DNA of 64,000 nt from Brevibacillus laterosporus DSM 25 (GTDB lineage: Bacteria; Bacillota; Bacilli; Brevibacillales; Brevibacillaceae), in contig NZ_CP017705.1 in assembly GCF_002706795.1 (NCBI RefSeq), forward strand, positions 4,129,501-4,193,500, given 5' to 3'. The notes beneath the pieces were generated by a model. That model was not told the origin of the DNA, did not search any database, and saw only the letters and a list, made by a program, of their open reading frames with translations. The translations under genes were made by a program, and so were the position numbers. Shown piece after piece: positions 1 through 64,000 of the stretch (position 1 is the stretch's first letter; each line of letters starts with the position of its first letter).

Positions 1-1
1 T

Positions 2-490
2 TTAACAGTGCCTTCGTTGATTATTGGTATCGCGGCGTTGCTGTTCTTTACCCGTCTGGAGCTTGGGGGAACATTCTTAGGGTTGTTGCTGGCGCATATA
101 TTAATTTCTATTCCTTATGTAGTACGTCTGGTTTTGACGGGTTTAACTACCTTTGATTATACCTTGGAAAAAGCGGCGTTTATGCTAGGAGCAAGACCGC
201 TACATGTGTTTTGGGATATCACATTACCAATGCTACGTCCAGCGATTTTGTCGGGCTTTATTTTCTCCTTCCTGACTTCGTTTGATAATGTGACGGTATC
301 CTTATTCCTGGTTGCTCCGGATACAACAACGTTACCACTTGCTATTTTTACTTATATGCAAGAATCGCTTGATCCAATGGTAGCTTCTATTTCATCGGTT
401 GTTATTCTTATTAGTTTATTTTTTATCTTTTTATTGGAGAAGGTATATGGTTTAGATCGATTATTTGGACTAAACGCACAACAACACTAA
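2..490 (+). CDS. ABC transporter permease, C-terminal part (truncated by window edge)
   Basis: This is the C-terminal ~162 residues of an integral-membrane permease; the reading frame is already open at the first bases, so the true start lies outside the window. It has several hydrophobic segments and the cytoplasmic EAA-loop pattern (E-x-A-A-x-x-L-G-A then a P near 'ITLPMLRPAI') that contacts the ATPase. The spacing and the sequence 'SFDNVTVSLFL' resemble the PotC/PotB group of polyamine, thiamine or iron-type importers, but the substrate cannot be decided. The peptidase gene follows 18 bp downstream, which suggests one transcript handling an amino-acid-like or peptide-like compound (inference). 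Confidence 0.8.
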   Translation, partial: LTVPSLIIGIAALLFFTRLELGGTFLGLLLAHILISIPYVVRLVLTGLTTFDYTLEKAAFMLGARPLHVFWDITLPMLRPAILSGFIFSFLTSFDNVTVSLFLVAPDTTTLPLAIFTYMQESLDPMVASISSVVILISLFFIFLLEKVYGLDRLFGLNAQQH

Positions 491-508
491 TGGAGATGTC
501 ATCTACCT

Positions 509-1645
509 ATGGCCCTATATACGTATTTACAAGAACAAATGCCTAGCTTTTTGCAAAAATTAGAGGAGAGTGTGAACATCGACTCTCCTTCTAAACATAA
601 ACCACAGAGTGAAAAAATGATTGCTTGGTATATAAAAGTCATGCAGAAATTAACCGGGGGAAAGATTCACCGTTATGCAAATCCCACCTATGGTGACCAA
701 CTGCGTTGTGAAGTAGGAACAGGAACGAAAAGAATCTTATTAGTCGGTCATTATGACACAGTATGGCCACTACAGGAATCTATAGAGCGACCATTTCGTT
801 GTGAAGATGAAAAAGCATACGGACCAGGAGTCTATGATATGAAAGCAGGTATTCTCCAAGCCCTGTTTGCTATTCATGCTTTAAGTAGGTTTGATCGTTT
901 GCCTAAGGATAAAACCATTGTTCTTCTTCTAACAGGTGATGAAGAGATTGGTAGCCCTACTTCTCGCATGATTTTGGAAGAAGAAGCAAAAAAGGCAGAG
1001 GTGGCCTTCATATTAGAACCTCCGGTGGCACCCCATGGGGCGTTGAAGACATGGCGCAAAGGTAGTTCGCAATACACAATTCAAGTATCGGGAGTCTCGG
1101 CTCATGCTGGTGTTGATCATGAAAAAGGAATTTCAGCTATCCAAGAAATGACCTATCATATTCAACGCTTGCATAGTCTCACCAATTATACAAGTGGAAC
1201 TACGATAAATGTGGGGACTATTACAGGCGGGGTTGGACGTAATGTGGTAGCCGATTATGCGGAAGCCGAAGTAGATGTACGAGTGCAATCTCAAGAGGAA
1301 GCCGAACGGATTCATCAAGTAATTATGTCCCTACAACCAGTACTTTCTGGAACAAAGCTTGTTGTGAAGGGAGGTATCAATCGTCCACCCATGGAAAAAA
1401 CGGAGAAAAGCTATGCGCTCTTTGCGTTAGCGAAGTATATCTGTGAACAAGAATTCTCTTGCTCTTTAACTGAAGAGGGAACAGGCGGTGTAAGTGATGG
1501 TAACTTTGTCGCTGCTTGTGGGGTTCCCACCTTAGATGGATTGGGGGCAAGTGGAGATTATGCCCATTCGCCGCGTGAGTTCATTTGGATAAAAGATGTC
1601 CCAAAACGAACGACACTATTAGCACGTTTGTTAGAAGAATGTTAA
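509..1645 (+). CDS. M20-family metallopeptidase (glutamate carboxypeptidase-like)
   Basis: A 378-residue protein of the M20 dizinc peptidase family. The metal-binding pattern is visible: GHYDTVWP near residue 80, GVYDMKAG near 112 and the catalytic-base stretch GDEEIGS near 145. The dimerisation domain falls around residues 190-295 (VSGVSAHAG) and the fold closes with GGVSDGNF and GASGDYAHSP, which supply the last metal ligands. It looks closest to the carboxypeptidase G2/ArgE-DapE-like branch that removes a C-terminal amino acid or N-acyl group. No signal peptide is visible, so it should be cytosolic. A GGAG ribosome site sits about 12 bp before the ATG. It probably works on a compound imported by the preceding transporter (inference). 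Confidence 0.85.
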   Translation: MALYTYLQEQMPSFLQKLEESVNIDSPSKHKPQSEKMIAWYIKVMQKLTGGKIHRYANPTYGDQLRCEVGTGTKRILLVGHYDTVWPLQESIERPFRCEDEKAYGPGVYDMKAGILQALFAIHALSRFDRLPKDKTIVLLLTGDEEIGSPTSRMILEEEAKKAEVAFILEPPVAPHGALKTWRKGSSQYTIQVSGVSAHAGVDHEKGISAIQEMTYHIQRLHSLTNYTSGTTINVGTITGGVGRNVVADYAEAEVDVRVQSQEEAERIHQVIMSLQPVLSGTKLVVKGGINRPPMEKTEKSYALFALAKYICEQEFSCSLTEEGTGGVSDGNFVAACGVPTLDGLGASGDYAHSPREFIWIKDVPKRTTLLARLLEEC

Positions 1646-2194
1646 AAATGATTAATGAGACTCTCTTGATCCAAACCTAAGCCAAATCTGCTTTTGTAGA
1701 TAAATGGGAGGGATGGATTAGAGAGTCGTTCCTTTAAATGTTACTATACAAGCTCAAAACGAATGCATTATGTTACATATGTAAGATAATTCTGTCAGAT
1801 AAACATAAAAAAATATAAAATAAATAAATTATAATAATGAAAGACAAAGAATGGGATATTTCAAACAAGAGACAAATTGAAAGCGTATTCACCGCTTTAT
1901 TAACAAGACTATTTCGATTGAAATCGAAAAGTTTATGAAAATTGACTGATCAGTTTAGTTTGTAACATACATTTGTAGGAAATTCATGCTAGTTCTATTC
2001 ACTTTGTTTATAATATTTTATGTTTGTAGGGGCTGTAATTCGTTGACACCGTAATAAATTCGTAATATTTTTATATGTAACAGAGAGTTTGTTTCGTTAT
2101 TTTGCGAAATTCGTAATGAAATGGAAATGTACGAAAGTAAATTCGTAGAGTAAATGAGATCAAACAGAAATAAGAGTAAAATGGAGTGGTAAGA
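1646..2194. other. Intergenic region, weak inverted repeat
   Basis: No gene was found here. An imperfect inverted repeat (1659-1673 with 1714-1727, core GACTCTC/GAGAGTC) follows the peptidase gene with a loop of about 40 nt and no clear T-run, so terminator activity is uncertain. The rest is AT-rich and probably holds the promoter of the Lrp-type gene, but no convincing -35/-10 pair could be fixed. Confidence 0.4.
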
Positions 2195-2674
2195 TTGAGG
2201 AAAATCGACCATGTGGATAGGCAAATCTTGCAGATCCTCCAAGAAGATGGCCGAACTCCTTATACAGAGATTGCTCACCAATTAAAAGTGAGTGAAGGCA
2301 CGATTCGTTCGAGGATATCTCGTCTATTACATGATGGAGTTTTTCAATTTGTCATTCGCACCGATCCGGAAAAGTTAGGGCTTAATGTGCTGGCTTTTAT
2401 CGGGCTAACCACGAAATTGGGCAAACAGAAACAAGTAGCTGCTGAGTTAACCGAATTACCTCAGGTTACATTTGTGGGAGCTTTTAGTGGCAAGCACGAT
2501 TTAATTATACAAGCCTGTTTTTACAGTAATGATGAGCTGATTATCTTCGTTAATGAGCAACTCTCGCGAATCGATGGCATTCTCGCTGCCGATGTCTCTT
2601 TGGAGCTAAAGCAGTATAAAGAATCTTTTTCGTACGTACGTGAAGAGGATATTACGACACCAGAAGGGGGTTGA
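2195..2674 (+). CDS. Lrp/AsnC-family transcriptional regulator
   Basis: A ~160-residue regulator with an N-terminal winged helix-turn-helix (DRQILQILQEDGRTPYTEIA, then GTIRSRISRL) and a C-terminal RAM/ligand domain (residues ~70-150, including VGAFSGKHDLIIQACF). This is the usual size for the family, which senses amino acids as octamers or dimers. The TTG at 2195 is preferred because GGAGTGG lies 6 bp upstream; a GTG at 2186 in the same frame would add three residues but has no ribosome site. It stands alone, with ~500 bp on each side, so its target is not shown by context. The oligopeptide operon downstream is one candidate. Confidence 0.85.
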   Translation: MRKIDHVDRQILQILQEDGRTPYTEIAHQLKVSEGTIRSRISRLLHDGVFQFVIRTDPEKLGLNVLAFIGLTTKLGKQKQVAAELTELPQVTFVGAFSGKHDLIIQACFYSNDELIIFVNEQLSRIDGILAADVSLELKQYKESFSYVREEDITTPEGG

Positions 2675-3177
2675 ACAAGCCGGCTTTTGAACCGTATCTC
2701 CCGATGCTGGATTTTTCAGAAAAAACATAAAATGAGAGCATTGTACTATGAATCATGCATCTATAAGGTATAGAAGCATGATTTAGTGAATTACTTGCTC
2801 TCTGCTTAGATGTATGATCAACCTTATGAATTAAACTGATTAAAAAGGCATTATACAGTCTCTTGTTATTTATCTAGAATATTCAGAATGAATAACCTAT
2901 TTGGTTTACTTTACTTAAGTAGTACAATAACGCATAAGATTATTTTAAAGAGACGAATGGTTCATTTCATGTGAATAGGTAACTGAGAATGGATAGATAG
3001 CTGTCTTACAGAGGATGGACAGTGTATGCTCAAAAACTGTCGAATATTGTAAATGCTTGTTAGGGAAATGCTGATTGCTTGTACAGTAGCACAATCATAT
3101 ATTCACATAAGGTCATCCAAGATGCACCGAGGTGGATTGTGTAGAGATAGTAGAAATCTTTTAAGGGGGAATGAGGT
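2675..3177. other. Intergenic region before the opp-like operon
   Basis: About 500 bp without an ORF. It contains the long imperfect hairpin at 2734-2802 (listed separately) and AT-rich DNA leading to the AAGGGGG ribosome site of the permease gene at 3178. No known riboswitch pattern was recognised. Confidence 0.5.
2734..2802. repeat. Long nested inverted repeat (hairpin)
   Basis: Outer arms GAGAGCA (2734-2740) and TGCTCTC (2796-2802) enclose inner arms AATCATGC (2751-2758) and GCATGATT (2776-2783). These in turn enclose TCTATA/TATAGA around a 3-nt loop. ACTA/TAGT adds a further 4 bp between the outer and inner stems. There is no T-run after it, so a simple terminator is unlikely. Confidence 0.7.
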
Positions 3178-4110
3178 TTGCTCCGTTACCTTGGTAAACG
3201 TATCATCTTTATGTTTGTTTCTCTGTTTTTAATTGTTACCGCGACTTTTTTCCTGATGCATTCAATTCCGGGTGGACCATTCACCGGTGAACGTAATGTA
3301 CCACCAGAGATTCAAAAAGCGCTGGAAGCAAAGTACAATCTGGACCTACCAATTAGTCAACAGTACCTGTTGTACTTGAAAGGGATTGCTACCTGGGATT
3401 TGGGTCCATCCTTTACTGAGAAATCATCAACGGTTAATGATATGATCAATCGTGGATTTCCTGTATCAGCACATTTAGGTCTACAGGCTTTATTAGTCGC
3501 TATTTTTGGCGGAATTTCCTTGGGTGTTATTGCAGCTCTCTATCATAATAAATGGCAGGATTATAGTGCCATGCTGATTGCTGTGCTTGGACTTTCGGTA
3601 CCTAGCTTTATCCTTGCAAGTTTTTATCAATATATCTTCTCGATTGAGCTTGGATGGTTCCCGATTGCAAAATGGGACACTTGGAAACATACTGTCTTAC
3701 CAACATTCGCGTTGGCAGCAAGTCCGCTAGCCTTTATCGCGCGTCTGACTCGTTCTAATATGATTGAAATTATGGGACAAGATTACATTAAAACGGCTAA
3801 ATCTAAAGGATTAAGTACTTTCGTTATCACAGTAAAACATGCGATCCGAAATGCACTTTTACCTGTTATTACTTACTTAGGACCTTTGTCCGCTAGCATT
3901 TTGACTGGGGCTTTCGTTGTTGAGAGAATTTTTGGTATCCCTGGTCTTGGTAGAGAATTCGTTATATCCATTACGAATCGTGACTATACGGTTATCATGG
4001 GTACAACCGTCTTCTATGCGATGATACTTGTTGTCATGGTTTTGATTGTGGATATTGCCTATACATTGATTGACCCACGCATTAAGCTTGGCGATGTTGG
4101 AAAGGAGTAG
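3178..4110 (+). CDS. Oligopeptide/dipeptide ABC transporter permease (OppB/DppB type)
   Basis: A 310-residue inner-membrane permease, the usual length for OppB/DppB. It starts with a transmembrane helix (residues ~9-30), followed by the extracytoplasmic segment with PGGPFTGERNVPP and five more helices. The EAA-type loop is at residues ~195-225 (YIKTAKSKGLS...IRNALLPVI). The TTG start is chosen because AAGGGGGA lies 8-9 bp upstream and the frame begins exactly with the expected L-R-Y-L-G-K-R. It is the first gene of a four-gene operon (B, C, D, F) with 7-17 bp gaps. No substrate-binding protein gene lies in the operon. Confidence 0.9.
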   Translation: MLRYLGKRIIFMFVSLFLIVTATFFLMHSIPGGPFTGERNVPPEIQKALEAKYNLDLPISQQYLLYLKGIATWDLGPSFTEKSSTVNDMINRGFPVSAHLGLQALLVAIFGGISLGVIAALYHNKWQDYSAMLIAVLGLSVPSFILASFYQYIFSIELGWFPIAKWDTWKHTVLPTFALAASPLAFIARLTRSNMIEIMGQDYIKTAKSKGLSTFVITVKHAIRNALLPVITYLGPLSASILTGAFVVERIFGIPGLGREFVISITNRDYTVIMGTTVFYAMILVVMVLIVDIAYTLIDPRIKLGDVGKE

Positions 4111-4117
4111 TGACAGA

Positions 4118-5032
4118 ATGCAATTAACAGAAAAACACTTTGAGCCTGTCTCCGTTGATGCTAGTCAGGCAGAACAAATTAAGCGTCCAAGTTTATCCTT
4201 TTGGCAAGACGCATGGCGCCGTCTTAAACAAAATAAAGTAGCTATGGTCTCGCTCATCTTTTTAGTAGCCCTTATTGTCTGTGCTATTGCTATGCCAATG
4301 GTGAGTTCTAATGACTACTTCTCGACAGATTTAACTGGTAAAAACAAAAAGCCTTCCATGGAACACTTTTTTGGAACGGATGATTTAGGACGCGATATGT
4401 TCGTTCGTATTTGGTACGGTGCACGTATCTCCCTTGAAGTAGGTTTTGCCGCTGCCTTTATTGATTTAATTGTTGGAGTACTTTGGGGTGGTATTGCCGG
4501 TTTCTATGGTGGTAAAGTGGACGAGATTATGATGCGTATTGCTGACATCCTGTTTGCTATTCCTTATCTATTAGTAGTTATCTTGCTACTGGTTGTTTTA
4601 AAACCTGGTGTTACCACCATTATTTTAGCCCTTACCATAACGGGCTGGATCGGGATGGCTAGGATTGTCAGGGGACAGATGCTGCAGCTTAAGCAACAAG
4701 AGTATGTACTAGCCGCGAAATCGCTTGGTGCTGATAGTAAGCGTATTATCTTTAAACATTTGATCCCGAATGCTCTAGGTCCGATCATTGTTACGTTGAG
4801 TTTGTCGATTCCAAGTGCAATTTTTGCTGAAGCGTTCTTGTCCTTCCTTGGTCTAGGGGTTTCTGCACCAGTTGCTTCATGGGGAACCATGGCATCAGAG
4901 GGATTGCCAGCGATGAAGTATTACCCATGGCGATTAATGTTCCCAGCTGTTTTTATCAGTTTAACCATTTTGGCCTTAAACCTGTTGGGTGACGGTATTC
5001 GAGATGCAGTAGACCCACGCTTACGTAAATAG
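4118..5032 (+). CDS. Oligopeptide/dipeptide ABC transporter permease (OppC/DppC type)
   Basis: A 304-residue permease and partner of the preceding gene. It has the OppC N-terminal cytoplasmic segment (residues ~25-45, SFWQDAWRRLKQNKVA), a first membrane helix, then the conserved HFFGTDDLGRDMF motif near residue 83. The EAA loop lies near residue 205 (YVLAAKSLGAD...LIPNALGPII). The ATG at 4118 is used because AAAGGAG lies just upstream and overlaps the end of the previous gene. The open frame extends 16 codons further upstream into that gene, but without a ribosome site. Confidence 0.9.
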   Translation: MQLTEKHFEPVSVDASQAEQIKRPSLSFWQDAWRRLKQNKVAMVSLIFLVALIVCAIAMPMVSSNDYFSTDLTGKNKKPSMEHFFGTDDLGRDMFVRIWYGARISLEVGFAAAFIDLIVGVLWGGIAGFYGGKVDEIMMRIADILFAIPYLLVVILLLVVLKPGVTTIILALTITGWIGMARIVRGQMLQLKQQEYVLAAKSLGADSKRIIFKHLIPNALGPIIVTLSLSIPSAIFAEAFLSFLGLGVSAPVASWGTMASEGLPAMKYYPWRLMFPAVFISLTILALNLLGDGIRDAVDPRLRK

Positions 5033-5043
5033 GAGGGATTAGG

Positions 5044-6039
5044 ATGGAACGAATTTTGGAAGTTAAAGATTTGCATGTTTCCTTCCACACCTATGCTGGT
5101 GAAGTGAAAGCTGTGCGTGGCGTAAACTTTCATGTAAATAAAGGGGAAGCAGTAGCAATTGTAGGGGAATCCGGCTGTGGAAAGTCGGTTACAGCTCAAT
5201 CTTTGATGAAGCTAATTCCGACGCCTCCGGGTGAATATAAGCAAGGTCAGATTTTGTTCAATGGTCAGGATATTATTAAGAAGACAAATAAAGAGATGGA
5301 ATCCATTCGTGGTAAAGATATTGGTATGATTTTCCAAGATCCGATGACTTCTCTTAACCCAACCATGACGATCGGTAATCAGATCATGGAAGGTTTGATT
5401 AAACATCAAAACATGAGCAAAGCTGCTGCTAAAGAGCGTGCGATTGAACTATTAAACATTGTAGGTATTCCACAACCAGACCGTCGTGTGAACCAATACC
5501 CGCATGAATTTTCCGGTGGTATGCGCCAACGTGGCATGATCGCAATCTCTCTTTCATGTTCACCTAAGCTGTTAATTGCCGATGAACCAACAACAGCTCT
5601 GGATGTAACCATTCAAGCGCAAATTCTTGATTTGATGAAAGATTTGCAAAAGAAAATGGGTACTTCTATTATCATGATCACGCATGATTTGGGTGTTGTT
5701 GCTGAAATGTGCGATCGTGTAGTCGTTATGTACGCTGGTAAGGTAATTGAAGAGGGTACAGTTGATGAAGTATTTTATAATCCTCAGCATCCTTATACAA
5801 AAGGCTTGTTGCGCTCTGTACCACGACTTGATTTAAATCGTGATGAGCCGCTTACTCCAATCTTTGGTACACCACCGGACCTGTTAAAACCTCCAGTGGG
5901 GTGTGGCTTTGCTGCGCGCTGTGAGTGCACAATGAAGGTATGTATGGAATATGATCCTGAATTGACCACAATTAGCGACAGTCAACGCGCCGCCTGCTGG
6001 TTACAACATCCGTTAGCACAAGCTCGCACAGGTTCGTAA
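5044..6039 (+). CDS. Oligopeptide ABC transporter ATPase (OppD/DppD type)
   Basis: A 331-residue ATPase energising the permease pair. Walker A is GESGCGKS (residue ~40), the Q-loop is in [12 protein letters not shown] (~99), the signature is FSGGMRQR (~156), Walker B is [12 protein letters not shown] (~178) and the H-loop is ITHDLG (~213). The C-terminal OppD/F-specific extension carries cysteines ([14 protein letters not shown]) that in this family can bind an Fe-S cluster. It lies 11 bp after the OppC gene with an AGGAGG site. Confidence 0.92.
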
Positions 6040-6055
6040 GGGAGGAGGAGCACAG

Positions 6056-7030
6056 ATGGCAAACAAAGATATGTCAAACGATGATACATTGGTTGAGGTA
6101 CGCAATTTAAAGAAATTTTTTAAGATCGGTGAAAATACATTAAAGGCAGTCAATGACGTATCCTTTACGATTAAACGCGGTGAGACCTTAGGGATCGTAG
6201 GTGAGTCTGGCTGTGGGAAATCTACTGCTGGTCGTACAATGCTTCGCTTATACGATCCAACTGACGGACAAGTATTTTTTGAGGGTAAAGATTTGTCTAA
6301 ATTAAGCCCTTCTGAAATGAAAGCCATGCGTCGTAACATCCAGATGATTTTCCAAGACCCATACGCTTCTCTTAACCCGCGTATGACAGTTGGCGATATT
6401 ATCGGAGAAGCTCTAGATATTCATGGTCTTGCTTCTGGCTCAAAACGTAAAGAACGCATCCAAGAATTGCTGTCATTAGTAAGCTTGAACCCTGAGCATA
6501 TGAACCGTTTTCCACATGAGTTTTCTGGTGGTCAGCGTCAACGTATTGGGATCGCACGCGCTCTAGCTGTCGAACCGAAATTTATCGTGTGTGACGAACC
6601 GATTTCAGCATTGGACGTATCCGTTCAAGCCCAGGTTGTTAACTTATTGGAGCAACTGCAAGAAAAAATGGGCTTAACATATATGTTTATCGCCCATGAC
6701 TTGTCCATGGTTAAATACATTTCTGATCGAGTTGGCGTTATGTATCTTGGGAAAATGGTAGAGTTAGCAGATAGTGAAAAGCTGTATGAAAAACCGCTTC
6801 ATCCATATACACAGGCTTTATTATCTGCGATTCCTATTCCAGATCCTGAAATCGAGCGTACTCGTGAGCGTATCGTTCTACAAGGCGATGTACCGAGTCC
6901 AATGAACCCACCAAGCGGTTGTCATTTCCGTACGCGTTGCCCGAAAGCAATGCCGGAGTGTGCAGCGAAAGAGCCAGATTGGAAAGAGATTGAATCAGGC
7001 CATTTTGTAGCTTGTCACTTGTTTAACTAA
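6056..7030 (+). CDS. Oligopeptide ABC transporter ATPase (OppF/DppF type)
   Basis: A 324-residue second ATPase that pairs with the preceding one. Walker A is GESGCGKST, the Q-loop is in [12 protein letters not shown], the signature is [15 protein letters not shown], and Walker B is [12 protein letters not shown]. The C-terminal oligopeptide-transporter domain has the paired cysteines [22 protein letters not shown] ribosome site precedes the ATG. It is the last gene of the operon, and a clear stem-loop with a T-run follows at 7058-7107. Confidence 0.92.
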
Positions 7031-7057
7031 ATTCGTTGCATTATGCGAAAACCGAGT

Positions 7058-7107
7058 ATAAAAGAAAACGGCGCCTTGCAGCATAGCAGGGTGCCGTTGT
7101 TCTTTTA
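7058..7107 (+). terminator. Rho-independent terminator of the opp-like operon
   Basis: Stem ACGGCGCC (7068-7075) with GGTGCCGT (7090-7097), flanked by an A-rich left side and TGTTCTTTT on the right. The A/T flanks extend the stem, so it may work in both directions. Confidence 0.85.
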
Positions 7108-7235
7108 CCTAACCTAGTAGGCATGGCATTTTTCAATTTCGCGTTGTTCCCGAAATAAGCAGAGAATCATGTTTTGTAAAATGTGTGTAAATCATTTGTA
7201 AAGTTATTATTTTGTGAAATTTTACAGTTTTATAG

Positions 7236-7263
7236 TAATTAAGTCCCTCTGTTTTTCCGATAT
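7236..7263 (+). promoter_or_regulatory. SigD-like (flagellar/chemotaxis sigma) promoter candidate
   Basis: TCCGATAT at 7256-7263 matches seven of eight positions of the SigD -10 consensus GCCGATAT. A TAAT at 7236 with a 16-nt spacer is a fair -35 (consensus TAAA, ~15 nt). It lies about 100 bp upstream of a chemoreceptor gene, a classic SigD target. Confidence 0.5.
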
Positions 7264-7363
7264 AGATAATAAGTTTCATGTTTCGTTTATACATATGAAT
7301 AATTTGTGGTACCATAGGCTCGATATGTACCGTGCTTTTCAACATGTAAGGAGGATGATAAAA

Positions 7364-9415
7364 ATGATCAAGGGAGTTAGAGGGGTAAAAAACAACTGGA
7401 AACCCTCTTTAACAAACATAAGAAAAATGAAACTCCATATGGGGAAGTCCATAGCAACTAAAATGATTATTTGGGGAATCATCATGGTTCTATTGATCTT
7501 TGGAACCTTGGAAACGATCGTATTGTCTTTCTCCAAAAATACGTTAATCAACATTACAACCAAACAATCCAAAATGTTGACAGAGCAATACACAGCAAGT
7601 GTTGATGAATGGATAAATTCAATTGCGACACAAGTAAAAGGTTCTGCTGCAAAGAATGTAATGAGAACCAACATTGATACCCTTGTAAAAGATGAATTTA
7701 AATTATTGAGACAGAGTTTTCCGGAAATTAAAAAAATTCATCTCGTGAATGGGAAAACAGGGATCGAAGAGTATTCATTGACTACTATGAATTTTACGAA
7801 TTTTAATGATAAAACGTTCTTTAAAGAAGCTGTTTCCCAAAAGCAAATGATCATTTCTGGTGAAGATATTCAACCTCATGTGGAAAAAAGCTATGGATAT
7901 ATCGCAACACCAGTAGGTCCGTCTAATAGCGATACTAGTCGGATTCTAATAGTTGCTTTTTCTATGCAGAAAATGCTGGACAGAATAGCAGGAGTTCAGT
8001 TCATGGAAAATGGCTATGGCTATGTTCTAAATGAAAATGGTCTGGTCGTGGCTCATAAGAATGAGGAATACACGAATAATGTAGAGGTAGGTAGCGACCC
8101 AGCTTATAAAGAAATCATGCAAAAAGTAATAGATCGCTCTAGTACAAATGTCATCTACACTGATAATGGCATAGAATCATTTGCATCAATCGCTCCATTA
8201 AAAACGTTGCCTTGGAGTCTGGTATTAAGCACAAGCCTGTCGGAAATCTACGGAGAAGTAAACAGCATGGGCTGGATTATATTCTTAGTCAGTATACCGG
8301 TCACTGTGCTAGCGGGTGCAGCCATTTGGTGGTATGCAAATTCTATGAAAAGGCAATTGATCACAGTAACAACACAAATGCAGCGAGTAGGAAGTGGAGA
8401 TTTCACGACAGACATAGAGGTGCAGGGTAAAGACGAGATTGCCCAAGTCGGACAAGCACTTAACCAAATGGTAGGTGAACTAAAGGATTTAATTACACGT
8501 GTACAAAGTCAAGCGGTTGTCTTGAATGTGGCATCTGGTGAGTTGCAGAAACATTCTGAAGCTAATACGGTATCCTTGCACCAAATTTCAGGTACATTAA
8601 CCGGGATTTCAGAGCGTATTTCTATGCAGAATCGAGAGGTACAGAGTACCGTGACTACTGTTTCTGAAATCTCCGAAGGGGTGGAGCAGGTTGCGATATC
8701 CGCAGAAGCTACATCTAATGCTACATCCAAAACATTAGAACGGGCTCAGGTTGGAATGAAGCAGGTTCAAGATGTAGTTGAGGTTGTTCGTGGTGTTACG
8801 TCAGAAATCGGACAAAATGCGAATCGAATGCATACTTTACGTCAACGGTCTAACGAAATTTCAGAAATCGTTAAAATGATAACAGGAATCGCATCTCAAA
8901 CCAATCTTCTCGCTTTAAATGCAGCGATAGAAGCAGCACGAGCGGGAGAAGCAGGTAAAGGATTCTCTGTTGTAGCAAGCGAAGTCCGCAAATTGGCAGA
9001 AGAAAGCAGTAGCTTTTCTGAAAAGATTGCAGCTATCGCAGGATCGATTAATTATGAAGCAAAAGAGATGACACTAAACATGGATGATGTAGTAAAACAA
9101 GCGGATGTCGGACTCAAATCCGTAGAGATGGTGGGCCAATCCTTTACTCACATCCTACAGGAGATTCAGGCTGCTGCTGAACAGAGTGAATCAATGACTG
9201 CTATTTCTGAAGAGATGGCAGCTGGTAATCAAGTTGTTAGTAGCTCCATGCAAAATTTGTCACAAAGGTCCGGTGAGATAGATCAATCACTGATTGAAGC
9301 GGTTACAACTATAGAAGCACAGCTAAAAGCTATTTCAGAGATAAATAAAAATGTACAAAGCATGCAAGAATTATCAAATGATTTAGAAGCTCATGTGTCT
9401 AAATTCCAAGTATAA
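7364..9415 (+). CDS. Methyl-accepting chemotaxis protein (Cache-type sensor)
   Basis: A ~683-residue chemoreceptor. A short basic N-terminus leads to a transmembrane helix (residues ~27-50). An extracellular sensor of ~240 residues of dCache type follows (it includes the '[17 protein letters not shown]' repeat-like strand), then a second helix (~300-320), a HAMP domain and a long MCP signalling coiled coil. The CheA/CheW-binding hairpin tip is clear: [32 protein letters not shown] 7364 is chosen because AAGGAGG lies 9 bp upstream; the frame is open further upstream, but across the likely promoter. A perfect terminator follows. Confidence 0.9.
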
Positions 9416-9423
9416 CTACCAAG

Positions 9424-9458
9424 CTTGCCGTCTCTTTTCCAAAGACGGCAAGTTTTTT
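9424..9458 (+). terminator. Rho-independent terminator after the chemoreceptor gene
   Basis: Perfect 10-bp stem CTTGCCGTCT (9424-9433) with AGACGGCAAG (9443-9452), followed by six T residues. Confidence 0.95.
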
Positions 9459-9499
9459 GTTATCGGCTCGTTTTTATCTATTTTATTTCTTTGAAAGTG

Positions 9500-9529
9500 T
9501 GAATATTTTCCTGAGAAAAGGGGATGCTA
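9500..9529 (+). promoter_or_regulatory. SigF/SigG-type forespore promoter of dacF
   Basis: TGAATA at 9500-9505, a 17-nt spacer, and GATGCTA at 9523-9529 (forespore -10 pattern CATnnTA with one mismatch). It sits ~30 bp before the dacF start. In Bacillus subtilis dacF is known to be a forespore gene, so position and consensus agree. Confidence 0.65.
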
Positions 9530-9557
9530 GAAATACGAATGGAGGTACGAAAGCGAA

Positions 9558-10727
9558 ATGAAAAGATTACTTCGTGTTTTTCTCTGTTTGGTTACTTGCA
9601 TAACCTTGCTTACTCCAGGGTTAGCTTTTGGAGCAGAGTCAAAACCTGATATGGCCCCACATGCAAAGTCAGCGATCCTGATGGAGGCAGATTCCGGCAC
9701 CATTCTGTTTGAAAAAAATCCGCATGAAAAGCTACCGCCAGCAAGTATCACCAAGGTAATGACCTTGTTACTGATATTTGAGGCAATGGAGCGAGGAGAA
9801 GTAAAGTTAACCGACAAAGTTCGTACCAGCGAACGAGCTGCTTCCATGGGTGGATCTCAGATTTTCTTACAGCCAGGGGAAGAGATGACAGTAGAAGATA
9901 TGGTCAAAGGTATTGCTATCGCTTCTGGAAATGATGCTGCGGTTGCTATGGCTGAGCATATCGGAGGAACTGAAGAAGCGTTTATCAATAAGATGAATGA
10001 ACGTGCAGCGCAACTAGGACTAAAAAATACACACTTTATTAACTGCAATGGATTACCTTCACCAGATCATTACTCAACTGCTTCTGACATTGCAATCATG
10101 TCACGTGAGCTGTTAAAACATGAAATAATAACTAAATATACGGGCATCTATCAAGATTATCTACGGAAAGAAAGTACCAGCCCATTCTGGTTAGTGAACA
10201 CGAATCGACTTGTTCGTTTTTATGACGGAGTAGATGGATTGAAGACGGGCTATACATCGGAAGCTAAGTTTTGTATTACAGCAACAGCTAAACGCAAAAA
10301 CATGCGTGTAATTGCTGTTGTATTGGGTGAACCAGATACCAAGGTAAGAAATAGTGAAATTACAGGTATGTTTGATTATGCCTTTAATCATTATCAAGTG
10401 CATCCCATCTATAAAAAAGGGGATGTTATTCAACAGCTTTCTCTGGATAAAGGAGAAGAAACGAAGGTAAATGTTGTGACCGAACAGCCTGTTAGTCTTC
10501 TTACGAAAAAAGGAGAAAATCCTAACGCTTTTGTAAAAGAGGTTACACTGGTTAGCGAGGTAAAAGCTCCGATTAAAAAATCGAACGTAGTAGGCCATAT
10601 TTTTATAAAAAAGGATGGCAAGGAAATAGCTCGGATTGATTTGTATCCAGAGAAAACAGTTGAACGTGCCAATATGTGGGACATACTCAAAAGAACAACC
10701 CAGAAGGTAATGTTTACCTATCGCTGA
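9558..10727 (+). CDS. dacF: D-alanyl-D-alanine carboxypeptidase DacF
   Basis: A 389-residue penicillin-binding-type carboxypeptidase that trims the peptidoglycan stem peptide during spore formation. A signal peptide (residues 1-26, ending AFG-AES) exports it. The three active-site motifs are present: S63-I-T-K66, S-G-N near residue 122 and K-T-G near residue 228. A C-terminal beta-rich domain (residues ~280-380) follows, as in PBP5-type enzymes. The ATG has a GGAGG site about 10 bp upstream. Its position just before spoIIAA is the conserved arrangement in spore formers and supports the name over other DacA/DacB paralogues. Confidence 0.92.
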   Translation: MKRLLRVFLCLVTCITLLTPGLAFGAESKPDMAPHAKSAILMEADSGTILFEKNPHEKLPPASITKVMTLLLIFEAMERGEVKLTDKVRTSERAASMGGSQIFLQPGEEMTVEDMVKGIAIASGNDAAVAMAEHIGGTEEAFINKMNERAAQLGLKNTHFINCNGLPSPDHYSTASDIAIMSRELLKHEIITKYTGIYQDYLRKESTSPFWLVNTNRLVRFYDGVDGLKTGYTSEAKFCITATAKRKNMRVIAVVLGEPDTKVRNSEITGMFDYAFNHYQVHPIYKKGDVIQQLSLDKGEETKVNVVTEQPVSLLTKKGENPNAFVKEVTLVSEVKAPIKKSNVVGHIFIKKDGKEIARIDLYPEKTVERANMWDILKRTTQKVMFTYR

Positions 10728-10740
10728 ATTTACGAAAAAT

Positions 10741-10781
10741 GTCGAGAATGTCCACTTTTGTAGAGGCTTCTCGACTTTTTT
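10741..10781 (+). terminator. Terminator between dacF and spoIIAA
   Basis: Stem GTCGAGAA (10741-10748) with TTCTCGAC (10768-10775), then six T residues. It separates dacF from the spoIIA operon, which has its own promoter just downstream. Confidence 0.9.
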
Positions 10782-10799
10782 GTTCTTTTGTCGGCTGGG

Positions 10800-10825
10800 A
10801 GGAATTGGTTTGTTGGATAGAGAAA
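10800..10825 (+). promoter_or_regulatory. SigH-type promoter of the spoIIA operon
   Basis: AGGAATT at 10800-10806 matches the SigH -35 consensus AGGAWWT. After a 12-nt spacer, AGAGAAA at 10819-10825 matches the -10 RNNGAAW. Transcription from here would give a ~35-nt leader to the spoIIAA ATG. The spoIIA operon is a known SigH target. Confidence 0.7.
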
Positions 10826-10863
10826 AAGAGAGACATCAACGGGAGAAGGAGTTGTTCCAAGTT

Positions 10864-11214
10864 ATGAGTTTACACATTGAGATGGAGACCTTACGAGAGG
10901 TCTTGTTGGTCCGGCTACAAGGTGAGCTGGATCATCACACAGCGGAAACCTTGAGAAACCGTTTAGACACTGCTATCAAGGATGAGCAGATTCGTCATGT
11001 GGTCCTAGACTTGGAGGACTTGACCTTCATGGATAGCTCAGGAATTGGCGTGATTTTAGGTAGATATAAACAAATTACAGCACGTAATGGAGAAGTATTT
11101 GTCTGTTCCATTAATCCCACGATCTATCGCATTTTTGAAATGTCAGGTTTGTTTAAAGTATTAAAGCATAAAGAACATGTGTCAGACGCTCTGGACGTAC
11201 TGGGGGTGGCATAA
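10864..11214 (+). CDS. spoIIAA: Anti-sigma F factor antagonist SpoIIAA
   Basis: A 116-residue STAS-domain protein that releases SigF in the forespore by binding SpoIIAB. The phosphorylatable serine lies in [11 protein letters not shown] (Ser58 counted from this start, as in B. subtilis). [11 protein letters not shown] and the C-terminal [11 protein letters not shown] are family hallmarks. ATG 10864 is used because it gives the known N-terminus (MSLxIxM) and an AAGGAG lies ~12 bp upstream; the longer open frame would overlap the promoter. It is the first gene of the spoIIAA-spoIIAB-sigF operon. Confidence 0.97.
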
Positions 11215-11216
11215 CG

Positions 11217-11657
11217 ATGAGAAATCATATGCAACTACAATTCTCTGCCCTCAGTCAAAACGAAGCATTTGCACGTGTTTCTGTGGCTTCTTTTATCTCA
11301 CAACTCGATGTCACGATGGAAGAGTTAGAGGAAATCAAAACTGTCGTATCAGAAGCAGTCACGAATGCGATTATCCATGCTTATGATGAAAATCCACTAG
11401 GAGTGGTCCATATTGAAGCTACTTTGGAGGATGGAGTAGTCGAGCTTGTCATTGAGGATTACGGAAAAGGAATTGTTAATGTGGAAGAGGCGATGCAACC
11501 ATTGTTTACTTCTAAGCCAGAGTTGGAACGTTCAGGAATGGGTTTTACGATTATGGAAAATTTTATGGATTCACTAGAAGTGGTTACGGCCATTAATCAG
11601 GGTACAAGGATTCGCTTAGTTAAACGTCTCGCTTATGCAAAAGCTTTACAAAGCTAG
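11217..11657 (+). CDS. spoIIAB: Anti-sigma F factor / serine kinase SpoIIAB
   Basis: A 146-residue GHKL-fold kinase that holds SigF inactive and phosphorylates SpoIIAA. The N-box ([13 protein letters not shown], residues ~43-55), G1 (IEDYGKGI) and G2 ([14 protein letters not shown]) motifs are all present and nearly identical to the B. subtilis protein. The start codon follows the spoIIAA stop by two bases, so the two are probably translationally coupled. Confidence 0.97.
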
Positions 11658-11667
11658 GGGTAATGCC

Positions 11668-12423
11668 ATGGGAGCCGATATTAAAAACGCTAGTCAGCCG
11701 TTTCTTACTAACGAACAAGTAAAAGAGCTCATTGCTAAAAGCCAAACGGGAGATACGTCTGCACGTGACCAACTGGTAAGTAGTAATATTCGTTTAGTAT
11801 GGTCTGTTGTCCAACGTTTTATGAACCGTGGCTATGAAGCAGATGATCTGTTTCAAATTGGCTGTATTGGATTATTAAAAGCAGTCGATAAATTTGATTT
11901 AAACTACGATGTCAAATTTTCAACGTATGCTGTACCCATGATCATCGGAGAAATTCAACGTTTCCTACGGGATGATGGCACGGTCAAAGTAAGCCGTTCG
12001 TTGAAGGAAACTGCAAACAAAGTGCGAAGAACAAGGGACGAATTGTATAAGAAATTTGGACGTTCACCTACCATCAGCGAAGTTGCAGAAACGCTAGGGC
12101 TATCTAATGAGGATGTTGTGTTCGCTCAGGAGGCTAGCCGGGCTCCGTCATCTATTCATGAGACTGTATTTGAAAATGATGGTGACCCTATCACATTGAT
12201 CGATCAAATAGCTGATGAAAGTTTAAGCAAATGGTTTGATCAGATTGCCTTGCGTGACGCAATTAGTAAGTTAACCGAACGAGAGCAATTGATTGTTCTT
12301 CTGCGTTACTATAAGGACCAAACTCAATCCGAGGTAGCCGAGAGATTAGGAATCTCACAAGTACAGGTATCACGATTGGAAAAGAGAATACTTCAAACGA
12401 TAAGAGACCAAATCGAGCAATAG
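11668..12423 (+). CDS. sigF: RNA polymerase sigma factor SigF
   Basis: A 251-residue sigma-70-family factor that drives early forespore transcription. Region 2 (RLVWSVVQRFMNRGYEADDLFQIGCIGLLKAVDKFD...FSTYAVPMIIGEIQRFLRDDG), region 3 and the region 4 helix-turn-helix (SEVAERLGISQVQVSRLEKRI) are complete. The ATG at 11668 is chosen because an AGGGG site lies just upstream, right after the spoIIAB stop. The last codons form one arm of the terminator that follows. Confidence 0.97.
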   Translation: MGADIKNASQPFLTNEQVKELIAKSQTGDTSARDQLVSSNIRLVWSVVQRFMNRGYEADDLFQIGCIGLLKAVDKFDLNYDVKFSTYAVPMIIGEIQRFLRDDGTVKVSRSLKETANKVRRTRDELYKKFGRSPTISEVAETLGLSNEDVVFAQEASRAPSSIHETVFENDGDPITLIDQIADESLSKWFDQIALRDAISKLTEREQLIVLLRYYKDQTQSEVAERLGISQVQVSRLEKRILQTIRDQIEQ

Positions 12424-12445
12424 CTCGAATGGTCTCTTTCTTTTT
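12404..12445 (+). terminator. Terminator overlapping the sigF stop codon
   Basis: Stem GAGACCA-aat-CGAGC (12404-12417) with GCTCG-aat-TGGTCTC (12423-12436), followed by a T-rich run. The left arm is inside the sigF coding sequence. Confidence 0.85.
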
Positions 12446-12455
12446 GCAGATACTA
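12426..12455 (+). promoter_or_regulatory. SigG-like promoter candidate for the spoVA operon
   Basis: CGAATG at 12426-12431, a 17-nt spacer, and GATACTA at 12449-12455 (one mismatch to CATACTA). The -35 element overlaps the sigF terminator stem. The spoVA operon is known to be SigG-controlled. Confidence 0.45.
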
Positions 12456-12502
12456 CATAAAAACACCGCACTGCTTGCATTAGCAAGGAAGGAGGCAGTG
12501 AT

Positions 12503-13117
12503 ATGGAGCAGATTTTATTTTTACGGTTACGCAAACGACTGGTGATAAGGGAGAAAGATGTCATTCTGCTCGGTGATATCTGTCAGCTTTATTGGGATGG
12601 TGAACGCGAGGAGAGATTACGTCGGATTCCGGTCTACCAAGTAAAGAAAGAGGATGGGAATTTGATTATCATCGACATTATGCAGGTTATCCGTAAACTG
12701 CGTCAGATGTATCCAGAAGTCCATCTAGAGGTACAAGGTTCGTCTCAAATTATCGTTGAGGTAGAGAGCCCCGTAAAACAGGCCAATTTCTTTATCGTAT
12801 CATTTGTTTGGCTACTTTTGTTTATAGGCTCTGGCTTAGCCATTATGAACTTTCATGCTGATGTAAGCATGTTAGAGGTACAGCAACGTTTATATCAACT
12901 AATCACAGGGCAATATGAAAAACGCCCTTTACTGTTACAAATCCCTTATTCTTTAGGAATTGGTCTTGGAATGGTTTTATTTTTTAATCATATTTTTCGA
13001 AAACGGTTCAATGAAGAGCCTAGTCCACTTGACGTTGAATTATTTTTATATCAACAGAACTTGGATCAATATTATTTAGAAAATGAGAACGAGGAAAATC
13101 AACGAGATAAGACATGA
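12503..13117 (+). CDS. spoVAA: Stage V sporulation protein SpoVAA
   Basis: A 204-residue protein of the SpoVA complex, which moves dipicolinic acid (Ca-DPA) into the spore and out again at germination. The first ~90 residues are soluble. Two membrane segments follow (~residues 95-115, FFIVSFVWLLLFIGSGLAIM, and ~150-172). A GGAGG ribosome site is present. Its stop overlaps the spoVAB start (ATGA). The assignment rests on the topology, the size and its position as first gene of the spoVA run after sigF. Confidence 0.9.
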   Translation: MEQILFLRLRKRLVIREKDVILLGDICQLYWDGEREERLRRIPVYQVKKEDGNLIIIDIMQVIRKLRQMYPEVHLEVQGSSQIIVEVESPVKQANFFIVSFVWLLLFIGSGLAIMNFHADVSMLEVQQRLYQLITGQYEKRPLLLQIPYSLGIGLGMVLFFNHIFRKRFNEEPSPLDVELFLYQQNLDQYYLENENEENQRDKT

Positions 13118-13530
13118 TGCTTCTTTATTTGTTTGTCATTGTAATGGGACTGGGTTGGGGTCTGGCAGTAGGAAGCGGACTGGTCGCTTTTTTAAGCGTC
13201 TTAGATATTATTCCACGCCTGACACAACTCTCTTCTTCTCATTCTTCCATTCGTAGCTACGAGTGGGCAATTGTCCTGGGGGCGCTTTGGTTTACGTGGT
13301 GTGATTACTTTGCGATTTCTGTTCAGTTGCCAGCAGTGTTCACTGCTGTGGTAGGAGGCATAGCTGGAATTTTTGTAGGTATGCTAGCGGCTGGTCTTAC
13401 GGAGGTATTAAATGTGTTCCCTATTTTAACCAAGCGGCTAGGGCTCCATGATTATATGAGAAATTTTTTAATGGCGATGGTGCTAGGGAAAATAGTTGGT
13501 TCTTTGTTGCAATGGACTTTCTCCTTATAA
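13114..13530 (+). CDS. spoVAB: Stage V sporulation protein SpoVAB
   Basis: A 138-residue membrane protein with about four hydrophobic helices (for example LYLFVIVMGLGWGLAVGSGL at the N-terminus). It belongs to the SpoVA Ca-DPA channel complex. The start codon overlaps the spoVAA stop by four bases, and the length matches the family. A 140-bp gap without a clear ORF separates it from spoVAC. Confidence 0.9.
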   Translation: MMLLYLFVIVMGLGWGLAVGSGLVAFLSVLDIIPRLTQLSSSHSSIRSYEWAIVLGALWFTWCDYFAISVQLPAVFTAVVGGIAGIFVGMLAAGLTEVLNVFPILTKRLGLHDYMRNFLMAMVLGKIVGSLLQWTFSL

Positions 13531-13670
13531 GGTGCATGGGAAGGTAGAGTGGTAATAGAAGTGGAATTGGTAAATCGAGCCATTCATAGAATGACGCTGA
13601 CATAGAAAAAATAAGCAGAAGGTATTAGGTCACAGTGGTACTCATAACAGATATAAAGGGGACAAGTTAG

Positions 13671-14159
13671 ATGGCAACAACCAAGCAAAAACAAAAACAG
13701 GGCTTCAAACTACAAATGAATAAGCAAGTCTATCAGGAGCAAGCCCAAAAATATGAACCAAAACGCAATCTCTTGTTAAATTGTTTTCGTGCATTTTGGG
13801 TAGGTGGAGCGATTTGCTTGCTAGGGCAAATCATTCAGAATCTCTATGTAGCTTTCTTACACCTAGACGCAGAAAAGGCTGCTGGACCCACCTCTATTAC
13901 TCTTATTTTAATCTCTGTATTATTAACCGGATTTGGAATTTATGACAACATCGGTCAATATGCCGGGGCTGGGTCAGCAGTTCCGATTACAGGGTTTGCC
14001 AACTCTATGTCATCTGCTGCAATCGAGCATCGCAGTGAAGGCTATGTGCTTGGTGTAGCTGGTAACATGTTTAAACTGGCAGGTTCCGTTATCGTTTATG
14101 GAGTAACCGCAGCCTTTATTTTTGGGATGTTGCGTGTGCTATTAAATATGTTCTACTAA
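13671..14159 (+). CDS. spoVAC: Stage V sporulation protein SpoVAC
   Basis: A 162-residue membrane protein. A polar, Lys/Gln-rich N-terminus (~45 residues) precedes several hydrophobic segments with the conserved GFGIYDNIGQYAGAGSAVPITGFANS stretch near residues 85-110. SpoVAC is reported to act as a mechanosensitive channel for Ca-DPA in the inner spore membrane. It resembles SpoVAEb further down in the operon (same AGAGxxVPI motif), a known paralogy. Confidence 0.93.
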   Translation: MATTKQKQKQGFKLQMNKQVYQEQAQKYEPKRNLLLNCFRAFWVGGAICLLGQIIQNLYVAFLHLDAEKAAGPTSITLILISVLLTGFGIYDNIGQYAGAGSAVPITGFANSMSSAAIEHRSEGYVLGVAGNMFKLAGSVIVYGVTAAFIFGMLRVLLNMFY

Positions 14160-14174
14160 AACGAGGTGAAGAAA

Positions 14175-15203
14175 GTGAGTACGGCAACGAAAAGTAAAAA
14201 TAGAGTAAGTCAGCAAACGTGGAAATTTACAGAGGATGTACGGATTCAGGGAAGTGCGGTGGTTGTAGGACCAAAGGAAGCTGAAGGTCCATTGAAAGAT
14301 CTATTTGATAGAACATATGACGATATGTACGCTGGTCAGGATTCCTGGGAAAAAGCTGAAAAAAAGCTAATGGAGGATGCCATTACACTTGCAATTAAGA
14401 AAGCTAATCTGAAAAAAAATCAAATCGATCAAATTATCGCAGGAGATTTACTTAATCAAAATATCACGGTCAGCTTTACCGCAGAAAAAATGCAATTTCC
14501 TACACTTGGTATGTACGGAGCATGTTCTTCCTCTATGCTGACGCTCTCTACCGCTTCTGCCCTTGTAAATGCGGGGTATTCTAATTATATCGTAGCTGCA
14601 TGCAGCAGTCATAACGCAACAGCTGAAAGGCAATTTCGCTACCCGACTGAGTATGGTGGACAAAAGCCTCCGCATTCACAGTGTACAGTTACAGGAGCAG
14701 GCGCAGCAATTGTAGGCAGAGGAGGCAATGGACCTCGGATAACGTATTCTACAGTTGGTAAAGTAATTGATATGGGGATTACAGACCCTTTTGCGATGGG
14801 AGCAGCGATGGCACCTGCCGCTGTTTCTACGATCGCTACTCATTTTATTGATACGGGCCGAAGTCCTTCAGACTATGATCTCATTGTCACGGGAGATTTG
14901 GGGACGGTGGGCTATGCTATTTGTAAAGATATGCTAGCAAAAGAAGGCTATAACGTTGAAGGTGTGTACAATGACTGTGGTCTTATGATTTATTCACCCG
15001 ATCAGGAAGTATTTGCAGGGGCAAGTGGATGTGCTTCAAGTGCCAGCGTAACGTACAGCTATATTATGAATCAGCTTCAATCTGGCAAATTAAAAAAGGT
15101 GCTTGTGTGTGCAACTGGAGCTTTGCTTAGTCCCATTAGTACACAACAAGGAAATTCAATCCCGTGTATTGCTCATGCAGTTGCATTTGAAGGAGGAAAA
15201 TAA
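14175..15203 (+). CDS. spoVAD: Stage V sporulation protein SpoVAD
   Basis: A ~342-residue soluble protein with a thiolase-like fold that binds dipicolinic acid. The former active-site region (MYGACSSSMLTLSTASALV, residues ~115-133) and the C-terminal GNSIPCIAHAV are typical. The GTG at 14175 is preferred because GAGGTGA lies ~6 bp upstream; a GTG at 14166 in frame has no ribosome site before it. The gene starts a few bases after spoVAC. Confidence 0.95.
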   Translation: MSTATKSKNRVSQQTWKFTEDVRIQGSAVVVGPKEAEGPLKDLFDRTYDDMYAGQDSWEKAEKKLMEDAITLAIKKANLKKNQIDQIIAGDLLNQNITVSFTAEKMQFPTLGMYGACSSSMLTLSTASALVNAGYSNYIVAACSSHNATAERQFRYPTEYGGQKPPHSQCTVTGAGAAIVGRGGNGPRITYSTVGKVIDMGITDPFAMGAAMAPAAVSTIATHFIDTGRSPSDYDLIVTGDLGTVGYAICKDMLAKEGYNVEGVYNDCGLMIYSPDQEVFAGASGCASSASVTYSYIMNQLQSGKLKKVLVCATGALLSPISTQQGNSIPCIAHAVAFEGGK

Positions 15204-15205
15204 TC

Positions 15206-15556
15206 GTGGAATACCTTATTGCCTTTATCATAGGCGGTTTAATTTGTGTGGTCGGGCAGATTATGTTAGATGTAGCTAAAATTACACCTGCCCATGTCAT
15301 GGTTACGTTAGTAGTAACAGGTGTGGTGCTTGATTTTATTGGAATCTATGATGGTTTTATCAAATTTGCTGGTGCTGGTGCTACTGTGCCAATCATTAGT
15401 TTCGGCCATTCACTGTACCATGGTGCCTTACAGGAATTAAATCAAAACGGTGCAATTGGTGTAGCAAGTGGAATGTTTGAGGTGCCAGCGGCTGGTATTA
15501 CTGCTGCAATTGCTTTTAGTTTCCTTGCTTCCCTAGTGTTCAAACCAAAAGGGTAG
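15206..15556 (+). CDS. spoVAEb: Stage V sporulation protein SpoVAEb
   Basis: A 116-residue membrane protein of the SpoVA complex with three to four helices and the FAGAGATVPIISFGHSLYHGA motif shared with SpoVAC. The GTG start lies two bases after the spoVAD stop, with GAAGGAGG upstream. The length fits SpoVAEb; the cytosolic partner SpoVAEa follows as a separate gene. Confidence 0.92.
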   Translation: MEYLIAFIIGGLICVVGQIMLDVAKITPAHVMVTLVVTGVVLDFIGIYDGFIKFAGAGATVPIISFGHSLYHGALQELNQNGAIGVASGMFEVPAAGITAAIAFSFLASLVFKPKG

Positions 15557-15582
15557 GAATTCTTGGCGGAGGAGGCGGTTCG

Positions 15583-16164
15583 ATGAATCAGGCTCGACGC
15601 CGCGTTATCATAATCACAGACGGCGACCACATCGCACAGAAAGTAATTGAAGAAGTAGCTAGACAAATTGGAGGAAGATGTATTTCATTATCCGCAGGAA
15701 ATCCAACTCCGCTGTCAGGGGAGCAAATGGTAGCACTTATTAAACAAACGCCTTATGATCCGGTTCTAGTTATGTTTGATGACAATGGAAACTATGGTTT
15801 TGGACGAGGGGAAAGGGCGATTTGTTTTGTGGCAAAACATCCAGACATTGAAGTTCTAGGGGCAGTAGCAGTTGCGTCTAACACCAAATGGGTAGCGGGT
15901 ACCAAAGTAAAATATTCAGTTACAAAGCAAGGAATAGTGGTGGAGGACGCGGTCGATAAGGATGGAGTCGTCCACAAGGAACTTCAGCATCGAATCTACG
16001 GTGATACGGTTGATATTCTAAACGCATGTGATATTGCCCACATTATTGGTATTGGTGACATCGGAAAAATGGACGGGCGGGACCACATCAATAAAGGCTG
16101 TCCGATTACTAGGAGAGCAGTAGAATGGATTATGGAAAGGAGTGGATTTGGTGTCGGAGGATAA
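15583..16164 (+). CDS. spoVAEa: Stage V sporulation protein SpoVAEa
   Basis: A 193-residue soluble protein with the features IITDGDHIAQKVIEEVA near the N-terminus, VMFDDNGNYGFGRGE near residue 65 and IGDIGKMDGRDHINKGCPITRRAVEWI near the end. These match SpoVAEa of Bacillus and Paenibacillus. Its precise role in Ca-DPA transport is not known. GGAGGAGG precedes the ATG. The 3' end overlaps the start of spoVAF. Confidence 0.92.
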   Translation: MNQARRRVIIITDGDHIAQKVIEEVARQIGGRCISLSAGNPTPLSGEQMVALIKQTPYDPVLVMFDDNGNYGFGRGERAICFVAKHPDIEVLGAVAVASNTKWVAGTKVKYSVTKQGIVVEDAVDKDGVVHKELQHRIYGDTVDILNACDIAHIIGIGDIGKMDGRDHINKGCPITRRAVEWIMERSGFGVGG

Positions 16165-17620
16165 ACAAGACAAACAACCTATTGTCCCTAGTCTTGAAGA
16201 GAATAGGGCGTTTCTTGATGACAAGCTAGGGGTAGGCACATCTTTTGATATTGGCGTCCATGATTTAAAGGTAGGTCGTATTAGAGTCAGCCTGTATTAT
16301 ATTAACGGATTTGCAGATAGCACGATTGTGACGTTGATTTTACAAGATCTAAATAATATTAAAGAACGGGAAACAGGCGAAGAAAACTGGAAAATATTTT
16401 ATCAGAAATATGTTCCTTTTTTTCAAATAACAAAGATAAAAACATGTAATGAATTCATGGATAAAGTATTGGTTGGTCAAATCGGGTTACTGATTGATGG
16501 CGAAGATACAGCTCTAATGGTCGATGCCAAAATTTATTTGACTCGTACGCCGGAAGAGCCAGATACTGAACGTGTTGTACGAGGAGCCCATGATGGTTTT
16601 ACAGAAAATCTAGTTTCCAATACCTCACTTACTCGTCGACGTATACGTGATGAACGTTTACGTTTTGAAATTATGCAGGTCGGGGAACGTTCGAAAACAG
16701 ATGTCGTTATCGCTTATCTGGCTGATGTAGCCAACCCACATTTAGTGGAAAAATTAAAATCAAGAATTCAAGATATCCAAATCGATGGGATTCCGATGTC
16801 AGAAAAAACCATTGAAGAGTTTATTATTGGAAGATCGTTTAATCCATTTCCATTGGTACGTTATACAGAACGACCAGACGTGGCGGCTATTCATCTTCTT
16901 GAGGGTCATGTCCTTATTTATGTAGATACTTCACCTAGCGTCATCATCACTCCTGCCACTTACTTTCATCATGTACAGCATGCGGAGGAATATAGGCAGA
17001 CGCCAGTTGTTGGAGCATATCTACGCTGGGTACGTTTTCTGGGTATCATTGCTTCATTGGTGTTACCACCTCTATGGCTGTTATTAGTAATGCATTCAGA
17101 GTATATACCTTCTCAATTACAATTTCTCGGCGTCAAAGATCCAGGTTCTATTCCAATCATGATACAATTTTTGCTAGCTGAGCTTGGGCTTGATTTAATG
17201 AGGATGGCGGCAGTACATACCCCTGCACCTCTTTCAATTGCAATGGGACTTATTGCAGCTATTTTAATTGGTGAAGTTGCAATTAAGGTAGGCTTGTTTT
17301 CACCTGAAGTGATCTTGTACCTAGCCGTGGCGGCAATTGGGACCTATGCAACTCCAAGCTATGAACTCAGCATGGCCAACCGATTGGTCCGGTTACTATT
17401 ATTAGTAAGCACTGGACTTTTTGGATTGCAAGGCTATATGTTTGGTTGTGCCTTCGTTTTACTTGCGCTTGCGATGACTAGATCGATTGATACCCCTTAT
17501 CTGTGGCCATTAATTCCGTTTAACTATGAAGGATTTAAGGAAATTGTATTACGTAAGGCTGTACCGTATCAAGAGAAACGGCCAAGCGTTGTTCGTTCCC
17601 AAAACTCCAACAGACAATAG
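16151..17620 (+). CDS. spoVAF: Stage V sporulation protein SpoVAF (GerA-family)
   Basis: A ~489-residue membrane protein of the GerA/SpoVAF germination family. A soluble N-terminal half (residues ~1-290) precedes five or so membrane helices, including the conserved PPLWLLLVMHSEYIPSQL region and the QFLLAELGLDLMRMAAVHTP loop. GTG 16151 is chosen for its 8-bp distance from AAAGGAG; TTG 16148 and GTG 16142 are in-frame alternatives. It overlaps spoVAEa by 14 bp and ends the spoVA operon. Confidence 0.93.
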   Translation: MSEDKQDKQPIVPSLEENRAFLDDKLGVGTSFDIGVHDLKVGRIRVSLYYINGFADSTIVTLILQDLNNIKERETGEENWKIFYQKYVPFFQITKIKTCNEFMDKVLVGQIGLLIDGEDTALMVDAKIYLTRTPEEPDTERVVRGAHDGFTENLVSNTSLTRRRIRDERLRFEIMQVGERSKTDVVIAYLADVANPHLVEKLKSRIQDIQIDGIPMSEKTIEEFIIGRSFNPFPLVRYTERPDVAAIHLLEGHVLIYVDTSPSVIITPATYFHHVQHAEEYRQTPVVGAYLRWVRFLGIIASLVLPPLWLLLVMHSEYIPSQLQFLGVKDPGSIPIMIQFLLAELGLDLMRMAAVHTPAPLSIAMGLIAAILIGEVAIKVGLFSPEVILYLAVAAIGTYATPSYELSMANRLVRLLLLVSTGLFGLQGYMFGCAFVLLALAMTRSIDTPYLWPLIPFNYEGFKEIVLRKAVPYQEKRPSVVRSQNSNRQ

Positions 17621-17839
17621 AAGGTAGACGTAGTTATATATATCTTGGATTTGGTTACTCGCTGTGGTATATTAATGCTTAAAAATTAGATATACGAATA
17701 AAAATACAGGATGTATAGCGAGCCATGAGAATGTGGCGTTGCTATCTCCTTCCTAAAGTAGTCGAAATACATGGAAAAGCCAGAATAGCTTTATTCATGA
17801 GAATGCAGAGCAGGGAAAGTGGATAAGGGGGGAAAGGCT

Positions 17840-19156
17840 ATGTTTTTGCATGGCACAAGTCGCATCAATGAAAAAGGACACCTTGAAATTGGGGGATGTG
17901 ATACTACCAAGCTAGTAGAGAAATATCAGACTCCATTGTACGTCTATGATGAAACATTAATTCGGGAAAAGTGCCGTGCTTTTGTAGAGGCCTTTCAGCA
18001 AAGTGGTTTTGCTTTTCAAGTAGCCTATGCTAGCAAAGCTTTTTGTACGATGGCAATGTGCAAGCTGATAGAAGAGGAAGGATTATCCCTGGATGTGGTT
18101 TCTGCTGGAGAATTATACACAGCATTAGTAGCGGGGTTCCCGGCAGAACGAATTCATTTTCATGGTAATAATAAAACCATGCAAGAATTAATTATGGCTC
18201 TTGAAGCCAATATTGGCTGTTTTGTGGCAGATAACTTTTATGAATTAGATATGTTACATTCACTAGCTACAGAGCGTGGATTGACAGCTAATGTTTTGCT
18301 ACGTCTTACACCTGGTGTAGAAGCACACACGCATGAATATATATCCACTGGACAGCAGGACTCCAAATTTGGATTTGATATGATTAGCAATCAAGCGATG
18401 AAGGCTATTGAAGTAGCACAAGAAAGTCAAGCGTTGCAATTACTTGGCATTCACTGTCATATAGGCTCCCAAATCTTCGAAACAGATGGCTTTCTGTTAG
18501 CTATTCAACGTTTGACGGAATTTTTAGCTGATGTAAAAAAAGAGCTAGGTTTTACTTGTCAGGTATTTAATGTCGGAGGCGGTTTTGGTATTCGATATGT
18601 GGAAGGGGATACACCGCTTGTAGCAAAGGACTATATCGAAGCGATTACGAATGGTGTACGTACTGAGTTTATAAAGCATAACCTGCCTTTCCCAGAAATT
18701 TGGATTGAACCTGGTCGGAGTATTATTGGAGATGCTGGGACAACCTTGTATACAATTGGAGCGACGAAAGAAATTCCTGATGTTCGAAAATATGTAGCAA
18801 TTGATGGGGGAATGACTGACAATCTACGACCTGCTTTGTACCAAGCTAAATATGAGGCCTGTGTGGCTAATCGTTTGCTTGAGCCTGCTACAGAACTGGT
18901 TTCAATAGCGGGTAAATGCTGTGAATCAGGCGATATGCTTATCTGGGACGTACAGTTGTCTACTCATCAACCTGGGGATATTTTAGCCGTTTCCAGTACA
19001 GGTGCTTATGGGTATGCAATGGCTAATAACTATAATCGAATTACGCGACCTGCTGTTGTATTTGTTAAAGAAGGCGAAGCAGAATTGGTGGTTCAGCGTG
19101 AATCATTAATGGATCTGATTCGAAATGATCGCCTGTATACCAAAGTTTCACTGTAA
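17840..19156 (+). CDS. lysA: Diaminopimelate decarboxylase LysA
   Basis: A 438-residue PLP enzyme that converts meso-diaminopimelate to lysine. The PLP lysine lies in YASKAF (residue ~61). HCHIGSQI, NVGGGFGIRY, EPGRSIIGDAG and the C-terminal CESGDML motif (substrate and PLP contacts) are complete. ATG 17840 follows a strong AAGGGGGG site; the frame is open seven codons further upstream without support. Its position after spoVAF is conserved in Bacillus relatives. No lysine riboswitch was recognised in the 219-bp upstream gap. Confidence 0.96.
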   Translation: MFLHGTSRINEKGHLEIGGCDTTKLVEKYQTPLYVYDETLIREKCRAFVEAFQQSGFAFQVAYASKAFCTMAMCKLIEEEGLSLDVVSAGELYTALVAGFPAERIHFHGNNKTMQELIMALEANIGCFVADNFYELDMLHSLATERGLTANVLLRLTPGVEAHTHEYISTGQQDSKFGFDMISNQAMKAIEVAQESQALQLLGIHCHIGSQIFETDGFLLAIQRLTEFLADVKKELGFTCQVFNVGGGFGIRYVEGDTPLVAKDYIEAITNGVRTEFIKHNLPFPEIWIEPGRSIIGDAGTTLYTIGATKEIPDVRKYVAIDGGMTDNLRPALYQAKYEACVANRLLEPATELVSIAGKCCESGDMLIWDVQLSTHQPGDILAVSSTGAYGYAMANNYNRITRPAVVFVKEGEAELVVQRESLMDLIRNDRLYTKVSL

Positions 19157-19162
19157 AAAGGA

Positions 19163-19213
19163 TGATATATTTCTCAAGGAAATGAGATTTCAGAGATGGA
19201 GTCTCTTTTTTTT
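19163..19213 (+). terminator. Weak terminator after lysA
   Basis: Short stems (TCTCA/TGAGA and AGAGA/TCTCT) end in a run of eight T residues at ~19204-19213. The stem is weak but the T-run is long. Confidence 0.5.
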
Positions 19214-19349
19214 GCTTTGTACAACGATAACTTGCTATTAGGAATTGAACAAGATAAGATAAAAGGGATAAAAACCACTTTGTTCAATGAGCAGGTGGAC
19301 TATTTATTTATCCCTTTTAAGGGAATGGAAATAATGGAGGTATATACAT

Positions 19350-19784
19350 ATGAAAAAAGGTCAAATCACCCTAGACAACGGAAATAAGGTTGTTATTGAA
19401 TTCTTCGATAAAGAAGCTCCTGGTACCGTTGCAAACTTCGAAAAACTAGCAACTGAAGGCTTCTACAATGGTCTGTCTTTCCACCGTGTTATTCCAGGGT
19501 TTGTTGCACAAGGCGGTTGCCCACATGGAACAGGGACTGGCGGTCCTGGTTACACAATCAAATGTGAAACACAAGGAAACCCACACAAACACGTTCGTGG
19601 TGCATTGTCCATGGCACATGCAGGTAAAGATACAGGCGGTAGCCAATTCTTTATCGGTTATGATGCATTCCCACATCTAGATGGCGTTCATACTGTATTT
19701 GGTCAAGTTATCGAAGGTATGGAGCATGTGGACAAAATTAAGCAAGGCGAAAAAATGACTGAAGTAAAGGTCTGGGAAGAGTAA
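19350..19784 (+). CDS. ppiB: Peptidyl-prolyl cis-trans isomerase PpiB (cyclophilin)
   Basis: A 144-residue cytosolic cyclophilin that speeds proline isomerisation in protein folding. The catalytic [13 protein letters not shown] stretch (residues ~42-54), GTGTGGPGY and GSQFFI are intact. GGAGG lies ~9 bp before the ATG. It marks the left edge of the conserved chromosome backbone before the accessory segment. Confidence 0.97.
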
Positions 19785-19861
19785 TTCCTAGATAGTCATA
19801 AATGAATCCCCTAGTGAAGTATTATGGACTGACCCAGGTTAATGAGACTTTGAAAAAACAC

Positions 19862-20721
19862 CTATGCTACCTGTTTCCCATACTCGTATGGGGACAGGTA
19901 GTTTAATTTCTCCTGAATTCGTTCTTCATTGTAAAAACAGATGTAATTCTCTACTTTTTGTATTACCATTAGGTTTGTTAGGATCTCTCTTTTTAGAGAG
20001 TCGAATTCTTCCGACTTTAGCGAGGAGTGGAAGGATTCAATGACAAACATTATCATGGCAATTCCCCTTTCGGGACATGCTCGTGGTAATGTTTTTTTCT
20101 TTTGCTTTGCTTTGAAACGCGTATGACGTATAAACTGAGCCTTGGTCACTGTGGAAAAAGAGCACCTGCTGCCTCCGTAGTATTTATTGCCTCCTCCAGA
20201 GTTTCTAGCACGAGAGAAACATCTTGTCGGTCACTTATTCGGTAAGCGATGATTTCGTTGTTATACAGGTCCATAATTGTCGATAAGTACAACATGCTTT
20301 GACCGTAAGATAAATATGTAATATCCGTAACCCACTTTTCATTTGGTTTCGAAACCGTAAAATCCCTGTTAAGTTCATTCGCTACAACAATTCTGCTCTC
20401 CCCGTTGATAAACGTCTTACGTTTTGGCTTGGTGCGACATTGTAGATTTTTCTTCTGCATAATTCTTTGGACTGTCTTACGATTCACCTGTTTGTTATGC
20501 TTACGACACAGTAAAGCTCGTTTCTTTCTGTGACCAAAACGATAGTGATATTTCCGACACAACTGCTCAATTAGAGTTTCAAGCTCCATTTCCCTATTGC
20601 CTGCTTTGGCTTTCCAGCGGTAATAAGTCGCCCGTGGCACTCCAAACAGTTTAAGCACATCTGTGATAGGAAATTTCCTCCGAAAACTCTCTACAACCTC
20701 CATTAAAATTGATTTTTCCAC
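19862..20721 (-). pseudogene. IS3-family transposase OrfB, frameshifted
   Basis: The N-terminal ~190 residues read through (MEKSILMEVVESF, the HTH-like RRKFPITDVLKLFGVPRATYYRWK, and the start of the DDE core WVTDITYL). The frame then breaks at ~20150, exactly where the second catalytic aspartate is expected (DQGSVYTS appears in a different frame). It resumes with ESFHSSLKSEEFDS containing the last catalytic glutamate, and ends at YGKQVA. At least two frameshifts separate the pieces, so no functional transposase is made. Confidence 0.88.
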
Positions 20722-21003
20722 CTCCTTTGTCGTTCCAGATACTTTTTTAGGACTTTAATTTGTATCTCTAATTGTCGGATTTTTAGATCCTTCTGAGTCA
20801 TCTCGTCGAGATGATTTGAACCGCTTTTCCCATACTTATACTGCTTGCCTACAGGTTGGGAAAATCGATGTGTTTCCCCGTTTCGATACCATTTCATTCA
20901 GGTTTTAATTTGCTTTTTATCCTCGATTCCTAATTGCTCCAATATCTCCTAATTCGTAACGCCTGCTTGTTTCATCTTAACGACTTGCAGAGAGGATGAC
21001 TCA
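20703..21003 (-). pseudogene. IS3-family transposase OrfA with two in-frame stops
   Basis: The frame reads SLQVVKMKQAGVTN, stop, EILEQLGIEDKKQIKT, stop, MKWYRNGETHRFSQPVG, then a leucine-zipper-like helix (KDLKIRQLEIQIKVLKKYLE) ending at 20703. This is the usual OrfA order of helix-turn-helix then coiled coil. It overlaps the OrfB start by 19 bp in a shifted frame, as in IS3 elements that use programmed frameshifting. The two stops make it a pseudogene. Confidence 0.8.
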
Positions 21004-21021
21004 AATCCAATTCGGGGTCCA

Positions 21022-21442
21022 CTAACGTGAATAAATAATTTATTGATATTTGAAAGGATTTAACTGACAACTTTTGAATTTAATCTATTTAATCCATTAT
21101 TTAGAGCAAATTTATTTAAAAACTTATCTATAATTCGTCAAAAAGATCCGATTCATGCCTTTTCCATTCCAGAATTTGGCCCGCAAAAAAATTGGTTGAC
21201 AAAGGCAGTTAATAACAGCAATGTATAACCTACTATAATGGTTAATTCAGTAATTATTTATAGTAATGGATCTCATCTGGGCAAATATTTACTATATCCC
21301 TGATTACTAGAGTTAGAGAATTATGGAGAGAAAGAGTGTGCTTAGAAGTTATGATTTATATTATAATGTGCTAAAATCGATTCAACATAGGGACCTTTTT
21401 AAACTTTACCCCTAGCTGGACTAGTAAGGAATGGTGATCTCC
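21022..21442. other. Intergenic region before the two-component operon
   Basis: AT-rich DNA without an ORF. TTGACA at ~21194 and TATAAT at ~21233 are present but too far apart to form one promoter. No copy of the three-box element found at 24939 and 26943 was seen here. Confidence 0.4.
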
Positions 21443-22141
21443 ATGAATAAAACAAAAGTTCTCATTATTGAAGATGAACAACCAATTGCCGATTTACTTT
21501 CATATGGGCTTACGTTGGAAGGCTTTCGTACACGTATTTCGGCAAGTGGAGCTACAGGAATGATGGAAATGGAACAATTCAACCCCGATCTTCTCTTGCT
21601 CGACTGGATGCTACCGGATCAAAGTGGACTGGATATTTGTAAAAGAGTTACAGAAAACTACAATATTCCTATTTTAATGATAACTGCGAAGTCTGATATT
21701 ACCGATAAAGTGCTCGGACTTGAATTCGGAGCAGATGATTATATCACGAAGCCTTTTGACCTGCGTGAAGTTGTCGCTAGAATCCGCACGATTCTACGTC
21801 GGGTTGATCAAGCCAATATTAGGGAACGGGATACGGTTGGAGACGATGTGATCCGGTTTAAAAATATCGAGATTGTGGTGGAGGAAAGACTGGTTAAAAA
21901 AGAGGGCATACTAGTCGACCTGACTCCCAAGGAATTCGACTTACTTATGACATTATTTGGCCACCGGGGAAGAATTTTCACTCGGTCAGAATTGCTTGAC
22001 CTGGTATGGGAATACGATTTTGGCGGCGATACCCGGACGGTTGATACCCATATTCAGAGGCTCCGCAAAAAACTGGATGCAGGCGATCTGATCATAACCG
22101 TGTTCGGGATCGGGTACAAATTCGGGAAGCAGGTCGAATAG
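21443..22141 (+). CDS. Two-component response regulator (OmpR/PhoB family)
   Basis: A ~232-residue regulator. The receiver domain has acidic residues ED(E) near residue 10, the phospho-acceptor Asp54 (LLLLDWMLPD), and the lysine in DYITKPFD near 103. The C-terminal winged helix (residues ~130-230) shows LTPKEFDLLMTL, TRSELLDLVW and RTVDTHIQRLRKKL. ATG 21443 is used for the conserved N-terminus MNKTKVLIIEDE; an ATG at 21431 in frame is closer to AAGGA. It is followed after 2 bp by its histidine kinase. It is the best candidate to bind the 11-bp-phased boxes at 24939, 26943 and 38092 (inference). Confidence 0.92.
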   Translation: MNKTKVLIIEDEQPIADLLSYGLTLEGFRTRISASGATGMMEMEQFNPDLLLLDWMLPDQSGLDICKRVTENYNIPILMITAKSDITDKVLGLEFGADDYITKPFDLREVVARIRTILRRVDQANIRERDTVGDDVIRFKNIEIVVEERLVKKEGILVDLTPKEFDLLMTLFGHRGRIFTRSELLDLVWEYDFGGDTRTVDTHIQRLRKKLDAGDLIITVFGIGYKFGKQVE

Positions 22142-22143
22142 CG

Positions 22144-23601
22144 ATGATCGGGACGATCCGAGCCAAATTTATCATCGGTTTTTTTCTGATCTTTCTTTTC
22201 TCTTTCCTTATTCTCAATCAGACGGTAAAAGAGATCATTTGGACGAGCAATCAAAAGATTGTAACTTCGGAATTGGTTGGTCTCAAAAACAACAGCAATG
22301 TGTATGTACGTCAAGCATTTCTTATCAATCATTTTTCAAATAACAAACTCTATTTCAGCCAAATGGCCCAGGATTTGGTAAGTGACTTAAATCATGCCAC
22401 AGGAAGCAACGTCGGCGTCTATACGTTGGAAGGCGTTTTGTTGTATTCCTCGGACAAATCGGTATTCTCAGGACAGCAAGAGAAGGACCTTAAACAGGCG
22501 ATTGGAGGCAAAACAGCCTATCATATCACGTACGACCAGAACAACGGGGAGGTCTTTTTCTCTTATCCGGTTGTCATTGATGGAAGCAAGGTAGGAATCC
22601 TGCGATTTGCTAAAGACTTTAGCCTGCTTTATGAACAAAGTGGACGGATATTGGACATCATCTTTTACAGCTCGCTTGCGCTCTTCGCAGTGGCATTCCT
22701 GTTCTCCTATATCCTCTCCAGGCACCTCTCGATCCCACTCGTCAAACTAACCCATGCTTCCACAGAGGTGAAGAACGGCAATCTCGATGTTCGTATTCAT
22801 TTTCATCGCAAGGATGAGATTGGTCGACTGGCTGTCAATTTTAACGATATGATCGAACGGATCAGCACCCAAATTTCAACCATCGAAAGAGACCGTGACT
22901 TACTTAAAGAAGTCAACCAACAGGAAAAACGATTTTTTGACAATATCACGCACGAGCTCAAAACACCGTTGACTTCCATTCTGGGGTACGCCGAAATTAT
23001 TCGGGAAAAAGGGGAAACTGACCGGGAGTTTTTCGAAAAAGGGATCAATCACATCATCGAAGAGAGCCGACGTCTGCACAGAATGGTGTTGAAACTGCTT
23101 GAGATCTCCCGCAGAACCTCAAAGAATTATGAATTCGATAGGGTGGACACAGGAATAATTCTGCATGACGTTTGTGATTCGATGTCGTTTCGGGCGAAGC
23201 GCTATAAAAAGAAGATCGTCTGGAGGACTGAAGAAAATCTGTTTGTGTACGGTCAGGCTGACAAATTACGCCAGCTTTTCATTAATCTTCTAGATAATGC
23301 CATCAAATACAGCTCAACTTACGCGGAAATATCAGTCAAGGGTGAGCTTTCAGCTGGGAATGTACGTGTTGAATTTAAAAATCCCGGTAATCCGATCGCA
23401 CCTGAGCAACTAACAAAGCTGTTTCAACCCTTTTATTCGGTAAATGTGAAAGGCGCGGAAGAAGGGAGTGTCGGTTTAGGACTGAGTATTGCCAAATCCA
23501 TCGTCGACGATCACGGAGGGACGATCAGTATCGTCAGCGAGAATTATTATACTAGCGTGTTTGTGGAAATTCCTTGCGTGAAGGCGGAGATATTATCATG
23601 A
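22144..23601 (+). CDS. Sensor histidine kinase (HAMP-HisKA-HATPase)
   Basis: A 485-residue membrane kinase and partner of the preceding regulator. TM1 is at residues ~8-28, an extracytoplasmic sensor of ~140 residues follows, TM2 is at ~172-195, then comes HAMP (~195-247). The H-box FDNITHELKTPLTSIL carries the phospho-accepting His near 270, followed by the N-box LLDNAIKYSS and G-box VGLGLSIAKSIVDDHGG. The sensor includes VGVYTLEGVLLYSS, a PAS/Cache-like strand pattern. Its stop overlaps the ATG of the lipoprotein gene, so the three genes form an operon. Confidence 0.92.
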   Translation: MIGTIRAKFIIGFFLIFLFSFLILNQTVKEIIWTSNQKIVTSELVGLKNNSNVYVRQAFLINHFSNNKLYFSQMAQDLVSDLNHATGSNVGVYTLEGVLLYSSDKSVFSGQQEKDLKQAIGGKTAYHITYDQNNGEVFFSYPVVIDGSKVGILRFAKDFSLLYEQSGRILDIIFYSSLALFAVAFLFSYILSRHLSIPLVKLTHASTEVKNGNLDVRIHFHRKDEIGRLAVNFNDMIERISTQISTIERDRDLLKEVNQQEKRFFDNITHELKTPLTSILGYAEIIREKGETDREFFEKGINHIIEESRRLHRMVLKLLEISRRTSKNYEFDRVDTGIILHDVCDSMSFRAKRYKKKIVWRTEENLFVYGQADKLRQLFINLLDNAIKYSSTYAEISVKGELSAGNVRVEFKNPGNPIAPEQLTKLFQPFYSVNVKGAEEGSVGLGLSIAKSIVDDHGGTISIVSENYYTSVFVEIPCVKAEILS

Positions 23602-24755
23602 TGAATAGTCGATCCTTTTTAACGTCTGGGGCGCTGCTGTTGTTCCTCGCCATCTTTCTGTCCGGATGCACGCTAGGGCCCAGATCTGAGACGATTGTTA
23701 TACCAAGCAAGGAAGAGACTCATACCGATGAACTGAATAGCCGCCCGTTCCAGGTGAAGGCGATATACCGTTTCTTCAATACATTCGCGGAGACGGATCA
23801 GATGTTGGGGTGGTCCGCCACAGACTCCGTGATTGGTGTGTTCAGGAAAGCGAGCACAACTGAGGGTGTGACGAGGAACCTGGGGCGTCTTGCCTATCCC
23901 TATGAAAAGTTCGAGCAGCTGAAACAAATCGACGCCAATACAGCTTTTTTGGAACTGTCCCCAGACGGCAAGAAAATCTCTAAAATAGCCATGTCGGCAT
24001 CCGGTGCATCGATAAAGCTGATCTCGTTACCTGACGGAAAGGAAACGGAAGTAGTGATGTACCGTTCCAGCCAAAGTCTGTATCTGCAAGATGTTGAGTG
24101 GTCTAACAACAGTCGATACGTATGCTTTCTCATCATAGATGCATCCATGAAGGGAAAAGCCAGAGTAGGAGTATACGATAACGATTCAGGATCTTACAAA
24201 ACGTATCAACTAAAGGATATTGATCGGGGAAGGACGCTCACAGGGGTTAACATTTCTGATGATGGACAAAGCGTGCTGCTTACCCTGTTTGAGAATAAAT
24301 CAGGTCGTTCCAACAGGATAGTCATGGGAATGATCAATGGAAGTGATATTACCGTACAGTATGAGCACCAGACAGGTCGCGAACAAAACGCTTGGCTAAA
24401 TAATGATCAGTTCGTGTACCTTGGAACAGATGGAACGCTGTATGAATACGACCGCAGAACCAGCGAGCTTACCGTCCTGCTGGATAAAATAAGCAACTTC
24501 GAGTTCTCCCGAGACCGGAAGTATGTCGCATACTCGTTGTACGATAAAGACACTATCTTTGTCGGAAAGCTCCAAGGTAAAAATGTCCTCTACGAAGAAC
24601 CTGTGTATCATGGAGTCATACCATCGAAAATATTCTGGAGTCCAGATAATAAAAGCCTTCTCATTCATGGCAGGAAGTACTATTCTTCTGTGCAGGGCGG
24701 GCAAGTAGAATCGAATACCTCAGATGAGCTGCCTTTTGTACTCACATTTCAATAG
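23598..24755 (+). CDS. Lipoprotein with TolB-like beta-propeller repeats
   Basis: A 385-residue predicted lipoprotein. The N-terminus is hydrophobic and ends in the lipobox L-S-G-C (Cys24), so it should be anchored on the outer face of the membrane. The rest shows repeated propeller-like blades: SPDGKKISK, WSNNSRYVCF, SDDGQSVLLT, SRDRKYVAYS and SPDNKSLLIH. The ATG at 23598 lies 8 bp after GGCGGAG and overlaps the kinase stop. Coupling to a sensor kinase suggests an accessory sensing protein (inference); no enzyme motif was seen. Confidence 0.85.
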   Translation: MMNSRSFLTSGALLLFLAIFLSGCTLGPRSETIVIPSKEETHTDELNSRPFQVKAIYRFFNTFAETDQMLGWSATDSVIGVFRKASTTEGVTRNLGRLAYPYEKFEQLKQIDANTAFLELSPDGKKISKIAMSASGASIKLISLPDGKETEVVMYRSSQSLYLQDVEWSNNSRYVCFLIIDASMKGKARVGVYDNDSGSYKTYQLKDIDRGRTLTGVNISDDGQSVLLTLFENKSGRSNRIVMGMINGSDITVQYEHQTGREQNAWLNNDQFVYLGTDGTLYEYDRRTSELTVLLDKISNFEFSRDRKYVAYSLYDKDTIFVGKLQGKNVLYEEPVYHGVIPSKIFWSPDNKSLLIHGRKYYSSVQGGQVESNTSDELPFVLTFQ

Positions 24756-24938
24756 TATATCTTGGAAAAGTAGCTCAATCTTAAAATCCTCAAATCTGTA
24801 TAGGAACAATACCCTGCCAGAGCTCATATCGGGAACCAGACAGCTAGCCAACCTTATTTCGTTATTCAACCGAAATAAGGTTGTTTTTTTGCATCAAAGC
24901 AATATCGAAACAATAAAAGCTTGAGTCTGTCTCTTATG
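24756..24938. other. Intergenic tail with terminator
   Basis: Non-coding DNA between the lipoprotein gene and the phased promoter. It contains the strong terminator at 24850-24890, listed separately. Confidence 0.5.
24850..24890 (+). terminator. Terminator of the two-component operon
   Basis: Stem AACCTTATTTCG (24850-24861) with CGAAATAAGGTT (24871-24882), followed by GTTTTTTT. The stem is nearly the same as the terminator at 26697. Confidence 0.92.
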
Positions 24939-24992
24939 TTGACAATTTGTTTACAAGTAAGCCAAACTTTCGTGACATAAGAGCGATATATT
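24939..24992 (+). promoter_or_regulatory. Three-box phased promoter, copy 1 (before the LCP gene)
   Basis: Boxes TTGACA (24939), TTTACA (24950) and GTGACA (24972) start at offsets 0, 11 and 33, and TATATT (24987-24992) lies at offset 48 as a -10 element. The DNA between the boxes is also conserved with copies 2 and 3 (AACTTTCGTGACA). This points to an activator-dependent promoter bound by a regulator that recognises direct repeats one helical turn apart. Confidence 0.75.
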
Positions 24993-25369
24993 CGGAAGAG
25001 TCGGGGGGAGCACGAGTTTAGCGTTAATTAATTATGATGGGTAAATCACTTTTCTCACTGGAGAGTTCTGTAAGACAAAGAGGAGACTTCCATAAGTCCT
25101 TGAAAGTTCTCGTACTAACTTTTGGTCAAGGGTTGAAATGATTGAAGTAGCAATCCGCTGTCGTTGCAACAAAACGACCTCGTTTTCATCCGGTTCGTTT
25201 TGTTGGACCCGAACTCTCTATCTCAGTAAATAGTCGGGAGTTCTCCTTTTCTGTACACTTTACTGCCAGCTTAATGTTATCCAAAAAGACATTTACAGAT
25301 TGACCATGCTTTGAATCGTCAATAGATAACGGAGTTTATCAATCAGGAATGTAAGGAGATTGATCATAC
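24993..25369 (+). promoter_or_regulatory. Long untranslated leader with two hairpins
   Basis: About 370 nt between the phased promoter and the LCP start, with no credible ORF. It contains AACAAAACGA (25168-25177) pairing with TCGTTTTGTT (25195-25204), then GAACTC (25211-25216) with GAGTTC (25238-25243) followed by TCCTTTT. The second hairpin could act as an attenuator. No known riboswitch class was recognised. Confidence 0.45.
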
Positions 25370-26497
25370 ATGCCAGAAACGGTGGCGAGAGATCGCCTTT
25401 CTAAACGTACTCAACGAAAGCTTGTTCGACGCAAGAGTATACGTAAGATTATTCTATTAGTTGTGCTCTTTCTGTTACTTAGCATCGGCGGTACTGCTGG
25501 AGCAATAATGTGGAACGTGAATGATACGCTAAATAAAGTGACAGAGCAGACACCTGGCGTGATAAATTCGCCAAATTCGGGTGTAGACACAGCTTTCCAT
25601 CATGATAAACCAATTTCGTTCGTCATTCTTGGCCGGGATACCCGTCCGGAAACAGGCACAATGAATACGGATGTCATAATCGTGGCTGTGGCGAACCCTA
25701 GTACAAAAAAAGTGTCGATGGTTTCCATGCCTCGTGATACGCGAGTAAAAATTCCCGGCTACCGCGGATATCATAAGATTAATGCCGTTTACGCAAAAGG
25801 GGAAATAGCGCGGCGAAAGGCGGAACGGAACGGCCAAGTACCGGCAGAAACTGGTGAAACGCTCGTCAAACAAACGCTCAAGGGAGTGCTTGGCATTCCA
25901 ATAGAACATTACATAAACATTGATTTTGATGGTTTCCGATCGGTGATTGACGAGATGGGCGGAGTAGAAGTGAATGTAGAGCGCAAGTTATACTACAACG
26001 ACTCAACCGATGGCACTCATATCGATCTTAACCCAGGGGTGCAAGTGTTAAATGGCGCCCAGGCGCTAGACTATGTTCGCCACCGTGAAGACAGCCGCGG
26101 TTTCAAGTTTTATTCGAGCGACTACGACCGTAACCGCCGTCAACAAGAGGTGATCAAGGTGGTTGCAGATAAGTTGACCAATCTTGACGAGTTGCCAAAG
26201 CTGTTCAAGCTGCTGGAAGTAGCTGGTGAACATGTCCATACCGACCTGTCGAAAGAACAAATAATTGGTCTTGCAATGGACTTTAAAGGTATTTCGGCTT
26301 CTTCCTTAATCTCCCTTGACAACGGTGGCTATTGGAAGGCTGGGTATACGTATTTGGACAGGGATAAATTTCTCGCCATTCGCAATTCGCTACGAACCGA
26401 GATGAATGTGATGAACCATCAAATTACCGAATTGAACAACTCGCCGATCTATGAAGGTGATAACGGTTCTTCTAGCACGAAGGAAAAAACTGGATGA
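25370..26497 (+). CDS. LytR-CpsA-Psr (LCP) family wall-polymer ligase
   Basis: A 375-residue protein. A basic cytosolic N-terminus and one membrane anchor (residues ~25-47, IILLVVLFLLLSIGG) precede the extracellular LCP domain. Its hallmarks are ILGRDTRPETGTMNTDVIIVAV, SMPRDTRVKIPGY (arginines that bind the polyprenyl phosphate), EHYINIDFDGFRSVIDEMGGVEV and QALDYVRHRED. LCP proteins move teichoic acids or capsule from lipid carriers to peptidoglycan. AGGAGA lies upstream of the ATG. It has its own promoter (24939) and terminator (26697), so it forms a single-gene unit. Confidence 0.93.
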   Translation: MPETVARDRLSKRTQRKLVRRKSIRKIILLVVLFLLLSIGGTAGAIMWNVNDTLNKVTEQTPGVINSPNSGVDTAFHHDKPISFVILGRDTRPETGTMNTDVIIVAVANPSTKKVSMVSMPRDTRVKIPGYRGYHKINAVYAKGEIARRKAERNGQVPAETGETLVKQTLKGVLGIPIEHYINIDFDGFRSVIDEMGGVEVNVERKLYYNDSTDGTHIDLNPGVQVLNGAQALDYVRHREDSRGFKFYSSDYDRNRRQQEVIKVVADKLTNLDELPKLFKLLEVAGEHVHTDLSKEQIIGLAMDFKGISASSLISLDNGGYWKAGYTYLDRDKFLAIRNSLRTEMNVMNHQITELNNSPIYEGDNGSSSTKEKTG

Positions 26498-26942
26498 CCC
26501 TAAGGAAACACATCAGTCAGTGTTGTAGTCAATAGCAGGATTGCCAAAACTGGTGATCAACATACCAGTGATAATCACACCTGTTAACTGATATAAGGAG
26601 CCTTTCGATGGATGAATTACAAACATTTTGCGGGACTGATAAACCAATCGCTTAGTGAGAGTACCCTCTTTACGGTAAACATAAGTCTGTTTTTTGCAAC
26701 CTTATTTCCATGTGCATTCGGAATAAGGTTGTTTTGTTTGGAATGACGAAAAATAATGCTCCTACTCTTAACCTTCTTAAGATCGTTCCCATTAAATATT
26801 CTTCGCTCAAATTTATATGCTCATTTAATCTATCGTGCATGTCTTTGTTTGACTCCACCAATAAGTCCCCTTATCGACTTATCTTTCATCCGTTGATAGT
26901 TTTGGAACAGCATGCTGACTGGCTCGAAAATCTACTTTATTG
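26498..26942. other. Intergenic region with terminator
   Basis: No convincing gene. It holds the terminator at 26697-26739 and AT-rich DNA that leads into the second copy of the phased promoter. Confidence 0.4.
26697..26739 (+). terminator. Terminator after the LCP gene
   Basis: Stem CAACCTTATTTCC (26697-26709) with GGAATAAGGTTG (26720-26731), then TTTTGTTT. The stem core AACCTTATTTC is shared with the terminator at 24850. Confidence 0.88.
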
Positions 26943-26996
26943 TTGACATTTTGTTTACAAGTAGGTCGAACTTTCGTGACAAGAGCGCTCTATATT
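26943..26996 (+). promoter_or_regulatory. Three-box phased promoter, copy 2 (before the acyltransferase)
   Basis: TTGACA (26943), TTTACA (26954), GTGACA (26976) and a -10 TATATT (26991-26996) stand at the same offsets (0, 11, 33, 48) as copy 1. The leader to the acyltransferase ATG at 27209 is ~205 nt. Confidence 0.75.
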
Positions 26997-27208
26997 GGAA
27001 AGAGTCAGGACTGTCATGGGTTGATTTTTAGATTTACGTAGAAGTAAGTTCCAACTAACCATCTGATTTTCATGACGGCTTCAAGGAGAGGAAGTGTAAA
27101 TTAGAAAACATTCATCCCCCATAAAATATCCCAACGCTAACACAGAGCATTTCACATAACGTATTTTTTCTGTTTATATACTTCAAACAAAGTAAGGACT
27201 GAATCACA

Positions 27209-29125
27209 ATGGATGACAGCATGAAACAGTTTAGAAATCAAACGAGTAAACGCTATATACCAGGATTAGATGGACTAAGAGCATTATCCGTTCTCGCGGT
27301 CATAGCCTATCATCTCAACGGGAAGTGGGCTCAAGGAGGGCTGCTTGGGGTAGGAATCTTTTTCGTCATCTCTGGTTATCTGATTACAGACCAAATCGTT
27401 ACGGAGTGGAAGCAGTTTCAGAAACTGCGTCTTTTGCATTTCTGGGTCCGAAGAGCGCGAAGGTTGCTTCCTGTATTGATCTGTATGCTTCTGTTCGTGG
27501 CATCGTGGGTAGATCCAGGAAGACTTTTCGCTTTGAAGGGGGATTTTCTTTCCTCGATATTTTACGTGAATAACTGGTGGCTCATTTTTCATGACATATC
27601 GTACTTTGAAAGCTATGGACCGGTTTCCCCGATCGGCCATCTCTGGTCGCTTTCCATCGAGGAGCAATTTTATCTCATCTGGCCTTTGGTTCTTGTAATC
27701 GGGATCAAAATGATACCTCATCGCGGAAAACTTACCCTTTGGATCCTGGCCGGCGCTGTCGTATCCGCCCTCGCGATGGCCATGTTATATGTGCCGGGAA
27801 CCGATCCGAGCAGGGTTTATTATGGTACAGATACTCGCCTTTTTGGCCCATTGGTCGGTGCGGCGTTGGCAGTGATATGGCCAAGTCAGAAGTTAAATTA
27901 TAGGGTTTCCAAAACAACACGTCTTTTGCTGGATAGCATTGGAGTAGTAGGAGTGTTTATGTTACTCGTGCTGATCAATGATACAAACAAATTCGATGAT
28001 TCACTTTACCGTGGCGGTTTCCTAAAGTTATCGTTTATCACTGCAGCAGTGATTGCCGTGCTAGTACATCCTGCCAGTCGAGTAGGGAACTTCATCGGTT
28101 GCAAGCCACTCCGATGGATCGGGATCCGGTCGTACAGCTTATATATTTGGCACTTCCCAATCATTGTGTTATCGAGTTCTCCAGTGAATACGGAAGGGGC
28201 CAGCATACTGCGCATCGTACTGCAACTGGCAGCCAGCTTTATCATTGCCGCCATTTCTTACAAATATATAGAGCAACCCTTCCGCAGGGGGATCTTCAGC
28301 GCCAGAAGCAGTGACGGACGACAGCGCTCTGCCCGCCGACGCTACATTCGGCCTGTTTTTCTGGTCGGCTTACTATTGGTATGTCTTATTCCGATTTCGT
28401 GCAGCAGCATGTACGCCCCCAAGCCTGGAACGGAAACATCTACGGCTGAGGAAGAATTAACCCCTGTACAGCAGGAGTCGAACAATACAACGCCCCGATT
28501 TTCGGGCGAGGAATCCATGCAATTAGATACGGCCGTTCCATCTATAGGGGAAGAAGTTTTTCAATCCGAAACGATCGGTCCCTTCCAGGGGGAAGCAGAT
28601 ATTCAGTCAGATTCAGCCGTTCCTTCCACTGGCAAGGCAGAGATCCCATCAGGCAAAGGAATTACCGTCATTGGTGATTCTGTCATGCTGGGTGTGGCCT
28701 CTTATCTGGAGAACATGCTTCCGGGAATTGTCATCGACGGCAAGGTTGGCCGTCAGATGAGTCAGGCGCAGGAGGTTATTAATCAGTTGCAAGCACAAGG
28801 GAAGTTGGGTGATTCGATCATCATTGAGCTAGGAACCAACGGGCCTTTCAATAAGGACAAATTCCGGATATTTTTGCAATCTCTTAGCGGCGAAAAACAG
28901 ATTATGATCGTGAACACACGCGTACCGAGAGAGTGGCAAGATATTGTGAATGCTAGTCTTTCAGAAGTGGCGAATCAGTTCAGCAATGTTAAGATGATAG
29001 ATTGGTATTCAGCCAGTGAAGGAAAGGACGATTACTTCTATCAAGATGGCGTGCATCTGAAACCGGAGGGAGCAAAGTACTTCGCCTCGCTTCTTGTGGA
29101 GAGCGTGACAAATACACGTCGATGA
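27209..29125 (+). CDS. OatA-like O-acyltransferase (acyltransferase-3 + SGNH)
   Basis: A 638-residue membrane protein. The acyltransferase-3 domain fills residues ~15-390 (YIPGLDGLRALSVLAVIAYHL with the catalytic His, GVGIFFVISGYLIT, HLWSLSIEEQFYLIWP and about ten helices). An extracellular linker follows, with degenerate repeats around residues 430-480. A C-terminal SGNH hydrolase domain has GDSVMLG near 490, GTNGPF and DGVHLKPEG near 612. This OatA layout O-acetylates peptidoglycan or another surface polymer, which gives lysozyme resistance in known members. The acceptor is not determined here. The ATG follows AGTAAGGA. Confidence 0.92.
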   Translation: MDDSMKQFRNQTSKRYIPGLDGLRALSVLAVIAYHLNGKWAQGGLLGVGIFFVISGYLITDQIVTEWKQFQKLRLLHFWVRRARRLLPVLICMLLFVASWVDPGRLFALKGDFLSSIFYVNNWWLIFHDISYFESYGPVSPIGHLWSLSIEEQFYLIWPLVLVIGIKMIPHRGKLTLWILAGAVVSALAMAMLYVPGTDPSRVYYGTDTRLFGPLVGAALAVIWPSQKLNYRVSKTTRLLLDSIGVVGVFMLLVLINDTNKFDDSLYRGGFLKLSFITAAVIAVLVHPASRVGNFIGCKPLRWIGIRSYSLYIWHFPIIVLSSSPVNTEGASILRIVLQLAASFIIAAISYKYIEQPFRRGIFSARSSDGRQRSARRRYIRPVFLVGLLLVCLIPISCSSMYAPKPGTETSTAEEELTPVQQESNNTTPRFSGEESMQLDTAVPSIGEEVFQSETIGPFQGEADIQSDSAVPSTGKAEIPSGKGITVIGDSVMLGVASYLENMLPGIVIDGKVGRQMSQAQEVINQLQAQGKLGDSIIIELGTNGPFNKDKFRIFLQSLSGEKQIMIVNTRVPREWQDIVNASLSEVANQFSNVKMIDWYSASEGKDDYFYQDGVHLKPEGAKYFASLLVESVTNTRR

Positions 29126-29182
29126 AAAATTCCTTATTGTGTTTCCTGTACTTTTTTTGTGTTTTAACGAAACTCCTAATTG

Positions 29183-29354
29183 GGGTACCGCCAGCATCTT
29201 TATGGGTCGTATCAACGACGCTGGTACAACCCAAAATTCGCAGGGATAAAGTTTAATTAGAATAGCCGGTCACACCCTGAATGTGGTGAAAACTGGCTCT
29301 TTTTGTGTCAAGAAGTCCTTAATGTAGTAAATCTGCGTTTTGCTGGCGGTACCC
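29183..29354. repeat. Exact 13-bp inverted repeat abutting the group II intron
   Basis: GGGTACCGCCAGC (29183-29195) and its exact complement GCTGGCGGTACCC (29342-29354) lie ~146 bp apart. The right arm ends at the predicted first base of the intron. A third partial arm, GCTGGTAC, at ~29219 could also pair with the left arm. The repeat could be the end of an older mobile element. Confidence 0.6.
29264..29305 (+). terminator. Probable terminator after the acyltransferase
   Basis: AGCCGGT-cacac pairs with gtg(g)tg-AACTGGCT, followed by CTTTTTG. It lies ~140 bp after the acyltransferase stop. Confidence 0.6.
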
Positions 29355-32042
29355 GTGCGCGTTGTTCCTAGACACAACCTGTGTAGTAATACGCAATAAA
29401 ACTAGGCGGTTTCTAACGAAACCGAACTTCGTATCCGAATGGTCAGGGGCAGTTCTTGGCACGTTAGAAGATTGGCTAACGTTCTCTAATACTCCGACAT
29501 GCAAGAGTGGATACCAACATTCTTCTATGAAGCTCGGTGAAGGCGGCGAACAACGAACCTGAGATGGTTTAAAATAGTCGGGAGGCTATAAGGTGACTAT
29601 ACCGAGAATAGCAGTATAAAAGCTGTTTGACGAATCTTCGAATGTACGGCTCGAAAGCCAGAGACAACCAAATCCGAAGGTTGTCGCTCTCGAAAGAGGG
29701 AGTCATCATAGGTAAAACCTTGGGTACGGCAATACCTATCCTACTCCTATAAAGGAATAGAGTTCTGCGCCCTCTAATCAGTGGGCAAAAGAACGATGAA
29801 CGGGTCAGAGAAGACGGCTACGGTCACATATGGAAAGCTAGGACACGAGGAACAACGGAACTACCGAAGAAGATGCTAATGAATGGAATATCAAACGCTT
29901 CTAAACAGTAGGAAATGACTGTTAAATCGGTAGGGCAGCAGCCCGTAGTAGTCTGAGATAGGGAAAGCCTATTACACGGCGAAGGGGCATAGTTTACAAA
30001 GGAAAGAAAATCAACCTAGCCTGCTGAGGAAGTCGAAGACTCACCCCAGCTACACGCCATACATACTTCCGAAAGGAGGTGGTGAGCGTGGCACGAACAT
30101 TCAGCTATCCAAAGAACGAAACCGAATTGCGCCAACTCCTAGTTGCACTTTTCGACAATGCCAAACGAGGAAAAGAATCTGGAAAAACTACATGGTTTTA
30201 CTCACTTTTAGAAATAGTGTCATCCGAAACGGTTATCCTTTCAGCTATCCATAACATTAAAAGTAATCATGGTTCACAAACAGCAGGTGTCGATGAGAAA
30301 ACCATGCAGGACGACTACTTACAACAAGATTATGAATCGGTTATCAAGGAAATCCAAAGCTCCTTTAGAAACAATGATTATCACCCTCACCTAATCAGGA
30401 GAGTATGGATACCGAAACCAAACACTAATGAAAAACGCCCTCTGGGAATACCGACTGTCCGAGATCGAATCATGCAGGAATGCATTCGCATCACGATAGA
30501 ACCTATTCTCGAAGCCCAATTTTTCAAACACTCATACGGTTTCAGACCTTGGCGAGACACAAAAATGGCACTCGAAAGAGTGAACCAAGTCATCCATAAA
30601 ACAGGTTATCATTGGGTCATTGAAGGCGACATAAGTAAATTCTTTGATACCGTAGACCACAACGTTTTATTAAAACGTTTATGGCAGATGGGGATACGTG
30701 ACAGACGGTTACTCAAGCAGGGATTATGGATGAAGTGCGGTCAAACCCCATCGGTACTCCACAAGAGGGTATTTTATCTCCCCTACTAGCCAATGTCTAC
30801 CTTGATATCTTCGATCAGTGGGTCTCCAAACAATGGGAAGGAAAAGAAACCAAACATACCTACAGTCGACAAAGCGAAAAGTTGCGAGCTATAAAAACAA
30901 CTAAGCTTCACCCCGCCTACTTGGTTCGCTATGCCGACGATTGGGTTCTGATTATAAAAAGTCAAGAGCAAGCTTTAAAATGGAAAGAACGAATAACCAA
31001 CTATCTACAGAAACGACCAAAAATTAAACTATCGGATGAAAAGACACTCATTACACATGAGAAGAAACCATATGAAATTCCTTGGGTATGAGATCGGAGT
31101 CGTGAAAGGAAAGAGCCGGACAGGTATATCACACGTACAATGCCCGATAGAAAACGATTAATCCAGAAAATCAAAAGTATACACCAGAGAATACGCAAGT
31201 TGAGGAAAGTCTCCGATACAGAGAGACTCCTCCATGAAATAAATAATATCAACAGTGCTATTCGTGGATTAATTAACTATCATGAGGAAACAACTTGGGT
31301 ACATGTTGTCATGACTAGATTTTCCGAACGATTAAAGTGGGCAGGTTACAATTCCCTAAAACAATACGGAGGAAAATGGGTTCGGGCTAAAGATACAAAT
31401 AACTGGACTTCCGTCCATGAACGCTATGACACTATGATACCTGCCATTGAATATAACGGATTGACGGTAGGTATTACAAACCTAGCATTCTCTAAATGGA
31501 AGATCCCCCGACTAAAAATCCCAGATGAGACACCATACTCCGAAAGAGGGAGAGAAATACACCGAAGGCGTACAGGTAAGAAACCAGTAAAAGCGCGTGC
31601 TGACGAATTACTAACTGTAAGCTTATCAGAACTTATTGGTTTTAAACTTACAGGAAGGCGATACAACTTTGAATACTTCCTAAATAAGGCTTATGCATTC
31701 AACAGAGATAAGGGAAAATGCAGAGTTTGTAGAAACGAACTTTATATCTGGAACACTCAGACTCATCACATCAACCCTACCCTCCCAATGAATGAAATCA
31801 ATCGGGTTCCCAATCTAGCCAGCGTGCATCAAATCTGTCATAAACGGATTCATGACAAAGAAGACTACTCAATATTAGGAAAGAAAATCTGGGATAAAAT
31901 TCGATCGTTCAGAGAAAAGTTAGGTGATTTTACGAGTACTGAGTAGATGGAACGCCGTATGCCTCGAAAGTGGCACGTACGGTGTGAAGTGGGGGAAAGG
32001 AGACCCTAACGGGTCATGCCGAGGGTCATCCTTACCTATCAC
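29355..32042 (+). mobile_element. Group II intron (degraded maturase)
   Basis: The intron begins with GTGCG at 29355, the usual 5' boundary. Its RNA domain I-IV region (29355-30080) is highly structured and non-coding. It carries a maturase/reverse transcriptase frame, and near the 3' end has domain V: arms at ~31951-31962 and ~31972-31985 with CCGTATG/CGTACGG and the GAAA tetraloop. The 3' boundary is set near 32042 from the bulged A in CTTACCTATCAC, so the last few bases are uncertain. Frameshifts in the maturase mean it could only move with help in trans. Confidence 0.85.
30088..31946 (+). pseudogene. ltrA: Group II intron reverse transcriptase/maturase with HNH domain, frameshifted
   Basis: The protein would have an RT domain (IPKPNTNEKRPLGIPTVRDR, EGDISKFFDTVDH, GTPQEGILSPLLANVYLD, and the catalytic YADDW at ~30931-30945), a maturase X domain (RGLINYHEETTWVHVV...) and a C-terminal HNH endonuclease domain (CRVCRNELYIWNTQTHHINP...HQICHKRIH). 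The frame changes near 30720, near 31075 and near 31125, so at least three single-base lesions split it. The start at GTG 30088 follows GGAGGTG by 6 bp. The HNH nuclease motif residues themselves look intact. Confidence 0.88.
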
Positions 32043-32300
32043 TATCATGTGTAAAAAAATTGAATTTGTAAACTGTTGATATTGAGAAAAGGTCCGACGG
32101 TTTTCTTTTGTCTTAATAACGAACGGAGAGCAGATATCCATTTGGTTTCAAACGCCTGCTAAGCGCTGTAAAAACCCACATCAAGCATCCCCCGTTAAAT
32201 AAAGGTGGTCGTTGGATAGCGAGCTTGGCTGCCGTCAAGAAGAGCCGTAGTGACATCAATTGATGGAAGTATATAGCAAGCCTCAGACTTCTACACGTCT
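32043..32300. other. Region after the intron, no recognised gene
   Basis: About 260 bp downstream of the intron. Short open frames exist on both strands, but none has a ribosome site or recognisable motif. Confidence 0.3.
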
Positions 32301-32447
32301 TCATGATCTGTCACCATTAGAGGAATCGTTGGAATCGTTGCTTTCATGCTTTTCTCCTGCCCATTCTAAATCAACCTCAAGGACCACACTGATCATCTCC
32401 TGTGCAGGTTTGATCCCCTTCAGTTCTAAGTCGATTTTCTTTCTCAT
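32301..32447 (-). CDS. Small acidic protein, 48 aa, unknown
   Basis: An open frame with an AAGAGGA ribosome site ~7 bp before its ATG. It starts MRKKIDLELKGIKPAQ and ends in a Ser/Asn/Asp-rich tail (SNDSNDSSNGD). There is no signal peptide or cysteine. The sharp split between a structured N-terminal half and a polar tail would fit a small regulatory protein or a peptide precursor, but no family was recognised. The good ribosome site and amphipathic N-terminal half are the reasons to list it. Confidence 0.45.
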   Translation of the reverse strand: MRKKIDLELKGIKPAQEMISVVLEVDLEWAGEKHESNDSNDSSNGDRS

Positions 32448-32691
32448 AGAGATTCCTCTTTTTATGAGTGTTCATCTGAACTTGCTGTATAAAAACAGAG
32501 CGTTTGACTCCCAAAAAAAGCCCACCCAAGGGTGAGCTGTTCTAGCAGGATCTAAGCTTCTCCGATGCAACGAAGTATTTTTCTCAGTGAAGGTCAACAA
32601 CAGGCTTCAAATTTATCATACTGCTGATCCAACGAGCGAACTATGCTATATCTCGGAGCTTGTCCTTATAAGGCTGAAGCAAGAAGGGCAA

Positions 32692-33165
32692 ATGGAGACA
32701 GTCGCACACGCATTGAAATTCTACGGCAATACGATAGTAAGATTATCTTATTCGTATTTACATAATCTTTCTGATGCAGAGGATGTTCTGCAGGATACTT
32801 TGCTCAGTTTTATGAGGAATAAGCCTGCTTTTTCCTGTCCTGAACATGAAAAAGCTTGGCTGATGCGCGTTGCTATCAACCTATGTAAAAATAAACTAAA
32901 ATCTTCATGGTTTAAAACCATTGCAATTCCCGAAAATCTTCAAATAGAAAGTATAACGCATGAAGAATCAGAGGTGTTGGAAGCAGTTCATACCCTGCCG
33001 GTAAAGTACCGCGAAGTCGTCCACCTCTATTATTACGAGGGTTATTCCACATTTGAAATATCTTCTCTGCTCCAAAAGAAAGAATCTACGGTACGTTCCC
33101 TTCTGTATAGGGCAAGAGATATGCTCAAAAAAACCCTGAAAGGAGCATATGATTTTGAAGAATAA
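32692..33165 (+). CDS. ECF-type RNA polymerase sigma factor
   Basis: A ~157-residue sigma factor with region 2 (FYGNTIVRLSYSYLHNLSDAEDVLQDTLLSF) and region 4 (LPVKYREVVHLYYYEGYSTFEISSLLQKKESTVRSLLYRARDMLKK), a typical ECF layout without region 3. ATG 32692 is preferred: it follows AAGAAGGG by ~5 bp and gives the usual N-terminus. The open frame extends 35 codons upstream without support. Its last 17 bp overlap the next gene, a membrane protein that should be its anti-sigma factor. Confidence 0.88.
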   Translation: METVAHALKFYGNTIVRLSYSYLHNLSDAEDVLQDTLLSFMRNKPAFSCPEHEKAWLMRVAINLCKNKLKSSWFKTIAIPENLQIESITHEESEVLEAVHTLPVKYREVVHLYYYEGYSTFEISSLLQKKESTVRSLLYRARDMLKKTLKGAYDFEE

Positions 33166-33850
33166 ATATCGTTCCGCAATGGAAAAAATCGAGGTTACTC
33201 CTCAAATGGAGGAAAGAATTCTAAGTAGTGTGTCAAGGAAAAGAGAAGCGAGTACCGAGATAAAAAAACAACAATACCTCAAATGGATCAGGCCAGCGAG
33301 CACTATTGCTGCCTGTTGTGCTGTTGTACTAGGTGCTATGGCTATTTATCCAACATTGATAAATAACAACGGGGTCAATAAACAGATTCAAACATCTCCA
33401 CATGCAGACAATGAGGAAGGAATGAGCGCCCAACCGGAAACGGATCGGGTTTTAGTTACTAGCCCGATTAAGAATATGAAAGGGGTTGACGAGGTTAAAA
33501 AAGCTGTTCCCTTTGAACTGCTTGTACCGGGAAAACTCCCAACCGGGTATAAATTGGATAACTCTTCCGTTATTTCAGGAAAACTAGCAAAAATTATTTA
33601 TTCTGACGGAAGTAAAAAAATCACATATAGAGTAGCAAAGGGAGCAGAGGATATCATTGGTGACTATACATCCTATGAAGAAACCGATGTTGTAAAAAAT
33701 GGCGATATTGAGGCAACACTCAAGGGAAGTAACTCGCTTATCAACCTCGCCACTTGGATAAAGGATGGTTGTTCCTACTCCTTATCTTTTTCAAGAGGAA
33801 TAGAAAAAAATGCAGTGATTTTGATTATAGAAAGTATGGAAAAAGCATGA
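33149..33850 (+). CDS. Putative membrane-anchored anti-sigma factor
   Basis: A 233-residue protein. The cytosolic N-terminus (residues 1-45, basic and charged) precedes one membrane helix (~residues 50-68, STIAACCAVVLGAMAIYP). A polar linker and an extracellular domain (residues ~115-233) follow, with PFELLVPGKLPTGYKLDNSSVI, a strand pattern seen in DUF4367-type domains of Firmicute anti-sigma proteins. The overlap with the sigma gene and the single-pass topology support an anti-sigma role; the signal sensed is unknown. AAAGGAG precedes the ATG. Confidence 0.72.
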   Translation: MILKNKYRSAMEKIEVTPQMEERILSSVSRKREASTEIKKQQYLKWIRPASTIAACCAVVLGAMAIYPTLINNNGVNKQIQTSPHADNEEGMSAQPETDRVLVTSPIKNMKGVDEVKKAVPFELLVPGKLPTGYKLDNSSVISGKLAKIIYSDGSKKITYRVAKGAEDIIGDYTSYEETDVVKNGDIEATLKGSNSLINLATWIKDGCSYSLSFSRGIEKNAVILIIESMEKA

Positions 33851-33935
33851 CCGATGCGAAAAGAAATCGTACTGCTAGTACGTTTGCATATGCAAAAAGC
33901 CGATTTTTTCCTACGCTAAGGTGTAACCTGCTTTA

Positions 33936-34148
33936 TTGCTATCCAAGGTAGGGGATAAAGAAGCTCCATATGTGATCATTAGGAGCAAATATATACCAGT
34001 TCAAAGATTAATGATTCCTCCTAATCAAAGCGCTCAAATATTAATACCGTTTAATGAAAAAGTTACACCAGATCATCTAGAACTAATGGAATTCTATAGA
34101 AGTAAGGCTGAAGGGGTACCGATAAATAAAATAAGCATCTACCTATAG
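33936..34148 (+). pseudogene. Unrecognised C-terminal protein fragment
   Basis: About 70 residues (…APYVIIRSKYIPVQ…IPFNEKVTPDHLELMEFYRSKAEG…) that read like the end of a beta-rich extracellular domain. There is no proper start codon or ribosome site. It may be the remnant of a second anti-sigma-like protein. Low confidence. Confidence 0.3.
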
Positions 34149-34236
34149 TTAGTAGAACATGATATTAACTTTTAATACAAACCAGCTCTCTTATATGGAA
34201 TATCTTATCGAAAGGTGTAGCAAGGAGGTGAGTTGG

Positions 34237-34320
34237 ATGAAGGCACATAACGGATCAGGTTGGAGTTATGAAAGTTTTCAAGAGCGGAAACTTTGCATAG
34301 AACCTGAATGGAGTTATTGA
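34237..34320 (+). CDS. Peptide gene 1, 27 aa with EPEW motif
   Basis: A short ORF with a very strong ribosome site (AAGGAGGTG, 6 bp spacing). The peptide is MKAHNGSGWSYESFQ... and ends CIEPEWSY. Two tryptophans sit in GWSYE and EPEWSY contexts. The DNA encoding its end (AGAACCTGAATGG) is repeated at the start of the next ORF. No signal peptide. It could be a ribosomal peptide precursor or a signalling peptide; no modification enzyme is adjacent. Confidence 0.5.
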   Translation: MKAHNGSGWSYESFQERKLCIEPEWSY

Positions 34321-34364
34321 GTGGCTGCTACTAAATATCTAAATTAGTAAAGGAGAGGGTACTT

Positions 34365-34517
34365 ATGACAGAACCTGAATGGGTTTTTGATTCAAGTTGG
34401 CGTGATGATCCTAGATATCATCTAAGTGAGGACATACTTATGGCAGAGCCTGATTGGTCGATTCAATACACATGCATTACAAGTGACCCCGGTTGGTCCG
34501 ATGATCCAGGTTATTAA
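34365..34517 (+). CDS. Peptide gene 2, 50 aa with repeated (E/D)PxW motifs
   Basis: A short ORF with a strong AAGGAGAGGG site ~7 bp upstream. The 50-residue peptide starts MTEPEWVFDSSW, has MAEPDWSIQ in the middle and ends SDPGWSDDPGY, so the motif (E/D)-P-x-W occurs three times. It is acidic and aromatic with one cysteine. A terminator follows at 34621. Together with peptide gene 1 it forms a small operon just before a broken XRE-TPR regulator. The repeats suggest duplication of a short core peptide (inference). Confidence 0.6.
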   Translation: MTEPEWVFDSSWRDDPRYHLSEDILMAEPDWSIQYTCITSDPGWSDDPGY

Positions 34518-34620
34518 TCCTTTTAAAGGCCAACCGGTTGTATAACTTAGGGGACTGGCAATCCTAGTTTCAGTATCTGAGCCTTGAGATTTCAAGGAAT
34601 ACACAACCTTGTTAAAGTAT

Positions 34621-34645
34621 AGTCGCCATTTACGGTGGCTTTTTC
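34621..34645 (+). terminator. Terminator after the peptide genes
   Basis: AGTCGCC (34621-34627) pairs with GGTGGCT (34634-34640), with two G-U pairs, followed by TTTTC. Confidence 0.65.
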
Positions 34646-34686
34646 TATTTATGGAAGACAGTTGTTATTGGTGGATATATCTTAAC

Positions 34687-35465
34687 ATGGCTGAAAGTTT
34701 AACTTTCACATCATTGGGGGAACTGATAAAAGAAAAAAGAGAAGAATTTGGAATTACTTTATCGGAATTATCAAGAAGAACGGGGGTTAGTAAAGGCATT
34801 ATTCAAAAAATAGAATCGGGTGAAACAAAGCGTCCAGAGCTAAGAAATCTTAAACTTATTGCAGCACTATAGACATACCTTATGAAGATATTATTGATCG
34901 TTATATTGATGTCGAACTCCGTATTGAGATCTTAGAAGCATTTTTAGCAGAGGCTGTTGAAATTGCCAATATCTCGTTACTCACAAAAGTAGCTATAATC
35001 CACAATATTGGAACATCTGTTTAACCTTACCACTACTTTCGAAGACAATGAAGCAAAGTTGACTCTTTACAATGTCATTGTGAAATACGCAAGACAGCAT
35101 GGAGTACCAAAATATATAGCCAAGGGACTATATCAAAAGTACCTTATCGAGAGAGAGGACTTAAAACGGTTGGAGGAATGTTTTAAGTAGGAGAAGAAGG
35201 TTTACATTAAATTGATTTTCTATCTGACGACGAGAAAATAACGTTTTACTTCAGAATGTCACTACATGCTCATAACATTAAGAAATACTTTGAATGTATT
35301 GAACTATGTGAGGCTGGGGTTCCTTTAGAAGAAAATGATACAGAGCTAAAAGCTAGAGCATACTTAGCAATGATTAATTCATATTCTGAGCTACATAACT
35401 ATGACAATGTTGAAAGTCATCTGGAGGTCTTTAGGGAATTTGAACATCACAGATTCAACAGATGA
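34687..35465 (+). pseudogene. XRE-family regulator with TPR-like C-terminus, frameshifted
   Basis: The N-terminus is an intact helix-turn-helix (TSLGELIKEKREEFGITLSELSRRTGVSKGIIQKIESGETKRPE). The frame breaks at ~34868. It continues in other frames as IPYEDIIDRYIDVELRIEILEAFLAEA, then LTTTFEDNEAKLTLYNVIVKYARQHG..., and finally YFECIELCEAGVPLEENDTELKARAYLAMINSYSELHNYDNVESHLEVF, which are TPR-like helices. This order matches Firmicute peptide-responsive (RRNPP-like) regulators. At least three frameshifts make it a pseudogene. Confidence 0.7.
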
Positions 35466-35495
35466 AATAATCAGCAAGGAAGAATGTGATGAATG

Positions 35496-35531
35496 GAGCA
35501 GGTCAACTCGTTAAAGAGAGTTGGCCTGCTC
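35496..35531. terminator. Bidirectional terminator
   Basis: GAGCAGGTCAACTC pairs with GAGTTGGCCTGCTC around a short loop. It lies between a plus-strand pseudogene and the minus-strand phosphoesterase gene, so it can serve both. Confidence 0.8.
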
Positions 35532-35543
35532 AGTGAATTGTAG

Positions 35544-36413
35544 TTATATCTGCTTATGATCAAGCGTAATAACAACCAATTCAGGTCGATTGTTGATTCG
35601 CACAGGGATAATGCTGTTACCTAAGCCTCGGCTGACAATCATTTTAGTTTGCTCTTTTTCATGCACGCCTTCAGAATATTTAGGAAAGAAGCCCTGATTC
35701 GGTGCTACAAGCCCTCCGATAAAGGGCAAGCGAACCTGCCCGCCATGAGCGTGACCGCTTAAAACCAGATCAATACTGTTTTCCGCATAGATGTCGAACA
35801 ATTCCGGCCTGTGTGACAACAGAATCGTGTATTCATTGTTCTTACTTAGCATAGCTTTTAATTTCGTATCAACCATGGCTGCGCTTTCGTATACATCATC
35901 AGTTGCCGTGAAGTTTGGATCATTAAGCCCAAACAACCGGATGGAAGCTCCCTCGCGTTTGATTGTAGTGCCTTCATCCTCTAACATGATAACGCCAGCT
36001 TCAAGCATTTGCTGTTTCAACTTAGCATACTGATCAGACCGTGCTTCATGGTTGCCTGTAACGTAATACACCGGGGCAATTTCAATAGCTCCATTGATGA
36101 ATTCCATCGCCTTCGCAACATCCGTATGATTTGAATCAATCAAATCTCCGGTAACGGCAATGAAGTCTGGGGATACAGCTTTGATTGCATTAAGCAGTCT
36201 GCTTTGATTGTTTCCAAACTCTGCATTGTGCAAATCAGATACCTGCACAATGGTAAATCCATCAAAGGATTCCGGGATTTTTTCATTGTTGATGTTAATT
36301 TTTGTTGTTTGAATGGCAGTGTTTCCCCAATATACCCAACCAGAAAAGGCAAATAGACTTACAAGTAAAATTGTTAATATTTTTTTTCGTTTTTCCTTTT
36401 TTATATTTTTCAT
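35544..36413 (-). CDS. Membrane-anchored metallophosphoesterase (YaeI/LpxG-like)
   Basis: A 289-residue calcineurin-like phosphoesterase. One N-terminal membrane anchor (residues ~11-30) precedes the dimetal motifs VSDLHN (~57), TGDLIDSNH (~88), GNHEAR (~120), SHRPELF (~200) and GHAHGGQ (~222). The subfamily is common in Firmicutes as YaeI/YkuE-like enzymes that act at the membrane surface on lipid-linked phosphates; the true substrate is unknown. Tandem 11-bp repeats lie in its promoter region (36473-36505), which suggests control by a repeat-binding regulator. Confidence 0.88.
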   Translation of the reverse strand: MKNIKKEKRKKILTILLVSLFAFSGWVYWGNTAIQTTKININNEKIPESFDGFTIVQVSDLHNAEFGNNQSRLLNAIKAVSPDFIAVTGDLIDSNHTDVAKAMEFINGAIEIAPVYYVTGNHEARSDQYAKLKQQMLEAGVIMLEDEGTTIKREGASIRLFGLNDPNFTATDDVYESAAMVDTKLKAMLSKNNEYTILLSHRPELFDIYAENSIDLVLSGHAHGGQVRLPFIGGLVAPNQGFFPKYSEGVHEKEQTKMIVSRGLGNSIIPVRINNRPELVVITLDHKQI

Positions 36414-36445
36414 ATATGTAGCTCCCTCGTTAAATTTTTATAGTT

Positions 36446-36505
36446 ATCATAGTACGCGTCGCTGCTTTTTTTCATCACATTTCCATCACATTTCCATGGG
36501 AATTC
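36446..36505 (-). promoter_or_regulatory. Tandem 11-bp repeats before the phosphoesterase gene
   Basis: CATCACATTTC occurs twice in direct tandem (36473-36483, 36484-36494), followed by a weaker third unit CATGGGAATTC (36495-36505). Read on the minus strand they lie upstream of a TATGAT -10 box (36451-36446). The 11-bp period is typical for OmpR/PhoB-type binding sites. Confidence 0.55.
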
Positions 36506-36751
36506 AGAGGATTTTAGAAATGTAAAAAAGGAAAACATTACGAAAAGCAAAGTACCCCATTGAGAGATGAGCAAAACTCAAAACAAAGGGAGCGTTGGGC
36601 AAGAAAAGTGTGGAACAGCGATGAGGGATTCCCACAAAAGGTAAAGCAAACAGACCGCAAGCAGTCAAGAGAAGAAATATAAAGGGACATTAATTAAGCG
36701 ATGCGCATAAGGATTTTTGTGCAGCGGTAAGAGGGATTCGAGGACGACCGC
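36506..36751. other. Intergenic region, nothing recognised
   Basis: Non-coding DNA between two minus-strand genes. No clear terminator for the downstream-reading acyltransferase-like gene was found. Confidence 0.3.
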
Positions 36752-37960
36752 CTACCTGGACGCCGGTGCTGTTCGGGAGGAGCTGAACGCCCGGTCGAAA
36801 TGTCGCATCAATGACTCGAGCGGACCGGTGGGGAGCCGCGCGATCAACCACCCCGTCACCAACGTTGCGGCCACAACGAGCAGGTCACTGAATGGAATTC
36901 CCTGAAGACCATATTCGATCCCCGCGAGTTTGAGACACCATATCACTATGAACTGAGCCGCATACATCGTTAACGCCACGCGTCCGACTGCCGCGAAAGG
37001 CATTAACACGGCAGAGGTCTTCTTCGGTACGAGGCATAACAGTCCCAGCACCAGGAATGCGACCCCCAGCCCAATCAGCGTCTGGAATGTCGACGCACTG
37101 TGCGGAGATGTCCAGAGAAGCATGTTCCACAGCGGTGGTTCCACGTTGAGCGGCCAAATTGCATACGGGTCCGGCTGGGCGCTGACGGCACCTTGAACGC
37201 CAATAAGCCACGCCTCGAAGGAACGTCTCAGCCCAGAAAGAACGGAAGCGCCCAGCACCTTACCGACGACGAGCATGATGATGCCGCCGCCCGCGAGCGA
37301 GAGTGCAGTACGTAACTTGGTAAGTTCGAGGCGCCCGATCGCCATACCCGCGACGAAAGCGGGGGCAAGTGCGAGCGCAGACATCGGGCCGCCCGCAATA
37401 TCATAAAGGAGGTACGCTCCCGATAGGACGCTCATACCAAGAATCATCAGCGGTGGGGCCACCACGATCAAAGCGGCTGCTGTCGTAACGAGCACGCGCG
37501 TCGAACGACGAATCAGCACCAACGCCAGCACGAACATTGCCGCATAGGCGGGCAAGATTACCCCGTAAGAGGTATTCAGCAGGATGAGCAGATACCCGAT
37601 CACATCGACGAACACCGCGCGAGCGAGCATCCGTGCCCGAAACGCGGTTGTCTCCGTTTCTCGATCCTTCATGCGTTGCGCCATGATCGAGTAGGAAATG
37701 CCGCCACAGAGCACAAATAGTAGCGTCGTGTTCCCAGAGACGATCGCAGCAATCCTCTCGTTCAGCCCGAAGTGCTGCAAATACATCCCTATGACCGCCA
37801 ACCCCCGTGCTGCATCAAGCGCTACAAGACGCCCCTTTGATTTGCCTGCAACCGCATTTTTTTTCAGTCCGTTGTTTTTGGAAGCCACTACATCCTCGAT
37901 GCTTGCTCCCGTTTCATATTCACTGCCGAACTCGTCCGGCATCTTGCTACTGACTGACAA
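36752..37960 (-). CDS. GC-rich multi-pass membrane protein (acyltransferase/DUF418-like)
   Basis: A 402-residue protein with ~9-10 membrane helices. After a ~40-residue polar N-terminus comes RLVALDAARGLAVIGMYLQHFG, the signature start of the DUF418/DUF1624 membrane acyltransferase-like families that modify extracellular sugars or polymers. The TTG start at 37960 follows AGGAGG by ~8 bp; ATG 37942 is an alternative. Codons are clearly GC-rich (many GCG, CGC, GTC, ACG) against an AT-rich neighbourhood, which suggests acquisition from a high-GC organism. Its promoter carries copy 3 of the phased element. Confidence 0.78.
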   Translation of the reverse strand: MSVSSKMPDEFGSEYETGASIEDVVASKNNGLKKNAVAGKSKGRLVALDAARGLAVIGMYLQHFGLNERIAAIVSGNTTLLFVLCGGISYSIMAQRMKDRETETTAFRARMLARAVFVDVIGYLLILLNTSYGVILPAYAAMFVLALVLIRRSTRVLVTTAAALIVVAPPLMILGMSVLSGAYLLYDIAGGPMSALALAPAFVAGMAIGRLELTKLRTALSLAGGGIIMLVVGKVLGASVLSGLRRSFEAWLIGVQGAVSAQPDPYAIWPLNVEPPLWNMLLWTSPHSASTFQTLIGLGVAFLVLGLLCLVPKKTSAVLMPFAAVGRVALTMYAAQFIVIWCLKLAGIEYGLQGIPFSDLLVVAATLVTGWLIARLPTGPLESLMRHFDRAFSSSRTAPASR

Positions 37961-38038
37961 TTAGCATTCCTCCTCAAAATGGTTATTTCTTTAGGTGTTC
38001 TATTATTCTTTGCATATGGGTGATGTCATGCTTATCTC

Positions 38039-38092
38039 ACTATAGCGGGCACATGTCACTAAAGTTTGATCAACATGTAAACAAAATGTCAC
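38039..38092 (-). promoter_or_regulatory. Three-box phased promoter, copy 3 (minus strand)
   Basis: Read on the minus strand: GTGACA (38092-38087), TTTACA (38081-38076), GTGACA (38059-38054) and -10 TATAGT (38044-38039), with the same offsets 0, 11, 33 and 48 as the two plus-strand copies. It lies ~80 bp upstream of the GC-rich membrane protein gene. Confidence 0.72.
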
Positions 38093-38387
38093 AAACAAGG
38101 CAAACGAAAATTATTTAGTACTGGCAAATGCTTCATTTTTCCACTTAAGTGGCTGGCTGTTACACGGTTGTGTTCATCGAATTATTTGCAACAGGGAATG
38201 GGTGCCGCTGTGTAGAATCTTCCTATTTTGACCCGGTTTTAAGGACACTCCGTTAACATAGAAGAAATGTACTGCCTGATGGCTGGTTGACCAGCATTTT
38301 CAACATATATCAATTAGAATGGATCATAGAAAAACTAAACATTTCGTAGTTTTCTTATTTATGTAGGGAGAAGGAGGGTGTTCAATA
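38093..38387. other. Intergenic region with a possible insertion-sequence end
   Basis: No gene. The sequence TGACCCGGTTTTAAGGACAC near 38229 resembles IS3-type termini, but no partner end was found. Confidence 0.25.
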
Positions 38388-38504
38388 TTGAAAAAATCAA
38401 AAATTCATGTAGACACTGGTCTGCAAGTGAATTGGACGTTCGGAACCAAAGTGGAGGATAAACCGGACACGGAGGTATGGCATGAACCTGGTTCTAAAAA
38501 ATAG
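38388..38504 (+). CDS. Peptide gene 3, 38 aa
   Basis: A short ORF with TTG start and strong AAGGAGG 10 bp upstream. The peptide begins MKKSKIHVDTGLQVNWTFG and ends TEVWHEPGSKK. It is polar, with two tryptophans and an EP dipeptide that recalls peptide genes 1 and 2, though the match is loose. No export signal. It may be a peptide precursor; the function is unknown. Confidence 0.45.
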   Translation: MKKSKIHVDTGLQVNWTFGTKVEDKPDTEVWHEPGSKK

Positions 38505-38510
38505 CCTCTA

Positions 38511-38641
38511 TCTTGTCAGGATTAGCTGATTATCTCGAGATTTCAATAACTGAAGATGAAGTAGCGAAATTTTACAAAAGTGTATCGAATAACATATATG
38601 AAATGGGTTTTCAATTAAATGAAAAAAATATAAAGTCATGA
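38511..38641 (+). pseudogene. Short C-terminal fragment, unknown
   Basis: The frame reads SILSGLADYLEISITEDEVAKFYKSVSNN...GFQLNEKNIKS then stop. It looks like the helical end of a small cytosolic protein but lacks a supported start. It lies just before an IS3 remnant, which may have cut it off. Confidence 0.25.
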
Positions 38642-38722
38642 CGGTCTTTTCTTCAAAAGGTTCGTTCAGGGGCAGGAGAGTTTGACTCAAAAAATTGACT
38701 CCAAATCTGCTCGTTTCCCAAA

Positions 38723-39025
38723 GTGAAATCAGCGAAAAAAAGACGAACAAATATCAGATACACTGAGGAAATAAAAACAGATGCCGTACGGCTTGTAATT
38801 GAGGAGAATATGTCGTATCAGGTAGCAAAGCAACTCGGTATTCGGAATAAGACGCAGGTATTAGTATGGGTAACTCGTTATAAAGAAGGTCAGCCCTTTC
38901 AAAAAGAAGCTTTTCGTAAAGAACGACCAAAGACCAGATGTGCAAGTGTAGAGGAAGAAATGACGTATTTAAGGGCGGAAATCGAGTACTTAAAAAAGCG
39001 GTATCCAAATCTACACAAGGAGTGA
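38723..39025 (+). CDS. IS3-family transposase OrfA (intact frame)
   Basis: A ~100-residue protein with a helix-turn-helix (YTEEIKTDAVRLVIEENMSYQVAKQLGIRNKTQVLVWVTRY) and a C-terminal leucine-zipper-like end (SVEEEMTYLRAEIEYLKKRYPNLHKE), typical of IS3 OrfA. The start is GTG. It would have no function without OrfB, which is broken downstream, but might still bind IS ends. Confidence 0.78.
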   Translation: MKSAKKRRTNIRYTEEIKTDAVRLVIEENMSYQVAKQLGIRNKTQVLVWVTRYKEGQPFQKEAFRKERPKTRCASVEEEMTYLRAEIEYLKKRYPNLHKE

Positions 39026-39815
39026 CGAGTAAAGCTAGTCGGTGTGATATCATTGAGGAAATGAGAATGAAGTATCCAGTTAGTTGGCTCCTAAAACTGG
39101 CTGAGGTATTACGTGCAGGCTATTACAAGTGGCGGAAAAAGGTATCCGACCGAATATACGTGTGTTGCAAGAACAACTACTAGAAGAACACATAATAGCG
39201 ACAGAGCGGATACCAAGTTTCTTCATCAACCGGTAAACGGGCTTATGGTTCACATGGATCCCTTCACGTCAGAATGCAGGAGAATGCCGTTGAGGTCTGT
39301 TTTCTCGCTGAGCATGTCCAGAGTTCTTGTCACTAATGCGAGGTCGTTGCGTTCGGATAAATACCAAGCGACAATCTCGTTGTTAAAGAAATCCTGAATG
39401 GCGGAGAGATACACAAATCGTTCACCCTTACTTTGGTTACCTGCGTATGACAATTGCTTTGAAACCAGGGATTCCAATACACGTCAAAACCGTTTAACCA
39501 CAAACTGAAAAAACTTGGTATTCTCGGCAGTCACTCCAATCGTGGAAACTGTTTAGACAATGCCTGTATCGAATCATTCTTTTCACATCTTAAAACAGAA
39601 AGGATTTATCTTACCAAACCACAAGCGTTGCCGATGTGGAGCAGGCCATACAAGAATACATCACTTTCTACAACTTCAACCGTTTCCAGAAGAAATTAAA
39701 CTGCGGCAGTGGGTAGCTAAAACATATCCGATCATCATTATTGACGAAACCCAAATGCCAACTCCCATTTCAGGACACAACTTTCCCAACTTGCAACACA
39801 AAAGCACCAACTGAC
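39026..39815 (+). pseudogene. IS3-family transposase OrfB, broken and rearranged
   Basis: Plus-strand pieces include MRMKYPVSWLLKLAEVLRAGYYKW (N-terminal domain) and, after 39487, KLGILGSHSNRGNCLDNACIESFFSHLKTERIY with the last catalytic Glu. Between them, the DDE core (YLSAIQDFFNNEIVAWYLSERNDL...GILLHSD) is on the minus strand at 39477-39250. No continuous transposase can be made. Confidence 0.8.
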
Positions 39816-39993
39816 TTTCTTTTTCATTACAATTGTCATCCCATTTCCATAATTCCCTCTAAGTAGAGTGTTCACAATATTGAATATGTAATTTAACACT
39901 GTTTACTTAAAGGGGGTGACAATAAAAAATTTACCTTGATAATGCATTAATTAATTTAATATAAACAACGACTCTGTAAAGTTACTTGAAAAG

Positions 39994-40386
39994 TCAGTTT
40001 CCTACAGCAATTGCCTCTATTTCAATTAATAGTTCGTCCTTTATAAGTTTACTAACTTCTACTGCTGAACTAGCTGGAGGATTCTTTGTATCAATGTACT
40101 GATCTCGAATATCTCTAACAATTGGCATTTGTGAGATATCTGTCAAGAAAAAAGTTAATTTCACTACATCATGAAAGCTTACTTCTGAAGCTTCTAAAGC
40201 AATTCTAATATTTTCAAATACCTGTTTTGTTTGTGAAGCTAAATCTCCTACTCCTACTATATTACCCTCGGTGTTTATTGCTACCTGTCCGGATATATAA
40301 ATTGTTCGGGCATTACTAACATCTACTACATGTGAGTAACCAAAAGTGGCTGGCATAGTTTCAGGATTCAAAAATTTTTTCTGCAA
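39994..40386 (-). CDS. RidA/YjgF-family enamine/imine deaminase
   Basis: A ~130-residue protein. Family motifs are SHVVDVSNARTIYISGQVA near the N-terminus, the VFENIRIALEASEVSFHDVVKLTFFLTD core, and the C-terminal PPASSAVEVSKLIKDELLIEIEAIAV. RidA proteins hydrolyse reactive enamines formed by PLP enzymes. The TTG start at 40386 is chosen because AAGGAGG lies 9 bp upstream; the open frame extends 23 residues further upstream without similarity. The canonical substrate-binding Arg before the C-terminal PPASS segment is not evident (…YIDTKNPPASS…), so the activity could differ. Confidence 0.82.
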   Translation of the reverse strand: MQKKFLNPETMPATFGYSHVVDVSNARTIYISGQVAINTEGNIVGVGDLASQTKQVFENIRIALEASEVSFHDVVKLTFFLTDISQMPIVRDIRDQYIDTKNPPASSAVEVSKLIKDELLIEIEAIAVGN

Positions 40387-40858
40387 TGTGCTTCTCCTCC
40401 TTGTTTTATCATACAAAATAAATTTTGACATAAATCGTATAAACTTAAGTGACACAAAGGTTCCTTGCAGATGAATTCGTAGCTTTGTGTATATTTAGTT
40501 TTAGGGTAGGCCTATATGTGGACTAGACCACAAAAACTAAATCCACTAGTTATTGTACATCATGTGGGTATAATTATGTCACATTAAAAAAAGATCGTTC
40601 TTACCTTAGCTACTCTTAGCGAGGTGAAGAGCGATCTTTTTTATATTCTGTACAGTTGCCGTCAGTAGTACTGTATAGATATCTTCCAGATTTACTAAGT
40701 CGGTTCTGATGAACCCATTCTTTTCTGTTTTCCAGACATGTCCTGTATGACGTGAAACCCAATCAAAAACTGTTTTTCTTTTAATACTACCTTTAAGAAC
40801 CTACTATATAGAGTCCTCGTTCTTTTCAAAAAGAGAAGCATTTATGATCATTTATTTG
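40387..40858. other. Intergenic region with bidirectional terminator
   Basis: No gene seen apart from the terminator at 40586-40643. The remainder is AT-rich. Confidence 0.4.
40586..40643. terminator. Bidirectional terminator
   Basis: AAAAAAAGATCGTTCTTACCT pairs imperfectly with AGGTGAAGAGCGATCTTTTTT. A- and T-runs flank both sides. Confidence 0.8.
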
Positions 40859-42304
40859 CTATAAGTCCATATTTTTGACAAGTTTCTCTAGGAAAGGCAG
40901 CGCTTCTGACACGTTACTTAATGTAGGCACAGGCATCTTACAATACGAAGAAAGGCCTTTGATCATCCCATGTTGTAAATCATTTAAAGGAAGCTCAGAA
41001 GTAAAGGTCTTAACGGCACGAATTGGCCCCAGTACAGGACAATCATTTCTTGGCTCTTTTCTGGTTAATACTTGGCTAATATCAAAAGCAGCTTTATCTC
41101 TCTTTGTTAAGTTTCCCAACCCCCAACGGTTTGTAATCGTCTTAATAATAGAGGTATGGTCAAGTGGTACATCATGCTCCACGCCGTCTAATACTTGCTT
41201 CGCTCGAAAAACAGTTCCCTTTTCAATATAGGGAGAAATAAGTAATGTACAAACTCGTACTCCCAAGCGGTCAAAGGTAAATCCTTTTTCTCCTATCTCT
41301 TGTTTGGTCGTGGGAGGAACAGCTTTTGGAGGAGCAACATGATCATAACACCCCCCGTGTTCATCATACGTAACAATTAAGAGCGTCCGATCCCAACGTT
41401 TACCTTCTCTTACTGCCTGGTAAACTTCCGATATAAGATTTTCCCCAAGTAATACGTTATGAGGAGGATGCTGATCATTAGCATCTATAAAATACCTAGG
41501 TTCTATAAAAGAATACGATGGAAGATTCCCTTCTTTCGCATCTTTTTTAAACTGCTCCATGAAAGAAAAATGACTTTTCCAATAACCTGAAAGCCTTGGA
41601 AAATGAATTAACAAGGTTAAGGACACCATATCAAGCTTATCGTAATATACTCCCCATGTGAGATCTTCCCTGTTCTGTGCAAGAATACGATCAAAAATTG
41701 TCTCAGCATGGTTTCCCAAGAGCCATTTTTCATAAGGAGCATTATTTACCCATCCACTAGAGGACGCAGCATGTAGAAACGAGCGATTTGTCCATGTTTG
41801 GCTAGGAACAGAACAAAACCATTGGTCACAAATCGCAAATTCGTTAGCAAGCCTGCTTAACACGGGCAACATCGTAGGAGTGTATCCTGCCATCACCTGT
41901 TGGTATTGTCTATCATCTGCTAGCTTGTTTTGTTCTCGTAGTACATGAATATAATCCGTAACAAAACCGTCCATTGTCGCCGATTGTGGTAAAGAAGCAG
42001 TCTCAGAAGAAAATGGTTTACCATAAAGCTGGAAAAAAACATGTTCAAAAGTTTCCCCTGGATCTATCTCAGGGGTAGTAAATGAGCCGGCTTTTCCCAC
42101 CGGTACCTTTTTGTTGTCCGCCTCTGTTTCTCCAACTGAAATCGGATTCGATAAGTTTTTCCCAGCCAGTCCCTCAAAGGGTTGATTTCGAGGTACTTGA
42201 TTAAAAGGAGCTGGATTTTGAGGATCATATAGTCTTCCAGCCATGGAATCAAAAGAACGATTTTCCAACATCAGTACCACAATATGATCAATTTTACTCA
42301 ACAT
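40859..42304 (-). CDS. Phosphoesterase (PF04185; phospholipase C / acid phosphatase-like)
   Basis: A 481-residue enzyme of the phosphoesterase family that includes bacterial phospholipase C and AcpA. The N-terminus IDHIVVLMLENRSFDSMAG carries the metal-binding Glu-Asn and the active-site region. Further motifs are CDQWFCSVPSQTWTNRSFLHAASSSG, NDQHPPHN, LLIVTYDEHGGCYDHV and GVRVCTLLISPYIEKG. No signal peptide is visible, unlike the secreted phospholipases, so it may act inside the cell or leave by another route. It is monocistronic on the minus strand. Confidence 0.85.
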   Translation of the reverse strand: MLSKIDHIVVLMLENRSFDSMAGRLYDPQNPAPFNQVPRNQPFEGLAGKNLSNPISVGETEADNKKVPVGKAGSFTTPEIDPGETFEHVFFQLYGKPFSSETASLPQSATMDGFVTDYIHVLREQNKLADDRQYQQVMAGYTPTMLPVLSRLANEFAICDQWFCSVPSQTWTNRSFLHAASSSGWVNNAPYEKWLLGNHAETIFDRILAQNREDLTWGVYYDKLDMVSLTLLIHFPRLSGYWKSHFSFMEQFKKDAKEGNLPSYSFIEPRYFIDANDQHPPHNVLLGENLISEVYQAVREGKRWDRTLLIVTYDEHGGCYDHVAPPKAVPPTTKQEIGEKGFTFDRLGVRVCTLLISPYIEKGTVFRAKQVLDGVEHDVPLDHTSIIKTITNRWGLGNLTKRDKAAFDISQVLTRKEPRNDCPVLGPIRAVKTFTSELPLNDLQHGMIKGLSSYCKMPVPTLSNVSEALPFLEKLVKNMDL

Positions 42305-42709
42305 TTATTATCCTCCAGTATTTAAAAGAGTGGCAATAAAGTCACCATTCCTCCTTATTAGTAAAAGCTTTCCCTTTTCCCGGTAAGCTTAATACTAAAC
42401 AACCGAATTGTTCCTTGATGTTACACTCATGTAAAAACTGAAAAGTGATTAGCTTAAATTAAGGATTACTCTAAAAAATACTGCCCGATTTTTTAGAAGA
42501 AGGGGTAGTTATAATGGGAAAAGTGTACTTGGCTATTGATTTAGCAGAAACAACTTTTATCCTTTTGTCGAAGCATACACTGAATTAATAAAATGTTTAT
42601 TAGATTAAAATAATCTTTCTCCCCAAACTGCACACATTTAGAAAATAACGAAAATTAAATTGTTCAGTTGCATGATATGACAGACACATCTAAAAAATAA
42701 CTCAAAAAA
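42305..42709. other. Intergenic region with one tiny ORF
   Basis: A 24-codon ORF at 42514-42588 (MGKVYLAIDLAETTFILLSK...) has a GAAGGGG site and may be the start of a lost gene; otherwise nothing was recognised. It is too short to call. Confidence 0.25.
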
Positions 42710-43190
42710 CTACCCGTCTCCATACGATAAGGGAGGTGTACTGCATGTCCGTTCTTTACAAATTGTAGTACCGTTTAGCTTCATGCGAACTTTTCCATTA
42801 TAGTTATACCAGAAATCAAGGTTCACATCGGAGCCTGACTTATAAGCATTTCTATACTGTCCTTCTTTATAGTTTGGATCGAAAACATCGCTTTTATAGG
42901 CTGTCTAAGCATTTGCAGATGTTTTCTGCTTTACGATGATAATGGGTTTCTAGCCTTTTTCATTTTGAGATTTACCAACATTGGTATAGTAATCTAATCC
43001 CATATGAGCTACCCATGAACCGATGGCTCCGCTTGTATTAGCAAGATAGAGAAAACCACCATAATTGTATGCTGCCACTTTTTTATCAACCATCGAATCA
43101 AGAGGGAGTGTAAGCTTGGTACGTAAATTACTTCCATTTTGCGTGATTTCTTGCTTTCCACCAACGCCATCTGAGATAAAATCAGATGCT
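42710..43190 (-). pseudogene. Secreted-protein remnant with two in-frame stops
   Basis: The frame reads IIEASDFISDGVGGKQEITQ..., LTLPLDSMVDKKVAAYNYGGFLYLANTSGAIGSWVAHMGLDYYTN, then a stop after NEKG, KPIIIVKQKTSANA, a second stop, and YKSGSDVNLDFWYNYNGKVRMKLNG to a final stop at 42710. It looks like a beta-rich extracellular Firmicute protein of YrpD type (tentative). The signal peptide and first part are missing. Confidence 0.65.
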
Positions 43191-43243
43191 TCAATGATTC
43201 ATTATACTGAATTATCTATCTTTTGTGTTTTCTTAAAAAACGA

Positions 43244-43273
43244 TTGACAGTAACCTTTAAAGATTACTATAAT
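43244..43273 (+). promoter_or_regulatory. Housekeeping (SigA) promoter of the T-box/brnQ unit
   Basis: A perfect TTGACA (43244-43249), an 18-nt spacer, and a perfect TATAAT (43268-43273), immediately upstream of the first T-box. Confidence 0.85.
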
Positions 43274-43289
43274 ACTAACAAATCAAACA

Positions 43290-43590
43290 AATGTAAAAGT
43301 TGTGATGAGGACAAGTAGAAGACAAGAATGAACGATAGAGAGCCATCCCATAGAGCTGAAAGGATGGTCGTTAATTCCCTTTGAATATCACCTCGGAGCT
43401 TTGTTAACGAACGATGATTATATCGAAGTAGGTAACAACGGATTGTCCCCCGTTAAAAGGAACCAAGTCTATTTTTAGACTTGATAAGTGTCTGCTTTTC
43501 GTGAGGAAGGCGGAAAAGCTGAGTGGTACCGCGAAACTCTCGTCTCTGCAATCAAAACGTAACCGTTGATTGTGGAGACGAGAGTTTTTC
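43290..43590 (+). ncRNA. T-box riboswitch 1, isoleucine specifier
   Basis: Stem I with AGAGAGC start, a specifier region GAAT-ATC-ACCTCGGAGC (codon ATC, Ile), the T-box core GAGTGGTACCGCG (43521-43533) and a terminator stem ACTCTCGTCTC/GAGACGAGAGT (43536-43585) with T-run. Uncharged tRNA-Ile would stabilise the antiterminator and allow read-through. Confidence 0.92.
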
Positions 43591-43617
43591 ATTTTAATTT
43601 TATAGGTAAAAAGCATT

Positions 43618-43918
43618 GACGAGGAGAAGTAAAAGAAGGATCTAATGTGCAGAGAGCTGTCCCATGGCTGAGAGGATGGTCATTACACCTTGTTTGAATA
43701 TCACCTTAGAGCATTGTTCTTGAAAGGGCATCTACAAAATGTTCTAGTAGGGGGCAACGGAAAATCACCGTTATCTGATGATAGTCAATTTTGACTTGCA
43801 GAGTCTGTTTTTCGTGAGAAGACAGAAAGCTGAGTGGTACCGCGTTTATCTTCGCCTCAGTAACCAAAAGTGAAGTGTTTTAGATGAAACACTTGCTTGG
43901 TTGCTGAGGTGTTTTTTA
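43618..43918 (+). ncRNA. T-box riboswitch 2, isoleucine specifier
   Basis: A second complete T-box: specifier region GAAT-ATC-ACCTTAGAGC (Ile), T-box core TGAGTGGTACCGCG (43831-43844), and a terminator stem CCTCAG..AACCAA with TTGGTTGCTGAGG ending in TTTTTT. The two in series demand two read-through events, giving tighter control. Confidence 0.92.
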
Positions 43919-44104
43919 TTTTAAAAAATAAAAGGAGTTGAGCCGAACAGTCTTTCAAGTGCATGGTTGATTACAAAATATACCATTTAATAGGAGGATT
44001 TTTTGGATTCTAAATCAAATTATCAACCGTTTTTGGATAGGAACACTATTAATTCCTAGTATTAAGGGATGAAAACTTATATTTACATAGAAGGAGGGGG
44101 CACA

Positions 44105-44167
44105 ATGGAAATTGAGATTCGAGGTAAGAGTAGAATGGATTCGCTTCATCCAGAAAATGAATTTTAG
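44105..44167 (+). CDS. Possible upstream ORF of 20 aa in the brnQ leader
   Basis: A short ORF with strong AAGGAGGGGG before its ATG. It encodes MEIEIRGKSRMDSLHPENEF and ends 14 bp before brnQ. Another tiny TTG ORF with AGGAGG lies at ~44003. Either could couple translation to brnQ, or be a remnant. Confidence 0.35.
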   Translation: MEIEIRGKSRMDSLHPENEF

Positions 44168-44181
44168 TGAGGAGAATTAAT

Positions 44182-45522
44182 ATGCAGAGGTTATCAAGAA
44201 AAGATTTACTGTTGGTAAGTTTTATGGTTTTTTCCTTATTTTTTGGAGCAGGTAATTTAATCTTTCCACCTTTCTTAGGACAGTCAGCGGGAACTAACTT
44301 TTGGCAAGCAATGTGCGGTTTTATCGTCTCTGCTGTTGGACTACCTATCTTGGGAGTTGTTGCAGTAGCAAAATCTGATGGTCTACACAATTTAGCAAAA
44401 AGAGTACATCCTATTTTTGCATTTATTTTCACTCTTCTTATCTATTTATCAATTGGTCCATTTTTAGGTATTCCTCGTAATGGAAGCTTAGCCTTTGAAA
44501 TGGGAGTGGCTCCTTTTTTACCAGTGGAATGGCAACAAACTAGTTGGATCTTATTCCTCTATACACTTGTTTATTTTTCGATCGCCTTTTGGCTTTGTTT
44601 AAACCCGGCTAAGCTATCGGATCGATTCGGTAAGGTACTTACGCCTTCATTATTGATTTTACTTACGGGTATTTTCATTTATAGCTTATTTAAGCCTATG
44701 GGATCGTTTACTAGTCCAATTGAGAGTTATGTACAAACCCCTTATTTCAATGGTTTTTTGGATGGGTATCTAACCATGGATACAATTGCGGCTCTTAATT
44801 TTGGAATTGTTATTTCAGTAACTCTTAAGCAAAAGGGAATTCAAGAGAAGAAGTCATTGATCGCTACCACTGTCTATGCAGGATTGATTGCTGGTGCAAT
44901 TCTAGTCTCTATTTATGTTTTACTTGGTTATTTGGGAGCAGCTAGCTCTCACATGTTTGGAGTGACAGAGAATGGAGCTCAAACGTTAACAAATGTGGTG
45001 CTTTATTTATTTGGTAAACCTGGAGTAATACTACTAGGTCTTGTGTTTTCTCTGGCATGCTTAACTACATCGGTTGGACTTATTACTTCATGCAGTCAAT
45101 ACTTTACAACACTTGTACCGAGAGTTTCGTACAAGATGTGGGTGACAATTCTTGCTTTAACTAGTATGTTTTTTGCTAACATGGGCCTAAGTGGAATACT
45201 GTCGATTTCAGTACCAGTATTGTCTGCTATATATCCGTTAGCAATTGCTTTAATTGTTCTGTCCTTTACAAATGACCTGTTAAAAGGAGATTCCATTGTG
45301 TACGCATGCAGTATGCTATTTGTTGGAATTATTAGTATTACGGATGCATTAGGTCAAGTAGGAATTCATTCTATAGCATTTGATCAGTTACTGAGCTATT
45401 TGCCGTTACATGAAAAAGGTCTTGGGTGGATTATTCCAGGAATAGTAGGTGCGTTGATTGGATATGTAATTTCCTTTCTAAAAAAGAAGAATGCAAGTTT
45501 AGCTCCTCAACTTACAGAATAA
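44182..45522 (+). CDS. brnQ: Branched-chain amino acid permease BrnQ
   Basis: A 446-residue, ~12-helix Na+- or H+-coupled importer of isoleucine, leucine and valine. LLLVSFMVFSLFFGAGNLIFPPFLGQSAG at the N-terminus is the family hallmark, and FIFTLLIYLSIGPFLGIPR and ALNFGIVISV are also typical. ATG 44182 follows GAGGAGAA. Two isoleucine T-boxes upstream fit its substrate well. A strong terminator follows, so it is separate from the NRPS operon. Confidence 0.93.
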   Translation: MQRLSRKDLLLVSFMVFSLFFGAGNLIFPPFLGQSAGTNFWQAMCGFIVSAVGLPILGVVAVAKSDGLHNLAKRVHPIFAFIFTLLIYLSIGPFLGIPRNGSLAFEMGVAPFLPVEWQQTSWILFLYTLVYFSIAFWLCLNPAKLSDRFGKVLTPSLLILLTGIFIYSLFKPMGSFTSPIESYVQTPYFNGFLDGYLTMDTIAALNFGIVISVTLKQKGIQEKKSLIATTVYAGLIAGAILVSIYVLLGYLGAASSHMFGVTENGAQTLTNVVLYLFGKPGVILLGLVFSLACLTTSVGLITSCSQYFTTLVPRVSYKMWVTILALTSMFFANMGLSGILSISVPVLSAIYPLAIALIVLSFTNDLLKGDSIVYACSMLFVGIISITDALGQVGIHSIAFDQLLSYLPLHEKGLGWIIPGIVGALIGYVISFLKKKNASLAPQLTE

Positions 45523-45529
45523 TCTTTCG

Positions 45530-45574
45530 AAAAAACAATTCCAGTCCCGTAGTGGCGGTGGGATTGTTTTTTTG
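45530..45574 (+). terminator. Terminator after brnQ
   Basis: AACAATTCCAGTCCCG pairs imperfectly with CGGTGGGATTGTT across a short loop, followed by TTTTTTT. Confidence 0.85.
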
Positions 45575-45577
45575 TTT

Positions 45578-46166
45578 TTAAACAAGAAAGGATGGATAAG
45601 AATTGTGTTGAGAGATAAGAATGATTTTTCAATCAATATACAATTGTCGAATTATTTTTTAGTATAATTTAACATAATAGTTGCAGGATTATCCAATTTG
45701 AAGTTAAATTATAGTAAAACAACAAATTACTAGTACGAAAAAAAGTGTTTTATACATAAGATCTTACTTTTTTTGTTTTGAATTTTTGAAATTTGGTTTA
45801 TATTTTGAAGTGAAAAATTATGATTACTCGAGGTAGGTTCGTCCTTCTGATTTGAAATAATTCATTAAATTTGTAACTAAGATCCTTTAGAAAGGTGTTG
45901 GGAGATTTTGATAAATAAAAATTCATATATTTCATTATGTCCAGTTATATCGAGAGATAAAAATATTATTTTCAATCTAATGCCCCTATATTTGCACGAT
46001 TTATCAAGTTACACCAATGATCTTACCAATTTTATTTTGGCACCAACTGTATGCAGAAGAAGGCATTGTCTTTGAGGAAAAGGAAGAAATCTTTCAGGAT
46101 GAACTGTGCTTAATACAAAAATTCACAATCTAATTTACTAATTAGGGAAGGTGGCTAATAAATATC
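45578..46166. other. Upstream region of the NRPS operon with a gene remnant
   Basis: AT-rich DNA. A short frame at ~45911 (MINKNSYISLCPVISRDKNIIFNLMPLYLHDLSSYT...) resembles the start of a GNAT acetyltransferase, then changes frame at ~46016 to HQLYAEEGIVFEEKEEIF and stops at 46133. It may be a decayed resistance or tailoring gene. No clear NRPS promoter was fixed. No condensation-domain N-terminal half was found here. Confidence 0.35.
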
Positions 46167-49100
46167 ATGGTAGCCTTTAACAATAGAGTGATGGAACAAG
46201 AACAATTTTGGCTGTCTAAACTTGGTGGTGAGTTCATCCCTTCTATGGTCCCCACGGACTATCCTTACGTAGGTCAAACCAAATGTAAGGCCTCGCTGCA
46301 AGTATCCATTGAACAAGAAATATCAGACAGGCTCATTCAAGTTTGTAAAAACTCTGATTTGCTTTTGTATACCTTTTTGCTAGCAACAGCAAAAATTTGG
46401 CTACATAAATATACCCAGCAAACAGAGGTTTGCGTGGGTGCACCAAATCTTTCACCGTCTACTAGACTGGTTCCTATCGTCTCAAATCCGGACCCACATT
46501 TAATCTCCAAGCAATTTATTATTGATGTAAAGCAGTCTCTTACGGAGTCATACAAAAATCAGGATTATCCACTTCATCATATTTATGAAAAATTGGATAT
46601 TAATCCACAGGGTTCAATCTCTCCATTTATTAATGTAGTTGTAGCTTTTGACAGGATACACGACAGAGAGTTTGTCGTGGCTCAAGAGGTAGACCTTTTA
46701 TTACTCTTTTCAAAATCTGATCATTCACTTCAGGTAAATCTTTATTATGATAAGGCAGTATATGAGTCACGGACGTTGGAGCGATTTTTTACTCACTACA
46801 TAAATATTCTGCGCATGATAGTCACAAACGTAAATATCTCAATAAGTGAGATTGAGCTGATGAATGAAGATGAAAAAGCTCAGCTTACTTTTTTTTCTCA
46901 AACACTTGAATCTTACCCAACGGATGAATTGGTTCATCAAGTATTTGAGAAAAAAGCTGAACAATACCCAGATAAAATAGCAGTAGTCTATCAGGAACAA
47001 AAGTTAACCTACCGACAACTAAACGAGAAAGCAAATCAATTGGCACGGCACTTGCGAGAAAAAGGGATAGAAAAGGATGAGGTAATTGCTCTGATGGTAG
47101 AGCGTTCCTTGGAGATGATGATCGGGATCTTAGGTATACTCAAAGCAGGCAGTGCCTTTTTTCCAATCGATCCTGAGAACCCGTCAGAGCGTACAAGCTA
47201 TATGCTTGCCGATAGTAAATCCCGCTTTTTATTGACACACAAGAAAGTAGGCCGCGATGTAGAGTTTGACGGAGAAAAAATTTACCTAGATGAGGACGAG
47301 TTATATGTAGGTGATATGAATAATCTTACACCGAGTCAGACACCATCACATCTGTTATATGTCATTTATACTTCAGGTACGACTGGCAATCCAAAGGGAG
47401 TAATGGTAGAGCATCGGAACCTGATTAATTATGCAACTTGGTTTAGTAGACAGGCTAGCATCACGCAAAGAGACAGCACAATGCTCTTATCTTCTTATGC
47501 ATTTGATTTAGGATACACAAGTCTTTTCCCAGCACTACTCAATGGATGCACCCTACATATTGTACCAAAAGACACATATCTGCATCCCGATAGCTTATTG
47601 AATTATATAAAAGAGGGGCAGATCAGTTTTTTAAAACTGACTCCATCCCTTTTTTCATTGCTAGTACAAGCAATGGACGGGTTACATTCACCTGATATGC
47701 CAGCGTTACGTTTAGTAGTTACAGGGGGAGAACCGATTCAACCTATTGATGTTGATACATTTCATCGTTACCTTCCTAGTGTAGCCATCATGAATCACTA
47801 CGGTCCAACCGAGTCAACAATCGGTACTTTGGCTTTACAAATTAATTTTGATGAATGGCATAGATTTCAAAAATGTCCAACCATCGGCAAACCAATATCT
47901 CAATCGGAGGTATTAATTTTAAATCAGGATTTGCAGCTTGTGCCTATAGGGGTTCCTGGTGAATTATGCATTGCAGGAAAAGGACTTGCACGCGGTTATA
48001 TAGGTCAACCTGCTTTAACAAGAGAAAAATTTATTGATCACCCATTTACTACTGGTGAACGACTTTATCGAACGGGAGATATGGCGCGGTGGGATGAAAC
48101 AGGTATGGTTCAATTTTTGGGGCGAATGGATCATCAAATAAAAATCCGAGGCTATCGGATTGAAATAGGAGAGATTGAGAAACATATAATCACTCATCCG
48201 TTAGTCCATGAAGCAATTGTACTGGCATTTCCTAATAATCAAAACGAAAATGAGCTATGCAGTTATTATCTTTCTGATGAAGAGCTGAGCCAAAGTGAGT
48301 TACGTCAATTTCTCCAACAGAAAGTGCCTGAATATATGATTCCAATGTTTTTTATACGACTAGAAAAAATGCCTCTTACATCCAATGGTAAAATAAATCG
48401 TCATGCTTTACCTAAACCAGATGACTACAAGCTTATCCAACATTCATACGTTGCTCCAGGTAGTGAGATGGAAAAGCAATTGGTATTACTATGGAAAAAT
48501 ATTTTGAAAAGAGAACATATTGGGGTAACGGATAACTTCTTTCAACTTGGTGGACATTCACTATCTGCTATTAAATTGGCCCATCAAATCAGTAGAAAAT
48601 ATCAGATTCATGTAACATTGAAGGATATATTTCTGTATTCAACAGTCCGCGATCAGATCATAATGATCGAGCAATCAGAACAAAGAGTGGAAAGACAAAT
48701 TGAAATTTCGGAGGGTAGAGATTATTATCCTCTCTCTTCCATGCAACGACGTTTGTTTTTATTAAGTCAGTTTGAGGGTGTAAAGACAGCATACAATATG
48801 CCTACGATCTGGCGTTTTCAAGGGGAAATAAATCAGAGCAAGCTGGAACAGGCGTTTCAAAAGCTCATCGACCGTCATGAAGCGTTGCGTACGTCTTTTC
48901 ATGTGATTGATAATGTACCGATGCAACGGATTCATTCTGGAATCCAGTTTTCTCTGTCTCTTCTAGAAACGACAGATTTGGAAGAAAAACAGGTCATTGA
49001 CTCATTCTTTCAACCTTTTAATTTAGGAGTGGCACCATTATTTCGTGCAGGATTAGTATCGTTATCTAGTGATGAGTATCTTTTGTTTGTTGATATGCAT

Positions 49101-52100
49101 CACATTATTTCTGATGGAATTTCAATAAGCATACTAATGGCTGAGCTTGAAAAAGCTTATCGAGGTCAGGACTTGTTACCACTTCGTATTCAATATAAAG
49201 ATTATGCGATGTGGCAACAAAAGTGGGAACAATCAGAAGAGTATAAGCAGCAAAAACAGTTTTGGCTAACGCAATTTTCTGATGAACTGCCTGTTCTTGA
49301 CCTACCTACCGACTTTATACGCCCAAAACTCCAGAGCTTTAAGGGGGATATCGTAACCGCTACGTTATCAGGAAAACAATTTGAAGCTGTTAAACAGCTT
49401 TGTCAAAAAAACGGGGCGACTCTTTACATGTTCCTACTCGCTTCATTTAATATATTGCTTGCTAAATATAGCAATCAGGAAGATATTGTTGTTGGAACGG
49501 CAGTGGCTGGGCGAAATGTAAGCGATGTGGAATCTGTAATCGGAATGTTTGTTAATACGTTAGCAATTCGAAATAAACCAGTGACAAGTAAAACATTTAC
49601 CGGTTTCTTAGAAGAAGTAAAGCTACAAACCATTCAGACGTTTAACCATCAGGATTATTCTTTAGACGATTTTGTGGAGAATCTTGCGTTACCTAGAGAT
49701 ATGGGGCGAAATCCATTATTTGATACCATGCTAACGCTTCAGAACTATGAGAGGCAGATCGTGGAACTAGATGGAATTACAATTAGGCCGATCATGAAAG
49801 ATCATGATGTTGCTAAATTTGATATTACCGTGGTTGCAGTTGAATCTGAGGATCAATTACTACTTTCCTGGGAATTTTCCACTGATCTTTGGAAGAAGGA
49901 ATCAGCTAAGCAAATGTTGAAGCATTTCATTACAGTAATGGAAAAAGTTTCCGTAAGTCCTGAGATTACTATTGGCGAATTAGAAATCCTATGCGAAGAA
50001 GAAAAAAACGCATTGCTAGCTATCAATAATCAAATGGCGATTTCTTATGACAAAGAACTAACTATCATGGATTTGATCGAGTATCAAGTGACGTTGCATC
50101 CTGATCACATTGCTGTTGTTTCAGATGGGGAAATGCTGTGCTACCAAGAGTTGAATAAAGCAGCCAACCGACTTGCTACATATCTCCTTTCCAGAGGGGT
50201 GAAACGTAATCAGCCTATTGGTGTCATGATGGATCGTAGCCCGGAACTAGTTATCAGCATTTTAGCTATTTTAAAGGCTGGCGGTGTTTACGTACCAATA
50301 TCCACGAATTATCCAGCAGAACGAATTGAATACATGTTAGAAGATAGCAAAGTTAGTTTGGTAGTAACCAATCAGCATCCACTACCCGAATTACGTTTTG
50401 AGGGTGAGTGGATTTGTGTAGGAGAAATTCCATTAGATGAAAATGATGGTAATTTCAAACGCGACACGAATTCGGAGGATCTTCTTTATATCATTTATAC
50501 ATCTGGTTCTACAGGTAGACCAAAAGGGGTAATGATTCAGCACAAGGCATTACATCATTTCGTCACTGCCATGAATAAGGAATTCTTAGATGAGATCAGT
50601 TATGAGGATCGTGTTCTCATTTCTACGGATATTTCATTTGACGTTAGTTGTTTTGAGATTTTTCAGGCGTTGATAAATGGTGCAACACTTGTTCTTTTTA
50701 ATGGGCATAAATTTGATGTTAAGCTTCTTGCAAAAACAATCCAGGAAGAAAAGGTAACTCTAGCTTATATACCGCCGGCTCTACTTAACCAACTGTATGA
50801 GACAATCCTTGTTTCACCTGAAAATTATGTATTACATAAAATGCTTGTTGGTGTTGAGCCAATTAAGGATGAGGTGTTGGCCCAATTTCTTTCTCTTAAT
50901 CCTGAAATGCTCATCGTCAATGGATATGGACCAAGTGAGGCTACCATTTGTTGTACCGCTTTCCGTTTTGAAAAAAGCGAGATAACAGGCAAATTTGTAC
51001 CAATTGGTAAACCGATAGGCAATATGCAGGTATACATTCTAGATTCTGAGTGCCATCTTGTTCCAAAGGGTGTGACAGGTGAGCTATGGATATCAGGGGA
51101 GGGATTGTCCCTGGGGTATTGGAATCAAAAAAAGCTGACAGGAGAACGTTTTAAAGCGAACCCCTTTCATCCTAACACTTTGATGTATCGAACAGGAGAT
51201 AAAGCAAGATGGTCAGAGGAAGGGAATTTGGAATTTTTGGGCAGGATGGATCATCAAGTGAAAATTCGTGGTTATCGCGTTGAACTTGGTGAAATAGAAA
51301 CTCTATTGCTACGTCATCCGGAGGTTAAAGCGGCACTAATTATGACTAAGACAGATTCATATGAAATTCCATATTTGTGTGCATATGTTGTCTTTGAAAA
51401 TAAAGAATTGAATTCAGCTCCAGATACTACACAGATGTTGCATCAATGGCTTGCTACGTTTTTACCTGATTATATGATACCAAGCTTTTTTATCGCAGTA
51501 GATGAATTCACGCTAACCCCTAATGGCAAAATAGATCGCAAAATTTTACCTGAACCAAATGGGGACGTCCTAAGAAATGAACACAGTTACTGTGCACCGC
51601 GAAACATTTTTGAAGAGCAAATGGTGTTGTTGTGGGAGAAAGTTTTAGAAGTTAAACCGATTGGTATTATGGACAATTTCTTTATGCTAGGAGGTCATTC
51701 ACTCAAAGCATTTGTGCTTGTTAGCCAGATTACTCAGCGTTTTGGACTCAATCTTCCCTTGTCAGATTTGTTTAAGGCGCCGACTATAGCAGGTCTATGT
51801 GATCATCTACAGAAGCAAGAGGTAGCTCTAGACCAGAATGTGATCCTACTCAAACAAGGAGATTGTAATGTCCCACCACTATTCATGATTCATGGCCAAG
51901 GAGGGGGAGTTATTACTTTCTCTCATCTAGCACATGAACTAGGAAGGGACTGTAGCGTCTATGGTATTCAAGCTGTTGGTTATGATGCTGAAGCGGATGC
52001 CCTGACAACAGTTGAAGAAATGGCCGCACACTATATTGCTTCTATTCGACGAATTATGCCAACTATGCCTATCCAATTAGTTGGTTGGTCTTTTGGAGGG

Positions 52101-52640
52101 TTAGTTGCTTATGAAATGGCCAAACAATTAGAGCAGCAGGGAGAGCAGGTAGAATTACTGGTAATAGTTGACTGTCTCCCATTGCTGAATAGCGACCGCA
52201 TTAATGTAGACCAGCGTTATGGAAAGTTGGATGCCGTCATTCAATATGCGCTTCTTAGTGGAATAAATCAGGAGGATTTGGCAGGAATAACGGAAGAAGA
52301 AAAAATGAGATTTTGTTGGGAAGAGGCGTGCAAACAAAAACTGTTTCCAGATGAGGTGTATAGACCGGAATTACTGTCTAAACTACGCATTCATGCAACA
52401 AATGGTATAGCTATACACAAATATCAGCTTTCTGGGAAGATTGACACTGATCTACACCTTTTTCTTGCTTCAGATGGAGCGATACAGCATCAATTTACAA
52501 CGAACGAAGAGACAACGCGATGGAATCGCTTTACAACGGGGAAGGTAAGCCCCACATATTTTTCGGGCAATCATTATACCATGCTGGAAATGCCCCATGT
52601 TCAAAAGATGGCTAAAATCCTTAGGGAAATGATGATCTAG
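46167..52640 (+). CDS. Two-module NRPS: partial C - A(Asp) - PCP - C - A - PCP - TE
   Basis: A 2157-residue synthetase. Residues 1-220 are only the C-terminal half of a condensation domain (EQFWLSKL, TDYP, a DYPLHHIYEKL-like segment), with no HHxxxDG motif. A1 (~240-755) has YTSGTTGNPKG near 400. Its binding-pocket code reads DLTKVGHIGK, the known Asp code. PCP1 has GGHSLSA (~795). A complete C domain follows (HHIISDG ~978). A2 (~1310-1800) has code DVFYLGGICK, which I cannot assign firmly (perhaps aliphatic/aromatic). PCP2 has GGHSLKA (~1842). The thioesterase has GWSFGG (~1973) and a C-terminal His region GNHYTM. It is the first gene of a three-gene operon. Confidence 0.92.
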   Translation: MVAFNNRVMEQEQFWLSKLGGEFIPSMVPTDYPYVGQTKCKASLQVSIEQEISDRLIQVCKNSDLLLYTFLLATAKIWLHKYTQQTEVCVGAPNLSPSTRLVPIVSNPDPHLISKQFIIDVKQSLTESYKNQDYPLHHIYEKLDINPQGSISPFINVVVAFDRIHDREFVVAQEVDLLLLFSKSDHSLQVNLYYDKAVYESRTLERFFTHYINILRMIVTNVNISISEIELMNEDEKAQLTFFSQTLESYPTDELVHQVFEKKAEQYPDKIAVVYQEQKLTYRQLNEKANQLARHLREKGIEKDEVIALMVERSLEMMIGILGILKAGSAFFPIDPENPSERTSYMLADSKSRFLLTHKKVGRDVEFDGEKIYLDEDELYVGDMNNLTPSQTPSHLLYVIYTSGTTGNPKGVMVEHRNLINYATWFSRQASITQRDSTMLLSSYAFDLGYTSLFPALLNGCTLHIVPKDTYLHPDSLLNYIKEGQISFLKLTPSLFSLLVQAMDGLHSPDMPALRLVVTGGEPIQPIDVDTFHRYLPSVAIMNHYGPTESTIGTLALQINFDEWHRFQKCPTIGKPISQSEVLILNQDLQLVPIGVPGELCIAGKGLARGYIGQPALTREKFIDHPFTTGERLYRTGDMARWDETGMVQFLGRMDHQIKIRGYRIEIGEIEKHIITHPLVHEAIVLAFPNNQNENELCSYYLSDEELSQSELRQFLQQKVPEYMIPMFFIRLEKMPLTSNGKINRHALPKPDDYKLIQHSYVAPGSEMEKQLVLLWKNILKREHIGVTDNFFQLGGHSLSAIKLAHQISRKYQIHVTLKDIFLYSTVRDQIIMIEQSEQRVERQIEISEGRDYYPLSSMQRRLFLLSQFEGVKTAYNMPTIWRFQGEINQSKLEQAFQKLIDRHEALRTSFHVIDNVPMQRIHSGIQFSLSLLETTDLEEKQVIDSFFQPFNLGVAPLFRAGLVSLSSDEYLLFVDMHHIISDGISISILMAELEKAYRGQDLLPLRIQYKDYAMWQQKWEQSEEYKQQKQFWLTQFSDELPVLDLPTDFIRPKLQSFKGDIVTATLSGKQFEAVKQLCQKNGATLYMFLLASFNILLAKYSNQEDIVVGTAVAGRNVSDVESVIGMFVNTLAIRNKPVTSKTFTGFLEEVKLQTIQTFNHQDYSLDDFVENLALPRDMGRNPLFDTMLTLQNYERQIVELDGITIRPIMKDHDVAKFDITVVAVESEDQLLLSWEFSTDLWKKESAKQMLKHFITVMEKVSVSPEITIGELEILCEEEKNALLAINNQMAISYDKELTIMDLIEYQVTLHPDHIAVVSDGEMLCYQELNKAANRLATYLLSRGVKRNQPIGVMMDRSPELVISILAILKAGGVYVPISTNYPAERIEYMLEDSKVSLVVTNQHPLPELRFEGEWICVGEIPLDENDGNFKRDTNSEDLLYIIYTSGSTGRPKGVMIQHKALHHFVTAMNKEFLDEISYEDRVLISTDISFDVSCFEIFQALINGATLVLFNGHKFDVKLLAKTIQEEKVTLAYIPPALLNQLYETILVSPENYVLHKMLVGVEPIKDEVLAQFLSLNPEMLIVNGYGPSEATICCTAFRFEKSEITGKFVPIGKPIGNMQVYILDSECHLVPKGVTGELWISGEGLSLGYWNQKKLTGERFKANPFHPNTLMYRTGDKARWSEEGNLEFLGRMDHQVKIRGYRVELGEIETLLLRHPEVKAALIMTKTDSYEIPYLCAYVVFENKELNSAPDTTQMLHQWLATFLPDYMIPSFFIAVDEFTLTPNGKIDRKILPEPNGDVLRNEHSYCAPRNIFEEQMVLLWEKVLEVKPIGIMDNFFMLGGHSLKAFVLVSQITQRFGLNLPLSDLFKAPTIAGLCDHLQKQEVALDQNVILLKQGDCNVPPLFMIHGQGGGVITFSHLAHELGRDCSVYGIQAVGYDAEADALTTVEEMAAHYIASIRRIMPTMPIQLVGWSFGGLVAYEMAKQLEQQGEQVELLVIVDCLPLLNSDRINVDQRYGKLDAVIQYALLSGINQEDLAGITEEEKMRFCWEEACKQKLFPDEVYRPELLSKLRIHATNGIAIHKYQLSGKIDTDLHLFLASDGAIQHQFTTNEETTRWNRFTTGKVSPTYFSGNHYTMLEMPHVQKMAKILREMMI

Positions 52641-52748
52641 GAAAGAAGGGTGCCACCCTACTACTATTGTCTGACATTACAAGAAATAGGAAAGCAGTAC
52701 CGATCTAGCAGGTGAGAGCTACAAAAACTGAAAGTGAGGGTGATTATT

Positions 52749-55700
52749 TTGACCGTTAAGTATGAGTACTATCCACTTTCGCATCCCCAAAAACGTATAT
52801 GGTACATAGAGCAAACATATCCTCACACCTCCATGTACAATATCGGAGGAATCGTTCGGATGCATGGTTCTGTTGATATTGCTTTTCTTACTCAGGCCAT
52901 CCAGATTTTTATAAAAAAGCATGATGGATTAAGACTTCATTTGCATGAGAAAGAGGGTGATGTAAATCAATACATTGTGGAATTGAATGATTTTGATGTG
53001 CCTTTCTACGATTTTAGTCATTCGGATCAAGCCGAGGAAGAGGTGCTGAAATGGGCTGAGGCAGAGTTTACAAAACCCTTTGTGCTTATTGATCATCCGT
53101 TGTTTTCCTTTGCTACTTTTCGAGCTCATGAGAAATATACAGGATATTTTGTCAAGTTACATCATATTATTGCTGATGGCTGGTCTATCAATATTATGAC
53201 AAATCAAATCAGCAACATTTATCAAAAAATAAAAAATGGTGAGAATATATCTGAAGAAGTTGAATACTCGTACGTAGATTTTTTACATCAAGAAGAGAAG
53301 TATGTAACTTCCTCACGTTTTGAAAAAAATAAGAAATATTGGAATGACAAATTCCAGTCACTTCCCGAGAGTTTTTTGAGTAAGAGTTCAGATCAAGTGG
53401 AAGGAAATAGGAAAACCATCGATCTTGATAACGACCTGTCAACTCGTATTAACGAGTTTGCTACTAGGCATCATTTATCGCTAAGTTCCTTGTTTATTAT
53501 GCTTACCTTACTCTATCAGTACAAAACACAGCAAAATAATGATCAAATACTTGGTATCCCTGTTCTTAATCGTTCTGGAAATAAAGAAAAAAATATCTTT
53601 GGGATGTTTACTAGTTCCATGCCATTCCGGATGAAGCTAGAAGACACTGAGACATTGTTGGCTTTTTACAAGAGAGTTCAAAATGAGGTATTAAGTAATT
53701 TTTTTCATCAAAGATATCCGTATGATCTTCTGATTAGTAATTTAGAGCTAAAGAAAAAGGACTATGATAGTCTGTTTCAAATTTGTGTGAATTACTATGG
53801 AACGAAGTTAGTGAATGAGCTAGAGGGAATAAGTATTGATAATCTGGAATTTTACAGTGGTTATCAAGCATACTCATTACAATTAGTCATAAAAGAATGG
53901 TCAAGTGAGAACAAAATTACTTTGTTCTATGATTACAAGACCAGCGACTATACCAATGAACAGATCGAAGAAATTCACGATCGACTGATGTACATGCTAG
54001 AACAGATCATAAAACAGCCTGAAAAGTTGATTAAGGATATCTCTCTTTTGAGTGATCAGGAGAAATATGAGCATATCTATGTGCGAAATCAAACTGATGC
54101 GTTTTATCCACGAGTCAAGGTGATACATCAGCTTTTTGAGGATCAGGTAGCACTAACTCCTGATCTTGTCGCTGTACGTTTTCAAGATAAAACCTATACC
54201 TATCGTCAACTGAATGAACAAGCTAATAGACTAGCGCGTACACTTCGTACAAAAGGGATAGCTTCAGATCAATTCGTTAGTATTTATATGAGGCATTCGT
54301 ATGAGATGATTGTGGGAATTTGGGCTGTCTTAAAAGCAGGAGGGGCATACGTGCCGATTGACCCTGATTTTCCACTTGATCGTGTTTCATATATTTTGCA
54401 GGATAGTCAGGCCAAGCTCTTATTATCAAATGCAGACGTAAATATAGAAGGTTTCGAGGGAGAGGTTATTCGTCTTGATGATCCAGCAAACTATTTATCA
54501 GAATCGCATAACCTTGTAAACATTAATCAAGTAAGTGACTTGGTATATGCGATTTATACCTCTGGTTCTACAGGAAAACCAAAGGGTACATTAATTGAAC
54601 ATAGAGGATTGGTCAACTACATTCATTGGGCAAAACAAAAGTACATACAATCTCAGGATGAAACCTTTGCCCTCTATTCCTCCTTAGCATTTGATTTGAC
54701 AGTTACATCCATTTTTGCTCCACTTTTAAATGGAAATCAGATTATTGTTTATGTCGAAAACGAATCTGAATTTGTGCTGGATACTATTCTTCGTGAAAAT
54801 CGTGTCAATATTCTTAAACTGACACCTGCACATCTTGCTTTAATTAGTGACAAGGATAATCACAATTCCGTAATCAGACGATTCATCGTTGGTGGAGAAG
54901 ACCTTAAGGCAACACTCGCTGCCAAAACTTATGAAAGCTTCAAAGGAGATATCAGCATTTACAATGAGTATGGACCGACAGAAACAGTAGTGGGTTGCAT
55001 GATCTATGAATATAATCCTGAGATAAATAGAATGGGTTCTGTACCAATTGGTCGTCCGATCAATAACGTACAAATCTACCTTCTCAATGATGATCTACAG
55101 CCTGTACCTAATGGTGTTACAGGAGAGTTGTATATTTCCGGTGATGGCGTTGCTAGAGGGTATTTGGCTAGAGAGGATTTGACGAAGGAGCGTTTTTTAG
55201 ACAATCCGTTTAAGCAGGGATATCGTCTTTACAAGACGGGAGACCTTGCCCGAATGCTACCTTCACAAGATATAGAGTATGCAGGAAGAATCGATCATCA
55301 GGTAAAGCTGAGAGGATATCGGATTGAATTAGGGGAAATTGAGAACTGCTTAACTAGTTTTGCATCTGTAAAAGAAGCTGTGGTCATTGATCGAGTAGAG
55401 GAGAACGGGCACAAATATCTGTGTGCATATATGGTCGCAGATGAGAATATTTCTATAGTTGAGATGCGCCTAAAACTAACAAACAAGCTCCCTTCTTATA
55501 TGATTCCAACATATTTTGTTACGATTGAAAAATTTTTGTTAACATCAAATGGAAAAATTGATCGTAATCAACTTCCTGATCCACTTGCTATAAATAGTGT
55601 AAATCAATCAGGAAATAAACAGCCAAACGATACAGAAGAAATAGTAATGAAAATCATGAAAGAAGTATTACAGACGAATGAAGTTACAGTAGATTCTAAT

Positions 55701-57236
55701 TTTTATTTTCTTGGTGGAGATTCGATAAAAGCGATCCAAGTGGTTGGTAAACTGAATCAGATGAATCTCGGTGCTACGGTGAGAGATATCATGACTTTTC
55801 CAGTGGTACATGAACTTGCAGCTGCTATTGAAATGAATCAACAACCTGTAGCTCCACAAGAGGCGATGAGTGGAGCAATCAAGCCAACACCAATCACAGC
55901 ATGGTTTTTCTCGCAGAATCTAATTGAGGCTCAACATTGGAATCAATCTGTCCTCCTTCAACTAAAAAAGGCATTTACAATAGAACAAATAAGCAAGGTA
56001 CTTACAAAAATTGTTCATCATCACGATACATTGCGACTCAACTATGATTCGAAGACAGAAGCGCTCTTTTATAATGATAAGCATCTAGCTCAAACAGTGG
56101 ATGTTGAAACGGTGGATTTGTCGGAAATTCCGTTTGAAAAACAGCTTGAACAATTGAAACAAATCGGTGAGCAAGTCAAGAGAAGTTTCGATCTGGAACA
56201 GGGATTATTGTTTAAAGCAGTATTGTTCCAGTTAGGTAAAGGTGAGACGCGTTTGCTACTTACAGCACACCATTTAGTCATCGATGGCGTTTCATGGCGG
56301 ATTTTATTAGAAGATATGGGGCAGCTTTTCCGAGACATAGAAGAGGGGCGCCGGTTACACCTACCAGCAAAAACTCACTCGATGCAAAGATGGGCGGAAG
56401 AGCTGGAGCATTATAGTAAAACAGGAGCATTCCAATATGAACAATACTGGAAGGAAGCTTTGGAAACCTCAGCCTTAAATCATAAAACGGAAGCTGAGGA
56501 ATGCTTGGCAAATTGTGAGACACGAAATGCTGCATTCACGAAAGAGTCGACAGACCAATTGTTGTACAACGCCAATCAGGCATATCAAACGCATTCTCAT
56601 GAGCTTCTCATTATGGGAGTATGTCTAGCAACCGCCACTTTAATGAATGAAACAGATATAGTGATAGAATTGGAAGGACATGGAAGGGAACAGCTGTTTT
56701 CTGATATAGATGTGTCGCGTACCATTGGTTGGTTTACGTCTATGTATCCTGTTAGATTGCAACTTCCTCAGGGAGATATTGCTCATGTAATTAAACATCT
56801 CAAGGAGCAGATCAGAACCGTGCCGAACAAAGGTATTGATTTTGGGATTCTTACCTATTTGACAGGGCAGTTCAGTCAATTGCCAGAGAAGCGAATTCGC
56901 TTTAACTTTTTGGGGGAAGTAGACAATCAAGTGGACAATCAGTTTCTTACTTTAGCATATGAGGATACAGGATCAGATATCTCTTTACAAAATCCAATGA
57001 CATGCCTCATAGAAATTAACGCCATGATCAAAGAGAAAAGGTTACATGTTGCTCTTACCTACAGTAAAAGCAACTATCATCGAGTAGCCATGCAACAATT
57101 TCTGGATAATATCATCACAAGCACAAACGATATTCTCAAGCATTGCTGTCAGTCAGAAGAGATCCGAGATTTTACCCCTTCTGATTTTACTACCGTTACT
57201 CTCACACAAGATGATCTTGATGATTTATTCGCCTAA
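52749..57236 (+). CDS. Single-module NRPS: C(starter) - A(Asn) - PCP - E, with docking tail
   Basis: A ~1495-residue synthetase. The N-terminal C domain (YYPLSHPQKRIWYIEQ; HHIIADGWS near 137) opens the protein, as in lipoinitiating starter C domains. The A domain (YTSGSTGKPKG ~602) has pocket code DLTKIGEVGK, a known Asn code. The PCP is FYFLGGDSIKA (~987), the GGDS form seen before epimerases. The E domain has HHLVIDGVSWRIL (~1173) and EGHGRE (~1308). The end, TLTQDDLDDLF, is a typical donor docking (COM) segment. Predicted product: N-acyl-D-Asn on the PCP. The TTG at 52749 is preferred for its ribosome site; GTG 52734 is in frame. Confidence 0.92.
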   Translation: MTVKYEYYPLSHPQKRIWYIEQTYPHTSMYNIGGIVRMHGSVDIAFLTQAIQIFIKKHDGLRLHLHEKEGDVNQYIVELNDFDVPFYDFSHSDQAEEEVLKWAEAEFTKPFVLIDHPLFSFATFRAHEKYTGYFVKLHHIIADGWSINIMTNQISNIYQKIKNGENISEEVEYSYVDFLHQEEKYVTSSRFEKNKKYWNDKFQSLPESFLSKSSDQVEGNRKTIDLDNDLSTRINEFATRHHLSLSSLFIMLTLLYQYKTQQNNDQILGIPVLNRSGNKEKNIFGMFTSSMPFRMKLEDTETLLAFYKRVQNEVLSNFFHQRYPYDLLISNLELKKKDYDSLFQICVNYYGTKLVNELEGISIDNLEFYSGYQAYSLQLVIKEWSSENKITLFYDYKTSDYTNEQIEEIHDRLMYMLEQIIKQPEKLIKDISLLSDQEKYEHIYVRNQTDAFYPRVKVIHQLFEDQVALTPDLVAVRFQDKTYTYRQLNEQANRLARTLRTKGIASDQFVSIYMRHSYEMIVGIWAVLKAGGAYVPIDPDFPLDRVSYILQDSQAKLLLSNADVNIEGFEGEVIRLDDPANYLSESHNLVNINQVSDLVYAIYTSGSTGKPKGTLIEHRGLVNYIHWAKQKYIQSQDETFALYSSLAFDLTVTSIFAPLLNGNQIIVYVENESEFVLDTILRENRVNILKLTPAHLALISDKDNHNSVIRRFIVGGEDLKATLAAKTYESFKGDISIYNEYGPTETVVGCMIYEYNPEINRMGSVPIGRPINNVQIYLLNDDLQPVPNGVTGELYISGDGVARGYLAREDLTKERFLDNPFKQGYRLYKTGDLARMLPSQDIEYAGRIDHQVKLRGYRIELGEIENCLTSFASVKEAVVIDRVEENGHKYLCAYMVADENISIVEMRLKLTNKLPSYMIPTYFVTIEKFLLTSNGKIDRNQLPDPLAINSVNQSGNKQPNDTEEIVMKIMKEVLQTNEVTVDSNFYFLGGDSIKAIQVVGKLNQMNLGATVRDIMTFPVVHELAAAIEMNQQPVAPQEAMSGAIKPTPITAWFFSQNLIEAQHWNQSVLLQLKKAFTIEQISKVLTKIVHHHDTLRLNYDSKTEALFYNDKHLAQTVDVETVDLSEIPFEKQLEQLKQIGEQVKRSFDLEQGLLFKAVLFQLGKGETRLLLTAHHLVIDGVSWRILLEDMGQLFRDIEEGRRLHLPAKTHSMQRWAEELEHYSKTGAFQYEQYWKEALETSALNHKTEAEECLANCETRNAAFTKESTDQLLYNANQAYQTHSHELLIMGVCLATATLMNETDIVIELEGHGREQLFSDIDVSRTIGWFTSMYPVRLQLPQGDIAHVIKHLKEQIRTVPNKGIDFGILTYLTGQFSQLPEKRIRFNFLGEVDNQVDNQFLTLAYEDTGSDISLQNPMTCLIEINAMIKEKRLHVALTYSKSNYHRVAMQQFLDNIITSTNDILKHCCQSEEIRDFTPSDFTTVTLTQDDLDDLFA

Positions 57237-57253
57237 GAAAGGAAACGAAAAAG

Positions 57254-60200
57254 ATGAACATGAAACAATTGTTATACCGACCCATTTTTCTGACATGGTT
57301 GCTTTCCTTTATATTCTTGGTGTACCCAGTTAATCAGATAAGTGCAGCTACTATTTCACTATCACCACAAAGATTAGAGCAAATGGAAGAATTCATTACC
57401 AAGCAAATGAATACGGCGGAAATTCCCGGTTTACAGGTAATCATTGTGGAAAAAGACAAAACGATATATCAAAAGGGCTTTGGTTACGCAGATGTACTGA
57501 GCAAAAAGCCTGTTACGAATGAAACGTTGTTCGAATTAGGATCAAATAGTAAAGCTTTCACTGGTCTTGCCATCTTACAGTTAGCTGATAAAGGGCTAAT
57601 CGATTTGAATGACCCGGTAACAAAGTATCTTCCTTGGTTGAATCTTTCCTATAAAGGAAAGATTCAACCTATTACGTTGGGCCAATTCCTTTATCATACA
57701 AGTGGAGTTCCGTTCAAATCGATAGGTTTTCTCCCAGAAGGTAATGAGGAGGATGCACTTGAAAAGACGGTACGAACATTGCTTGTACAGGAGCTGAATC
57801 GTGAACCTGGGACAAGGTACGAATATGCGACTATCAATTACGATGTATTAGGATTGGTAATAGAAAAGGTCACCAACCAATCTTTTGAAACGTATATCAA
57901 ACAAAATATCTTAAACGCTCTGGAGCTTCCAGATACATATGTTGGTGAGCAAAACGTTGATCAAACACAAAAGGCCACTGGTTACAAGATGGGATTCACT
58001 GAACCTCAAAAATACAATCCGCCTAGTTTCCGGGGAAATACACCAGCAGGATATATTATAAGCAATGGAATAGATATAGCTCGGTGGATGAAAATACAAA
58101 TAGGAGCAGGTAGCACAGGTAGTATTAATCCCGCTCTAATTAAAGCATCTCATGAGCCAGATCGTAAGGTAAAGCCTAGCAGTAGTGGGTCATCATATGC
58201 TACTGGCTGGGAAGTTTATCAAAAAGGAGACGGTGAGCTTTCACACCCTGGAAGTAATCCAACGTTTAGTTCGTTTATAGTAGTTCGCCCAACTGAACAA
58301 ATGGGGGTAGCTGTATTAGCCAATATGAACAGTGACTATACGGTTAATATTGGGCAGGGAATTATGAACATGCTTCTTAATAAAGAAGTACCTCCTATCC
58401 ATTCAGACCTATACAAAAAACTGGATCAGTTATCGTTTTCCATTATTTGTGTAGTAGGTCCAGTTTGTCTAGCGATTCTTTTTTTAATAGGTCGTATGTT
58501 TCTCGAAGTATGGAAAAAGCAACGAAAGTTTCAAGTGATGAAAAAAAATGTAATAGTGGGCCTATTGTTCCATGTACTATTATTATGTATATTCTCGTTA
58601 GGCATTTTCTATTTGCCAAATCTGCTATTTATGGAACTAACTTGGCAATTTATTAAAGTATGGATTCCAGAGACGATTATGTTTGCTGTATATGGAGTTA
58701 CACTAGCATTCGTTCTCTATTTCTTTTATTCGTTACTTCTCTTGTTTTCTAAAAAAAAACAGGAAAACATTTATTTTTCTTTAACAGTTCTAAGCATAGT
58801 TAGTGGCTTTGGTAACGCCTTTATTATCTTCATTGTTAATGAAGCCTTTACACGAACAAATAATTTGGTTAACGGTTTACTGTTTTATTTTATCATGGGG
58901 ATTTTTATGTATGTCGTTAGCCAAAAGATACTTCGCTCGCGTCTTGTTACATTAACCAATCAATTGGTTTATGAAAAACGGATGGAGTTGGTTGAGAAAT
59001 TACTTCAAACTAGCTATAGCAGTTTAGAAGAAATAGAGCAAGGTCGTATTCAGGCTACATTAAACAATGATACAGAAGTTATTAGTCGAGCAATCAATAT
59101 TATGATTACTTGTGTAACTAATTTCATCACACTAGTTTGTTGTTTTATTTATCTAGGAATCATGAATTTTTATGCATTTGCACTCTCCGCTATGATTATC
59201 GGGCTTGTAGCAGCGATTTACTATCTTATTGGGCAGAAGGCAAATAAGCTGTGGGAGAAAACACGTGATATTCAGAATGTTTTCTTCAAATTCATCACCG
59301 ATATGACTAGTGGGTTTAAAGAACTGACCTTGCATAGAGGAAAACGTGAAGAGTTTCATATTGCAATTCAAGAAAGCTGTGCAGAATACCGTGACAAACG
59401 TGCCGAGGGCGATCTTAAATTTGCAAACGTATTTATCATCGGGGAATTACTGTTTATTATCGTAATCGGTTGTGTCGTATTCATATTTCCAGAAATATTT
59501 AAACAAATGAATGCTGATATGCTACGGAACTATGTTTTTGTTTTCTTATATATGACCGGACCTGTAAATGGTTTATTAAATGGACTCCCTCAAATTGTAA
59601 TGATTCGTATTAGCTGGGAACGTATCACCAAAATGATCCAAGAACTAGCCTTAGCGAAAGACCCAGAGCAAGACAATGTACTAACGTCAGAGAACGTCAT
59701 GCAACCGGTTCGGATGATTGTAAAGGATGTATCTTATGACTATAAAATTCAAGAAGAGCGAGGCTTTAGCGTTGGACCTATCAATTTTGAGTTTGCATCT
59801 GGAGAAATTATTTTTATTACAGGTGGAAATGGGAGTGGAAAGTCAACACTCGCGAAGCTACTAACCGGTCTGTATGCACCTATAAAAGGGGAAATTACTA
59901 TCAACGGTAGCAAGGTCACGCATGCTCAATTGAGTCAATATTACTCGGCGATTTTTGGGGATTTCCATCTATTCGATCGCCTTTATGGAATTGATTCAAA
60001 GCGTAATGAACAAGAGATCAAGCACTATCTAGAGGTCTTAGAGCTGCATGAGAAGGTGAAAGTGGAAAATGGGATTTTCAGTACAACCAGACTTTCAACT
60101 GGGCAAAAAAAACGCCTTGCTCTTTTAATTACCTATCTGGAAGATCGGCCGATTTGCCTTTTTGATGAATGGGCTGCTGACCAAGATCCTGAGTATCGAC

Positions 60201-60346
60201 GCTTTTTCTATCAAGTGTTATTGCCAGACATGAAACAAAAAGGGAAGTGTATTATTGCTATCACACATGATGATCAATATTTCCACATAGCCGATAAAGT
60301 GATTAAGATGGATGCGGGACAAATGAAGAACCCAGTCAGTGTTTGA
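57254..60346 (+). CDS. Serine peptidase fused to ABC exporter (ClbP/ZmaM-like)
   Basis: A 1030-residue fusion. A signal peptide (residues ~1-32) leads to a beta-lactamase-fold peptidase (residues ~35-385) with S97-x-x-K100, Y191 in YEYATINY and HPGSNPT in place of HTG. About three helices follow (~395-500), as in ClbP. Next comes a six-helix ABC permease region and an ATPase with Walker A GGNGSGKST, signature LSTGQKKR and Walker B ICLFDEWAADQDP. This fits the D-Asn prodrug peptidases, of which ZmaM-type members carry an exporter. The gene starts 17 bp after the D-Asn module, so it probably removes acyl-D-Asn during export. Confidence 0.88.
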   Translation: MNMKQLLYRPIFLTWLLSFIFLVYPVNQISAATISLSPQRLEQMEEFITKQMNTAEIPGLQVIIVEKDKTIYQKGFGYADVLSKKPVTNETLFELGSNSKAFTGLAILQLADKGLIDLNDPVTKYLPWLNLSYKGKIQPITLGQFLYHTSGVPFKSIGFLPEGNEEDALEKTVRTLLVQELNREPGTRYEYATINYDVLGLVIEKVTNQSFETYIKQNILNALELPDTYVGEQNVDQTQKATGYKMGFTEPQKYNPPSFRGNTPAGYIISNGIDIARWMKIQIGAGSTGSINPALIKASHEPDRKVKPSSSGSSYATGWEVYQKGDGELSHPGSNPTFSSFIVVRPTEQMGVAVLANMNSDYTVNIGQGIMNMLLNKEVPPIHSDLYKKLDQLSFSIICVVGPVCLAILFLIGRMFLEVWKKQRKFQVMKKNVIVGLLFHVLLLCIFSLGIFYLPNLLFMELTWQFIKVWIPETIMFAVYGVTLAFVLYFFYSLLLLFSKKKQENIYFSLTVLSIVSGFGNAFIIFIVNEAFTRTNNLVNGLLFYFIMGIFMYVVSQKILRSRLVTLTNQLVYEKRMELVEKLLQTSYSSLEEIEQGRIQATLNNDTEVISRAINIMITCVTNFITLVCCFIYLGIMNFYAFALSAMIIGLVAAIYYLIGQKANKLWEKTRDIQNVFFKFITDMTSGFKELTLHRGKREEFHIAIQESCAEYRDKRAEGDLKFANVFIIGELLFIIVIGCVVFIFPEIFKQMNADMLRNYVFVFLYMTGPVNGLLNGLPQIVMIRISWERITKMIQELALAKDPEQDNVLTSENVMQPVRMIVKDVSYDYKIQEERGFSVGPINFEFASGEIIFITGGNGSGKSTLAKLLTGLYAPIKGEITINGSKVTHAQLSQYYSAIFGDFHLFDRLYGIDSKRNEQEIKHYLEVLELHEKVKVENGIFSTTRLSTGQKKRLALLITYLEDRPICLFDEWAADQDPEYRRFFYQVLLPDMKQKGKCIIAITHDDQYFHIADKVIKMDAGQMKNPVSV

Positions 60347-60380
60347 GGCAATTGATACATTAGTTTACTAGTTCATATAA

Positions 60381-60426
60381 AAGAGACTCACTTTTTATGT
60401 ACAGAAAAGTGAGTCTCTTATTTTTA
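60381..60426 (+). terminator. Terminator of the NRPS operon
   Basis: AAGAGACTCACTTTT (60381-60395) pairs with AAAAGTGAGTCTCTT (60405-60419), a perfect 15-bp stem, followed by ATTTTT. It can also serve the minus-strand gene. Confidence 0.95.
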
Positions 60427-60528
60427 CATGATAAGAATGATGATGTAGCTAACAGAACGCTTCGTGAGGCGTACCCAGGTTCAGGTTATGTCATTTACCT
60501 TTTACAAAATAGAAATGTAAACTAGAAA

Positions 60529-61179
60529 CTAGTAAGCTATACTCTTTGAAACAAAACCAACTACTACGTTACCATTTGAATCCTTACTCGACCCAAAATA
60601 CCAAGTTTGATTTTCTCCGACGACACTCACTTCACCATGAAGTGGTGCTGAACCACGAGCCTTACTTTTTGATGATGGTGTCGCATAAAAATAACCTTTT
60701 TCAACTTGTATGCTTACCTTTTTAGGGCTAATGACATTGTACTGAGTTAGCAACGTTTTAGATAGATAGCCTTGGTCAATGGAGGCAAAATCGTTTGAAC
60801 CGCCTTTATCCTTCACTTCATAACCATACCAGAGGGTGGTAGCAACAGAAGCTGAAGTCGCTGGGGAGCTATATACTGGTGCTTGATCGACTGCAATGAT
60901 AGTTTTTTTCTGTACCACTGGGGCTTTGACAGCTTGTTTCGTGGCTGGAGTAGTACTTTTACTAGGTGTTTTGGCCTTGGCAGGAGATGTACTTTTGATT
61001 GAACTAGAGCCCCCACTATTGTGATAATGATATTCTCCGTAGGAAAGCCCCCACTTTTCACAGTTGGTACGGCAGGTATGCCCGCCGTTCTTGTCTGTTC
61101 GACCTGGATGTGCTGATGTTTGCTGGAATGGTATAGCTAGCATAGTTAAGAACAAAAAAAATAATAGTGCTTTTTTCAT
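60529..61179 (-). CDS. Secreted YHYH-domain protein with SH3-like C-terminus
   Basis: A 216-residue exported protein. The signal peptide (residues 1-23, ending TSA) precedes a short YHYH domain (HPGRTDKNGGHTCRTNCEKWG...YGEYHYHN). A Ser/Thr/Pro/Lys-rich linker (~residues 58-90) and a C-terminal domain with SH3b-like strands (~residues 95-216) follow. Such proteins are common in Firmicutes and may bind the wall; no enzyme function is known. AGGAGGAA lies upstream of the ATG. Minus strand, single gene. Confidence 0.82.
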   Translation of the reverse strand: MKKALLFFLFLTMLAIPFQQTSAHPGRTDKNGGHTCRTNCEKWGLSYGEYHYHNSGGSSSIKSTSPAKAKTPSKSTTPATKQAVKAPVVQKKTIIAVDQAPVYSSPATSASVATTLWYGYEVKDKGGSNDFASIDQGYLSKTLLTQYNVISPKKVSIQVEKGYFYATPSSKSKARGSAPLHGEVSVVGENQTWYFGSSKDSNGNVVVGFVSKSIAY

Positions 61180-61329
61180 AGAACATTCCTCCTAAAATAA
61201 TCTCGATACTATCATAGCATAATTACAAAAAATGGAAAGTTATGAATTTTTGCTGACACATTACTTGTGGAAAATGGTAAATGGATGTTAAGAGCAATTG
61301 ATTGGTACAAAACAGTAGAACTGATTACA

Positions 61330-61365
61330 GCAAAAAAAGAGGAGATAGCCCTCCTCTTTTTTTGC
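61330..61365. terminator. Bidirectional terminator
   Basis: GCAAAAAAAGAGGAG pairs with CCTCTTTTTTTGC around a short loop, with A and T runs on the two sides. It serves the small minus-strand gene at 61397. Confidence 0.88.
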
Positions 61366-61396
61366 CAGACGTATCGTAATAATAGGTATTCATCTC

Positions 61397-61558
61397 TTAT
61401 TTGGTGCACTCGTAATTCATCTCATGGTATTCTTTAATTAGTTTTTTTAGAAGGATGCTTTCATAAGAGCTTAGACCTTGTGAGTTCTCCAACATAATGA
61501 GGGAGTGTAGGTCGTTCACTAGCATTAATTTCCTACGGTCAGTACTTGTTAGTGCCAT
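61397..61558 (-). CDS. Small cytosolic protein, 53 aa
   Basis: An open frame of 53 codons (MALTSTDRRKLMLVNDLHSL... then ENSQGLSSYESILLKKLIKEYHEM). It is helical with heptad-like leucines, recalling small Spo0E-type or coiled-coil proteins, but the family SQELD motif is absent. AAGGAG lies ~13 bp upstream, somewhat far. A terminator follows at 61365-61330 on this strand, which supports a real transcript. Confidence 0.5.
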   Translation of the reverse strand: MALTSTDRRKLMLVNDLHSLIMLENSQGLSSYESILLKKLIKEYHEMNYECTK

Positions 61559-61821
61559 GGGGTCTTCCCAACTCCTTTTTTGTCAGATTAGTAATGAGTA
61601 TATCGTTATTTATTAATTTGGTAAAACATGGTAAGGAGCGACCTCTCTTGATAATATGGCTTCTCATGGTGTGAGCGAAGCTGACTGAACCTATTCCTAA
61701 AATTGCGCCAGTATAATGCTAAATACAGCCGAATCCGGCTTTTTTAGGCGGAATACAAAGAAGCAGGTATGATTTTGTAATTATTGTCTGAGAAAAAGAA
61801 GGTACTTAGGAGGAGATACAC
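61559..61821. other. Intergenic region, nothing recognised
   Basis: Divergent gap between the small minus-strand gene and the HD-domain gene. AGGAGG lies before the latter; no further signal was identified. Confidence 0.3.
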
Positions 61822-62403
61822 ATGAATATGGCTGTAGAAGCTGTCTTATTAGCAACAAAGGCGCATGCCAATCAACAAGATAAAGGAGGACAGCCTTATA
61901 TTTTACATCCTTTGCGCGTTATGATGTACATGCCTTCGGACGAAGCAAGAGCAGTTGCGGTTTTGCATGATGTATTAGAAGATACCGATGTGACCGCAGA
62001 TGATTTGCGCGAAGCGGGGTTTCCAAAGGAAGTAGTGGAGGCAGTGATGATCCTTACCAAAAATTCAAAAGAGGATTATGACAGCTACATTAAAAGGGTT
62101 AAACAAAATCAGTTAGCGCGAGCTGTGAAGATTGCAGATATCAAAGATAATTTGGATTTGACTCGAATAGCGGAACCTACGGAAGCTGATGTAGCTCGTA
62201 TAGAAAAATATAAACGAGCACTGAAAGAATTAGAGGCGGATACTGAGGATAACCAAAAGCTAAAAAATCCAGAGGAAAATAAACCAACTTCTCATATAGA
62301 ACAGGATGGAAATACGGAAGAGGGCACTCCTAATGATGCTGCTAAGGAAGATACTCCTCATGAAGAAGCGATGGCTGATGACAAACAGTATAAAGAAGAG
62401 TGA
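61822..62403 (+). CDS. HD-domain phosphohydrolase (MESH1/RelA-hydrolase-like)
   Basis: A 193-residue protein. Residues 1-125 form an HD domain like the hydrolase half of RelA/SpoT: ATKAHANQQDKGGQPYILHPLRVM, then LHDVLEDTDVTADDL (HD pair) and KIADIKDNLDLTRI. There is no synthetase domain. The remaining ~60 residues are an acidic, low-complexity tail (Glu, Asp, Asn, Thr). The family can hydrolyse (p)ppGpp or other nucleotides; the substrate is not known here. AGGAGG lies before the ATG. Confidence 0.82.
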   Translation: MNMAVEAVLLATKAHANQQDKGGQPYILHPLRVMMYMPSDEARAVAVLHDVLEDTDVTADDLREAGFPKEVVEAVMILTKNSKEDYDSYIKRVKQNQLARAVKIADIKDNLDLTRIAEPTEADVARIEKYKRALKELEADTEDNQKLKNPEENKPTSHIEQDGNTEEGTPNDAAKEDTPHEEAMADDKQYKEE

Positions 62404-62552
62404 GACCAATATGCACAATTCAATAAGTTTGATTCAAACTGCTTGTACTTGTGTCATTCTCTGAAGGCTGTTATTCTAATAAAATAGTGTATTTTTGCAC
62501 AAACGACCTATGATTAGGCATGTGCAAGAAACAGAGAATGAAGGAGGGCTCC

Positions 62553-63230
62553 ATGGGCTTATTTCACTTTGACCTAAATACGCTCCCTTTCCGGGTTATC
62601 GCGTTTGTGATCGCATTTTCCATGCATGAGTGGGCACATGCGTTTATTGCTTATCGATTAGGTGATAACACAGCGAAAAACGAAGGGCGTTTAACACTCA
62701 ATCCAATTCCGCATCTAGATCCGTTCGGACTCCTGATGATTTTGTTTGGACCCTTTGGATGGGCTAGACCTGTTCCGTTTAATCCTTACAATTTCAGAGG
62801 TAATAAGCGTCTAGGAATTGTGTGTGTTGCAGCAGCAGGACCGTTCGTGAACTTAGTATTAGCGTTTTTCTTTTCGTTTCTATGGTTTTATATTCAGACC
62901 CCATTCTGGGCAGACATGATGGCTTCCTGGCCTGCTAAGGGGTTAGAAGCGGTTTCTTTAACCTTAGAATACTGTATTTTGATTAACTGCGCTATGCTGG
63001 TGTTTAACATGCTTCCAATAGCTCCGTTAGATGGCTCTAAAATCCTGCGTTATATTTTACCGCATAAATGCAGTGGATTCTTTGATAAATTAGACCTATA
63101 TGGACCATGGTTGTTATTGTTAATCGTATTCTTGCCACCGTTACGTGGATTGCTTAGTGTACCACTAGGCATCGTATTGTCTTGGATCCAAAGCATTACA
63201 CGATATGTGGTTATTCAGCTTTTTTTATAA
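62553..63230 (+). CDS. Site-2 protease family (M50) membrane metalloprotease
   Basis: A 225-residue multi-pass membrane protein. The zinc motif HEWAH (H25-E-W-A-H29) lies in helix 2, and the second motif NMLPIAPLDGSKIL near residue 162 supplies the aspartate. It lacks a PDZ domain and is of the short YwhC-like type found widely in Firmicutes. The ATG at 62553 follows AAGGAGGG; the frame is open 11 codons further upstream. It is placed just before scpA, as in related spore formers. Confidence 0.88.
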   Translation: MGLFHFDLNTLPFRVIAFVIAFSMHEWAHAFIAYRLGDNTAKNEGRLTLNPIPHLDPFGLLMILFGPFGWARPVPFNPYNFRGNKRLGIVCVAAAGPFVNLVLAFFFSFLWFYIQTPFWADMMASWPAKGLEAVSLTLEYCILINCAMLVFNMLPIAPLDGSKILRYILPHKCSGFFDKLDLYGPWLLLLIVFLPPLRGLLSVPLGIVLSWIQSITRYVVIQLFL

Positions 63231-63262
63231 CATGATTGCAATGAAGTAAGGCGGGATTAGCG

Positions 63263-64000
63263 TTGTCATACAGTATTAAATTGGATTCGTTTGAAGGGCC
63301 GCTCGATTTGCTTTTGCATTTGATCGACAAGGCGGAGGTAGATATCTATGATATACCAATAGCGGTGATTACTGAACAATATTTGGATACCATTCATACG
63401 ATGCGTGAGCTTCAATTGGATGTAGCTAGTGAGTTCGTAGTCATGGCTGCTACTCTGTTGGCCATCAAAAGCAAAACGTTACTTCCTAAAAAAGAGGAGA
63501 TACATTTTGAACCATTGCACGATGAATATGGTGAAGAGGAAGATCCTCGGGATGAACTGGTACAACGCTTACTGGAGTATAGAAAATTCAAACGCATGGC
63601 CGAACAACTACGCGAAATGGAGACGGGGCGTAGCCATGTATTTACTCGACCGGCTGAGGACTTAACACCATATGCGCGTGAAGAGGAGCCAGGAATTGCA
63701 AATGTGACCCTATTTGATATGCTTCATGCATTAGAAAAAATGTTTGCGAGATTGCAGACCAAAGAGCCTGTAGCTAAGGTCTCACGAGATGAAATTTCCA
63801 TAAAGGACCGGATGAAAGAGATTCGTCAGCTCATTAAGGTTGGAGGAGGGCATGTTCGCTTCTCTCAATTGTTTATTACAAACGTTACTCGCACTGAGAT
63901 TGTGACGACGTTTCTTGCCTTACTGGAATTGATGAAGGGAAAGGCTATTACGTGTGTTCAAAATCAATTATTTACGGACATCTTGATCAGTGAGGGAAAG
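63263..64000 (+). CDS. scpA: Segregation and condensation protein ScpA (partial)
   Basis: The first ~246 residues of the kleisin subunit of the Smc-ScpAB condensin, running off the window. The N-terminal domain is typical (SIKLDSFEGPLDLLLHLIDKAEVDIYDIPIA...EQYLDTI, then EFVVMAATLLAIKSKTLLP). It binds the Smc neck, and the later part would bind the Smc head. The TTG start follows AAGGCGGG by ~7 bp. It marks the return to conserved chromosomal genes. Confidence 0.93.
   Translation, partial: MSYSIKLDSFEGPLDLLLHLIDKAEVDIYDIPIAVITEQYLDTIHTMRELQLDVASEFVVMAATLLAIKSKTLLPKKEEIHFEPLHDEYGEEEDPRDELVQRLLEYRKFKRMAEQLREMETGRSHVFTRPAEDLTPYAREEEPGIANVTLFDMLHALEKMFARLQTKEPVAKVSRDEISIKDRMKEIRQLIKVGGGHVRFSQLFITNVTRTEIVTTFLALLELMKGKAITCVQNQLFTDILISEGK

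Follow-up and report, generated by a model that had tools for sequence, protein, structure and literature searches.

The operon studied here lies in a window of 64,000 nucleotides of the Brevibacillus laterosporus DSM 25 genome and contains three genes, two for NRPSs and one for a peptidase-exporter. The question was whether these three proteins form a complete pathway, as a first-pass annotation of the sequence had proposed (three modules making an acyl-D-Asn-Asp-Xaa prodrug, with one combined protein for activation and export), or whether they belong to a larger assembly line.

Organization of the operon

An ORF check of the window revealed three ORFs in the same orientation, with gaps of 93 and 17 bases between them (Table 1). 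Both the positions and the domains detected with Pfam and NCBIfam agreed with the first-pass annotation, with one exception. In gene 1 the order A(Asp)-PCP-C-A-PCP-TE was correct, but an N-terminal half condensation (C) domain had been overlooked. Genes 1 to 3 are kept together in three genomes. The GNAT gene directly upstream is broken in the window, but it is intact in both orthologous loci. A "near" search with gene 2 gave no plasmid match. The tupuseleiamides, acyldipeptides of B. laterosporus according to the available source text, were considered as a candidate product of the operon.

Table 1. Features of the operon and of the distant e5160 line (positions in the window, for e5160 in the genome, G000).
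Feature	Position	Strand	Remarks
GNAT acetyltransferase gene remnant	45881..46130	+	directly upstream of gene 1
Gene 1 (P0001)	46167..52640	+	2157 aa; halfC-A(Asp)-PCP-C-A(unknown)-PCP-TE; proposed terminal NRPS
Half condensation domain	46167..46901	+	C-terminal lobe only, without HHxxxDG; proposed docking acceptor
Adenylation domain A1	46932..48416	+	code DLTKVGHIG (presumably Asp), identical in two orthologues
Complete C domain	48711..50036	+	only one of gene 1; HHIISDG at aa 978; L-C-L type
Adenylation domain A2	50067..51551	+	code DVFYLGGIC
Thioesterase domain	51852..52637	+	GWSFGG
Gene 2 (P0002)	52734..57236	+	1500 aa; GTG start; Cs-A(Asn)-PCP-E, putative acyl-D-Asn starter
C-terminal donor tail of gene 2	57168..57233	+	DFTPSDFTTVTLTQDDLDDLFA
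Gene 3 (P0003)	57254..60346	+	1030 aa; ClbP-type S12 peptidase, TM region, cyclic-peptide-type ABC exporter
Peptidase domain of gene 3	57374..58393	+	ClbP-equivalent S97, K100, Y191, E94, T193, N335
e5160 line	G000:C1:5160746-5217242		eight NRPS/PKS proteins; genes for acyltransferase, PALP, OCD, aminotransferase

Gene 2 has the features of an acyl-D-Asn starter

The adenylation (A) domain codes were read from an alignment of 102 A domains, in which the final K was not aligned and was appended. For gene 2 the code was DLTKIGEVG(K), which we take to specify Asn, based on the Stachelhaus tables, and thus the earlier reading held. The first C domain of gene 2 was assigned to the starter type (Cs) because the C domains nearest to it were the first ones in five other lines of the genome (197-253 bits, versus at most 142 bits for all remaining C domains). 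Genome-wide, 15 strong E domains were detected, and the last domain of gene 2 is among them. Gene 2 has, as had been claimed, the organization Cs-A(Asn)-PCP-E that is typical for the starter modules of acyl-D-Asn prodrug pathways. Its C-terminal tail is common to other starters of this organization, and their likely partners mostly start with a DCL-type C domain. The operon itself has no DCL start, and none of its proteins ends in an F-x-F-tailed full C domain.

Gene 3 encodes a predicted prodrug peptidase-exporter

Gene 3 could be aligned with ClbP over residues 42-496 with 33% identity, and the residues S97, K100, and Y191 singled out in the first-pass annotation corresponded to S95, K98, and Y186 of ClbP. 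Among 577 PDB sequence matches, ClbP chains were the best with 217 bits, Protein flp was close behind with 203 bits, and class C beta-lactamases were far lower (AmpC, about 80 bits). The entry 7mdc is labelled "Beta-lactamase", but we take it to be full-length ClbP, which fits the matches 4e6x and 3o3v, both labelled ClbP. A signal peptide was judged to be present by eye, and the ABC half scored 393 bits with TIGR01194 (cut-off 286), i.e., gene 3 has the peptidase-ABC fusion of a type II prodrug peptidase. At E <= 1e-40 its own genome gave no second match of this type. The D-Asn determinants of ClbP given in the available text of PMC9889268 are E92, S/T188, N331, and W466, and all have counterparts in gene 3 (E94, T193, N335, and W470); the TM linker contains the ClbP-equivalent W464 as well as W470. 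Despite the close score of Protein flp, these residues favour ClbP. Sequence comparison thus supports the reading of gene 3 as a peptidase of the ClbP type that is joined to an ABC exporter and is predicted to cleave acyl-D-Asn. Such a combined protein has precedents: ZmaM, PamJ, and EdeA are already described as ABC fusions in the available text of PMC9889268 and PMC4234257.

Gene 1 starts with a half condensation domain

The N-terminus of gene 1 matched only positions ~188-456 of the condensation profile, and a motif scan did not find HHxxxDG before residue 978. The half-C domain is present in both orthologues, and the pairwise dN/dS values for the three genomes were 0.16, 0.18, and 0.25, indicating purifying selection. 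The values for the remaining domains were in the range of 0.06-0.24, and up to 0.42 for the TE domain. These values, together with the conservation in three genomes, led us to reject the idea that the half-C domain is a mere product of decay. An AlphaFold2 model of it had a mean pLDDT of 67 and a pTM of 0.71. We propose that it is a candidate docking acceptor, whose partner would be an upstream protein with a full C domain and an F-x-F tail at its end. In relatives, half-C starts are usually found together with such a protein.

The A domain codes of the operon are identical across the three genomes. DLTKVGHIG(K) of A1 is presumably an Asp code according to the Stachelhaus tables. For the A2 code a literature search found no publication containing it, and, besides the orthologues, none of the 102 A domains shared more than 5 of 9 code positions with it. 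The best PDB match of the complete C domain was tyrocidine synthetase 3 (2jgp).

In a self-contained operon each peptide bond would have a complete C domain. Here gene 2 ends in an E domain, and no complete C domain precedes A(Asp) in gene 1. A self-contained acyl-D-Asn-Asp-Xaa pathway is thus unlikely, because the D-Asn-Asp bond lacks a complete C domain. This claim of the first-pass annotation was not upheld, and for the ends of both NRPSs surplus partners are present at another locus.

A second locus with complementary ends

An orphan NRPS/PKS line, e5160, is located about 1 Mb from the window in the same genome. Its last protein (1358 aa) has a half-C start and ends in a full C domain with the tail EDEEFDF. 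No E-ending starter was recognised in e5160. Pfam detected no thioesterase in the six of its eight proteins that were scanned, and the other two end in C domains. Our own phmmer TE query was weak and missed TEs that Pfam found in two proteins, and, therefore, the absence of a TE from e5160 rests on Pfam and these six proteins. The line also lacks a ClbP-type peptidase; in its S12 protein R, N, and I replace E94, T193, and N335. Its surplus consists of precisely one DCL start and one F-x-F C-end. One arrangement counts against a partner in the window: within e5160 an E-ending protein of 1896 aa precedes the half-C-start protein of 1358 aa, and the S12 gene is all that separates the two.

Both loci recur in two further species (G003 and G004), and each locus is equally unbalanced alone. 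The S12 gene was rejected as a marker of the proposed middle line, because G001 also has it (54%) and the contig stretch examined there gave no NRPS hits, and the 2024-aa e5160 protein was used instead. Of 39 genomes, only the own genome, G003, and G004 have close orthologues of this protein (85%) and of gene 1. The orthologue identities were about equal to those of four flanking genes (0.83-0.96 versus 0.85-0.98) and did not bear on co-transfer. Because the three genomes are closely related and the identities are within or near the flanking range, the co-occurrence is weak evidence.

Protein ends balance only with both loci

For the own genome, the count of protein ends covered 35 proteins with C or E domains, and the E domains were checked genome-wide. 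Seven half-C starts were matched by seven F-x-F C-ends, and eight E-ends by eight DCL starts, whereby the genome count may be off by one, because a 2635-aa C-bearing frame near C1:118 kb was left out and the C-bearing protein b4760 was read only in part. The surplus half-C start and E-end were found only in the window, the surplus F-x-F C-end and DCL start only in e5160, and both counts closed only when the two loci were included.

All seven F-x-F tails in the own genome were on C-ends, and three of the ten C-ends had no such tail. In 75 proteins from loci of other genomes, some of them near-identical between genomes, the picture was the same: F-x-F tails were on C-ends in 9/9 cases and on non-C-ends in 0/63, and 3/12 C-ends were without the tail. 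In the own genome and in the others read, every F-x-F C-end shared its locus with a half-C start. Outside the family, the half-C domain scored best with four halfC-A-PCP-TE proteins (30-40% identity). Three of their loci were read further, and each contained a C-A-PCP-C protein ending in FAF or FVLF and a gene 3-like peptidase in which E, T, and N of the D-Asn determinants are retained. Each also had a C-A-PCP-E starter, with the Asn code read in two of the loci and only the E end in the third. Within the own genome, a further two half-C proteins bear TEs.

In single-locus relatives E-ends balanced DCL starts in 5/5 counted. The G009 locus (two E-ends, one DCL start seen, NRPS/PKS gene after the starter beginning with KS) was not among the five because it runs past the region read. 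G002 had three C-ends versus two half-C starts, and only one C-end had the F-x-F tail. A mirror-tree analysis of terminal C and half-C domains picked no single partner for gene 1. A free-standing C domain at G000:C1:4464273 was rejected as an in-trans C domain; the preceding genes gave PCP hits and looked PKS-type by eye, and the domain carries no F-x-F tail.

Discussion

We consider it probable, judged from sequence, that the operon encodes the two ends and the finishing enzyme of a split NRPS/PKS prodrug line, with e5160 as the middle. Gene 2 would load fatty-acyl-D-Asn, and its tail would pass the chain to the DCL-starting e5160 protein. The 1358-aa protein would dock with its tailed C domain on the half-C domain of gene 1, which would add Asp and one further residue and release the chain with its TE domain. 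Gene 3 would export the product and remove acyl-D-Asn. The joint working of the two loci, the pairing of their ends, and the product are what we infer from these features; the middle proteins can be arranged in more than one order.

Gene 1 might instead be a self-starting Asp-Xaa synthetase with a vestigial half-C domain at its loading module, and the acyl-D-Asn of gene 2 would be used elsewhere or lost. The best partial NCBIfam match of gene 1, although under its cut-off, is the aureusimine synthetase, which starts with an A domain. In addition, ThdA, the thermoactinoamide synthetase, has a truncated C domain in front of its first A domain ("C*, probably inactive", in the available text of PMC7253712), and thus a half-C domain need not mean docking. 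However, C* of ThdA is at a loading module, whereas the half-C domain of gene 1 is on a TE-bearing protein and is under purifying selection like catalytic domains. Its best relatives outside the family end in TE, with a C-ending protein in the loci read, and the three genes stay together, so that a self-starting gene 1 appears improbable. The three-module pathway would be correct after all if the single C domain of gene 1 were used twice or the half-C domain were active, and the conserved genes indeed supply starter, TE, and peptidase. Yet the only complete C domain is of the L-C-L type, the donor would be D-Asn, the half-C domain has no HHxxxDG, and the tail type of gene 2 mostly goes with DCL-starting likely partners elsewhere, which makes this reading very unlikely. 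A reading of the operon as what is left of a larger, decaying cluster, yielding no product in this strain, deserves hardly any credence; the broken GNAT gene would fit, but the three ORFs are open, dN/dS is well below 1, and the A codes have not changed.

The split line proposed here would combine known elements, as a removable acyl-D-Asn cap and a peptidase-ABC fusion are already known. According to the available source texts, the pathways of edeine, zwittermicin, and paenilamicin (EdeA, ZmaM, PamJ) likewise have an Asn starter and a ClbP-type peptidase-ABC fusion. The N-acyl-D-Asn prodrug logic is also common to colibactin (ClbN/ClbP) and xenocoumacin (XcnA/XcnG), but ClbP and XcnG are described there without an ABC half. 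The edeine-type cluster (our own naming) and similar ones in the family that were read in this analysis have starter, middle, and peptidase in one locus, whereas the window has the ends and the peptidase apart from the proposed middle. The clusters G371, G395, and G387 (G120 in part) also unite a Cs-A(Asn)-PCP-E starter (partial in G387), a gene 1-type halfC...TE protein, a C-ending protein, and a gene 3-like peptidase in one locus. In these clusters the terminal protein has one module, versus two in gene 1, and G371 encodes its peptidase and its exporter separately, unlike gene 3.

The evidence leaves us evenly divided on the wider view that a half-C start and an F-x-F-tailed terminal C domain are a general, so far unnamed docking pair in NRPS/PKS lines of Bacilli, and that in this Brevibacillus group one prodrug pathway is distributed over two chromosomal loci separated by about 1 Mb, one for the start, the end, and self-protection and the other for the middle. 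The peptidase of gene 3 gives a way to search for the product, since capped precursors of zwittermicin and edeine have already come to light with an inhibitor of ClbP (available text of PMC9889270). Cluster-by-cluster mining would call the window a tiny NRPS and e5160 a line without starter and release, and neither of the products predicted in this way would be right. Matching of half-C with F-x-F ends and of E with DCL ends would, if the split is true, be a cheap rule to rejoin scattered assembly lines.

Domain organization of the operon

The genome carrying the window is a single contig of 5.4 Mb, and genes 1 to 3 are adjacent within the window, at the coordinates first annotated. Profile domains and alignment of the A-domain codes recovered all domains listed in the first-pass annotation (Table), but it had overlooked a half-C, i.e., the C-terminal lobe of a condensation (C) domain, at the start of gene 1. 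Directly upstream of gene 1, just two end pieces of a GNAT acetyltransferase gene are left, and this gene is intact in two compared genomes (G003 and G004). EdeQ, ZmaR and PamZ are parallels, and the gene is a candidate for a role in self-resistance or tailoring. Just 3' of gene 3, an inverted repeat followed by T's looked like a terminator by eye.

Table. Features of the window, the distant locus e5160 and related clusters
Feature	Position	Strand	Content	Basis
GNAT gene, two end pieces	window 45881-46130			
Gene 1 (P0001)	window 46167-52640	+	half-C-A(DLTKVGHIG)-PCP-C-A(DVFYLGGIC)-PCP-TE	profile domains, code alignment
Gene 2 (P0002)	window 52734-57236	+	Cs-A-PCP-E, Asn code DLTKIGEVG	profile domains, code alignment
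Gene 3 (P0003)	window 57254-60346	+	S12 peptidase, TM region, cyclic-peptide-type ABC exporter	profile domains
Terminator-like repeat	window 60364-60430			by eye
Intact GNAT gene	G003, L029 3889-4419; G004, L030 4049-4573			
e5160	C1:5160746-5217242 (to 5219588 at widest), ~58 kb	-	eight NRPS/PKS proteins	
Second prodrug-type cluster of G003	C1:2602001-2652000 (L046/L105/L106)		peptidase-ABC protein, Asn-code module then E domain, S12 protein	
Type II clusters	G002 L055/L031/L056/L153; G006 L036/L062/L147-L150; G009 L035/L063/L151/L152		large single-locus Asn-starter NRPS/PKS clusters, peptidase-ABC fusions	

The peptidase of gene 3

Among 577 matches of gene 3 to PDB sequences, ClbP chains were at the top (217 bits), Protein flp was close (203 bits), and AmpC reached about 80 bits. 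The alignment with ClbP covered 445 positions with 33% identity. Gene 3 keeps the catalytic triad S97/K100/Y191 and the counterparts of the D-Asn determinants of ClbP, E94, T193 and N335, together with K240, N262, W464 and W470. These residues favour a prodrug peptidase of the ClbP type; the scores, with Protein flp so near to ClbP, separate the two less clearly. According to excerpts of PMC9889268, such peptidases have serine or threonine at position 188, histidine or asparagine at 257 and asparagine at 331, and gene 3 agrees with the pattern given there. Its fusion to an ABC exporter has the same layout as the known type II peptidases described in excerpts of PMC4234257 and PMC9889268.

The Brevibacillus family also contains the type II clusters of the Table, and G003 has a second prodrug-type cluster. 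Acyl-D-Asn prodrug-type clusters were also seen in other Bacilli families (G120, G395, G387, G371; L112-L115, L118-L122); they carry an aminotransferase, a DCL-KS protein and a halfC-A-PCP-TE protein. G371 encodes its peptidase and ABC exporter in two separate genes.

Three modules are unlikely to suffice

A self-contained three-module pathway had been proposed. The joining of D-Asn to Asp requires a condensation domain, normally of the DCL type. Gene 2 ends with an E domain, and the sole complete C domain in gene 1 lies between its two modules. In phmmer comparisons this C domain scored mostly about 240-420 bits against between-module C domains and about 54-144 bits against C domains at DCL-type positions, and its best PDB match was tyrocidine synthetase 3; because of these scores and this match it is classified, by sequence, as L-C-L type. 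The proposal is therefore unlikely to hold, as the D-Asn-Asp bond would be left without a C domain.

The C-terminal tail of gene 2 is similar to the tails of other starters, the likely partners of which open with a DCL domain, with the exception of G009, where the next NRPS/PKS gene is KS-starting.

The half-C domain

The profile match of the gene 1 half-C was limited to positions of about 188-456, and a motif search did not find HHxxxDG in it. Because its dN/dS values were 0.16-0.25 across three orthologues, similar to the neighbouring domains, the half-C is, by this measure, maintained despite the missing lobe. Matches (E <= 1e-24) were found in 19 of 398 class-level genomes, own genome counted. 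Outside the family, the top four matches (30-40% identity) were halfC-A-PCP-TE proteins downstream of a C-A-PCP-E protein, or of its E end, and the three of these loci read further also encode a C-A-PCP-C protein and a gene 3-like peptidase bearing the D-Asn residues. In the own genome, too, a TE is the last domain of two half-C proteins. A truncated C domain has been reported at a starter module (ThdA, in an excerpt of PMC7253712).

In the own genome and in the clusters of relatives, loci with half-C starts mostly also have a protein whose last domain is a complete C domain (C-end), usually with an F-x-F tail. In 75 proteins of other genomes, including near-identical ones between genomes, all nine F-x-F tails were on C-ends (9/9) and none on the 63 other ends (0/63). 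Three of the 12 C-ends had no F-x-F; one of them ends with FVLF and has a half-C start in its locus, and two are in G002.

The e5160 locus and the count of protein ends

The starts and ends of the e5160 proteins are DCL/PCP, KS/C, half-C/C, DCL/PCP, KS/C, half-C/E, DCL/E and half-C/C. F-x-F C-ends thus outnumber half-C starts by four to three, and DCL starts outnumber E-ends by three to two. An E-ending protein precedes a half-C start, with only the S12 gene intervening. No thioesterase was matched by Pfam in the six of eight proteins scanned, and the other two have C-domain ends. No recognised starter or ClbP-type peptidase was found within the e5160 line, and its S12 protein is without the D-Asn residues. 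The locus also encodes an acyltransferase, PALP, OCD and an aminotransferase. The A domains of this line include DIWxxTADDK codes, which we take to be Dap-like. One protein contains a luciferase-like monooxygenase, another a methyltransferase within an A domain. By eye, one flank has spore-germination-like genes; on the other are an NHL-repeat protein and further genes. The proteins of 1261 and 2614 aa have about 200-210 residues past the last PCP, as have proteins of G002 (1266 aa) and G006 (1273, 1250 and 3410 aa); in the two e5160 proteins this stretch gave no Pfam match. By eye, these extensions end with a helix like that of a C-domain end, and they may serve as a further docking element for proteins that start with KS.

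In the own genome, 35 C- or E-bearing proteins gave seven half-C starts and seven F-x-F C-ends, and eight E-ends and eight DCL starts; the count leaves aside a frame of 2635 aa with a C domain, located near 118 kb, and takes in the b4760 protein in part. Only the window and e5160 were unbalanced when taken alone. All 15 strong E domains of the genome were inside counted proteins. Five loci with starter and line together served as controls. E-ends equalled DCL starts in 5/5, and F-x-F (or FVLF) C-ends equalled half-C starts in 4/5, the exception being G002, for which two further KS proteins were left out. The controls exclude the partly read G010 and G022 and also G009, whose line extends past the region read (two E-ends and one DCL start in the portion covered).

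A proposed split assembly line

The gaps of the window operon would be filled by e5160, the sole locus in the genome with complementary gaps. This reading rests on the peptidase residues and the end counts. An order using each protein once would be gene 2, 1261, 2024, 2592, 1369, 1896, 2614, 4295, 1358 (e5160 proteins by aa length) and gene 1; alternative orders are possible, and collinearity with the gene order is incomplete. A mirror-tree of terminal C versus half-C domains picked out no particular partner for gene 1.

Neither the prodrug logic nor the fusion of peptidase and exporter is new, and split NRPS pathways exist as such, e.g., for pyoverdine. Exact-phrase searches of the open-access literature found no report of a prodrug line whose middle is encoded away from its start, end and peptidase, or of the half-C/F-x-F pairing. 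The product would have a fatty-acyl-D-Asn cap, and Asp and X would be its end residues.

Both loci are also present, and equally unbalanced, in G003, where about 1.03 Mb separates them, and in G004, where they are on different contigs. Of 39 genomes, the same three have close orthologues of both gene 1 and the 2024-aa protein. Because these three genomes are close relatives with ordinary divergence, the co-occurrence supports vertical maintenance of both loci and nothing further.
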